From Trueperaceae bacterium (GTDB lineage: Bacteria > Deinococcota > Deinococci > Deinococcales > Trueperaceae), in NCBI GenBank assembly GCA_036381035.1, contig DASVDQ010000009.1, positions 1 to 32,036 on the forward strand: a DNA stretch of 32,036 nt. The letters run 5' to 3'. Every line of letters starts with the position of its first letter. Positions within the stretch are counted from its first letter, which is position 1. Under the pieces are notes generated by a model, which saw nothing but the letters and a program-made list of their open reading frames with translations, ran no database searches and was not told the origin of the DNA. Below are positions 1 through 32,036 of this stretch, piece by piece. Position numbers and translations under genes: made by a program.

Positions 1-141
1 ACAAGGCCGGGCGGGTGCTGGCTGAGGTGATCATGCGCGGCGGGGCGCTGACGGTCGACGTGGAGACCACCGGCTACCCGGTGGGCCACGCGCACCATCG
101 GCTGCGCACGGTGCAGCTGGGTGACGAACACGCCGCGGTGG
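1..141. repeat. Terminal direct repeat (contig closure), left copy
   Basis: These 141 bases are identical to the last 141 bases of the window (31896-32036). The reading frame of the polymerase gene passes through both copies in the same phase, so the sequence closes as a circle of 31,895 bp. A 141-base overlap matches a common largest k-mer of short-read metagenome assemblers, so it is more likely an assembly overlap of a circular or circularly permuted molecule than a biological terminal repeat. Confidence 0.93.
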
Positions 142-1757
142 TGCTCGACGCCACCGATCCCGAGCAGGCCGAGGTGGCCCGGGTGGCGCTGGCGGCCGCG
201 CCCCGGCTGCACGCGCACAGCGCCACCGCCGACCTGGTGCCGCTGGCGGCCGCCGGGCTGGTCGATGTGGACGCCTGGGAGCGGATGCACGACACCGTGC
301 TGCCGGCCAAGCTGGCCGACCCGGCGAGCACCGGCAGCGATCCGGGGTTGAAGCAACTGGCCGCGTCCGTGCTCGGCGACCAGGCGGTGACGCCGGCGGC
401 CGACGCCGCTCGTGCGGCGCTGTTCAAGGCCGGGCGGTGGTTGACCGACACCGAGGCGACCACGCCGCCCGAGCGCAGCGGCTGGGCGCAGGTGGACCCG
501 GTGTGCACCACGATGGTGCGCTACGCGGCCGCCGACGTGCTCGACACCGCGGCGCTGGCCGCCCGGCTGCCCCGCCCGCCCGCGGTGGTGCTTGAGCGCG
601 AGCGGGCGGTGCAGCGCATCACCGCCCGGGTGACGCACCGCGGGCTGCGCATCGATGGCGAGCAGGTGGCCGCGCTGATCGCCGAGCACACCGCCGCCCG
701 CGAGGCGGCCGCCGCTCGGGTGCGCGCGTTCGGCATCGACAACCCGGCCAGCGACCGGCAGGTGGCCGCCGCGCTGATCGCGCTCGGTGCCGAGCTGCCG
801 CGCACGAGGCCGAGCCAGAAACACCCCGACGGGCAGCCCAGCGTGGCCGCTGCGGCCCTGGAACGGCTGAGGGGCACCCCGGGCAAGGGTGGCGAGCTTT
901 CGGCCGCCGTGCTCGACTACAGGCGGCACGAAACGGTGCTCTCGGTGTTCCTGGAGCCTTACCGCCAGCTCGTGCGCTCCGGCGACGGGCGCGCCCGCCC
1001 GACCGTCTACACGCTGGGCACCGATACCGGGCGCATGTCCTGCGTGCGGCCCAACCTGCAGCAGCTGCCCCGCGAGGGCGGCGTGCGTGCGTGCATCGCC
1101 GCCGATCCGGGATACGTGCTGATCTCGGCCGACTTCTCCGGTGTGGAGCTGCGCGTGGCCGCGGCGCTGTCCGGTGACCCCAACCTTCGCCGGATGATCG
1201 TGGAGGGTGTGGACCTGCACTGGGAGATCGCCCGCCAGGTCTGGGGACCCGAGGCGACCAAGGCCGACCGCTACGCGGCCAAGCGGATCGTGTTCGGCCG
1301 CCTGTACGGCGGCGGGGTGCCCACTTTGGCCGCGCAGGCCGGTGTCAGTGAGTCGGTGGCCGCCAGCGCTGTCGACGTGCTCGACGCGATGACGCCCGGT
1401 CTGGCCGCCTGGTCACGGATGATCCGCGAGTCAATCAAGCATGGGCGCACGCAGTTTCCGAGCTACGCCGGGCGCGTCATCCACTTCCCGCCCGACTACC
1501 CCCACAAGGGACCGAACTACGCGATCCAGGGGACCGCGCGCGAACTCCTGGTGGACGCGCTGCTGCGCTGGGACGCGACGCGCTGGGGTGGCGGCGTGGT
1601 GCTGCCGGTGCATGACGAGATCGTGGCGATGGTGCCCGAGGCCGACGCCGAGCAGGCGACAGCCGCGCTCGTGCAGTGCATGACCACCGAGCTGTTTGGG
1701 GTGCCTATCGTGGCCGAGGCCAGTGCGCCCGCGCGCGCCTGGCAGGACTCTGTGTGA
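1..1757 (+). CDS. Family A DNA polymerase with 3'-5' exonuclease: C-terminal part of the junction-spanning PrimPol-helicase-polymerase gene
   Basis: This is the replicative polymerase part of a gene that starts at 29117 and crosses the contig junction; the first complete codon here is at 3. Exonuclease motif I (DVETTG, metal-binding D and E) is encoded at 57-74. The polymerase palm follows: the GRMSCVRPNLQQLP stretch, motif A (ADFSGVELR, Asp at 1131), motif B (KRIVFGRLYGG, near 1280) and motif C (HDE at 1611-1619). Both exonuclease and polymerase catalytic residues are present, so an active proofreading enzyme is expected. There is no 5'-nuclease domain, as usual for phage PolA. In the fused numbering motif A Asp is about residue 1304 and HDE about 1464-1466. 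No ATG/GTG with a good ribosome-binding site precedes the exonuclease domain, which favours translation as part of the fusion. It ends 4 bp before the stop of a convergent gene. Confidence 0.93.
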   Translation, partial: KAGRVLAEVIMRGGALTVDVETTGYPVGHAHHRLRTVQLGDEHAAVVLDATDPEQAEVARVALAAAPRLHAHSATADLVPLAAAGLVDVDAWERMHDTVLPAKLADPASTGSDPGLKQLAASVLGDQAVTPAADAARAALFKAGRWLTDTEATTPPERSGWAQVDPVCTTMVRYAAADVLDTAALAARLPRPPAVVLERERAVQRITARVTHRGLRIDGEQVAALIAEHTAAREAAAARVRAFGIDNPASDRQVAAALIALGAELPRTRPSQKHPDGQPSVAAAALERLRGTPGKGGELSAAVLDYRRHETVLSVFLEPYRQLVRSGDGRARPTVYTLGTDTGRMSCVRPNLQQLPREGGVRACIAADPGYVLISADFSGVELRVAAALSGDPNLRRMIVEGVDLHWEIARQVWGPEATKADRYAAKRIVFGRLYGGGVPTLAAQAGVSESVAASAVDVLDAMTPGLAAWSRMIRESIKHGRTQFPSYAGRVIHFPPDYPHKGPNYAIQGTARELLVDALLRWDATRWGGGVVLPVHDEIVAMVPEADAEQATAALVQCMTTELFGVPIVAEASAPARAWQDSV

Positions 1758-1761
1758 TCCG

Positions 1762-2253
1762 CTAGCCGCGCTGCCCGTTCAGCTTCTTCGCCGCCGCGGC
1801 CGCGCCGTCCGGGCTCTCGGCCCACACCGCCCAGCCGTTGCCCACCGCGATGTTGCCGCCGAACTGCCGGGCCGCATCAGTCCACTGGTCACGCAGCTGG
1901 TCGGACTCGAACACGGCCACGGTCAGCTCGTGCTTGCCGAGCATGCACCGGCCGGTCTCCCGTGAGTACAGCTGCGTTCCGATCACCTCACCGTCACAAC
2001 CCAACTGCTGCATCAGGTCTGCCACCCGCAGCTCGGCCGGCTTGGCCGCCTCGGGTGTCGGGGACTGCGCCGGTGCGGTCGAGGTGGTCTGCCCGGCCGA
2101 TGTGTTCCGGGCCGGCTCATCGCCGCCCGAGGCCAGGGCCAGCACGACCACGGCGGCCGAGGCTGCGGCGAGCACGCCCGCGGCGACCAGCAGCAGGTTC
2201 CGGCGACGGCGCCGCCGACGTGCTGATATTGATGTTGATGTAACAAAACCCAT
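1762..2253 (-). CDS. Membrane-anchored protein with exported C-terminal domain, unknown function
   Basis: About 163 residues. A short N-terminus carries a run of seven arginines, followed by one hydrophobic segment (about residues 18-40, NLLLVAAGVLAAASAAVVVL). A Thr/Pro/Ala-rich spacer leads to a compact domain of about 85 residues with two cysteines that could form a disulfide. The Arg-rich start predicts N-in, C-out topology; there is no lipobox. I start at the ATG at 2253 rather than further upstream because the upstream translation is Arg/Pro/Ala-rich shadow sequence and runs into the HNH gene on the other strand. Only 18 bp separate it from the divergent HNH start. It lies apart from both the lysis and replication blocks, so a cell-surface role such as superinfection exclusion or lysogenic conversion is possible, but this is inference; no family was recognised. 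Confidence 0.75.
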   Translation of the reverse strand: MGFVTSTSISARRRRRRRNLLLVAAGVLAAASAAVVVLALASGGDEPARNTSAGQTTSTAPAQSPTPEAAKPAELRVADLMQQLGCDGEVIGTQLYSRETGRCMLGKHELTVAVFESDQLRDQWTDAARQFGGNIAVGNGWAVWAESPDGAAAAAKKLNGQRG

Positions 2254-2271
2254 GCCCCGCAGACTAGACCC

Positions 2272-2553
2272 ATGCCCGACCACCGGATGCCCGGCGACAC
2301 GACACGCAAGGGCTACGGCGCCGAGCACCAGGCGCTGCGCCGCCGCTGGCGGCCGCTGGTCGATGCCGGGGCGGTGGTCTGTCCACGCTGCCACCAGCCG
2401 ATCCGGCCCGGGCAACCGTGGGACCTGGGCCACGTCGACGGTTCCGGGCGGCGCCTGTACTCCGGCCCTGAGCACCGCCGGTGCAACCGCTCGGCAGGTG
2501 CCCAGGCACGGGCCGCGCGCGATCCGGCGCCCCGGCCGCGCACGAGATGGTGA
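2272..2553 (+). CDS. HNH endonuclease
   Basis: 93 residues, with CPRCHQP (first zinc-binding CxxC), then the HNH core WDLGHVDGSGRRLYSGPEHRRCNRS: His-Val-Asp, a short loop and the HRRCNRS helix with Asn and His. The GYGAEHQALRRRW segment before it is typical of the small free-standing HNH proteins found beside phage terminases. In cos-type phages such proteins are needed for DNA packaging and cos cleavage together with TerL. Here it sits next to the terminase module but on the opposite strand, 109 bp beyond the TerL stop. The start ATG at 2272 is the first in frame and has no good Shine-Dalgarno, so translation may be weak or leaderless. Confidence 0.88.
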   Translation: MPDHRMPGDTTRKGYGAEHQALRRRWRPLVDAGAVVCPRCHQPIRPGQPWDLGHVDGSGRRLYSGPEHRRCNRSAGAQARAARDPAPRPRTRW

Positions 2554-2563
2554 ACGCGCCGCG

Positions 2564-2593
2564 TTGACTCTTAAGAGTCAAGATAGGTAGGTA
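2564..2593 (+). promoter_or_regulatory. Palindromic operator overlapping a -35-like TTGACT
   Basis: TTGACTCTTAAGAGTCAA at 2564-2581 is a perfect 18-bp palindrome, followed by GATAGGTAGGTAC. The TTGACT could be a -35 element with TAGGTA at 2588-2593 as a weak -10 (18-bp spacing), pointing rightward into the 3' end of the minus-strand terminase gene. The same palindrome with a nearly identical flank (G[AG]TAGGT) recurs in inverted orientation at 18843-18867 upstream of the sprT-like gene. The whole 2554-2662 gap between HNH and TerL otherwise holds nothing recognised. Confidence 0.6.
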
Positions 2594-2662
2594 CATCGAT
2601 TTCTTCCCGCCAGCGCCGGCCCCGCTGATCCACGCACCTCCCTTTTTCCCTCCCCGGGGCGG

Positions 2663-4282
2663 TCAGGCGGTACGGGCGATCAGCACGCGGGGGCGCAGCC
2701 TCGGGCGGACCGGCTGGGTCTGGGCGAGGTAGACGGCGCCGGCCGCGGCGTACGCCGCGTTGACGTGCCCGAGCCCGCGGCGCGCGAACCGCCAGCCGTC
2801 GCCGGAGTGCAGGCGCTGGGCGCCGGCCACGTGGGCGTCGAGCAGCGGATCGGCGGGGTGCAGGATGCGCCGGGCCGCCACGAGGTCGGCCAGCCCCATG
2901 CACGCCTCGGCCACCGTGGCGCCCTTCAACTCGACGTACTCGCGGCGCGGCCGGCGGCGTTTGGCACCGTCGGGCTCGGCGGGGCGCAGTATGGGCGCGA
3001 GGGCTGCAGCTGGGCCGGACGGGAACCAACCGACCGCCCTGGGGTCGATCCGGTCGAGCAGGTCGCCCAGCTCGGCGCGCGCGGTGTCGGTGGAGTCCCA
3101 TGCGGCGACCGGCTCGACGCGCACGCGCCCGTCATCGAGCTGGGCCGCGGCGAGCAGCGCCACGTGCGCGCCGTCGGGCGCCACGTCCACGCACACCATC
3201 ACCCGGTCGCGTAGGCCGTCCATCGTGCCGGCTGGGTCGGCGCAGTCACGCCACGCGGGCAGATCGATGGCGCCATCGAGCACGTCGACGCGCTGGCACA
3301 GCACCTCGGTACGAAAGACCGCGGGTGGGTCGGTACCGAGCGCCGAGCGGATCGCCGCCTCGGACACGGTGTACCCGAGCCCGGGATTCGCCTGGGCCCA
3401 CGCCTCGGTGTCGTCCAGCTCGCACCCGTCGGGCCCGGACCACTCCAGCAGGCAGATGGACGGGTCCCGGCCGGACAGCGCGGCGTCACGCAGGTGATTG
3501 AGCACGATGGACTGTTCATCACCCGCGTTCGAGATGGCCCAGATCTGTCCGTTCGCCCGCGCCAGGGTGGTCTTGGACAGCGCCGACCAGGCGTCCCACG
3601 ACCGGTGCTCGCGGATCTCGTCCATGTTCAGGTGGTCGACGGACAGTCCACGCCCGGCGCTGCGGTTCGCCGCCGCGATCTTGTATCGGGCGCCGCTGGC
3701 GAGGCGGAACCATTCGTCCCCGTTGACGTGGCGCACGGTGTCCAGCTCGGCCGCCAGCTCGGGCACGCTGCGGATGGTGTCCAGGCACGCCGACCAGACC
3801 TCGCGCGCGAGGCTTACATCCTGGCCGACACCGAGCACCATGCGGGCGCCGTCGACGTACAGCCGCCAGAGCGCCACCGTGCGGCTCAAGTGCGTCTTGC
3901 CATTCTGCCTGGCGACCAAGATGACGATGACCCTGAACCGGTAACTGCCATCGGGCAGGAGTTCCAGGGCGCGGATGACCGCCTCTTCCTGCCACGGCAA
4001 CAGCGGCTCGCCGAGCACGTCGCGGGCGAAGTCGATGACCTCGAATCCGCGGCTGGTACGGCGAGTCAGCCGGCGTAGCGGCTCGGTGGCAAGCCGGGGT
4101 TCACGCCGGCCGACGATGCGGCGACGTTTCGCCCACTCCGCAGGGTGGCGTTCGCGCAGGTGGTCGTCACAGAGCCCGAGCGCGAGCGGGGCGAGCTGGC
4201 AGCCGCGGACCGTGCAGCGCTCAGGCCGGTCGGCGCGCCGCGCGGATGGCGGCGAGCTTGCCTTGGCCCTGGCCTTGGCCAC
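2663..4282 (-). CDS. terL: Terminase large subunit (TerL)
   Basis: Packaging motor ATPase and nuclease, about 539 residues. An N-terminal zinc-finger-like block (CTVRGC...CDDH) is common in actinophage TerL. The ATPase domain follows, with Walker A VARQNGKT (about residues 123-130) and Walker B ending NMDE (about 219-222), then the C-terminal RNase H-like nuclease starting at VMVCVDVAPDGAH. I choose the GTG at 4282, which has an AAGGGGGG Shine-Dalgarno a few bases upstream; an in-frame ATG at 4309 lacks one. The gene overlaps terS by about 60 bp and is read in the opposite direction to the portal and capsid genes, which is unusual since terminase normally leads the late operon. Homology to the HK97-like actinophage TerL family is clear by motif. 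Confidence 0.93.
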   Translation of the reverse strand: MAKARAKASSPPSARRADRPERCTVRGCQLAPLALGLCDDHLRERHPAEWAKRRRIVGRREPRLATEPLRRLTRRTSRGFEVIDFARDVLGEPLLPWQEEAVIRALELLPDGSYRFRVIVILVARQNGKTHLSRTVALWRLYVDGARMVLGVGQDVSLAREVWSACLDTIRSVPELAAELDTVRHVNGDEWFRLASGARYKIAAANRSAGRGLSVDHLNMDEIREHRSWDAWSALSKTTLARANGQIWAISNAGDEQSIVLNHLRDAALSGRDPSICLLEWSGPDGCELDDTEAWAQANPGLGYTVSEAAIRSALGTDPPAVFRTEVLCQRVDVLDGAIDLPAWRDCADPAGTMDGLRDRVMVCVDVAPDGAHVALLAAAQLDDGRVRVEPVAAWDSTDTARAELGDLLDRIDPRAVGWFPSGPAAALAPILRPAEPDGAKRRRPRREYVELKGATVAEACMGLADLVAARRILHPADPLLDAHVAGAQRLHSGDGWRFARRGLGHVNAAYAAAGAVYLAQTQPVRPRLRPRVLIARTA

Positions 4283-4523
4283 CGGCGCCCCCCTTCTGCA
4301 GTGCGGCACGTGCCCGCGGCGTGGCGCCCAGCGATTCGAGGACCGCGAGCAGCTTGGGCCCGAGATCGTTCAGCGTTTCGTCGGTTCCGGCGTCGATCGC
4401 GGCCGCGTACTTGCGCGCCAGCACCACCGCGGCGTCGTCGGCGGCGGCGAGGTCGAGGTGCTTCAGCGTGGCGTTCACGGCCGGCGTAAGCAGCCGGTCA
4501 GCGGGCTGCAGGTGACGCGCCAT
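4221..4523 (-). CDS. terS: Probable terminase small subunit (TerS)
   Basis: 100 residues, mostly helical, immediately upstream of and overlapping terL. The core (DDAAVVLARKYAAAID, then LGPKLLAVLESLGATPRARAAL) matches the pattern of small actinophage proteins usually called TerS, which bind DNA and load TerL at the packaging site. The C-terminus is Gly/Gln/Lys-rich and basic. The ATG at 4523 has a strong GGAGGT three bases upstream. It is the first gene of the minus-strand packaging operon and is divergent from the portal gene, with 70 bp between them. The call rests on position and size more than on a diagnostic motif. Confidence 0.72.
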   Translation of the reverse strand: MARHLQPADRLLTPAVNATLKHLDLAAADDAAVVLARKYAAAIDAGTDETLNDLGPKLLAVLESLGATPRARAALQKGGAGGQGQGQGKLAAIRAARRPA

Positions 4524-4561
4524 GACACCTCCAACCGAAAATCTTCCTTCGATCGTACGGA

Positions 4562-4596
4562 TCGACCGTAAATCCTCCTGCTAACCTGGGCTCGTG
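4562..4596 (+). promoter_or_regulatory. Candidate late promoter giving a leaderless portal mRNA
   Basis: TAACCT at 4582-4587 is a good actinobacterial -10 element, and the portal GTG begins 7 bases after it, where transcription should start. No Shine-Dalgarno precedes this GTG. Together these suggest a leaderless transcript. No convincing -35 is seen (TCGACC at 4562-4567 is too close), so an activator or phage factor may be needed. The minus-strand terS start lies 70 bp away. Confidence 0.45.
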
Positions 4597-7500
4597 CCCC
4601 CCGTTTGGCGCAAGATCTTTCGCCGTACGCCGCGGCCGAGCACGACAGGCCGCCGGCCGGTCACGTTCGCGTTGGAGGCGCCGCCGGAGATCACCGGGCT
4701 GCCGGAGCTGACGGGGATCGCGCCGCGGATCTCCCGCCGGGAAGCTCTGCAGGTGCCGGCGGTGATGCGCGCCCGCAACCTGATCTGCGGCTCGCTGGCG
4801 ACCCTGCCGATCCGGGTGCACGGTCCCGACCGGCGCGTGGTCGATAACGTCACGTACCTGGTGCCGCAGCCCGACCCGGACATCCCGGCGTCGGTGATGA
4901 TCGCGCAGACCGTCGAGGATCTGCTGTTCGAGAGCGTGGCGTGGTGGAGGGTCACGCAGTTCGGCTGGCACGGCTACCCGGTAGCGGCCCGGCACGTGCC
5001 GGTCACGTCGGTGTACATCGCCGGTAGCCCGGCGCTGCCGTCCGACAAGCTGATCAGCGCCGATCAGCCGTTCCCCGTCGACGGGCAGGTGTTCATCGAC
5101 GGTGTGCCGGTTGACGACAGGGAGATCATCCGGTTCGACTCCCCCAACCCGCCGCTGCTCGTGCACGCCGCCCGGGCCATCCGTACCTGTCTGCTGCTCG
5201 ACCGCGCCGCCGCGCTGTACGCCAAAGACCCGCTGCCGTTGGCGTATTTCGAGCCAAGGGAGGGCGCCGATCCCGCGACCGATGAGGAGATTCAGCAGGT
5301 CCTGGACGACTGGGAGAAGGCACGCCAGCAGCGCGCCACCGGTTTCGTCAACGCCGCCCTGCGGCTCAACACGGTCGGGTGGACGCCCGAGCAGCTTCAG
5401 CTGGCCGACGCCCGCCAGCACGCCGTGCTGGAGATCGCCCGGGCCGCCGGCGTCGACCCCGAAGACCTGGGCGTGAGCACCACGTCCCGCACGTACCAGA
5501 ACAGCGAGCAGCGCCGCCAAGACCTCATTGACTTCACCCTCGGCCCGTACGTGTCCGCGATTCAGGACCGACTGTCCATGCGCGACGTGCTCCCGCGTAA
5601 CTACGTGGCCCGCATCGACTTCGGCGGGTTCCTGCGCGGCGACACGAAGACCCGCATGGAGACCTACAAGATCGGCAAGGAGGTCGGCGCGTACACCGAG
5701 GACGAGATCCGCGAGCTGGAGAACCGGCCATCACTGACGCCGGCGCAGCGCCGCGCCATCGAACCCGCCACCGCCCCTGCGCAGCCGCCGCGGCCGCCGC
5801 AGCCGTCGGCACGCGACACCACCGAGGAGCCCGTCATGAGCCGCGGCATCATGTACCAGTTCAGCGAAGACAACGCCCCGATCCGGCTGTCGTTCGCTGA
5901 CGCACAGACTGTCAACTTCCGCGTGGACCCGGAGAAGCGCACCGTCAGCGGGTTGGCGGTGCCGTGGCGAAAGGTCGCCCGTAACGGGTTCGCCAAGTGG
6001 AAGTTTGATGAGGGTTCCCTGCGCTGGTCCGATCCGGCGCGGGTGAAATTGAATCTCGATCACGACCGGTCCCAGACGCTCGGACGTGCAGTCCGTCTCC
6101 AGGAGACCTCGGCAGGTCTGGACGTTACGTTCAAGATCGCCCGAGGAGCCGAGGGCGACCGAGCCCTTGCCCTTGCCGAGGATGGCGTCTACGACGGGTT
6201 CTCCATCGAGATCGATTTCGAGTCCGAGGGCGACGACTGGCAGCCCGACCCGTCTGACGAGTCGGTGCGGCTGGTGCGCCGGGCCACGCTGCGGGCTGTC
6301 GCCTTGACGCCCATGCCCGCATTCGATGACGCGCGAGTCACGCGCGTCGCTGCATCCAGGACAGGAGAAACGACAGTGCCCCAGACGACCGCCGCGTCGG
6401 CCGCCCCGGCGGCCGGAGACGGCACCACCCAGACCCAGACCCAGACCCAGACGCCCGCGGCGGTGGCGCTCAGCGCCGAGCAGCTGGAGACCCTCGCCAC
6501 CCGGCAGGGCGAGGCATTCGAGCGCGCGGTGACGCAGATCTTCGAGCGGATGGCGACGCCGCAGGCCGGCTCGTCCCCGGTTCCGGCGGCCCGGGCGTAC
6601 ATCACCCGCGAGGAGCCCGTCTACACCTTCTCGGGCGGTGGCGGCCCCTCGCTCGTGCGCGACGCCTGGCACGCCCGCATCGAGGGCAACCAGGAGGCGC
6701 GCGAGCGGCTGGCGAAGTTCGGCCGCCAGCAGGAGGAGATGGTGCAGCTGGCCCGGCGGCACCCGGAGATCGCCCAGCAGTTCGCCACCGTCTCCACCTC
6801 GACCGCCTCGGCGGTCATCCCGCCCGGCTACCGGCCCGACCTGTACGTCACCCAGCTGCTGCAGGGCCGCCCGCTGGTCGACGCCGTGTCGCGGGGCACG
6901 CTCACCGACGCGACCCCGTTCGTCATCCCGAAGTTCGTTTCGGCGACGGGTGCGGCCGGCGACCACACCGAGGGCACCAACCCGTCCGACGGCACGTTGG
7001 ACCTCAACACGGTGACGGTCACCCCGGGCGGTGTGAGCGGGAAGTTCATCCTGACCCGGGAGATCATCGACAGCTCGAACCCGGCCATCGACCAGATCGC
7101 GTTCACCGCGATGCGTGAGGCGTACGCCCAGAACACCGAAGCCAAGCTCTACGCCGAGCTGAACGGCGCCAATGGGCAGGGCGGCACCATCACGGGCGGG
7201 TTCGTGCCGTCGGGTGCGCAGGCGTACGCCGTCACGGCCACCGACGGCGCCGCCCTGGTCGCCGCCGCGCGAGAGGCCCTTGCGGCGTACCCGTTCCGCC
7301 GGTTCGGCGCCCCCAACCGGATGCACCTGTCCGCGTCGGCCACTTCGCTGTTCGCCAGCGCCGTCGGCTCCGACGGCCGCCCGCTGCTGCCGTCCATCGG
7401 GGCGACCAACACGGCCGGCGTCGGCAACGCCGTCCAGCAGGGCTGGTTCGTGGACGGGCTCGCCGCGGTGCCCACCTGGTCGATGACCGGCAACGCCGCC

Positions 7501-7683
7501 GGCGACGCGGACATCTTCATCTACAACAGCCTGGATGTGTGGGCGTGGGAAAGCCCGCTCCTCACGTTCAGGTTCGAGGAGAAGAGCGGCCCGGCGAACA
7601 TCGAGCTGGCGCTGTTCGGCTACTTCGCGTGCCGGCTCCTGCGCCCGGTCGGGCTCGTGGGTATCCGGCACAACACCGCGTGA
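4594..7683 (+). CDS. Portal - HK97-type prohead protease - major capsid protein in one open reading frame
   Basis: 1,029 residues without a stop, containing three proteins normally encoded separately. Residues 1 to about 414 are a portal (RREALQVPAVMRARNLICGSLATLP near the N-terminus, TSRTYQNSEQRRQDL near 285). Residues 415 to about 594 are an S78 prohead protease, with candidate catalytic His490 in LNLDHD and Ser537 in YDGFSIEI. Residues from about 595 are an HK97-fold capsid protein: a Gln-Thr repeat and helical delta-like scaffold segment, then the capsid core. Each part has the usual length for its family. The Met at 415 (ATG 5836) and Val at 595 (GTG 6376) fall exactly at the boundaries, and each has a Shine-Dalgarno, so the capsid and protease are probably also made from internal starts. 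This would allow far more capsid than portal copies. Fusion with later self-cleavage by the protease is the alternative. Confidence 0.92.
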   Translation: MPPVWRKIFRRTPRPSTTGRRPVTFALEAPPEITGLPELTGIAPRISRREALQVPAVMRARNLICGSLATLPIRVHGPDRRVVDNVTYLVPQPDPDIPASVMIAQTVEDLLFESVAWWRVTQFGWHGYPVAARHVPVTSVYIAGSPALPSDKLISADQPFPVDGQVFIDGVPVDDREIIRFDSPNPPLLVHAARAIRTCLLLDRAAALYAKDPLPLAYFEPREGADPATDEEIQQVLDDWEKARQQRATGFVNAALRLNTVGWTPEQLQLADARQHAVLEIARAAGVDPEDLGVSTTSRTYQNSEQRRQDLIDFTLGPYVSAIQDRLSMRDVLPRNYVARIDFGGFLRGDTKTRMETYKIGKEVGAYTEDEIRELENRPSLTPAQRRAIEPATAPAQPPRPPQPSARDTTEEPVMSRGIMYQFSEDNAPIRLSFADAQTVNFRVDPEKRTVSGLAVPWRKVARNGFAKWKFDEGSLRWSDPARVKLNLDHDRSQTLGRAVRLQETSAGLDVTFKIARGAEGDRALALAEDGVYDGFSIEIDFESEGDDWQPDPSDESVRLVRRATLRAVALTPMPAFDDARVTRVAASRTGETTVPQTTAASAAPAAGDGTTQTQTQTQTPAAVALSAEQLETLATRQGEAFERAVTQIFERMATPQAGSSPVPAARAYITREEPVYTFSGGGGPSLVRDAWHARIEGNQEARERLAKFGRQQEEMVQLARRHPEIAQQFATVSTSTASAVIPPGYRPDLYVTQLLQGRPLVDAVSRGTLTDATPFVIPKFVSATGAAGDHTEGTNPSDGTLDLNTVTVTPGGVSGKFILTREIIDSSNPAIDQIAFTAMREAYAQNTEAKLYAELNGANGQGGTITGGFVPSGAQAYAVTATDGAALVAAAREALAAYPFRRFGAPNRMHLSASATSLFASAVGSDGRPLLPSIGATNTAGVGNAVQQGWFVDGLAAVPTWSMTGNAAGDADIFIYNSLDVWAWESPLLTFRFEEKSGPANIELALFGYFACRLLRPVGLVGIRHNTA
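5824..5838 (+). promoter_or_regulatory. Internal ribosome-binding site and ATG for the protease
   Basis: GAGGAG at 5824-5829 sits six bases before ATG 5836, in frame with the portal-protease-capsid reading frame. Starting here gives a protease that begins MSRGIMYQFS, directly after the Pro/Gln-rich tail of the portal. Position, spacing and protein boundary all agree, so internal initiation is likely, though the portal reading frame has no stop before it. Confidence 0.6.
6363..6378 (+). promoter_or_regulatory. Internal ribosome-binding site and GTG for the major capsid protein
   Basis: AGGAG at 6363-6367 sits eight bases before GTG 6376, in frame. Starting here gives a 435-residue capsid protein beginning MPQTTAASAA. 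The boundary lies just after the protease domain ends (PAFDDARVTRVAASR), as expected for a separate capsid gene whose upstream stop codon is absent. Confidence 0.6.
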
Positions 7684-7691
7684 GGCTAGCG

Positions 7692-7868
7692 GTGGCTACG
7701 AAGAAGCGCACAACCAGGCGGCCGGCGTCCACACAGGACGCCGGCCAGCCGGCCGCCGTGCAGGAGCCGCCGGCCGTCGAGACCGTCGAGCAGGAGCAGA
7801 CCACCGACTACACGCGGTGCGGCGGTCACATCCTGACCGAGTACGGCTGGGTGCCGGAGAGGCGGTGA
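7692..7868 (+). CDS. Small conserved-type head protein, unknown function
   Basis: 58 residues starting at GTG 7692, eight bases after the capsid stop, with TGAGG upstream. The N-terminus is basic and Thr/Pro/Gln-rich (ATKKRTTRRPASTQ) and disordered-looking. The C-terminus is a short ordered motif (TRCGGHILTEYGWVPE). Small proteins of this shape often lie between capsid and head-tail connector genes in actinophages; some may be decoration or connector-assembly factors. I do not recognise a specific function. Confidence 0.65.
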   Translation: MATKKRTTRRPASTQDAGQPAAVQEPPAVETVEQEQTTDYTRCGGHILTEYGWVPERR

Positions 7869-7871
7869 ACG

Positions 7872-8219
7872 ATGGCTTGGCCGCCCACGCTCGACCAGCT
7901 CAAGCGGGATATGAAGATCGAGGATGACCGCGACGACGAACGTCTGCAGCAATGCCTCGACGCCGCCGTGGCGTACGTTGAGCGCGTCCGCAAGGGCGAC
8001 TTCAACTTCACCACGGACCCCGAGTCGGAGCTGCCGGAGCCGACCGCGGATCTGATCCTCGGCACGCTGCGTCTGGCCGGACGCTGGCACATCCGTCGCC
8101 GGTCCCCCGATGCGCTGGTCGACATGGGCGAGCTGGGGCTGTCCCGCATCGCCACAACGGACCCGGACATTGAGCGGTTGCTGCGCATCGGCCGGTTCCA
8201 GAAGGCGAGGGTCGGCTGA
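7872..8219 (+). CDS. Head-tail connector protein (gp6/gp15-like adaptor)
   Basis: 115 residues, predominantly helical: PTLDQLKRDMKIEDDRDDERLQQCLDAAVAYVERVRKGDF resembles the N-terminal helices of HK97 gp6/SPP1 gp15-type adaptors that form a ring under the portal. The middle segment ADLILGTLRLAGRWHIRRRSP is also typical of this family in actinophages. It starts 3 bases after the preceding stop and its own stop overlaps the ATG of the next gene (TGATGG), consistent with coupled translation in the head-tail joining cluster. Confidence 0.8.
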   Translation: MAWPPTLDQLKRDMKIEDDRDDERLQQCLDAAVAYVERVRKGDFNFTTDPESELPEPTADLILGTLRLAGRWHIRRRSPDALVDMGELGLSRIATTDPDIERLLRIGRFQKARVG

Positions 8220-8578
8220 TGGACGTCAAGACGGCCGCCCAAGGTGTCGAGACGGCGCTGCGCGGTGCCGTCCCGAAACTGCGGGTGCACACCGACCTGG
8301 GCGCCACAGTGGACCCGCCGGCGGCGGTGGTCGGGCCGCCGCAGTTGACCTGGACGGGCTACGGGAGGGGACCCAACCTGGCCCGGTTCCTGGTGTACGT
8401 CATCGTCGCCGCCGATGACCGCGCCCTTGAGCGGCTGTGGGATCTGGTGCCCCAGGTCGCCGCGGCGCTGGAGGCGTCCGAGGCCGATATCACCGTCACC
8501 CAGGCCAATCCCGCCCGCTGGCCCGCCGGTGGCGTCGACCTTCCTGCCTACGAAATCACCACGGAGGTGGCACTATGA
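8219..8578 (+). CDS. Probable tail terminator / head-tail joining protein
   Basis: 119 residues with an alpha/beta pattern. The string ARFLVYVIVAADDRALERLWDLVPQVAAALE and the C-terminal ending PAYEITTEVAL recall the gpU/HK97 gp10-neighbour type terminators that cap the tail tube before it joins the head. Its ATG overlaps the connector stop and its TGA overlaps the ATG of the tail tube gene, so the three are translationally coupled. The placement between connector and tail tube supports the call; there is no catalytic motif to check. Confidence 0.7.
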   Translation: MDVKTAAQGVETALRGAVPKLRVHTDLGATVDPPAAVVGPPQLTWTGYGRGPNLARFLVYVIVAADDRALERLWDLVPQVAAALEASEADITVTQANPARWPAGGVDLPAYEITTEVAL

Positions 8579-9003
8579 CCCAGCCGCTGCCGCACCACCG
8601 CAAGCTGCGCCGCATCATGCTCGAACTCGACGGCGTGGACTACAGCGAGCAGCTTCAGACCGGCCGCGTGGTCAACAACACCGGGGACGCCGAGAGGTTC
8701 TACACCTTCGGCCCCGTCGGCGAGTTCCTGGAGCCGGCCGAGCCCGAATACGCGCTCGAACTGACCCTGTACTCGGACTGGCGCTCGGCCGGTATCTCGA
8801 CCTACCTGACCGAGAACGACCACACCATCGTGCCGTTCACGTTCGAGCAGCACGTGGGGATCGTCGGGGAGCACGTGCGCTACACCGGCAACGTGCTCCT
8901 CAAGGCGCCGAGCGCTGGCGGTGAGGCCCGGGCGCAGGACATGACCGAGGTGACGCTGCAGATCGAGGGCAAGCCCACGTTCGAGCAGGTCACCACGCCG
9001 TAA
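8575..9003 (+). CDS. Major tail tube protein
   Basis: 142 residues, rich in beta strands (LELDGVDYSEQLQTGRVV, EYALELTLYSDWR, ENDHTIVPFTFEQHVG, GNVLLKAPSAGGEARAQDMTEVTLQIEG). This pattern is seen in compact siphophage tail tube proteins, which polymerise as hexameric rings around the tape measure. The start ATG at 8575 forms ATGA with the previous stop; a longer upstream in-frame extension would overlap the previous gene and reads as shadow. It lies directly before the tail assembly chaperones, the standard order. Confidence 0.82.
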   Translation: MTQPLPHHRKLRRIMLELDGVDYSEQLQTGRVVNNTGDAERFYTFGPVGEFLEPAEPEYALELTLYSDWRSAGISTYLTENDHTIVPFTFEQHVGIVGEHVRYTGNVLLKAPSAGGEARAQDMTEVTLQIEGKPTFEQVTTP

Positions 9004-9025
9004 CGGCAAGGACGGAGGCAAGCCG

Positions 9026-9301
9026 TTGTTCACCTTCACAGTTCACCCGGAGGGCGAGGAACCCTTCACCGTCGTCGCTGAATGGCGCGATGTCGTCACG
9101 TGGGAGAAGACCAGCCAGGGAAAGCGGTGCTTTCAGGATCTCCAGGAACGGCTGCGCGCCGAAGACCTGAACAAGCTGGCATGGATCGCCGCACGTCGAC
9201 AAGGGCTGTTCAACGGCAGCCTGGCGGAGTTCGACAAGACGGTGAACCTCGACTTCAAGTTTGACGAGGAGGAGCCGGACCCTACCCAGCCGGCTCGCTG
9301 A
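9026..9301 (+). CDS. Tail assembly chaperone (gpG-like)
   Basis: 91 residues, acidic C-terminus (DEEEPDPTQPAR). It lies between the tail tube and tape measure genes, like lambda gpG, which coats the tape measure protein during tail assembly. The start appears to be TTG at 9026, with GGAGG placed 8-9 bases upstream; no ATG/GTG fits better. The downstream -1 frame is open across the end of this gene and carries a second conserved-looking segment (see 9283-9438). Confidence 0.8.
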   Translation: MFTFTVHPEGEEPFTVVAEWRDVVTWEKTSQGKRCFQDLQERLRAEDLNKLAWIAARRQGLFNGSLAEFDKTVNLDFKFDEEEPDPTQPAR

Positions 9302-9438
9302 GCCGGACGTGCGTGGCCCTGGCCATAGCGACCGGCATACCGCCGAGCGTGTGGGCCGCCGAAGACACCCGCACCGTTTACACCGCCCTGCACCTGCTGG
9401 AAAAGCAGGCCGAGCAGATTGGAGGGAACCGTGGCTAA
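9283..9438 (+). CDS. -1 frameshift extension of the tail assembly chaperone (gpGT-like)
   Basis: In the -1 frame relative to 9026-9301 the sequence is open from 9265 to the TAA at 9436-9438. It encodes a protein-like segment, VALAIATGIPPSVWAAED followed by TRTVYTALHLLEKQAEQ, typical of actinophage T-type extensions. There is no Shine-Dalgarno for an independent start (GTG 9313 is the only candidate). Slippage must occur after the -1 frame TGA at 9262. No canonical XXXYYYZ heptamer is visible; the tRNA-Pro on CCT (9281-9283) could re-pair on CCC (9280-9282). I place the start of the extension there as the most plausible point. Confidence 0.6.
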   Translation, partial: YPAGSLSRTCVALAIATGIPPSVWAAEDTRTVYTALHLLEKQAEQIGGNRG

Positions 9439-9922
9439 GCGGCAATCGCTGACGCTGACCCTCCACATCCAGGGCGCCCGGGAAACGCTGCGGGCATTCG
9501 GCCAGCTGCCGAAAGAGGCCAACGACGCGCTGCGCGCCCGCTCCCTGGAGCTGGCCGAGTCGTTGGCGGTCAAGGCCAGGGGCGCCGGTGTGGCCGAGGG
9601 TCGGCAGGCCCGGCTCGTGGCGTCGACGGTGCAGGCTCGCCGCGACCGGCTGCCGGTCATCGTCGCCGGCGGCACTAAGCGGCTGGGCCGCAAGCGCACC
9701 CCCGCGTTCGGGCTGCTGTTCGGCAGCGAGTTCGGTATGGACTCGCGGTCCGGTTGGTACGCGGCGCCGCGGTACGACAACGCCACCGGCCAGCAGTACA
9801 AGCCGCACCGAGGCCGCGACTCGTACTGGTTCTTCAAGACCGCGGACGACAACCAGGCAGAGATCTCGGCCGCCTGGAACCGCGCCGCCGATGACGTGCT
9901 ACGTGCGTTCGGGGGTGCGTAG
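9431..9922 (+). CDS. Tail component, HK97 gp10-like
   Basis: 163 residues starting at GTG 9431, with GGAGGG upstream. The basic helical N-terminus and the motif KRTPAFGLLFGSEFGMDSR followed by aromatic-rich WYAAPRYDN and YWFFKTADDN fit the HK97 gp10/minor tail family. In most siphophages this gene lies before the tail tube gene; here it lies between the chaperones and the tape measure, a modest rearrangement. It overlaps the chaperone extension stop by 8 bases and its TAG overlaps the GTG of the tape measure gene. Confidence 0.7.
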   Translation: MAKRQSLTLTLHIQGARETLRAFGQLPKEANDALRARSLELAESLAVKARGAGVAEGRQARLVASTVQARRDRLPVIVAGGTKRLGRKRTPAFGLLFGSEFGMDSRSGWYAAPRYDNATGQQYKPHRGRDSYWFFKTADDNQAEISAAWNRAADDVLRAFGGA

Positions 9923-11715
9923 TGGCGCTAGGCATCCGTGACATCCGCATCCGGTTCGGCGGGGACGCCAAGGGTCTGCGGAAGGCCACCTCCGACGGTC
10001 AGCGGATCATCAAGGGCTTCTCCGACAAGGTCGGCGGCACGCTGCGTCGCGTAGGCGAGATCGCCGCCGGTGTGTTCAGCGGGCAGGTGATCGGCCGCGC
10101 CGTCGAGGGGGTCAAGCAGTTCGTCGGCGGCTCGGTGGAGGCTGCCAGCAACCTCGCCGAATCGCTCAACGCCGTCAACCAGATCTTCAAGGGCTCCGCT
10201 GACGAGATCCATCGGTGGGGACAGGCAAACGCCAACTCGCTCGGTCTGTCCAGGAGAGCCTTCAACGACTTGGCCGTGCCGCTCGGCGCGATGCTCAAGA
10301 ACGCCGGGCTGTCGCTGCCGCAGGTCACCGACTGGACCAAGAAGCTGACCGAGCGCGCTGCCGACATGGCCAGCGTGTTCAACACCGACGTGTCGGAGGC
10401 CCTGACCGCGATCCAGGCCGGGTTGCGGGGCGAGACCGACCCGCTGGAGCGGTTCGGTGTCTCGTTGAGCGCCGCGCGCGTCGAGGCCGCGGCCCTGGCG
10501 GCGACCGGCAAGAAGAGCGCGAAAGACCTGACCGATCAGGAGAAGGCAACCGCCCGCCTCAACCTGATCATGCAGCAGACCGCGGACACCGCCGGCGACT
10601 TCCGGCGCAACTCCGACGGGCTGGCCAACTCCCAGCGCATCGCCGCGGCTCGGGCCGAAGAGCTGCAGGCCAAGATCGGCGAGAAGCTGGCGCCGGTTGT
10701 GGCCAAGGTAACCGAACTCAAGGTCAAGCTGCTGGAAGTCATCGACGGCAAGGTGTTGCCGGCGTTCGAGCGACTGTCCAAGAGCGACCTGGCCGACTGG
10801 GTGCGAAACAAGCTCGTGCCCGGGCTGCGCGACCTGGGACAGCGCGCGCTGGAGCTCGGGCAGTGGGTGATGTCCAACGTCATCCCCGCTGTCGCCGGGT
10901 TCGGCCGGTGGCTGGTGAAGTACCAGGGCTGGCTTATCCCGATCGCCGCCGGCATCGGCGCGGTGGTCGTTGCCCTGAAGGTGTACAAGACCGTCGTCAC
11001 GGTGGTGCAGGCGGTCACCCGGGCGTGGATCGCGGTGCAGACGATTCTCAACGTCGTGCTGACCGCGAACCCGATCGGGCTGATCGTGCTGGCCATCGTG
11101 GCGCTTGCCGCCGCGTTCGTGGTCGCCTGGAAGCGGTCCGAAACGTTCCGAAATGTCGTTACCGCCGTCTTTAACGCGATCAAGGGTGCGGCACTCGCGG
11201 TCGGCCGGTTCTTCAAGGACACCCTTTGGCCGTGGATACGCGATTCCTGGAACCGGCAGCTGGCAATAGCGAAGTCGGTATGGGAATGGCTGAAGGGTCT
11301 GCCGGACAGGATCAAGACTCGGTTCGCTCAACTGGCGGGCATCATCTCGGCGCCGTTCCGTAGCGCGTTCAACCGGATCGCTGACCTCTGGAACGGCACC
11401 GTGGGCCGGCTGCGGTTCAGTGTCCCGTCGTGGGTGCCCGGGCTCGGTGGCAAGTCCTTCTCGCTGCCGCAGCTGCCGAAACTCGCCCGCGGCGGGCGAA
11501 TCCTCGAATCCGGCGCCGCGATCGTTGGGGAGCGCGGCCCGGAAGTGGTGCACCTGCCCCAGGGCGCGACCGTGGCGCCGCTCGACCGCGCCGGCGGCCC
11601 GGAGGTCATCGAGGTGCACTTGGACCTGGGCGAGGGCATCCGCCAGGTGGTCGAGATCAACCTGCGGCGGCGTGACCGTCGGCTGCGCCGGCGGGTGCTG
11701 GCGGGGGTGAGGTGA
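9922..11715 (+). CDS. Tape measure protein
   Basis: 597 residues starting at GTG 9922. The N-terminal half is a long helical region with the actinophage tape-measure signature NLAESLNAVNQIFKGSADEI, then NSLGLSRRAFNDLAVPLGAML and the EALTAIQAGLRGETDPLERFGV block. A central hydrophobic region (about residues 330-410, WLIPIAAGIGAVVVAL and ANPIGLIVLAIVALAAAFVVAW) could insert into the host membrane during DNA delivery. The C-terminus carries LARGGRILESGAAIVGERGPEVV, typical of the end of these proteins. At roughly 1.5 angstrom per residue a short tail of about 90 nm is expected. Confidence 0.93.
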   Translation: MALGIRDIRIRFGGDAKGLRKATSDGQRIIKGFSDKVGGTLRRVGEIAAGVFSGQVIGRAVEGVKQFVGGSVEAASNLAESLNAVNQIFKGSADEIHRWGQANANSLGLSRRAFNDLAVPLGAMLKNAGLSLPQVTDWTKKLTERAADMASVFNTDVSEALTAIQAGLRGETDPLERFGVSLSAARVEAAALAATGKKSAKDLTDQEKATARLNLIMQQTADTAGDFRRNSDGLANSQRIAAARAEELQAKIGEKLAPVVAKVTELKVKLLEVIDGKVLPAFERLSKSDLADWVRNKLVPGLRDLGQRALELGQWVMSNVIPAVAGFGRWLVKYQGWLIPIAAGIGAVVVALKVYKTVVTVVQAVTRAWIAVQTILNVVLTANPIGLIVLAIVALAAAFVVAWKRSETFRNVVTAVFNAIKGAALAVGRFFKDTLWPWIRDSWNRQLAIAKSVWEWLKGLPDRIKTRFAQLAGIISAPFRSAFNRIADLWNGTVGRLRFSVPSWVPGLGGKSFSLPQLPKLARGGRILESGAAIVGERGPEVVHLPQGATVAPLDRAGGPEVIEVHLDLGEGIRQVVEINLRRRDRRLRRRVLAGVR

Positions 11716-11716
11716 C

Positions 11717-14179
11717 ATGGCGCCCCCGTACAGCAGTTTCGAGGACCTGGCCGCCGAGCAGGTCGAGGGCGTGGACTACACCCGCACGGCGGTGGTTCCC
11801 GCCGGCGCGTTCCTGTCCGCCATCGCCATCCACGGCGGCGGTATCGAGCCAGGCACCGGAGAGCTCGCCCGGCACGTCGCCGGCGACCGGATGGCGTTCT
11901 ACGAGTTCGCCGGCATCAAGGCGTCGGGGAACTCGGACCTGCACATCACGTCGACCCTGTTTGATGAGCCGCTGTGCCTGGACCTGCAGGCCAAGGTGTA
12001 CCGCACCATCTCGTTTCACGGATACACCGGCACCACCGGGCTCGCGGAAACCCAGATCGGCGGGCTCGACGGGCGGCTGCGCGAGTTGATCCGCACAGCG
12101 TTGACCAACGCCGGGTTCACTGTGGTCGATGCTGTCTCGGAGGTCGCCGGCGCCGATCCCGACAACATCGCCAACCGGAACCGCTCGGGTGCCGGCGTGC
12201 AGCTGGAGCTTTCCCGCGCGCTGCGTGAGTCGTTCTTCCCGGGCGGGGACCTGTCGGCGGCCAACCGGGCGAGCGGGGTGCGCACCCAGGCGTTCTACGA
12301 CTACGCCAACGCCGTGCTCAGCGCCGTGTCGGTGGCGCTGGCGTACGACGGCACCCTGTCGCGGGTTCAGCTGAACACCGTGGCGCCAGGGCTGTTCGAT
12401 GACTTCGCGCGGGACAACTACACGGCGCCGCAGAACCTGAACACCAGTTTCGAGGTCAACACCGCGGGCTGGTTCGCCACGGGCGGGACCTTGACCCGCT
12501 CCACCGCCCAGGCTCACGACGGGGTGGCGTCCGCCCTGCTGACGCCGGACGGGGCATCCGTCGAGGCGAAGGCGTTCAACGGGCTGATCACGGTGACCGC
12601 CTCGCGGACCTTCCGGGCGAGCGCGTGGGTGCGCTGCGCGGTGTCTCGGAACGTCGTTATCGGCATCGACTGGCACCAGCCCGAGTCCGGCGGTAGTGCG
12701 TACATCTCGTCTTCGCTGCAGTCGGTGGCGGTGACCGCGAACACGTGGACGCGCATTGAAGTGGTCGGCACCGCCCCGGCCAACGCCGGGCGGGCACGGA
12801 TAACCGTGTCGATGACCGGCAGCCCGCCAGCCTCGCACCTGCTGCACATCGATGAGGCCGAGCTACGTCAGCTAATCCCCGGCTGGGGCACGTCGACCAG
12901 CGGCCACGCGTACCTGCACGTCGGCGGGACGGACACCGATTACCAGGTCATCGGCGGGGTGGGGCAACACATCCTGCCCGCCATCAACGTGTCCCGGTGG
13001 TCGCTGGCCGCCGTGAGCGCGCTCGATTGCGACGTGACCGCCGTTGTCTCCACCGGCGCGCTGGCGGTCGGGGGGTCACAGTTTCTGGCGGTCGGCGGCC
13101 GGCTGTCGGACGACGCCACGACCGGCTACCTCGCCCGCCTGGACTTCAACACCTCGCAGGAAGTGGTGCTGACCCTGCGTAAGCGGGTGTCGGGCACCGA
13201 AACGTTCCTCGTGCAGGACATCACCGAGCTGACGCACCAGGCCGGGCAGCAGTACGCGGTGCGGCTGCAGGTGGTCGGCCAGACCCTGCGCGGCAAGTGC
13301 TGGCTGGCATCCGGGCCGGAGCCGCCCGACTGGAACCTGCAGACCACCGATCCCGACATCGACCAGCCCGGCCGGATCGGGTGCCGCTCCATCCTGTCGG
13401 TCAACAACGCCAACACGCTGCCGTTCACGACGACGTGGCACGAGATCATCACCCGGGGGGTGGCCCTGGTCGAGCGGTCGGCCAACGGGGTTACCTGGAC
13501 GACGGTGCGCGGCGGGGCGGACCTCGACGGGGCGGCCGGGGCGAGCATCGAGCTGGACGACTACGAATTCACCGACTCGGTGGCCAACCACTACCGGGTG
13601 CGGGTGGTCGAGGCGGACAGCGGGGCGACGTTGTTTGTCGACGGCGACCAGATCACGCCGCAGCTGGACACCGTATGGCTCAAGAGCTTGGCCAGGCCGT
13701 TCTTGAACCGCCCGGTGACGGTCACCGACTGGTCGGACGTGACCCGCTCCAGCCGCTCGGGCGTGTTCCCCATCGTCGGGCGCAGCCGCCCGGTCGTGGT
13801 CACCGATCTGCACGGTCCCCGGCAGTGGACCCTCGACGTGGTGGCGCACACCGAGGCCGACGCCGAGAACCTGGACTTCCTGATCTCCACCGGTGAAGTC
13901 CAGTTCATCCACGTGCCCGCGGGCTCGCGCATCCCCGGCGGTTACGTGGCGCTCGGCGACACAGCCGAACGCCGGCCGCAGCCGCGCAGCCAGCGGCGCA
14001 TCTTCTCCCTGGCGCTGACCGAGTGCGCCCCGCCCGGGCCCGACGTGGTGCCGGCCGTGGGCACGTGGACGACGGTCATGAACACGTTCGAGACCTGGGC
14101 CGATGTCTTGGCCGCGTTCGAGACCTGGGGCGACCTGATGCAGCTGGTCGGCTCGCCCGAGGATGTGATCGTGCCATGA
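11717..14179 (+). CDS. Minor tail protein with N-terminal poly-gamma-glutamate hydrolase-like domain
   Basis: 820 residues. Residues about 20-175 match the phage PghP/YjqB zinc hydrolase family, which cuts poly-gamma-glutamate: AIAIHGGGIEPGTGELA (zinc ligands probably H39 and E44), ISFHGYTG (H101), NIANRNRSGAGVQLELSR (substrate Arg/Asn and a candidate general base E164). Residues about 230-390 look like a carbohydrate-binding jelly-roll domain (NTSFEVNTAGW, RTFRASAWVRC, HIDEAELRQ). About 400-580 resembles a laminin-G-like sandwich, and a C-terminal part of about 220 residues looks like an actinophage tail-tip domain. It follows the tape measure by one base and precedes a DUF5047-type protein, the position of a distal tail or baseplate protein. 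It may depolymerise a gamma-glutamyl capsule or peptide on the host surface; the true substrate is not shown by sequence. Confidence 0.82.
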   Translation: MAPPYSSFEDLAAEQVEGVDYTRTAVVPAGAFLSAIAIHGGGIEPGTGELARHVAGDRMAFYEFAGIKASGNSDLHITSTLFDEPLCLDLQAKVYRTISFHGYTGTTGLAETQIGGLDGRLRELIRTALTNAGFTVVDAVSEVAGADPDNIANRNRSGAGVQLELSRALRESFFPGGDLSAANRASGVRTQAFYDYANAVLSAVSVALAYDGTLSRVQLNTVAPGLFDDFARDNYTAPQNLNTSFEVNTAGWFATGGTLTRSTAQAHDGVASALLTPDGASVEAKAFNGLITVTASRTFRASAWVRCAVSRNVVIGIDWHQPESGGSAYISSSLQSVAVTANTWTRIEVVGTAPANAGRARITVSMTGSPPASHLLHIDEAELRQLIPGWGTSTSGHAYLHVGGTDTDYQVIGGVGQHILPAINVSRWSLAAVSALDCDVTAVVSTGALAVGGSQFLAVGGRLSDDATTGYLARLDFNTSQEVVLTLRKRVSGTETFLVQDITELTHQAGQQYAVRLQVVGQTLRGKCWLASGPEPPDWNLQTTDPDIDQPGRIGCRSILSVNNANTLPFTTTWHEIITRGVALVERSANGVTWTTVRGGADLDGAAGASIELDDYEFTDSVANHYRVRVVEADSGATLFVDGDQITPQLDTVWLKSLARPFLNRPVTVTDWSDVTRSSRSGVFPIVGRSRPVVVTDLHGPRQWTLDVVAHTEADAENLDFLISTGEVQFIHVPAGSRIPGGYVALGDTAERRPQPRSQRRIFSLALTECAPPGPDVVPAVGTWTTVMNTFETWADVLAAFETWGDLMQLVGSPEDVIVP

Positions 14180-15303
14180 GGCCGGTCAGCGCTCGGTTCC
14201 TGCGCGCGGTGCGCGACTCGCACCCGATGAACGCTCGGGCGCGCGTCGTGGCGCCCGGCCAGATCGGCACCGACCCCGACGGCGTGGAGATCGGCATTCA
14301 CGATGGCGCTGTCGAGCTGAACGCCACGGCCGATGTGCGCGCCACCCTGGAGCTGACCACACCCGGGCGGGGCATGTGGCCGGACCGGCGTAACCCGCTG
14401 CTGGCGCCGTACGGCAACGAGGTCTTCGTGGAGCGCGGCGTGCAGTTCGGTGGCGGCGTCGTGGAGTGGTGCAGCCTCGGATACTTCCGCATCGACACCC
14501 CGTCCCAGGAGGAGGTGCCCGACGGGCTGATCACGCTCGCGTGCTCGGACCGGATGTCCACCATCGTGGACTCCGACCTGACCCAGCCGCGCCAGTACAC
14601 CTCGGCCATGACGTTCGGCGCGGTGGTCGCCGATCTGATCGGCGACGTGTACCCGTGGGCGCAGATCGAGTGGGACGACGCCACCGAGACCCAGCCGATC
14701 GGCCGGGACATCCTGGTTGAGGAGAAGCGCTACGAGGCGTTGAAAGATCTCGCCACCAGTGTCGGCAAGATCATGTATTTCGATCACCGCGGGGTGCTGG
14801 TCATCCGCACCGCACCGGACCCCACACAGCCCGTCTGGGACATCACGCACGGCGAAGACGGCGTACTTGTCCAGGCGAGCCGGGAACTCACCAGGGTGGG
14901 CGTGAAGAACGGCTGGGTGGTCACCGGCGAGACCGCCGACACCGACAACGCGGTGCACGTGGTCGTGGTCGACAACGACCCCGCCAGCCCGACCTACTGG
15001 CACGGCTCGTTCGGCAAGGTGCCCGGTAGGCACTCCTCCCCGCTGATCACCGATCCCGGGCGAGCGTTCGCGGCTGGCCGCCAGTTGCTGCGCCAATCGA
15101 TCGGCCTGCCCTACACCGTGTCTTTCGGCGCAGTGCCCAACCCTGCGCTGGAGCCCTGGGACCCGATCCGCGTGTCCTACTCCGACACGCACGGGCGGGA
15201 ATACCACGTCATCGAGCAGCTTTCGATACCGCTGACGGCCGGCGAAACCATGACAGGCCGGACCCGTCAGCAATCACTCGTGATCGTGGGGGGTGCGACG
15301 TGA
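14176..15303 (+). CDS. Minor tail protein, DUF5047-type (tail hub)
   Basis: 375 residues, ATG overlapping the previous stop (ATGA). The N-terminus (FLRAVRDSHPMNARARVV, DGAVELNATADVRATLELTTPGRGMWP) is typical of the actinophage DUF5047 minor tail family. Later segments (LITLACSDRMSTIVDSDL, RYEALKDLATSVGKIMYFDHRGVLVI, RELTRVGVKNGWVVTG) resemble hub proteins of the gpD/gp27-like fold that close the tail tube tip. It probably joins the tail tube to the host-binding proteins encoded around it. The stop overlaps the GTG of the next gene. Confidence 0.8.
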   Translation: MRPVSARFLRAVRDSHPMNARARVVAPGQIGTDPDGVEIGIHDGAVELNATADVRATLELTTPGRGMWPDRRNPLLAPYGNEVFVERGVQFGGGVVEWCSLGYFRIDTPSQEEVPDGLITLACSDRMSTIVDSDLTQPRQYTSAMTFGAVVADLIGDVYPWAQIEWDDATETQPIGRDILVEEKRYEALKDLATSVGKIMYFDHRGVLVIRTAPDPTQPVWDITHGEDGVLVQASRELTRVGVKNGWVVTGETADTDNAVHVVVVDNDPASPTYWHGSFGKVPGRHSSPLITDPGRAFAAGRQLLRQSIGLPYTVSFGAVPNPALEPWDPIRVSYSDTHGREYHVIEQLSIPLTAGETMTGRTRQQSLVIVGGAT

Positions 15304-16085
15304 CGACACGTCGAGCGATAGTGACCGCCGCGGGGGCGGCGGTGGGTCTGGCGAGCCTGGGGGCGGACGGGCCGCGCTCGGAGGATCTGGCGCCGCTGAT
15401 GGCCGCCGAGCCCGAGCCGCAGGCGGTCCGGTTCGCCAAGGGCCGCGTGGTCGAGTGGGACCCGGTGACCGGCCACAACGTCATCGAGCTGCGGGGCACG
15501 CGCCTGGTTGACCTGCAGCTCATGATGGCCACCTCGGGCGAGGCGCTGGCCATCGCGCCCGGCGACTGGGTGGGGCTGCACATCATCGGCGCCGGCGCGG
15601 CCGCCACGGTCTACGTGGTCGGGCGCATCACGCGCCCCGGCGCGGACGCCGCCGAGGTCATCCGGCGGGTGCTGAGCAGCAACACCTACAGCGCCTCGGT
15701 TGTCCCCCACGAAGTGCTCGGCCCCAGCAACCCGGCGGTGTTCACCGACCTGGCGACGCCAGGGCCGACCCTCTCGAACATCCCAATCCACAACGGGCGC
15801 TGCCTGGTCACGGTCAGCAGCCAGCTCGGGCACGGTGGAAACACCGCGTTCTGCCACGCCGCGATGGGATTCGAGATCAGCGGGGCGACCAGCCAGGCAC
15901 CCACCCTCGACCTTTCGCTTGAGGTCATGGTGGTGGAGCAAGGTTTCCTGATCGGCGCGTCGCGGACCTTCCTGGTCGAGGACCTGGCGCCCGGGTTGCA
16001 CACGTTCCAGGCGAAGTACGCCAACGGCTCGACCGCCAACAACTCCAGTTTCGAGAACCGCACGATCACGGTGATGGCGTTCTAG
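15300..16085 (+). CDS. Minor tail protein, tail tip
   Basis: 261 residues, start GTG 15300 overlapping the previous stop as GTGA. After a short Ala/Gly-rich N-terminus, residues about 40-115 (RFAKGRVVEWDPVTGHNVIEL, PGDWVGLHIIGAGAAATVYVVGRI) look like a small OB-fold-type beta barrel often seen in actinophage tail tip proteins. The C-terminal half (about 125-261) is a beta-rich domain ending ENRTITVMAF, similar in style to receptor-binding knobs. The N-terminus looks faintly like a signal peptide but a virion protein should not be exported; I do not think it is one. Exact family not recognised. Confidence 0.7.
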   Translation: MTTRRAIVTAAGAAVGLASLGADGPRSEDLAPLMAAEPEPQAVRFAKGRVVEWDPVTGHNVIELRGTRLVDLQLMMATSGEALAIAPGDWVGLHIIGAGAAATVYVVGRITRPGADAAEVIRRVLSSNTYSASVVPHEVLGPSNPAVFTDLATPGPTLSNIPIHNGRCLVTVSSQLGHGGNTAFCHAAMGFEISGATSQAPTLDLSLEVMVVEQGFLIGASRTFLVEDLAPGLHTFQAKYANGSTANNSSFENRTITVMAF

Positions 16086-16094
16086 GAGGGGATC

Positions 16095-16694
16095 ATGGCG
16101 CAGACATCGGTGTACGGCATCCCGTACCAGGGGACCAACGACCGCCCCAACGGGCCGCTGCTGGGTAAGCAGCTGGCCGAGGCGGTCGAGGCCGAGCTGC
16201 AGCGCATCGACGGCTCGCTGTCCAATGTCGTCTCGCGCCTGCCTCCGATCCTGCCGGGCACCTGCGTGGCCCGGCTGCGCCGCTCCTCGGGCAGCACCAT
16301 CCCGCAGAGCACCGCGATCCCGTGGGACGCCGAGGATTGGGACGACCTGGGCGCCCACTCCTCCGGCTCGACCCGGTTCCAGCCGAACACACCGGGCCGC
16401 TACCTGATCACGGCAGTGATCCGACACCAGGCAATACCGCGCAGTGATCTTGACGTTGGTCCTGTACCCGCAATCTTCGCTTCCATCGCCAAGAGCGGCG
16501 TCACCGTCACGGCGACGGTGACGCAGGCAACCAACGACAGCCCGACCGCCGGCAACGGCATCAGCATCAGCGACGTGGTGGCTCTCAACGGCACCACTGA
16601 CTACATCGAGGTAACCGTGGGCAACAACCAGGCGACGAACGTCAACTGCTCGGGCTCGGTGCTGACCGCCACCTACGTCGGACCGGTGGTGTAA
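16095..16694 (+). CDS. Minor tail protein, probable receptor-binding/C1q-like trimer
   Basis: 199 residues with a strong Shine-Dalgarno (GGAGGGG) before ATG 16095. The N-terminus (SVYGIPYQGTNDRPNGPLLGKQLAEAVEAELQRID) is a helical collar typical of short actinophage tail fibre proteins. The C-terminal domain of about 145 residues has the strand pattern of a TNF/C1q jelly roll (STAIPWDAEDWDDLGAHSSGSTRFQPNTPGRYLITAVIRH, DYIEVTVGNNQATNVNCSGSVLTATYVG). Such knobs form trimers and often bind cell-surface sugars. It is the last tail gene before the endolysin, which fits a host-recognition role. Confidence 0.7.
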   Translation: MAQTSVYGIPYQGTNDRPNGPLLGKQLAEAVEAELQRIDGSLSNVVSRLPPILPGTCVARLRRSSGSTIPQSTAIPWDAEDWDDLGAHSSGSTRFQPNTPGRYLITAVIRHQAIPRSDLDVGPVPAIFASIAKSGVTVTATVTQATNDSPTAGNGISISDVVALNGTTDYIEVTVGNNQATNVNCSGSVLTATYVGPVV

Positions 16695-16697
16695 ACG

Positions 16698-17522
16698 ATG
16701 ACCACGATCATCAGCCGTGCGGCGGCGAAACTACCCCCGGTGCCGTCGAGCATCGGGCGGCGCAGCATCACGTCTTGGGCCGGTATCACCGTCCATCACA
16801 CCGGCGGCGCGTTCAGCTCGTGGAAGGCCGTGCACGACTGGCAGACCAAGGGACGCCCGCCCGCTGACCGGCTGGTCTACATCGGCTACTCGTTCGGTAT
16901 CGCCCACGGCCAGGTCACCGAGCTGCGCGGCTGGGACTACCACCCGGCCGGGGATCACGAGAACAGCCGGCTGCAGGTGGTCTTCGGCGGCAACTACACC
17001 AACGGGCTGCCGCCGTCGGCCGACCTGGAGGCGTTCGCCTGGTTCGTCGGTGAGGCACGCCGGCGCACCGGCAAGGCGCTACAGCTGGTGCCGCACAGCG
17101 CCGTCTGGCCGCCCGGTCACCGCTACGCGACCGCCTGCCCCGGCGCGCCGCTGCGCGGTTGGCTGGCGGCATTCGCTGGATTGGAGGAAGTGGATATGGC
17201 GGATCTGGCCAATATCGAGATCATGGTGGGCGACACTCTGCGCCTGCTGGAGAAGGGCGAGCGGGGCAGAGGTCGGGCCGAGACGCACATGGGTGGGATT
17301 CCACTCGCGTGGATCGTGCGCGTGATCGGCGAGATTCAGAACAAGCTCAACGCGCTGTCCGAGCAGGTCCAGGCGATCTCACCGACCGCGCCCGTGCCGG
17401 GCAGCCCGCTCGACCCTGCCGCGCTGCGGGCGGCGCTGGTCCAGGCCCTGCAGGACCCGGCCGTCATGGCGAAGCTGGCGACGGCCGTCGCTGACGAGAC
17501 CCACCGGCGCATGGCGGGTTAG
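16698..17522 (+). CDS. Endolysin: N-acetylmuramoyl-L-alanine amidase (Amidase_2/PGRP type)
   Basis: 274 residues. The amidase domain spans about residues 20-160. Zinc ligands are likely H33 or H34 in ITVHHTGG, a His in the VPHSAVWPPGHR segment (H133 or H141), and C147 in ATACPG; YIGYSFGIAHGQV is the usual central strand. It cuts the amide between muramic acid and the stem peptide of peptidoglycan. The C-terminal 115 residues are helical, with a predicted coiled coil (IQNKLNALSEQVQAIS) and a tail that ends LVQALQDPAVMAKLATAVADE, probably for oligomerisation or wall attachment. It is followed at once by two holin-like genes, forming the lysis cassette. Confidence 0.92.
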   Translation: MTTIISRAAAKLPPVPSSIGRRSITSWAGITVHHTGGAFSSWKAVHDWQTKGRPPADRLVYIGYSFGIAHGQVTELRGWDYHPAGDHENSRLQVVFGGNYTNGLPPSADLEAFAWFVGEARRRTGKALQLVPHSAVWPPGHRYATACPGAPLRGWLAAFAGLEEVDMADLANIEIMVGDTLRLLEKGERGRGRAETHMGGIPLAWIVRVIGEIQNKLNALSEQVQAISPTAPVPGSPLDPAALRAALVQALQDPAVMAKLATAVADETHRRMAG

Positions 17523-17526
17523 CGGT

Positions 17527-17850
17527 GTGGGCGAGCTGTTCGGTGCGCTGCTCGCGGCTGCCGGCGCTATCACCGTACTCGGTGCCGCGCTGGCCGCAAT
17601 CGCGCGTTGGGGGGTGCGTCCGGTGGTCGGGCTGATCCGTCAGGTCCGCGAGTTCCTGGAGGACTGGCGCGGCGAGCCGGACCGGCCGGGGGTGCCTGGT
17701 CGCCGGGGCGTGATGGAGCGCCTGGAGCGCATCGAATGGCACGTGGGCAACGGCAGCGAGCCGCGGCTGCGCGACGTGGTGAACGACACCCGGGCCGAGC
17801 TGGCCCGGCTCAAGCGACAGGTCGAGGAGAAGGGGGTGGCGGATGCCTGA
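17527..17850 (+). CDS. Membrane protein of the lysis cassette (DUF2746-like/holin-like)
   Basis: 107 residues from GTG 17527. One hydrophobic N-terminal segment (GALLAAAGAITVLGAALAAIA, about residues 5-26) is followed by a basic region and a coiled-coil C-terminus (RDVVNDTRAELARLKRQVEEK). This one-TM plus coiled-coil form is common among actinophage proteins encoded between endolysin and holin, and may act as holin partner or spanin-like factor. It overlaps the next gene by 8 bases. Confidence 0.7.
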   Translation: MGELFGALLAAAGAITVLGAALAAIARWGVRPVVGLIRQVREFLEDWRGEPDRPGVPGRRGVMERLERIEWHVGNGSEPRLRDVVNDTRAELARLKRQVEEKGVADA

Positions 17851-18034
17851 GCATGTCCGCGCCTACATCTACCGGGTGCTGACGGCACTCGCGCCGCTGC
17901 TCGTGGCGTACGGCGTCGTCGCCGAGGGGACGGTGGGTCTGTGGCTGCAGCTCGCCGGCGCGGTGCTGGCCGCCGGTGGCACCGGGCTGGCTGCCGCGTA
18001 CACGAGCACGAGGCGGCCGCCCGACGACGCCTGA
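17843..18034 (+). CDS. Holin
   Basis: 63 residues with two hydrophobic segments (about 12-29 VLTALAPLLVAYGVVAEG and 32-54 GLWLQLAGAVLAAGGTGLAAAYT) and a short charged, Pro-containing tail (STRRPPDDA). This is a classic small two-TM actinophage holin, forming membrane lesions that let the amidase reach the wall. It is the last gene of the late plus-strand operon and is followed 30 bp later by a strong hairpin terminator. Confidence 0.82.
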   Translation: MPEHVRAYIYRVLTALAPLLVAYGVVAEGTVGLWLQLAGAVLAAGGTGLAAAYTSTRRPPDDA

Positions 18035-18063
18035 AACCATCGCTTTCACACAACCGATCAAGA

Positions 18064-18092
18064 ACGCCCCCGAGCCGTCGGCTCGGGGGCGT
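18064..18092. terminator. Bidirectional intrinsic terminator-like hairpin
   Basis: ACGCCCCCGAGCC (18064-18076) and GGCTCGGGGGCGT (18080-18092) form a perfect 13-bp GC-rich stem with a 3-base loop. It lies between the convergent holin and hicB genes and so can stop both. No long U tract follows, as is usual in high-GC actinobacteria. Confidence 0.82.
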
Positions 18093-18111
18093 GTACGTCT
18101 ACAGAGGGGTG

Positions 18112-18360
18112 CTACGCAGGGACAAGTTCGGCACGCACTGGAACGTGCTGAACGGCCGCCGGCGGACTGAAGTTGAGCAACTCGACACGGCACTCGCCCG
18201 GACGGTTGGACAAGTACATCCCGATTGCCTCAGCCAGGGCTTCGCGCAGCTCATCGATCGTTCGGCCTGTCACGAAACAGCCCGGGAGATTTACTACCTC
18301 GGCCCAGATGTGATCTTTCTCGTAGTGGACCTTGACGTCGAACTCCCTGTACTCCGACAT
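18112..18360 (-). CDS. hicB: HicB-family antitoxin
   Basis: 82 residues. The N-terminal HicB fold (FDVKVHYEKDHIWAEVVNLPGCFVTGRTIDELREALAEAIGMYL) is the partially degraded RNase H-like domain that binds and blocks HicA. The usual C-terminal DNA-binding domain is short or absent here; the last 25 residues are Pro/Val-rich. ATG 18360 has GGGAGGG three bases upstream, and longer in-frame starts would run back through hicA. It is the second gene of a hicA-hicB operon, 11 bp after hicA. In a temperate phage this pair could stabilise the prophage or block superinfection. Confidence 0.85.
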   Translation of the reverse strand: MSEYREFDVKVHYEKDHIWAEVVNLPGCFVTGRTIDELREALAEAIGMYLSNRPGECRVELLNFSPPAAVQHVPVRAELVPA

Positions 18361-18371
18361 GTGCCCTCCCG

Positions 18372-18590
18372 CTATTTCAGCCCTGCCTGTTTGAGGATTC
18401 GGGCGGTGAGATCGACGCTGTACGCACCGCCATGGCAGTGAGGCAAGGTGATAGGCCGGCAGCCCTCCTTTTCCATCTTGATCACATGTTTCCCACCTTG
18501 GGTGCAAATCCACCCGTTTGCCTCTAACAACGACCGTGCTTCACGCTGGGTCATTGTCTTCGGCAATGCCCTCTTGAACCACCGTCGCAC
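18372..18590 (-). CDS. hicA: HicA-family mRNA interferase toxin
   Basis: About 72 residues. The core MTQREARSLLEANGWICTQG followed by GKHVIKMEK and ending SVDLTARILKQAGLK is the double-stranded RNA-binding-like HicA fold. The catalytic His is expected at GGKH, and the toxin cuts mRNA when HicB is lost. I start at GTG 18590, which has TGGAGG four bases upstream; an ATG at 18674 would add 28 residues that do not fit the family. The gene is transcribed leftwards, away from the sprT operator, with hicB immediately after it. Confidence 0.83.
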   Translation of the reverse strand: MRRWFKRALPKTMTQREARSLLEANGWICTQGGKHVIKMEKEGCRPITLPHCHGGAYSVDLTARILKQAGLK

Positions 18591-18822
18591 GTCACCTCCA
18601 TGCACGTCCAGTGTGCGGATCAAATCACACTGTTGTAATTGATCGCAGTCCCGTTTAGGCAAGCACACCTTCATTCAAGATCACTGTCGGATCAACAACA
18701 GGACCGCCTGCTCAGCAACGATGCAGTGATGACCTTGGCGGCGGCTCGCCGACAGAGACAGCAGAACGTCCCGGCCCACCCCTCGCGCCATCGCTCGTCC
18801 GGGTGATTCCGCGTGTCGCTGA

Positions 18823-18867
18823 TTGACGCTTAAGTGTCAAGAACCTACCTTGACTCTTAAGAGTCAA
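18823..18867 (+). promoter_or_regulatory. Tandem palindromic operators with promoter for the sprT-like gene
   Basis: Two related 18-bp palindromes: TTGACGCTTAAGTGTCAA (18823-18840, imperfect) and TTGACTCTTAAGAGTCAA (18850-18867, perfect), with starts 27 bp apart. TTGACG (18823-18828) and TACCTT (18846-18851) make a -35/-10 pair with 17-bp spacing that reads toward the gene at 18888; the operators cover both elements. A strong AAGGAGG precedes the ATG. The second palindrome plus flank recurs at 2564-2588. This looks like a repressor-controlled early promoter. The rest of 18591-18822 holds the hicA upstream region and no recognised gene. Confidence 0.72.
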
Positions 18868-18887
18868 TCCCGGCCAAGGAGGACACG

Positions 18888-19649
18888 ATGACCACCAAGA
18901 CCAAGACCGCCAAGACCGGCACCACGACCGGCTCGGCACTCGTCCGGGCGCTGGAAGCGGTGTGGGACCAGATCCGCCGCCACCACCCCGAGCTGCCCGA
19001 GGTGGTCATCATCACCGGCTCGGGTCTGCTCGGCGGTCTGCCCCGCTGGGGTCACTTCTGGGCCGAGCGGTGGCAGGACCGGGCGGCCGAGGACGGCGGT
19101 GGCGCGGTGACCGTGATCAACCGCAAGGCGGAACTGTTCGTCGCCGGCGAGCGGCTGGCCACCGGCGCCGAGGCGACCGTGCAGACCATGCTGCACGAGG
19201 CCGCCCACGCTCTCGCCCAGGTGCGCGGCATCAAGGACACCAGCCGGCAGGGCCGCTGGCACAACCGTCAGTTCCTGGCGATGGCCGAAGAGCTCGGGCT
19301 GACCTACCCGCACGAGCACGCCGACCCGGCCATCGGATTCTCTGCCGTCGTGATGACCGAGGCGACCAAGGCCCGGTACGCCAAGGTGATCGAGCGCCTC
19401 GACGCGGCCATCGTGGCGTTCCTGGCCGCCCCGTCGTTCATCGAGACCGGCAAGGACGGCGAGACCGGCGTGCGGCGCGTCGGCGGGCACACCGGCGGCG
19501 ACGGCGGCGAGAAGCCCAAGAGCCGCAACAACCTCAAGGCCGTCTGCTCGTGCGAGCCGGCGCGCATCATCCGCGTTAGCCGCTCGGTGCTGGAGGCGGG
19601 CGCGATCACCTGCGGGGTGTGCGGCGAGGCGTTCACCGCCGAGCAGTGA
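18888..19649 (+). CDS. SprT-like zinc metalloprotein with C-terminal zinc ribbon
   Basis: 253 residues. Contains TMLHEAAHALAQVRG: the HExxH metalloprotease motif at about 103-107, with a third zinc ligand probably H125 (RQGRWHNRQF), as in SprT/Spartan-like proteins. The C-terminus has CSC...CGVC, a four-cysteine zinc ribbon (C220, C222, C242, C245). A Lys/Thr-rich N-terminal tail precedes it. SprT/Spartan proteases degrade proteins crosslinked to DNA in cells; proteins of this shape recur in actinobacterial phages and plasmids with no assigned role. It is a single-gene unit under the palindromic operator, ended by a strong terminator, so it is probably an early or regulated gene. Confidence 0.82.
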   Translation: MTTKTKTAKTGTTTGSALVRALEAVWDQIRRHHPELPEVVIITGSGLLGGLPRWGHFWAERWQDRAAEDGGGAVTVINRKAELFVAGERLATGAEATVQTMLHEAAHALAQVRGIKDTSRQGRWHNRQFLAMAEELGLTYPHEHADPAIGFSAVVMTEATKARYAKVIERLDAAIVAFLAAPSFIETGKDGETGVRRVGGHTGGDGGEKPKSRNNLKAVCSCEPARIIRVSRSVLEAGAITCGVCGEAFTAEQ

Positions 19650-19660
19650 CCAGACAGGCC

Positions 19661-19697
19661 AGAAGGCCCCGACCCTGGAGATGGGTCGGGGCCTTCT
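19661..19697. terminator. Bidirectional terminator hairpin
   Basis: AGAAGGCCCCGACCC (19661-19675) pairs perfectly with GGGTCGGGGCCTTCT (19683-19697), a 15-bp stem with a 7-base loop. It lies between the convergent sprT-like gene and the minus-strand small-gene operon. Confidence 0.88.
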
Positions 19698-19763
19698 GTT
19701 GGTCGCCGGCGCAAGGGCAGGGACGGCACGGCGACCCCCGGGGGGCAGGCGGCCGCGGGAAGG

Positions 19764-20091
19764 CTAGACGGCCGCCTCGGTGTCAGGTCGGATCAGCACC
19801 ACGTCGACCGTACGACCGCAGCGGGTGCCGCGGAACCGCTCGACGCGCGTGACGCCGGGGGGCGACTCGACGCGCTGGGCGCCCAACCACGCCACCCATG
19901 TATACAGGTCGGTGGGCTTGGTGCTGCAGCCAGACTACCGCCGAGCCGTCGGGCACCAGCTCGACGCACGTGGGCGCCGGCAGGCTCGCCGCCTTGACCG
20001 CGGTGCCGAGCAGGTACCACAGCTCGGTGTCGTCGGCTGGCGTGGCCGGTTCCTCGGCCGGCGCGGTTGGCTGCTCGGCTGCCTTGGTCAC
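19764..20091 (-). CDS. Small protein gene with a frame disruption, unknown function
   Basis: From ATG 20091 the protein starts MTKAAEQPTAPAEEPATP and then DDTELWYLLGTAVKAASLPAP. Near 19930 the coding signal moves to the +1 frame. The original frame turns Arg-rich with poor G/C third positions and stops at 19783, while the +1 frame gives TDLYTWVAWLGAQRVESPPG and then GRTVDVVLIRPDTEAAV, with strong G/C third positions, to the TAG at 19764-19766. One missing or extra base near 19925-19935 would restore a single protein of about 108 residues. It may be a sequencing or assembly error, a real mutation, or a programmed shift. It is the last gene of a four-gene operon with 4-base overlaps. Confidence 0.6.
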
Positions 20092-20276
20092 AGCGCCACC
20101 TCCCGCTCGGCCACCCGCTCGGCCACCCGCTCGGCCAGCTCGTCCACGAAGTGCTCGGCCAGCGGGTGATTGAGCAGCGGGACCAGCTGGCTCGCCACGC
20201 GCGCCGCCACTTCATCGGCCACGCGCTCGATGAGCCTAGTGGTGTCGATCGTGAACGCGCCGGACAGCTGGCTCAT
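20088..20276 (-). CDS. Small helical protein, unknown function
   Basis: 62 residues, with an amphipathic helix-rich body (TTRLIERVADEVAARVASQLVPLLNHPLAEHFVDELAERVAERVAER). The heptad-like repeats of Val/Leu and Glu/Arg suggest a coiled coil or helical bundle. The start ATG at 20276 overlaps the previous stop and its TGA overlaps the next ATG, so it is translationally coupled in the minus-strand operon. No family recognised. Confidence 0.65.
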   Translation of the reverse strand: MSQLSGAFTIDTTRLIERVADEVAARVASQLVPLLNHPLAEHFVDELAERVAERVAEREVAL

Positions 20277-20506
20277 GGCTCATCAACCCCATCGTCCATC
20301 GGCACGTCCACGGGCGGCATGTCGCTGGTGTAGACGACGCCCGAGGCCCGGGCCGAGATGATGGCGAGGATCTGGCGCACGTCGGCCACGCTCAGCGCCG
20401 GCGACGGCCGGCACCACAACGCCAGGATGTCGCGTGCCTGGTCGACGGTGGACACGCCCAGCGCGTCGAGCATGCGCAGGGCCACCGTTCCGGCGGGGGT
20501 GATCAT
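20273..20506 (-). CDS. Small protein, unknown function
   Basis: 77 residues starting ATG 20506 (4-base overlap with the previous gene). It reads MITPAGTVALRMLDALGVST, then VDQARDILALWCRPSPALSV and ADVRQILAIISARA, followed by an acidic Pro-rich tail (DMPPVDVPMDDGVDEP). The two helical segments separated by a turn could be a small DNA- or protein-binding fold but there is no clear HTH. Part of the four-gene minus-strand operon divergent from the integrase. Confidence 0.65.
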   Translation of the reverse strand: MITPAGTVALRMLDALGVSTVDQARDILALWCRPSPALSVADVRQILAIISARASGVVYTSDMPPVDVPMDDGVDEP

Positions 20507-20736
20507 CGCGCACCCCCACCCAGCGCCATCTGGTCGAGCGCGTCGAGCACGAGCCGGATCTCGGCGAGCCGCTGGGCGTCGGTCATGCCGACCGCGCCCC
20601 GGGCGACGCTGCCGATGCGGCCGACCGCGTACGCGTACTCCAGGCCGGTCTGACACTTGGCGAGCCGCCGCATCTGGTCGGCGATCAGCGCCACGCGGAC
20701 AGCCTCATACGTCGCTGTCTCGTCTACTCTGTTCAC
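20503..20736 (-). CDS. Small helical protein, first gene of the minus-strand operon
   Basis: About 77 residues from GTG 20736, which has GGGAGG four bases upstream; an in-frame ATG at 20748 would make this Shine-Dalgarno part of the coding region. It is helical throughout (YEAVRVALIADQMRRLAKCQ, EYAYAVGRIGSVARGAVGM, AQRLAEIRLVLDALDQMALG). First gene of an operon that is divergent from the integrase, where lysogeny regulators often lie, but no helix-turn-helix is obvious. Confidence 0.62.
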   Translation of the reverse strand: MNRVDETATYEAVRVALIADQMRRLAKCQTGLEYAYAVGRIGSVARGAVGMTDAQRLAEIRLVLDALDQMALGGGAR

Positions 20737-20757
20737 AGCCCCTCCCATCAGGGGTTA

Positions 20758-20862
20758 GGTCTCGGCCGGAGGTGGGATCTCCGCGATCCGAGACCGCTTA
20801 CAGGTGTCCGGTTACGTACTGATCAATCTACAGTTACGTACCTAGCCTGTACAGTACACGGC
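20758..20862. promoter_or_regulatory. Divergent control region between small-gene operon and integrase
   Basis: GGTCTCGG (20758-20765) and CCGAGACC (20788-20795) form a perfect inverted repeat enclosing an inner CGGAG/CTCCG pair. GTTACGTAC occurs twice at 20811-20819 and 20833-20841, 22 bp or about two helical turns apart, suggesting an operator or integrase arm-type sites. TACAGT at 20850-20855 is a likely -10, seven bases before the integrase ATG, with no Shine-Dalgarno, which suggests a leaderless integrase transcript. attP may lie here or downstream of the integrase. Confidence 0.5.
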
Positions 20863-22386
20863 ATGTCCCCCGCTACGCCAGAGAACGCGCTACGCGCCGG
20901 TATCTATTCACGCCAGTCACGAGATAAAACGAAGAGCATCGAGGACCAGTCACACGAGAACCGCGCCGCCGTCGAGGCGCAGGGCTGGCAGCTCGTGGCC
21001 GAGTACGCCGACGGCACCAGCGCGTCGAGGTTCGCCCGCAAGGCCCGCGACGACTGGCAGCGAGTGCTGGCCGACATCGACGCCGGCAAGCTCGACGTGC
21101 TCGTGCTCTGGGAACCCAGCCGCGGTGACCGCACCCCCGAGACCTGGTTGGCCCTGCTGTCGCTGTGCCGCGACCGAGGCGTGGGCATCCACGTCACCAC
21201 GCACCACCGCACCTACGACATGACCAACCCGCGCGACTGGCGCACCCTGGCCGAAGACGGCATAGACAGCGCGTACGAGTCGGAGAAGATCCGCCAGCGG
21301 GTTACCCGCGGGCAGGCGTCGGCGGCGCGCGCCGGGCGCCCGAGCCAGGGCCGGTGTCCGTACGGGTACCGGCGCGTATACGACCCCGCTACGGGTGCAC
21401 TAGTCGGTCAGGAACCAGATCCGAACACAGCCGGGGTGGTCCGCGAGATCATCGAGCGGGTGGCCCGAGGTGTCCCGATCTCGACCATTGTGGCCGATCT
21501 GAACGCCCGCGACGTACCCCGGCCCGGCGGCGCGCGCCGCTGGTACCGCGTGCGGGTGCGCGACCTGGCGATGAACCCCGCGTACATCGGCCAGCGCGTC
21601 TACCGCGGGCAGACGTTCCCCGGCACCTGGGAGCCGCTGGTGGATGAGGCTACCTTCTGGGCCGCGCAGCGGGTGCTGGCCGATCCGGGCCGGACCAAGA
21701 CCAGGCCGGGCCGCGTGCGCCACCTGCTGTCCTACCTGGGCATCTGCGCGGTGTGCGAGCCGGACCGCAGGGCCGCCGGCGATGATCCGTCGCCGCTGAC
21801 GGCCGTGCAGGGCCGCTACCGGTGTCTGCACAACTCGTGCGTGACCATCGCCCAGGAGGCGTCCGACGAGTTCGTCACCATGCTGGTCCTGGCCCGGCTG
21901 CGCGAGCCCGACATCTACGCCCAGCTGCACCAGGTCGGCGAAGACTCCGACCGCATCGTCATGGCGGCACGCGCCGAGGCGGCCCGGCTGCGCGACCAGC
22001 TCGACCGCTGGCGGCTGTCCGCGGCCCGGGGCGAGACCACGCCGGAGTCCCTGGCCGTCATCGAGGCCGAGCTAACGGCCAACATCGAGGCGGCCGAGCA
22101 GCGCGCCCAGCGGGCGATCATCCCGCCGGCGCTGCGCCAGGTGCTCGAACCCGGCGCCGACATCGAGACCCGTTGGGCAGCCATGCCGCTACCGGCACGC
22201 CGCGCAGTGGTGCGCACACTGGCGGTCATCAAAGTGTCGCAATCCAGCCGGCCGGGGAGCCGCCGGTTCGAGCCGGGCAGGTTTGGACAGTCCTACTGGA
22301 TCGGGGACACCCGAACGTGGGACGAGATCTGGACGACACGCCCACGCCCTGATGTGGCGTTACTCACAGTGTCACGCCGGACGTGA
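20863..22386 (+). CDS. int: Large serine integrase
   Basis: 507 residues. The N-terminal catalytic domain has YSRQS (nucleophile Ser19, after Arg17) and SIEDQ, then LVLWEPSRGDRTPETW with the catalytic arginines. The recombinase domain follows (CPYGYRRVYDP, MNPAYIGQRVYRGQTF), then a zinc-ribbon C295/C298/C321/C326 and a coiled-coil motif at about 360-405. All large-serine-recombinase parts are present, so it is probably active in attP x attB integration, marking the phage as temperate. The start ATG at 20863 has a -10 seven bases upstream and no Shine-Dalgarno. Confidence 0.95.
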   Translation: MSPATPENALRAGIYSRQSRDKTKSIEDQSHENRAAVEAQGWQLVAEYADGTSASRFARKARDDWQRVLADIDAGKLDVLVLWEPSRGDRTPETWLALLSLCRDRGVGIHVTTHHRTYDMTNPRDWRTLAEDGIDSAYESEKIRQRVTRGQASAARAGRPSQGRCPYGYRRVYDPATGALVGQEPDPNTAGVVREIIERVARGVPISTIVADLNARDVPRPGGARRWYRVRVRDLAMNPAYIGQRVYRGQTFPGTWEPLVDEATFWAAQRVLADPGRTKTRPGRVRHLLSYLGICAVCEPDRRAAGDDPSPLTAVQGRYRCLHNSCVTIAQEASDEFVTMLVLARLREPDIYAQLHQVGEDSDRIVMAARAEAARLRDQLDRWRLSAARGETTPESLAVIEAELTANIEAAEQRAQRAIIPPALRQVLEPGADIETRWAAMPLPARRAVVRTLAVIKVSQSSRPGSRRFEPGRFGQSYWIGDTRTWDEIWTTRPRPDVALLTVSRRT

Positions 22387-22387
22387 C

Positions 22388-22396
22388 TGTGGATAA
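22388..22396 (-). promoter_or_regulatory. DnaA-box-like site
   Basis: TGTGGATAA is the exact reverse complement of the consensus DnaA box TTATCCACA. It starts two bases after the integrase stop. Two weaker matches follow within about 115 bp. One site alone could arise by chance but is uncommon in GC-rich DNA. Confidence 0.4.
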
Positions 22397-22611
22397 CTCG
22401 TCACACTATCGACGGTAATCGTCGCATTTCATGACGGACAAGCGGTGCGACATGCGGAATCGCCGACCGACCGTCCACATAGAACACACGGCGAGATCCA
22501 CAAGACGACCGCACGACGAATTGTGCGGTGCACATGAGACCGTGCGGAGATACCTGTGTGACGTCTGAGCCGTCCGGGTTGGCAGGTACGCTGTCCCCGC
22601 AAAACAACGCG

Positions 22612-22662
22612 CGGGGGTCACGAGCCCTATCCCGGCCAAGAGATTGCGGCCCGTGACCCCCG
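22612..22662. repeat. Inverted repeat, possible terminator or small structured RNA
   Basis: CGGGGGTCACG (22612-22622) and CGTGACCCCCG (22652-22662) are perfectly complementary over 11 bp with a 29-base loop. It is not a tRNA. It could be a terminator for the integrase transcript, a leader structure, or part of an attachment site. Confidence 0.45.
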
Positions 22663-22883
22663 GTCCCGATCTGTCCCACCGTCCAGCCCGAGGAGGCCGA
22701 ACAGCGGGATTCAGAACGGCACACACGTTGGCGGTGCTTGGTTGCCTTCCCTGCGCGCCTTCGTGCGGTTGCACATTAGCAACATCGGAAACGCTTTGAC
22801 TACCGGGTCAAGCGTTCCCGCCGGTTCGTGTCGTTCATTTCACCCGCTGTCGCCTGCTCGGCCCGAGCCACGAGAGGCTGAGC

Positions 22884-23228
22884 GTGAGCGACGACGCGAA
22901 ACGGGCCGCGGCCCGGCGCAACTTGCGCCGCGCCCGCGCCGTACGCGAGCAGCAGCTGCTCGCCGAGATCGACCCTGAAGGCACGCTCGACCCCCAGGAG
23001 CGTGCCCGCAGGCTGGCCGAGCACCAGCGCGCCCACATGGCCAAGTTGTCGGCCCGGGCGGTGCAGGTACGCCAGGCCAAGCGCGTCGACGCCTTTCTGC
23101 GCGAACTCATCAGCGACGCCGTGCAGGCCGTTGTGGCCGCGGCGCCGCCGCTCACTCCTGCTCAGCTGGACACCCTGCGCCGGCTCGTGGCGCCGGTGGC
23201 CCCGGATCGGGACCTCTCCCAGAAGTGA
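22884..23228 (+). CDS. Helical basic protein, unknown function, start of the early operon
   Basis: 114 residues from GTG 22884. The N-terminus is strongly basic and helical (KRAAARRNLRRARAVREQQLL), followed by more charged helices (ERARRLAEHQRAHMAKLSAR) and a C-terminal helix pair (TPAQLDTLRRLVAPVAPD). Nucleic-acid binding is plausible from composition but no motif supports it. First gene after the integrase intergenic region; a hairpin follows, so it may be transcribed partly alone. Confidence 0.68.
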   Translation: MSDDAKRAAARRNLRRARAVREQQLLAEIDPEGTLDPQERARRLAEHQRAHMAKLSARAVQVRQAKRVDAFLRELISDAVQAVVAAAPPLTPAQLDTLRRLVAPVAPDRDLSQK

Positions 23229-23230
23229 AC

Positions 23231-23260
23231 GACCAGGGCCGCCGGACGCCGGCCCTGGTC
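23231..23260 (+). terminator. Hairpin, possible attenuator/terminator
   Basis: GACCAGGGCC (23231-23240) pairs with GGCCCTGGTC (23251-23260); the first loop base pair also matches. It lies three bases after the stop of the preceding gene and before a good GGAGG start at 23281, so it may attenuate read-through within the early operon. Confidence 0.55.
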
Positions 23261-23280
23261 CCGATCAACCGGAGGTAGCC

Positions 23281-23550
23281 ATGTACCACCCGGACACGGC
23301 GTACAGCGTACGCCGGCGCCAGGAGGAACGCGAACGGCAGCGGCGCGCGGAAACCCGCGAGGACCTGGTGCTCAGCCTGGTCGCGATGGCGTGCGGCGCG
23401 CTCGGTACGTGGGCCGCGGCCGCCAGCGCCGGCGAGCAGGTCAGCGGCGGCGAGGCGGTGTGGATCGCGCTCATGGTCGTGATCACCGTGGCCAACGCCT
23501 TGTGCGCCTGGGCGTCGCTCTGCTGGCTCATCGCCAGGAGGCGGCGGTGA
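23281..23550 (+). CDS. Small membrane protein, two transmembrane segments
   Basis: 89 residues, ATG 23281 with GGAGG seven bases upstream. A charged N-terminal helix (VRRRQEERERQRRAETRED) is followed by two hydrophobic segments, about residues 30-50 (LVLSLVAMACGALGTWAAAA) and 60-84 (AVWIALMVVITVANALCAWASLCWLIA), and ends RRRR. Both ends are predicted cytoplasmic. Its role is unknown; small membrane proteins in the early operon sometimes affect superinfection. Its TGA overlaps the next GTG. Confidence 0.7.
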   Translation: MYHPDTAYSVRRRQEERERQRRAETREDLVLSLVAMACGALGTWAAAASAGEQVSGGEAVWIALMVVITVANALCAWASLCWLIARRRR

Positions 23551-23960
23551 GTGTGTGGACGCCCGCGCCGGAAGCGAAGACCAGCTACCCGGCCGATTAC
23601 GTCGAGCTGTTGCGCACCAGGATCGAGGGGCAGCGACGCGAGCTGGCCGAGCTGCACCGGCTGTACCAGGAGCAGCTGAAGGACAACGAGGAGCTGTACA
23701 ACCAGATCTCTCAGCTCCCCCCGGTCGCCGCGTCGATCAACTCGCCCAACGGCCCGGGCGGCATCCTGCCGGTCAACGAGCTGGTCATGGCGCGCGCCGA
23801 GATTCACCTGCTCAAGCAGGCGCTGCAGCGCGCCGAGGACCGGTTGGCGCGTTACGAGGGCCGCCCGTCACCCGTCGTGTGCCCGCGTGCCTGCTGCATC
23901 GACGCCCCGCGTCTGCCGAGGGGCGGACGACTTCAAGGTCTCCGGGGCGGTGCGGCATGA
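23547..23960 (+). CDS. Coiled-coil protein, unknown function
   Basis: 137 residues from GTG 23547 (GTGA overlap). Central long coiled coil (ELLRTRIEGQRRELAELHRL, YQEQLKDNEELYNQISQLPP), a Gly/Pro-rich turn, then a second helix (MARAEIHLLKQALQRAEDRLARYEG). The last 33 residues are Cys/Arg/Pro-rich and lower in coding quality. No enzyme motif. Coupled to the membrane protein upstream and to the next gene by 4-base overlaps, so likely co-expressed. Confidence 0.65.
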   Translation: MSVWTPAPEAKTSYPADYVELLRTRIEGQRRELAELHRLYQEQLKDNEELYNQISQLPPVAASINSPNGPGGILPVNELVMARAEIHLLKQALQRAEDRLARYEGRPSPVVCPRACCIDAPRLPRGGRLQGLRGGAA

Positions 23961-24604
23961 CCGCGGCGACGGCGCCCGAAACGGGGAAGGTGAACCAGCT
24001 GGATAAGTACGGCGTGCAGCTCGTGGTCGAGCTGGCGAAGGTCGGCGGCCGGCTGGCGTACGTGGTGACCGCCCGGCGGTTCCGCGCGGTGCTGCCCTAC
24101 TGCGGGTGCGACAAGGAAGCCTGCGCGCAGCCCGGTGTGTGGGGTCGGCAGTGCCCGAGCGCCAAGGCCAAGGGCGCCGAGGGCTACACGCACCGCCGCG
24201 ACTACTGCCACGGCACGCGCAGCATGTGGCACGCCGAACACGCCGAGGTCTACGCCAAGGCGGTGCTGGAGATGTTCGGCCCGAAAGGCCGCAAGCACCA
24301 GCCGAGCGCACGCGGGCGGACCGTCTACAGCCCGAAGGACTTCGTGCCCGTCGACGGCGAGCAGATCACCTGGTACCGCGCGGTCGAGCCGGAGCGCCTG
24401 GAGGTGCTGTGCACGTCGATGCGCTGCCGCCAGCGCCCCGGGCACCCGGGCGTGGTTGCGCACGCCGTCACCAGCGCCGGCGCGCTGGCGCTCGTGCACG
24501 AGCACGAGGAATGGCACCGCCAGTTCGGCACGCACCCGCGCGCCCAGCTGAGCGGGTGGATCACGAAGTACGCCGTCTGCAGCCCGCCGGAGGTGGCGCA
24601 GTGA
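23957..24604 (+). CDS. Cys/His-rich protein, unknown function
   Basis: 215 residues, ATG 23957 overlapping the previous stop. There are several Cys and His clusters (YCGCDKEACAQPGVWGRQC, RRDYCHGTRSMWHAEHAEVY) and a second half with CTSMRCRQRPGHPGVVAH, so it probably binds zinc. No family or catalytic motif is recognised. It lies in the early operon before the Cas4-like nuclease and its stop overlaps a 33-residue gene, consistent with a DNA-metabolism accessory role, which is inference only. Confidence 0.62.
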   Translation: MTAATAPETGKVNQLDKYGVQLVVELAKVGGRLAYVVTARRFRAVLPYCGCDKEACAQPGVWGRQCPSAKAKGAEGYTHRRDYCHGTRSMWHAEHAEVYAKAVLEMFGPKGRKHQPSARGRTVYSPKDFVPVDGEQITWYRAVEPERLEVLCTSMRCRQRPGHPGVVAHAVTSAGALALVHEHEEWHRQFGTHPRAQLSGWITKYAVCSPPEVAQ

Positions 24605-24702
24605 ACGAGCAGTGCGAGCACGTCTGGCCAGCCGACCTGGACGCCGACGCCGTGTGCGAGGTGTGCCAGCTGCCGTACCGCGAGTGGCAGGAGGAGTCGT
24701 GA
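24601..24702 (+). CDS. Tiny zinc-binding-like protein
   Basis: 33 residues from GTG 24601, with 4-base overlaps with both neighbours. It has CEHVW and CEVCQLPYREW, that is Cys-x-His and CxxC spaced like a minimal zinc knuckle. The coupled overlaps on both sides and good third-position bias support a real gene despite its size. Function unknown. Confidence 0.62.
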   Translation: MNEQCEHVWPADLDADAVCEVCQLPYREWQEES

Positions 24703-25013
24703 GCGCCGTCAAGCCCGAGCCCGGCAGCCGGCTCGACAGCCTGTTGGCCGAATACGCGGCGCTCAAGCCGCAGGTGGACGAACTCACCAGCCGGTTCAAC
24801 GCGGTCAAAGACGCGATCAAGGTGGAGCTGACCACCGCGGCGCCCGAGGCCCGGCAGATCCGGGTGACACACGACGCGCTCGGCGCGCCGCTGCGGCTGT
24901 CCTACATCGAGTCGTGGCGGGTGGACGCCAAGCGGCTCAAGGCCGAGGACCCGGCCACGTACGTGCGCTACGCGGTCAAGTCCGCCCGCTGGGAGTTGCG
25001 GGGCGGCGCATGA
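24699..25013 (+). CDS. Cas4-associated small protein, unknown function
   Basis: 104 residues from GTG 24699. N-terminal coiled coil (SLLAEYAALKPQVDELTSRF, NAVKDAIKVEL) and a beta-helix C-terminus (QIRVTHDALGAPLRLSYIES, WRVDAKRLKAEDPATYVRYA). Proteins of this shape often occur directly before the Cas4-like nuclease in actinophage early operons; their role is not known to me. Its stop overlaps the ATG of the nuclease, suggesting the two act together. Confidence 0.68.
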   Translation: MSAVKPEPGSRLDSLLAEYAALKPQVDELTSRFNAVKDAIKVELTTAAPEARQIRVTHDALGAPLRLSYIESWRVDAKRLKAEDPATYVRYAVKSARWELRGGA

Positions 25014-25831
25014 GCACCGTGGCCGACTTCATGGCCGCCGCGCCCGCGCCGCTGTCGGGTAACTCGCCCTGGGCGGTGCGCTACGCCGCCGACCTGCGCC
25101 GAGTGGTCAACGAGCACGCCGCGCACAACCCGCGCACCCTGCAGGCCCACCTCGGCCCGAGCGAGCTGGGGTCGATCTGTGACCGGCAGGTGGCGGGCAA
25201 GCTCGCCGGGGTGCCGCGCACCAACCACGTGGTCGACCCGTGGCCCAGCATCGTCGGCACCGCGGTCCACGCCTGGCTCGCCGATGCGTTCGCTGCCGAC
25301 AACGCCCGCCACGGGCTGCGCTGGGTGCCCGAGCAGCGGGTGGTGCCGCACCCGGACCACCCGGGGACCGCGGACCTGTACGACGGCGAGGAACAGGCCG
25401 TGGTCGACCACAAGATCCTCGGCGAGACAGCGATGGCGAAGGTCCGTTCACAAGACGGGCCGCCGCTGCGCTACCAGGTGCAGCTTCTGCTGTACGGCAA
25501 GGGTTACCGACTTCTCGGGCTGCCGGTGCGCCGCGTCGCACTGGCCGCCTATCCGCGCACCGCATCCACCCTGGACGGTCTGTACGTCTGGGAACGCGAG
25601 GCGCGGCCCGATGACGACGAACTCATTGAGGAGGTCTTCAAGCTCACCGCGATCCGCAAACAGTGGGCGGCCCAGATCCTCTCTGGACAGATGACCTTGA
25701 ACGACGTGCCTGCCAGACCAGACAGCGATGAGTGTTTCTTCTGCCCCTTCTACCGCCCACAAGCAGCACGAGACAACGGCCCGGGATGCCCCGGAACCGT
25801 AGGTAAGCAACCCGAGAACAGGAGTAAGTGA
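25010..25831 (+). CDS. Cas4-like PD-(D/E)XK exonuclease with Fe-S cluster
   Basis: 273 residues. AHLGPSELGSICDRQVAGKL carries the first cluster cysteine (C57). The nuclease core follows: TAVHAWL (H87), GTADLYD (D122), VVDHKI (D133, K135) and YQVQLLLYGKGY. The C-terminus has CFFCPFYRPQAARDNGPGC (C242, C245, C260), completing a four-Cys Fe-S site. This is the Cas4/RecB-type exonuclease common in actinophages, thought to resect DNA ends during replication or recombination. There are no CRISPR genes nearby, so it is not part of a CRISPR system. Confidence 0.9.
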   Translation: MSTVADFMAAAPAPLSGNSPWAVRYAADLRRVVNEHAAHNPRTLQAHLGPSELGSICDRQVAGKLAGVPRTNHVVDPWPSIVGTAVHAWLADAFAADNARHGLRWVPEQRVVPHPDHPGTADLYDGEEQAVVDHKILGETAMAKVRSQDGPPLRYQVQLLLYGKGYRLLGLPVRRVALAAYPRTASTLDGLYVWEREARPDDDELIEEVFKLTAIRKQWAAQILSGQMTLNDVPARPDSDECFFCPFYRPQAARDNGPGCPGTVGKQPENRSK

Positions 25832-25833
25832 CC

Positions 25834-26601
25834 GTGTATCCCAACAACCCGTTCCCGCCGCAGTTCCCGCAGTACCCGACCCAGCCGCCCTACCCGACCC
25901 AGCCGCAGTACCCGGCCCAGCCGGCCGTGCCGGCGCAGCCGACCCCGCCGCCCGTGGCGGGTTCGCTGGACCAGTTCTACCGCCAGCCCGGCGGGGCGCG
26001 CGGTCCGGCGTGGTCGTTCCGTGGCAAGCCGGTCGGCACCTCGTACACCGGCATCGTGGCCCGGCCGGTCACCGATGCCGACATCGAGCAGCAGACCGAC
26101 CTGACCACCGGGGCGCCGCGCTACTTCCGCGACGGGCGGCCGATGTTCGTGATGGTCGTGCCCATGCTCGTGCAGCCGTCGCCGGAGTTCCCCGAGGGTC
26201 GGGCCGCCTGGTACGTGCGCGGGCAGGTGCGCGACGAACTCGTGCGCGCGATGGCCGAGGCCGGCGCGCCCGAGGGACCGCCCGAGGCCGGCGCGGTCAT
26301 CACCGTGACCCTCGTTGGCCAGCGGCCGGCGCGCTCGGCCGGGCTGAACCCGACCAACCTCTACCGGGTGGAGTACCGGCGCCCGGACGGCGCCCAGCCG
26401 GCGGCCGCGGCCCAGCCGCAGACGGCGCCGGTGGTCTCCACCGCCACCGGGCAGCCGGTCGTGCACCAGCAGCCGGTTCCCCCGGCGCCGCAGCCGGCGC
26501 AGCAGCCTGTGCCCGCGACGCAGCAGCCGGCCCAGCCGCCCGCACCGGCCGGGCTCAGCCCGGAACAGCAGGCGCTGCTGGCCAAGCTCACCGGCGGCTG
26601 A
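25834..26601 (+). CDS. OB/SSB-like replication accessory protein with Pro/Gln-rich ends
   Basis: About 255 residues. A Pro/Gln/Tyr-rich N-terminal repeat (about 45 residues with QYPTQPPYPTQPQYPAQP), a compact beta domain (about 60-175: KPVGTSYTGIVARPVTDADI, FVMVVPMLVQPSPEF, GRAAWYVRGQVRDELVRAM), then a long Pro/Gln/Ala tail. The middle domain resembles a protein found next to Cas4 and helicase genes in actinophages and plausibly binds single-stranded DNA; this is inferred from strand pattern and context. I prefer GTG 25834 because AGGAG is nine bases upstream; GTG 25828, overlapping the previous stop, is also possible but only three bases from it. Confidence 0.66.
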   Translation: MYPNNPFPPQFPQYPTQPPYPTQPQYPAQPAVPAQPTPPPVAGSLDQFYRQPGGARGPAWSFRGKPVGTSYTGIVARPVTDADIEQQTDLTTGAPRYFRDGRPMFVMVVPMLVQPSPEFPEGRAAWYVRGQVRDELVRAMAEAGAPEGPPEAGAVITVTLVGQRPARSAGLNPTNLYRVEYRRPDGAQPAAAAQPQTAPVVSTATGQPVVHQQPVPPAPQPAQQPVPATQQPAQPPAPAGLSPEQQALLAKLTGG

Positions 26602-26613
26602 GCGGGTGACTGT

Positions 26614-26641
26614 CCCGGCCGGCACTCCCCCGTCGGCCGGG
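26614..26641. repeat. Hairpin in the early operon leader gap
   Basis: CCCGGCCG (26614-26621) pairs with CGGCCGGG (26634-26641) with a 12-base loop. It lies between the SSB-like gene and the small membrane protein and may act as a weak terminator or mRNA stabiliser. Confidence 0.45.
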
Positions 26642-26677
26642 GCGGTGACCCTCCCAGACGTTGCACCGGAGGTTTCC

Positions 26678-26782
26678 ATGTCTGTCTACAAGCCACCCCG
26701 CGACCGTTGGCCCGGGACCGTCGCCTACATCGCCACGCTGGCGTTCGTCGCGTTCCTGCTCTGGCTGACGGTGGCGTACTGA
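26678..26782 (+). CDS. Small membrane protein
   Basis: 34 residues starting ATG 26678, with GGAGG seven bases upstream. After a charged start (MSVYKPPRDRWPG) almost the whole remainder is one hydrophobic segment (TVAYIATLAFVAFLLWLTVAY). Its TGA overlaps the ATG of the SNF2 helicase. Too short for a family assignment, but the Shine-Dalgarno and the exact overlap support it as a real gene. Confidence 0.65.
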   Translation: MSVYKPPRDRWPGTVAYIATLAFVAFLLWLTVAY

Positions 26783-28578
26783 TGGTCTCGGTGCACCAGT
26801 TCCGCACCACCGCCGACGACGCCTCGTTGGTCGGGGAACTGAGCGCCGACGGACAGACCATCGTCCTGATCGCCACCGGGCCGGATTACGTCATGGCGCG
26901 CATGGCCAACTGGCTGCGCACGCTCACCCCGGCGTTCAAGACCAGCGACCCGCCCGGCGCGCTCGTGGTGCCGGCGACCTGGCCGGCGGTGGTGCAGCTG
27001 GCGCACACGTTCGCGGACTACTGGCGCCCCGGGCCGCGGCTGACCGCGTGGATCGGCGAGCAGCTGGTGCGCCGCACGCAGATCCCCGCCGAGCTGACCG
27101 TGACCCTGCCCGCCGGCCGCGTGCCCCGCCCGTACCAGGTCGAGGGCGCGCGGATGATCGCCGCGACCGGCCGGGCGCTGCTCACCGACGAACAGGGCAC
27201 CGGCAAGACCGTCACCACCGTGCTCGGGCTGCTCGAACGTGCCCGCGTCGGCCAGGTCCTGCCCGTGGTGTGCGTGGTGCCGGGCTCGGTGGTCGACGCC
27301 TGGGTGCAGACCTGGCACGACTGGGCGCCGAGCTGGCGCGCCGTCGCCTGGCGCGGCACCCCGGCCAAACGCCGCAAGCTGGCCGGCACGGCCGACGTGT
27401 ACGTCACGAGCTTCGACACCGCGCGTATGGACGCCGCCGGCCCGGGTGATCCGCTGCTGGCGCTGCGCCCGGCCGCGCTCGTGGTCGATGAGGTGCACCT
27501 GATCAAGTCGCCGCACGCGGCCCGGTCGCTGGCCGTGCGGCGACTGGCCAAACAGGCCGATGTCGTGGTCGGGCTGTCCGGCACGCCGATCACGCACCAC
27601 CCCGGGGACCTGTGGCCGACGCTGGAGGCGCTGGAGCCCGCGGCGTACCCGAGCCGCACCCGCTGGGTGGACCGCTACTGCCTGAAGATCCCCGGCGACT
27701 ACGGCGAGCAGGTGGTGGGGCTGCGCCGCTCGCACGAGCCCGAGCTGCGCGCCTGCCTGCTCGGGCAGCTGCGCCGGGTGGCCAAGGCCGACGTGCTCGA
27801 CCAGCTGCCGCCCAAGGTCTACAGCACGCGCACCGTCGAGCTGCCGCCGGCGTACCGCAAGGCGTACGACCAGATGGAGTCACAGATGCTGGCCGAGCTG
27901 CCCGACGGTGGGCAGCTGTCGGCCATGAGCGTGCTGGCCCAGCTGACCCGGCTCGCCCAGCTGGCCGCGGCCGCCGCCGACGTGACGGTGACCGTCGAGG
28001 AGGGCGACGACGGGCTGCCGCGCCAGCACGTGCACGTGCGGCTCAAGGCGCCCAGCTGGAAGGTCGACGCGCTGCTTGAGGTGCTGGCCGAGCGGCCCGG
28101 GCAGCCGGTGGTGGCGTTCGCGCCCAGCCGCCAGCTGATGATGCTCGCCGGCAAAGCGGCCGAGGCGGCCGGGCACCAGGTCGGCTACATCATCGGCGGG
28201 CAGACGGTGCCCGAGCGCAGCGAGACCGTGGCGGCGTTCCAGGCCGGCAAGCTCGACCTGCTGTGCGTGACCACGCAGGCCGGCGGCGTGGGGCTCACGC
28301 TGACCGCCGCGGGCACCGTGGTGTTCCTGCAGCGGCCCTGGTCGATTGTGGAAGCCATCCAGGCCGAGGACCGCTGCCACCGCATCGGCTCGGAGATCCA
28401 CGACTGCATCGAGGTCATCGACATCGTGGCGGCCGACACCATCGACGCCCGCGTGCGCTCGGTGCTGCACGACAAAGCCGGGCAGCTGGCCGACCTGCTG
28501 CAGGACCCCCGCATCGTGCGCGAGCTGCTGGGCGGCTCGGCGCGCAAGGCCCAACGGAAGAAAGGCGGCAAGCCGTGA
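26782..28578 (+). CDS. SNF2/superfamily 2 DNA helicase
   Basis: 598 residues, ATG 26782 (TGATG overlap). An N-terminal domain of about 110 residues is followed by PYQVEGARMIAATGRALLTDE and Walker A QGTGKT (about 138-143), DEVH box (236-239), and LSGTPITHHPGDLW (motif III). The C-terminal helicase lobe has VVAFAPSRQL, VTTQAGGVGLTLTAA (motif V) and QAEDRCHRIG (motif VI, 527-536). It probably remodels or unwinds DNA during replication. It ends KKGGKP, a basic tail, and its stop overlaps the resolvase GTG. Confidence 0.92.
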   Translation: MVSVHQFRTTADDASLVGELSADGQTIVLIATGPDYVMARMANWLRTLTPAFKTSDPPGALVVPATWPAVVQLAHTFADYWRPGPRLTAWIGEQLVRRTQIPAELTVTLPAGRVPRPYQVEGARMIAATGRALLTDEQGTGKTVTTVLGLLERARVGQVLPVVCVVPGSVVDAWVQTWHDWAPSWRAVAWRGTPAKRRKLAGTADVYVTSFDTARMDAAGPGDPLLALRPAALVVDEVHLIKSPHAARSLAVRRLAKQADVVVGLSGTPITHHPGDLWPTLEALEPAAYPSRTRWVDRYCLKIPGDYGEQVVGLRRSHEPELRACLLGQLRRVAKADVLDQLPPKVYSTRTVELPPAYRKAYDQMESQMLAELPDGGQLSAMSVLAQLTRLAQLAAAAADVTVTVEEGDDGLPRQHVHVRLKAPSWKVDALLEVLAERPGQPVVAFAPSRQLMMLAGKAAEAAGHQVGYIIGGQTVPERSETVAAFQAGKLDLLCVTTQAGGVGLTLTAAGTVVFLQRPWSIVEAIQAEDRCHRIGSEIHDCIEVIDIVAADTIDARVRSVLHDKAGQLADLLQDPRIVRELLGGSARKAQRKKGGKP

Positions 28579-29120
28579 CGTACGTGCTCGGCGTCGACCC
28601 CGGCCCGGTGGTCGGGCTCGTGGGTCTGCACATCACGCCGGACCTCGACATCAGCCCGCGCCCGGACATCATCCAGTGCTCGGCGGACACCCTCAACGCG
28701 GTGCTGGGCGGGCTGATCCTCGACGTGGGGGTGCGTGGGCTCAACTCGCCCGAGCTGCTGGTGGCGGTCGAGCGGTTCGTGATCGGGCCGCGCACGGGGC
28801 GCCTGAACGCCGGCGGCGCGTCACGGACCGCCGTGCACATCGTGGGCATGCTGGCCGACCGCTCCCGAGCGGGGCGCGCGTACCGCTACGTGGCGCGCAG
28901 CGCGGCCGAGGTCAAGCCCTGGGCCACCGATGCCCGCCTCGGCGCGGTGGGGCTGCTGGAGCCCACGAAAGGCATGCGCCACGCCCGCGACGCCGCCCGC
29001 CACGCGCTGTTCGCCGCGGTGCGCGACTGCGGGGTGCCCGATCCGCTCGCCCGCACGCACCAGCTCGTGCGCGGGGTGGCGGCCCTGTACAACGCCGCCC
29101 GCCGGGGGGTGACCGGGTGA
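28575..29120 (+). CDS. RuvC-like Holliday-junction resolvase
   Basis: 181 residues from GTG 28575. RNase H-fold nuclease signature: VLGVDPGPVVGLV (Asp8), LLVAVERFVIGP (Glu66) and MRHARDAARHALFA (Asp139 and His in the last helix). This places it with the phage and actinobacterial RuvC-like family that cuts branched DNA before packaging. It overlaps the SNF2 stop and its own TGA overlaps the GTG of the replication fusion gene, so the three are translationally coupled. Confidence 0.86.
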   Translation: MTYVLGVDPGPVVGLVGLHITPDLDISPRPDIIQCSADTLNAVLGGLILDVGVRGLNSPELLVAVERFVIGPRTGRLNAGGASRTAVHIVGMLADRSRAGRAYRYVARSAAEVKPWATDARLGAVGLLEPTKGMRHARDAARHALFAAVRDCGVPDPLARTHQLVRGVAALYNAARRGVTG

Positions 29121-32036
29121 CGCCCGAGCAGTCGGCCGCGCTCGATGTCGCCCGAGCCCTGGCCGCCGCAGGCATCCCGGTGTTCATCGCGCGGCCCGAT
29201 CCCGAGGAGCCGATCGGGTTCAAGCTGCCCCGCGGCTGGCAGCACGCGCGTCCCGACCCGCGAGTGGTCGACGCCTGGCGGCCGGGCATGGCGCTGGCGA
29301 TGGTGTGCGGGCACGGGCTCGACCTGCTCGACATCGACCCGCGCGCCGGCGGCGACCCGGCGGCCGCGCTGCGCGAGGCGCTGGGCGGCGCGGTGCCGGT
29401 CGCGTACGCAACCGCGGTCACGCCGTCGGGCGGGGTGCACACGTTCATCCGCTCGCTGGGCGTGCGTTCGCGCGACGGCGTGGTGCCCGGCGTCGACGTC
29501 AAGGCCGGCGACGCCGAAGGCAACGGCCGCGGGTTCGCGTTCATCGCGCCGACCGTGCGCCGGTCCAAGGTGACCGGCGAGCCCGCAGCGTACCGCTGGG
29601 TCAGCCCGCCCGACCTGGCGCGGCTGGCGGCCGCCGGCGACGACACCAGCGGCGCGGCGCTGGCCGAGCTGATCCGCGCCGCCCGCGCCGGCGGCGACGC
29701 GCAGACCGCCGAGGACTTCATGCGCACGGGCCCGTGGGCCGAGCTCGCTGCCGGCACGGTGTTTCGCAACGGGCGCAACAACGGCGTGGCCCGGCTCGCC
29801 CAGGCGCTGCGCGGGCGCGGCGGCTGGCGCCTGGAAGACGCGATCGAGTACATGCGCGCGACGGTCTGGCCGCACATCGACCAGGGGCAGGGCGGCCACC
29901 CGTTCACCATCGAGGAGTTCGAGGCGACCATCACGGCGCAGTGGCGCCAGTACCCCGACGGCGCCGAGCAGCGCGCCACCCCGCCGGCACCCGGCGGCCC
30001 CGCACCCAACCCCGCGCGCTACTTCGCCAAAGAGGGCGGGCTGCTGGCCGCCACGCTGGCCAACGACGTGCTGGCGCTCGGGCCGCTGGCGCAGGGGATC
30101 GACCACATCACCTGGCGGTACGTCGAGGGGGTCTGGCGCCCCGCCCGCAACGCGGTCCGCGACCGGGTGGCGTACCTGATGGGTGAGCGCTACCGGCAGC
30201 ACATGGCGCGCACGGTGCAGGACATCGTGGCGGCCCGGGTGCCCACGATCACCTGTGAGCCGGTCGAGCAGTACATCAACTTCCGTAACGGGCTGCTGGA
30301 GTGGCGCACCGGCCAGCTGCACCCCCACTCCCCCGACGTGCCGAGCACCGTGCAGCTGCCGGTCGACTACGAGCCCGAGGCGCAGTGCCCGGCGTTCGAG
30401 AAGTTCGTGGCCGAGGTGGTGCCCGCCGACATGGTGGACACGATCTGGGAGCTGATCGGCTACCTGATGTACTCGGGCAACCCGCTGCACAAGGCGGTGA
30501 TGCTGACCGGCACCGGCCGCAACGGCAAGGGGACGCTGCTGCGGGTGGTCACGGCGCTGCTCGGGCGCCACAACATCACCTCGGTCAGCCTGCACGATCT
30601 GGTCAACACCCGGTTCAGCACCGCCTCGCTGTTCGGCAAGCTGGCCAACATCGCCGGCGACATCGACGCCGGCTACCTGGAGCACACCGCCACGTTCAAG
30701 GCCATCACCGGCGGCGACCAGATCTCGGCCGAGCACAAGGGCCGCGACCGGTTCGACTTCGTGCCGTGGGCGGTGCCGGTGTTCAGCGCCAACAAGATCC
30801 CGCCGAGCGCGGACACCACGGTCGGCTACCTGTCCCGCTGGCTCGTGGTGCCGTTCCCGCACTCGTTCGCCGGGCGCGAGGATCGCACCCTCGACCGGCG
30901 GCTGACCGCCCCGGCCGAGCTGGCCGGCATCGCCGCCCGGGCGGTGCGAGCACTGCCGGCGCTGCTGGAGCGTGGCGACTTCGCGGTGACCGACAGCGCC
31001 CAGGCGGCCCGCGAGGAGTTCGTGCGCCGCGTCGACCAGGTGCGCACCTGGCTGGCCGACTGCACCGTGCCCGACCCGGACGCCTGGACCGCGCGCACCG
31101 AGCTGTACGACGCGTACCGGCGGTGGGCCGACCGCGACGGGTACCGGGCGGTCCGGGCCGGCGAGTTCTACGACCGGTTGGAGGCGGCCGGGCTCGTGGC
31201 CACCACGATCCGCGGGGTGCGGGGGTTCCGCGGCGTGCGGATCACCGATCCGGGGTTCACCCGCCTGCCGAGCGCCCCGACGCCGCCCGCACCCGCCGGG
31301 CCCGAGCAGTTGATCAAGGGTGCAGGAGATCAACAACAGAAGTTGATCAAGGGTGCAGAGGGTGCAGGAAATTCCAACTCCGTGCAAACGGCCGTGACCA
31401 GCGAAAACGCCCCTACAGACGTGATCAAGGGTGCAGGGGGTGCACAAATTTCTGACTCCGTGCAAACGGGGGGTGCAGAGGGTGCAGGAATTTCCGACTC
31501 GATGCAAAGGGGGTGCCCAGAAGTTGATCAAGGGTGCAGGAAAACGCCCCCGGAACCTGCACCCTTGATCAACAAGGCCGGAAACGCCGCCGAGGGTGCA
31601 GAATCTGCACCCCCACCTGCACCCTTGATCAAATCGCCTTCTACCAGCGGAAACGCTGCAGAAAAGATGATCAAGGGTGCAGGGGGTGCAGGATTTCCCC
31701 ATCCCCCCCCGCGCGTACGCGCGCGCGCGATAGCGGGGTGGGAAATTGCTGCACCACCTGCACCCTTGATCAACAACGGCCGGGCGGCTGGGACCACAGC
31801 CAAGCGGGCGCAGGCGATCTTGGAGGCCGCCGGCGACCGGGTGAGCCTGCCCGCGCTCGTGGACCGTTCGGGCGAGATCACACCGCTGCCGCCCGACAAG
31901 GCCGGGCGGGTGCTGGCTGAGGTGATCATGCGCGGCGGGGCGCTGACGGTCGACGTGGAGACCACCGGCTACCCGGTGGGCCACGCGCACCATCGGCTGC
32001 GCACGGTGCAGCTGGGTGACGAACACGCCGCGGTGG
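29117..32036 (+). CDS. PrimPol primase - D5-type SF3 helicase - repeat linker - PolA fusion (5' part; continues across the circle junction to 1757)
   Basis: The frame is open from GTG 29117 to the window end and, because the ends overlap, on to the TGA at 1755-1757: 1,511 residues. Residues about 1-190: archaeo-eukaryotic primase/polymerase with DLLDIDP (Asp72, Asp74), TPSGGVHTF (His108) and VDVKAG (Asp127). About 195-440: PriCT-like and D5_N segments. About 440-640: SF3 helicase with Walker A GTGRNGKGT (Lys471) and FSANKIPP (Asn559). About 640-715: helical/winged-helix-like domain. Then a low-complexity linker (about 732-886, repeated LIKGAGG) whose DNA carries the 17-bp elements at 31310-31773. 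The polymerase follows from about residue 895. No stop or strong internal start separates the parts. The linker may be an origin region, as in lambda O. Translated whole, it would place primer synthesis, unwinding and extension in one molecule. Confidence 0.9.
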   Translation, partial: MTPEQSAALDVARALAAAGIPVFIARPDPEEPIGFKLPRGWQHARPDPRVVDAWRPGMALAMVCGHGLDLLDIDPRAGGDPAAALREALGGAVPVAYATAVTPSGGVHTFIRSLGVRSRDGVVPGVDVKAGDAEGNGRGFAFIAPTVRRSKVTGEPAAYRWVSPPDLARLAAAGDDTSGAALAELIRAARAGGDAQTAEDFMRTGPWAELAAGTVFRNGRNNGVARLAQALRGRGGWRLEDAIEYMRATVWPHIDQGQGGHPFTIEEFEATITAQWRQYPDGAEQRATPPAPGGPAPNPARYFAKEGGLLAATLANDVLALGPLAQGIDHITWRYVEGVWRPARNAVRDRVAYLMGERYRQHMARTVQDIVAARVPTITCEPVEQYINFRNGLLEWRTGQLHPHSPDVPSTVQLPVDYEPEAQCPAFEKFVAEVVPADMVDTIWELIGYLMYSGNPLHKAVMLTGTGRNGKGTLLRVVTALLGRHNITSVSLHDLVNTRFSTASLFGKLANIAGDIDAGYLEHTATFKAITGGDQISAEHKGRDRFDFVPWAVPVFSANKIPPSADTTVGYLSRWLVVPFPHSFAGREDRTLDRRLTAPAELAGIAARAVRALPALLERGDFAVTDSAQAAREEFVRRVDQVRTWLADCTVPDPDAWTARTELYDAYRRWADRDGYRAVRAGEFYDRLEAAGLVATTIRGVRGFRGVRITDPGFTRLPSAPTPPAPAGPEQLIKGAGDQQQKLIKGAEGAGNSNSVQTAVTSENAPTDVIKGAGGAQISDSVQTGGAEGAGISDSMQRGCPEVDQGCRKTPPEPAPLINKAGNAAEGAESAPPPAPLIKSPSTSGNAAEKMIKGAGGAGFPHPPPRVRARAIAGWEIAAPPAPLINNGRAAGTTAKRAQAILEAAGDRVSLPALVDRSGEITPLPPDKAGRVLAEVIMRGGALTVDVETTGYPVGHAHHRLRTVQLGDEHAAV
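31523..31573. repeat. Perfect 18-bp inverted repeat built from two elements
   Basis: Copies 4 and 5 (31524-31540 and 31556-31572) with one flanking G/C pair form a perfect 18-bp stem with a 15-base spacer, both in the DNA and in the mRNA. Such a stem could form a cruciform, or impede ribosomes and polymerases between the helicase and polymerase parts. No U tract follows. Confidence 0.8.
31668..31772. repeat. 105-bp imperfect palindrome with alternating CG centre
   Basis: The left arm (TGATCAAGGGTGCAGG, then GGGTGCAGG and ATTTCCCC) matches the reverse complement of the right arm over about 40 bp with a few mismatches and single-base gaps. The centre is an alternating purine-pyrimidine tract (CGCGCGTACGCGCGCGCGCG, 31710-31729), prone to left-handed DNA, with the palindrome GCGCGTACGCGC in it. 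This is the largest secondary-structure element seen in the window and lies in the coding linker, just before the polymerase domain. Confidence 0.8.
31896..32036. repeat. Terminal direct repeat (contig closure), right copy
   Basis: Identical to bases 1-141; see the left copy. Position 31896 equals position 1, so the unique circle is 31,895 bp and the polymerase gene is continuous across it. Confidence 0.93.

Follow-up and report, generated by a model that had tools for sequence, protein, structure and literature searches.

A single-chain phage gene for primase, helicase and proofreading PolA, with a candidate replication origin in its linker DNA

The replicase gene and its reading frame

The window, that is, the whole stretch of DNA analysed here (32,036 nt), is an entire contig (G000:C9). 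Its last 141 bases are identical to its first 141, and this repeat occurs at the two contig ends only. Circularised short-read contigs typically show exact repeats of about this size, and a genuine terminal repeat within a polymerase gene would be odd. On the joined circle of 31,895 bp, a frame of 1,511 codons is open from GTG 29117, across the joined ends, to a stop ending at 1757. The gene, its domains and the preceding frame are as follows.

28263..29120, + strand: upstream frame (phrog_1981), overlapping the replicase GTG start by GTGA
29117..32036, + strand: replicase gene, first part, beginning with GTG; runs on across the joined ends as far as the stop at 1757
29129..29692, + strand: AEP/PrimPol domain, residues 5-192; DxD at residues 72/74; AF2 model compared with pRN1 prim-pol
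29999..31036, + strand: D5_N and SF3 helicase, residues 295-640; Pfam D5_N and DUF5906; Walker A GTGRNGKGT at residue 465
31040..31246, + strand: winged helix, residues 642-710, proposed iteron-binding domain; fold match 1dp7; iteron co-variation in L119/L121
31247..31891, + strand: low-complexity linker, residues 711-925 (about 215 residues), its DNA being the proposed origin
1..1757, + strand: replicase gene, second part, with exonuclease and polymerase; stop at 1755-1757; bases 1-141 repeat 31896-32036
42..569, + strand: 3'-5' exonuclease, residues 941-1116; Pfam PF01612; its start is duplicated at 31937-32036 by the end repeat
729..1742, + strand: family-A DNA polymerase, residues 1170-1507; Pfam PF00476, E 2e-49; motifs A, B and C intact

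An antisense frame of 1,049 aa is likewise open. Because long open frames come cheaply at the 70% G+C of this genome, openness by itself is little proof, and the comparative check is therefore decisive. Relatives picked by polymerase homology carry the same unbroken frame through the region where the window contig is split. None of the 41 distinct linkers (0 of 41) has an in-frame stop, compared with 2-13 stops in each of the other two forward frames; the window linker has 0 in frame 0 versus 10 and 2. Moreover, not one of the 86 stop-bearing repeat copies in the 41 linkers is placed in frame. For the 41 such copies of the first set, again with none in frame, the nominal probability is (2/3)^41 = 6e-8, the copies not being fully independent. 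Judged from these frames, the linker DNA is translated as part of the chain; alignable linker pairs were too few for frame-preserving indels to add to this. The original prediction, which had read the frame from GTG 29117 to 1757 out of the equal 141-base ends, is thus confirmed on the circle and by the continuous frame of the relatives. An artefact of assembly or circularisation, which a gene straddling both contig ends and depending on the 141-bp overlap might suggest, is rejected as almost inconceivable, since the gene is continuous in about 50 relatives, isolate genomes among them.

The domains are arranged in the order AEP, SF3 helicase, winged helix, linker, exonuclease and PolA. Pfam found no PrimPol match in the window protein; relatives of this protein do match Pfam Prim-Pol. 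In an AF2 model of the chain, with a mean pLDDT of only 67, residues 5-192 match the pRN1 ORF904 prim-pol structure 3m1m (Z 10.6, rmsd 3.4 Å, 162 aligned), supporting the PrimPol assignment despite the missing Pfam match, and D72 and D74 are nearly invariant among relatives. Residues 295-710 of the model match the SaPI5 primase-helicase 7om0 (Z 16.2), and residues 642-710 the RFX1 DNA-binding domain 1dp7 (Z 9.2, rmsd 2.3, 69 residues). In 15 relatives, the exonuclease motif residues D15, E17, D73, Y170 and D174 are invariant, as are the polymerase residues D373, R419, K423, Y431 and H533-D534-E535. Frame, Pfam matches, motifs and folds bear out the predicted union of PrimPol, SF3 helicase and proofreading PolA in one chain; as far as sequence tells, the catalytic motifs of primase, helicase and proofreading polymerase are all intact in a single open frame.

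The GTG start at 29117 is backed by aligned N-termini (window VTPEQSAALDVARAL versus MTPDQIEALNVARAL, the latter identical in L024 and L008) and by the GTGA overlap with the preceding frame, which also suggests translational coupling of the phrog_1981 frame and the replicase gene. As to internal starts, the claim that there is no good one was right only in rough terms: in-frame GTG, TTG and ATG codons do exist 5-59 codons ahead of exonuclease motif I, and in relatives conserved protein sequence, e.g. KITKAAQKEAERAEARRAAAGE, lies upstream of the candidate start codons. These codons, together with the weak sequence conservation of the linker peptide and the proteolytic processing described for PfPREX (PMC7689252), lend some plausibility to a polyprotein that is cut, or to a polymerase also made from an internal start, with primase-helicase and polymerase acting separately. 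Such an arrangement is nevertheless unlikely in view of the conserved protein upstream, the lack across all relatives of any start codon kept at one place, and the openness of all 41 linkers though many are full of stop-bearing repeats. We infer that the replicase chain, of about 160 kDa, stays uncleaved.

Conservation of the fusion and comparison with known replicases

About 50 relatives, with polymerase identities of 49-78%, have the fusion intact. In the clade with at least 49% polymerase identity every complete gene is fused except in L042 and L025; the fusion is not indispensable, because these two live with an unfused polymerase. Relatives with polymerases about 30% identical are unfused. 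Helicase-anchored scans found PolA in the same frame at 28 of 32 loci, a set overlapping the one chosen by polymerase, and a quick tree placed the window polymerase inside a 50-row clade of fused polymerases with support 100. A direct search of viral contigs with the N-terminal part of the chain gave no match, owing to the variability of primase-helicase modules. Among cultured phage records none covered 80% of the window fused protein, no phage or plasmid record covered 80% of the L022 fused protein, and 60 genomes of related hosts gave no match. The window phage is a temperate phage of actinobacteria, and L022 and L023 of the same family have Micromonospora hosts.

The belief that no such case had been described was wrong in kind, single-chain replicases being known in GP55 (AEP, SF3 and PolB), OS3173 Pol and PfPREX; a conserved clade combining AEP, SF3 and PolA did not turn up in our literature search. 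For GP55, which comes from lactococcal phage 1706 and has >1000 homologues, biochemistry has proven helicase, primase, polymerase and exonuclease in one chain (PMC12205980). Like the window chain it comprises an AEP primase, an SF3 helicase, a polymerase and a 3'-5' exonuclease; for GP55 every one of these activities has been demonstrated in vitro, for the window chain they are predicted. GP55, however, has a PolB polymerase and the order helicase-AEP-PolB, in contrast to the PF00476 family-A polymerase and the order AEP-helicase-exo-PolA found here. ORF55 of GP55 contains no two-strand repeat array comparable to that of the window.

OS3173 Pol, a 1,606-aa primase/helicase-PolA polyprotein of Aquificae viruses, and the TOSV 'Pyrovirus' polyprotein are similar in length (about 1,600 aa) and in having an N-terminal primase/helicase and a C-terminal exonuclease and PolA, some relatives being unfused (PMC7689252). 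They differ in their N-terminal DUF927/COG5519 and in their hosts; no AEP is reported for them, and they are not known to have a linker origin. Pfam assigns D5_N and DUF5906 to the window protein, and DUF927 is absent both from its results and from the tally of the 36-member alignment of the protein. PfPREX, the Plasmodium apicoplast polyprotein, follows the same idea, with primase, helicase, exonuclease and PolA-type polymerase encoded together, and is cleaved (PMC7689252). As general background, PfPREX is encoded in the nucleus, its primase/helicase is of the Toprim/Twinkle kind, and we know of no origin embedded in it. Window residues 1-710 share the AEP-SF3-winged-helix fold of pRN1 ORF904, NrS-1 PrimPol and SaPI Rep, which are without a fused polymerase. 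The phiC31 gp9a/gp11 modules of cultured actinophages likewise have a PolA gene close behind an SF3 primase/helicase gene; these, however, are two genes, the polymerase is about 30% identical, and in six phages no repeat array lies between them.

Iterons in the linker DNA and their association with the helicase

The original prediction was right about the chain but missed the repeats in the DNA of its linker. Eight copies of TTGATCAAGGGTGCAGG lie there in both orientations, and nowhere else in the window, as a single cluster of about 460 bp.

31310..31326, + strand: iteron 1, TTGATCAAGGGTGCAGG
31343..31359, + strand: iteron 2
31421..31437, + strand: iteron 3
31524..31540, + strand: iteron 4, in a reading frame different from the other + copies
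31556..31572, - strand: iteron 5, inverted
31616..31632, - strand: iteron 6, inverted
31667..31683, + strand: iteron 7
31757..31773, - strand: iteron 8, inverted
31311..31410, no strand: part of the iteron array that is locally richer in A+T, with 53% G+C versus 70% for the genome, placing it in approximately the lowest 1% of 100-nt stretches; its absolute A+T content is not high

Most relatives have iterons of their own in the linker. In 30 of 41 linkers the array outranks all other parts of the locus; in the other 11 (e.g. L010, L014, L048, L061) no array stands out in this way. Since copies occupy both strands and several frames, in the window as in relatives, the iterons are to be regarded as DNA elements. 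No clear switch in GC skew is seen where the linker lies in the window. No between-gene repeats were found in the unfused modules of phiC31, Soondubu, phiMiGM15, Samy, Honk and Shaeky; as these six phages and GP55 lack such repeats, the idea that unfused primase/polymerase modules generally carry iterons was rejected. At L158, a distant unfused helicase locus, six copies of GGTAGATAA directly follow the helicase.

Iteron similarity correlates with helicase similarity (Mantel r 0.52, p 0.0005) and not with polymerase similarity (0.05, p 0.29). When the helicase type of the window is left out, the values are 0.31 (p 0.001) for the C-terminal part of the helicase versus 0.09 (p 0.19) for the polymerase. 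On this evidence, iteron sequence tracks the helicase and not the polymerase. Part of the correlation could be due to linkage alone, because the iterons are nearer to the helicase: in 33 proteins the array begins a median of 40 nt after the helicase end, while the median distance to the polymerase is 229 nt.

Two pairs of relatives are informative in this respect. L155 and L119 have polymerases that are 98.4% identical and helicases of different families (27%); the L155 iterons resemble those of the window, and DNA identity between the two loci begins just past the last iteron. By sequence comparison this is a natural module swap with its breakpoint right after the last iteron. Between L119 and L121, some 4 residues in 280 differ in the helicase core, against 8 in 22 in the winged helix (Fisher p 9e-8); positions 5 and 6 of the iteron core are altered in every one of the nine copies, whose other six core positions are identical throughout. 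This pair reads as a natural specificity switch, in which iterons and winged helix have changed in parallel. We propose that the winged helix binds the iterons.

Inverted and direct site arrays within an early gene could also control transcription, and self-repression through the helicase winged helix is conceivable. Repressor sites or an autoregulatory replicase operator in place of an origin seem improbable to us, however, as the sites are limited to one 460-bp cluster, unlike dispersed operators or stoperators, and follow the helicase module, which argues that the helicase is the binder. Their location 3' of the AEP-SF3-WH coding part also agrees with pRN1, whose AEP-SF3-WH protein has a putative origin immediately 3' of its own gene (PMC4234260), with the difference that the pRN1 element is a non-coding stem-loop and that of the window a candidate iteron array inside the frame. 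More doubtful still are repeats that merely reflect a repetitive linker peptide or a hot spot of helicase/polymerase recombination. The linker is indeed a recombination boundary, as the L155/L119 breakpoint illustrates, yet the concerted two-base change in nine copies along with the winged helix points to protein binding. A peptide repeat was rejected as the explanation, given that no single one accounts for identical 8-9-mers shared by both strands and by several frames. In our view the iteron array is probably the phage replication origin.

Proposed mechanism and significance

We consider it likely that the product of this gene is a phage replicase in one chain, and that the origin at which it acts is located within the gene itself. 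First, the winged helix that terminates the SF3 helicase would bind the iteron array of the linker DNA, upon which helicase subunits would gather at the iterons and unwind the nearby A+T-richer DNA. The N-terminal AEP domain would then make a primer, to be extended by the C-terminal proofreading PolA on its flexible tether of about 200 residues. The linker would have a double role, serving as origin in the form of DNA and as a tolerant open spacer in the form of protein. The O protein of phage lambda has no helicase, primase or polymerase function of its own and brings in the enzymes of its host. It offers a parallel in that lambda ori lies within gene O, the iterons recognised by the initiator being inside the initiator's own coding sequence (PMC5043065).

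With somewhat less assurance, we favour a broader reading in which a whole clade of actinobacterial temperate phages carries a one-gene replicon combining initiator, helicase, primase, proofreading polymerase and the only origin, with linker codons doubly selected as spacer and as iterons and with modules swapped just downstream of the iterons.

A near-complete replisome and its putative start site would here be condensed into a single gene of some 4.5 kb, and this gene, once placed on a plasmid, could be tried out as a minimal replicon. The gene would represent a second route to single-chain replicases, joining PolA to an AEP-SF3 initiator, where until now such a route had been shown for PolB. 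In the L119/L121 switch and the L155/L119 swap, initiator-origin recognition may be read directly, and the linker offers a clear case of coding DNA that probably doubles as an origin.

Reading frame and fused relatives

The complete contig (G000:C9) that makes up the window has ends that repeat each other exactly over 141 bp and, when joined, give a circle of 31,895 bp. On this circle one frame starts at GTG 29117 and stays open through 1,511 codons, as far as the stop at 1757. Long open frames come about easily in this window of 70% G+C, so the case for a single gene rests on relatives. Using the polymerase part as query, scans of IMG/VR and GTDB yielded about 50 loci (49-78% identity); all complete ones except relative loci L042 and L025 carry a single frame of 1,454-1,972 codons with PolA at its end. 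The original prediction of one frame joining primase, helicase and PolA across the contig ends is borne out by the same layout in relatives. With the helicase part as query, 28 of 32 loci were fused, many being contigs already found by polymerase; the remaining four were L123, where the polymerase continues in another frame, and three distant helicases. Polymerases about 30% identical to the window's are all separate genes of ~600-740 codons.

In a quick tree, the window falls with full support in a clade of 50. L042 and L025 look like later separations from the fused state, because they are nested within this clade. Their polymerases, encoded by separate genes, are 64% identical to the window's; in L042 a DnaG-type primase lies upstream of the polymerase instead. 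L130 and L149 join the same helicase type to a very different PolA (26-27% identity), which suggests either polymerase replacement or a second fusion event. Named hosts of relatives are Micromonospora, Haloactinopolyspora, Labedaea, Jatrophihabitans and one Pseudonocardiales MAG.

Domains of the chain and other phage genes

Pfam matches in the window protein comprise D5_N, DUF5906, 3'-5' exonuclease and PolA, and the catalytic residues of exonuclease and polymerase are unchanged across 15 relatives. The primase domain has no Pfam match in the window protein; Prim-Pol was matched in 14 of 36 aligned members. In an AF2 model of residues 1-710 (22 sequences, mean pLDDT 67), residues 5-192 resemble the pRN1 prim-pol domain (Z 10.6, rmsd 3.4), residues 295-710 the SaPI5 primase-helicase (Z 16.2) and residues 642-710 the DNA-binding winged helix of RFX1 (Z 9.2, rmsd 2.3). 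L010 has a DUF3854 domain in place of the PrimPol seen in other relatives. The front modules of fused replicases are a mosaic: the window's helicase type is common only to L024 and L155 among fused relatives. In L062 (4980-10433), an insertion matching Hint, intein-splicing and HNH breaks the PolA domain and, by these matches, is an intein within the polymerase of a fused replicase; extra stretches also occur in L129, L122 and L140.

Other features of the phage, which is probably temperate given its serine integrase, are:

4594-7683, +, possible portal-protease-capsid fusion, 1,029-aa frame (portal protein, residues 4-382; head maturation protease, 444-624; major head protein, 439-1027)
11717-14179, +, tail-region protein matching poly-gamma-glutamate hydrolase and a phosphodiesterase family
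20863-22386, +, serine integrase (phrog_95)
26707-28578, +, separate helicase upstream of the replicase (phrog_62 family)

We take the phrog_62 helicase family to be SNF2-like. SNF2-like genes have been linked with strand-displacing phage PolA (PMC9069017).

Repeats in the linker

Residues 711-925 form a spacer of low complexity, the DNA of which holds eight copies of TTGATCAAGGGTGCAGG, small differences allowed (five on one strand, three on the other), with zero copies in the rest of the window (0.05 expected). Relatives carry their own motif at the matching place, with ACCC[GT][TC]CA as a common form; the array stands above every other stretch of its locus in 30 of 41 distinct linkers, and a clear array is absent in the other 11. 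Because copies lie on either strand and in differing reading frames, the repeats are, on sequence grounds, DNA elements, and a peptide repeat as source of the array is ruled out. Many copies contain TGA on one strand, yet in none of 86 such copies is it in frame, and none of the 41 linkers has an in-frame stop; as the loci were picked by polymerase homology and not by open frame, this pattern indicates that the linker is translated. The window's array has 53% G+C against 70% in its surroundings, being only moderately A+T-richer.

In a comparison of 33 proteins, the more alike the helicases, the more alike the motifs (r = 0.52, P = 0.0005); the correlation is weaker for the primase (0.42) and absent for the polymerase (0.05, P = 0.29). 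Leaving out the window's helicase type, the values are 0.31 (P = 0.001) for the helicase C-terminal part and 0.09 (P = 0.19) for the polymerase. Linkage could add to the correlation with helicase, since the array sits closer to the helicase than to the polymerase. Two natural experiments add to the case for the helicase as the protein that binds the repeats. The polymerases of L155 and L119 are 98.4% identical, but their helicases belong to different families; the iteron type of L155 is that of the window's helicase, and DNA identity between the two loci starts ~20 bases past the last iteron. Between L119 and L121, the winged helix differs at 8 of 22 residues and the helicase core at about 4 of 280 (Fisher P = 9e-8). 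Both loci have nine iterons at corresponding places; within the 8-base core, all nine differ between the loci at positions 5 and 6 and none at the remaining six; flanking linker DNA is ~40% diverged in the iteron-matching register. This is what a changed recognition specificity should look like.

A putative embedded origin

The SF3 initiator-helicase-primase would bind iterons inside its own gene via the winged helix and open the DNA there; the primase would prime at the opened site, and the primed DNA would pass to the polymerase of the same chain. In pRN1, the putative origin adjoins the 3' end of the gene for the AEP-SF3-winged-helix protein ORF904 (PMC4234260), and lambda illustrates that an origin within an initiator gene is workable (PMC5043065). 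We infer that, given an ancestor with the pRN1 layout, the origin may have become enclosed in what is now the linker when a downstream PolA was fused in frame. In L158 (~7086-7846), six copies of GGTAGATAA, two and four per strand, directly follow an unfused distant helicase gene, placed as expected of a downstream origin.

The original remark that no case of all three enzymes in one chain was known does not hold in kind, since single-chain replicases have been described. GP55 of lactococcal phage 1706 is one, with PolB (PMC12205980) where the window's chain has PolA, and OS3173 Pol of Aquificae viruses and Plasmodium PfPREX are others (PMC7689252). The accessible part of a survey of AEP proteins describes no AEP-SF3-PolA chain (PMC5862659); searches of open-licence literature turned up neither such a chain nor an origin in such a linker, an absence that is weak evidence, and no cultured phage or plasmid record covers 80% of a fused protein. 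With single-chain replicases already known, we would call the embedded, co-varying putative origin the surprise.
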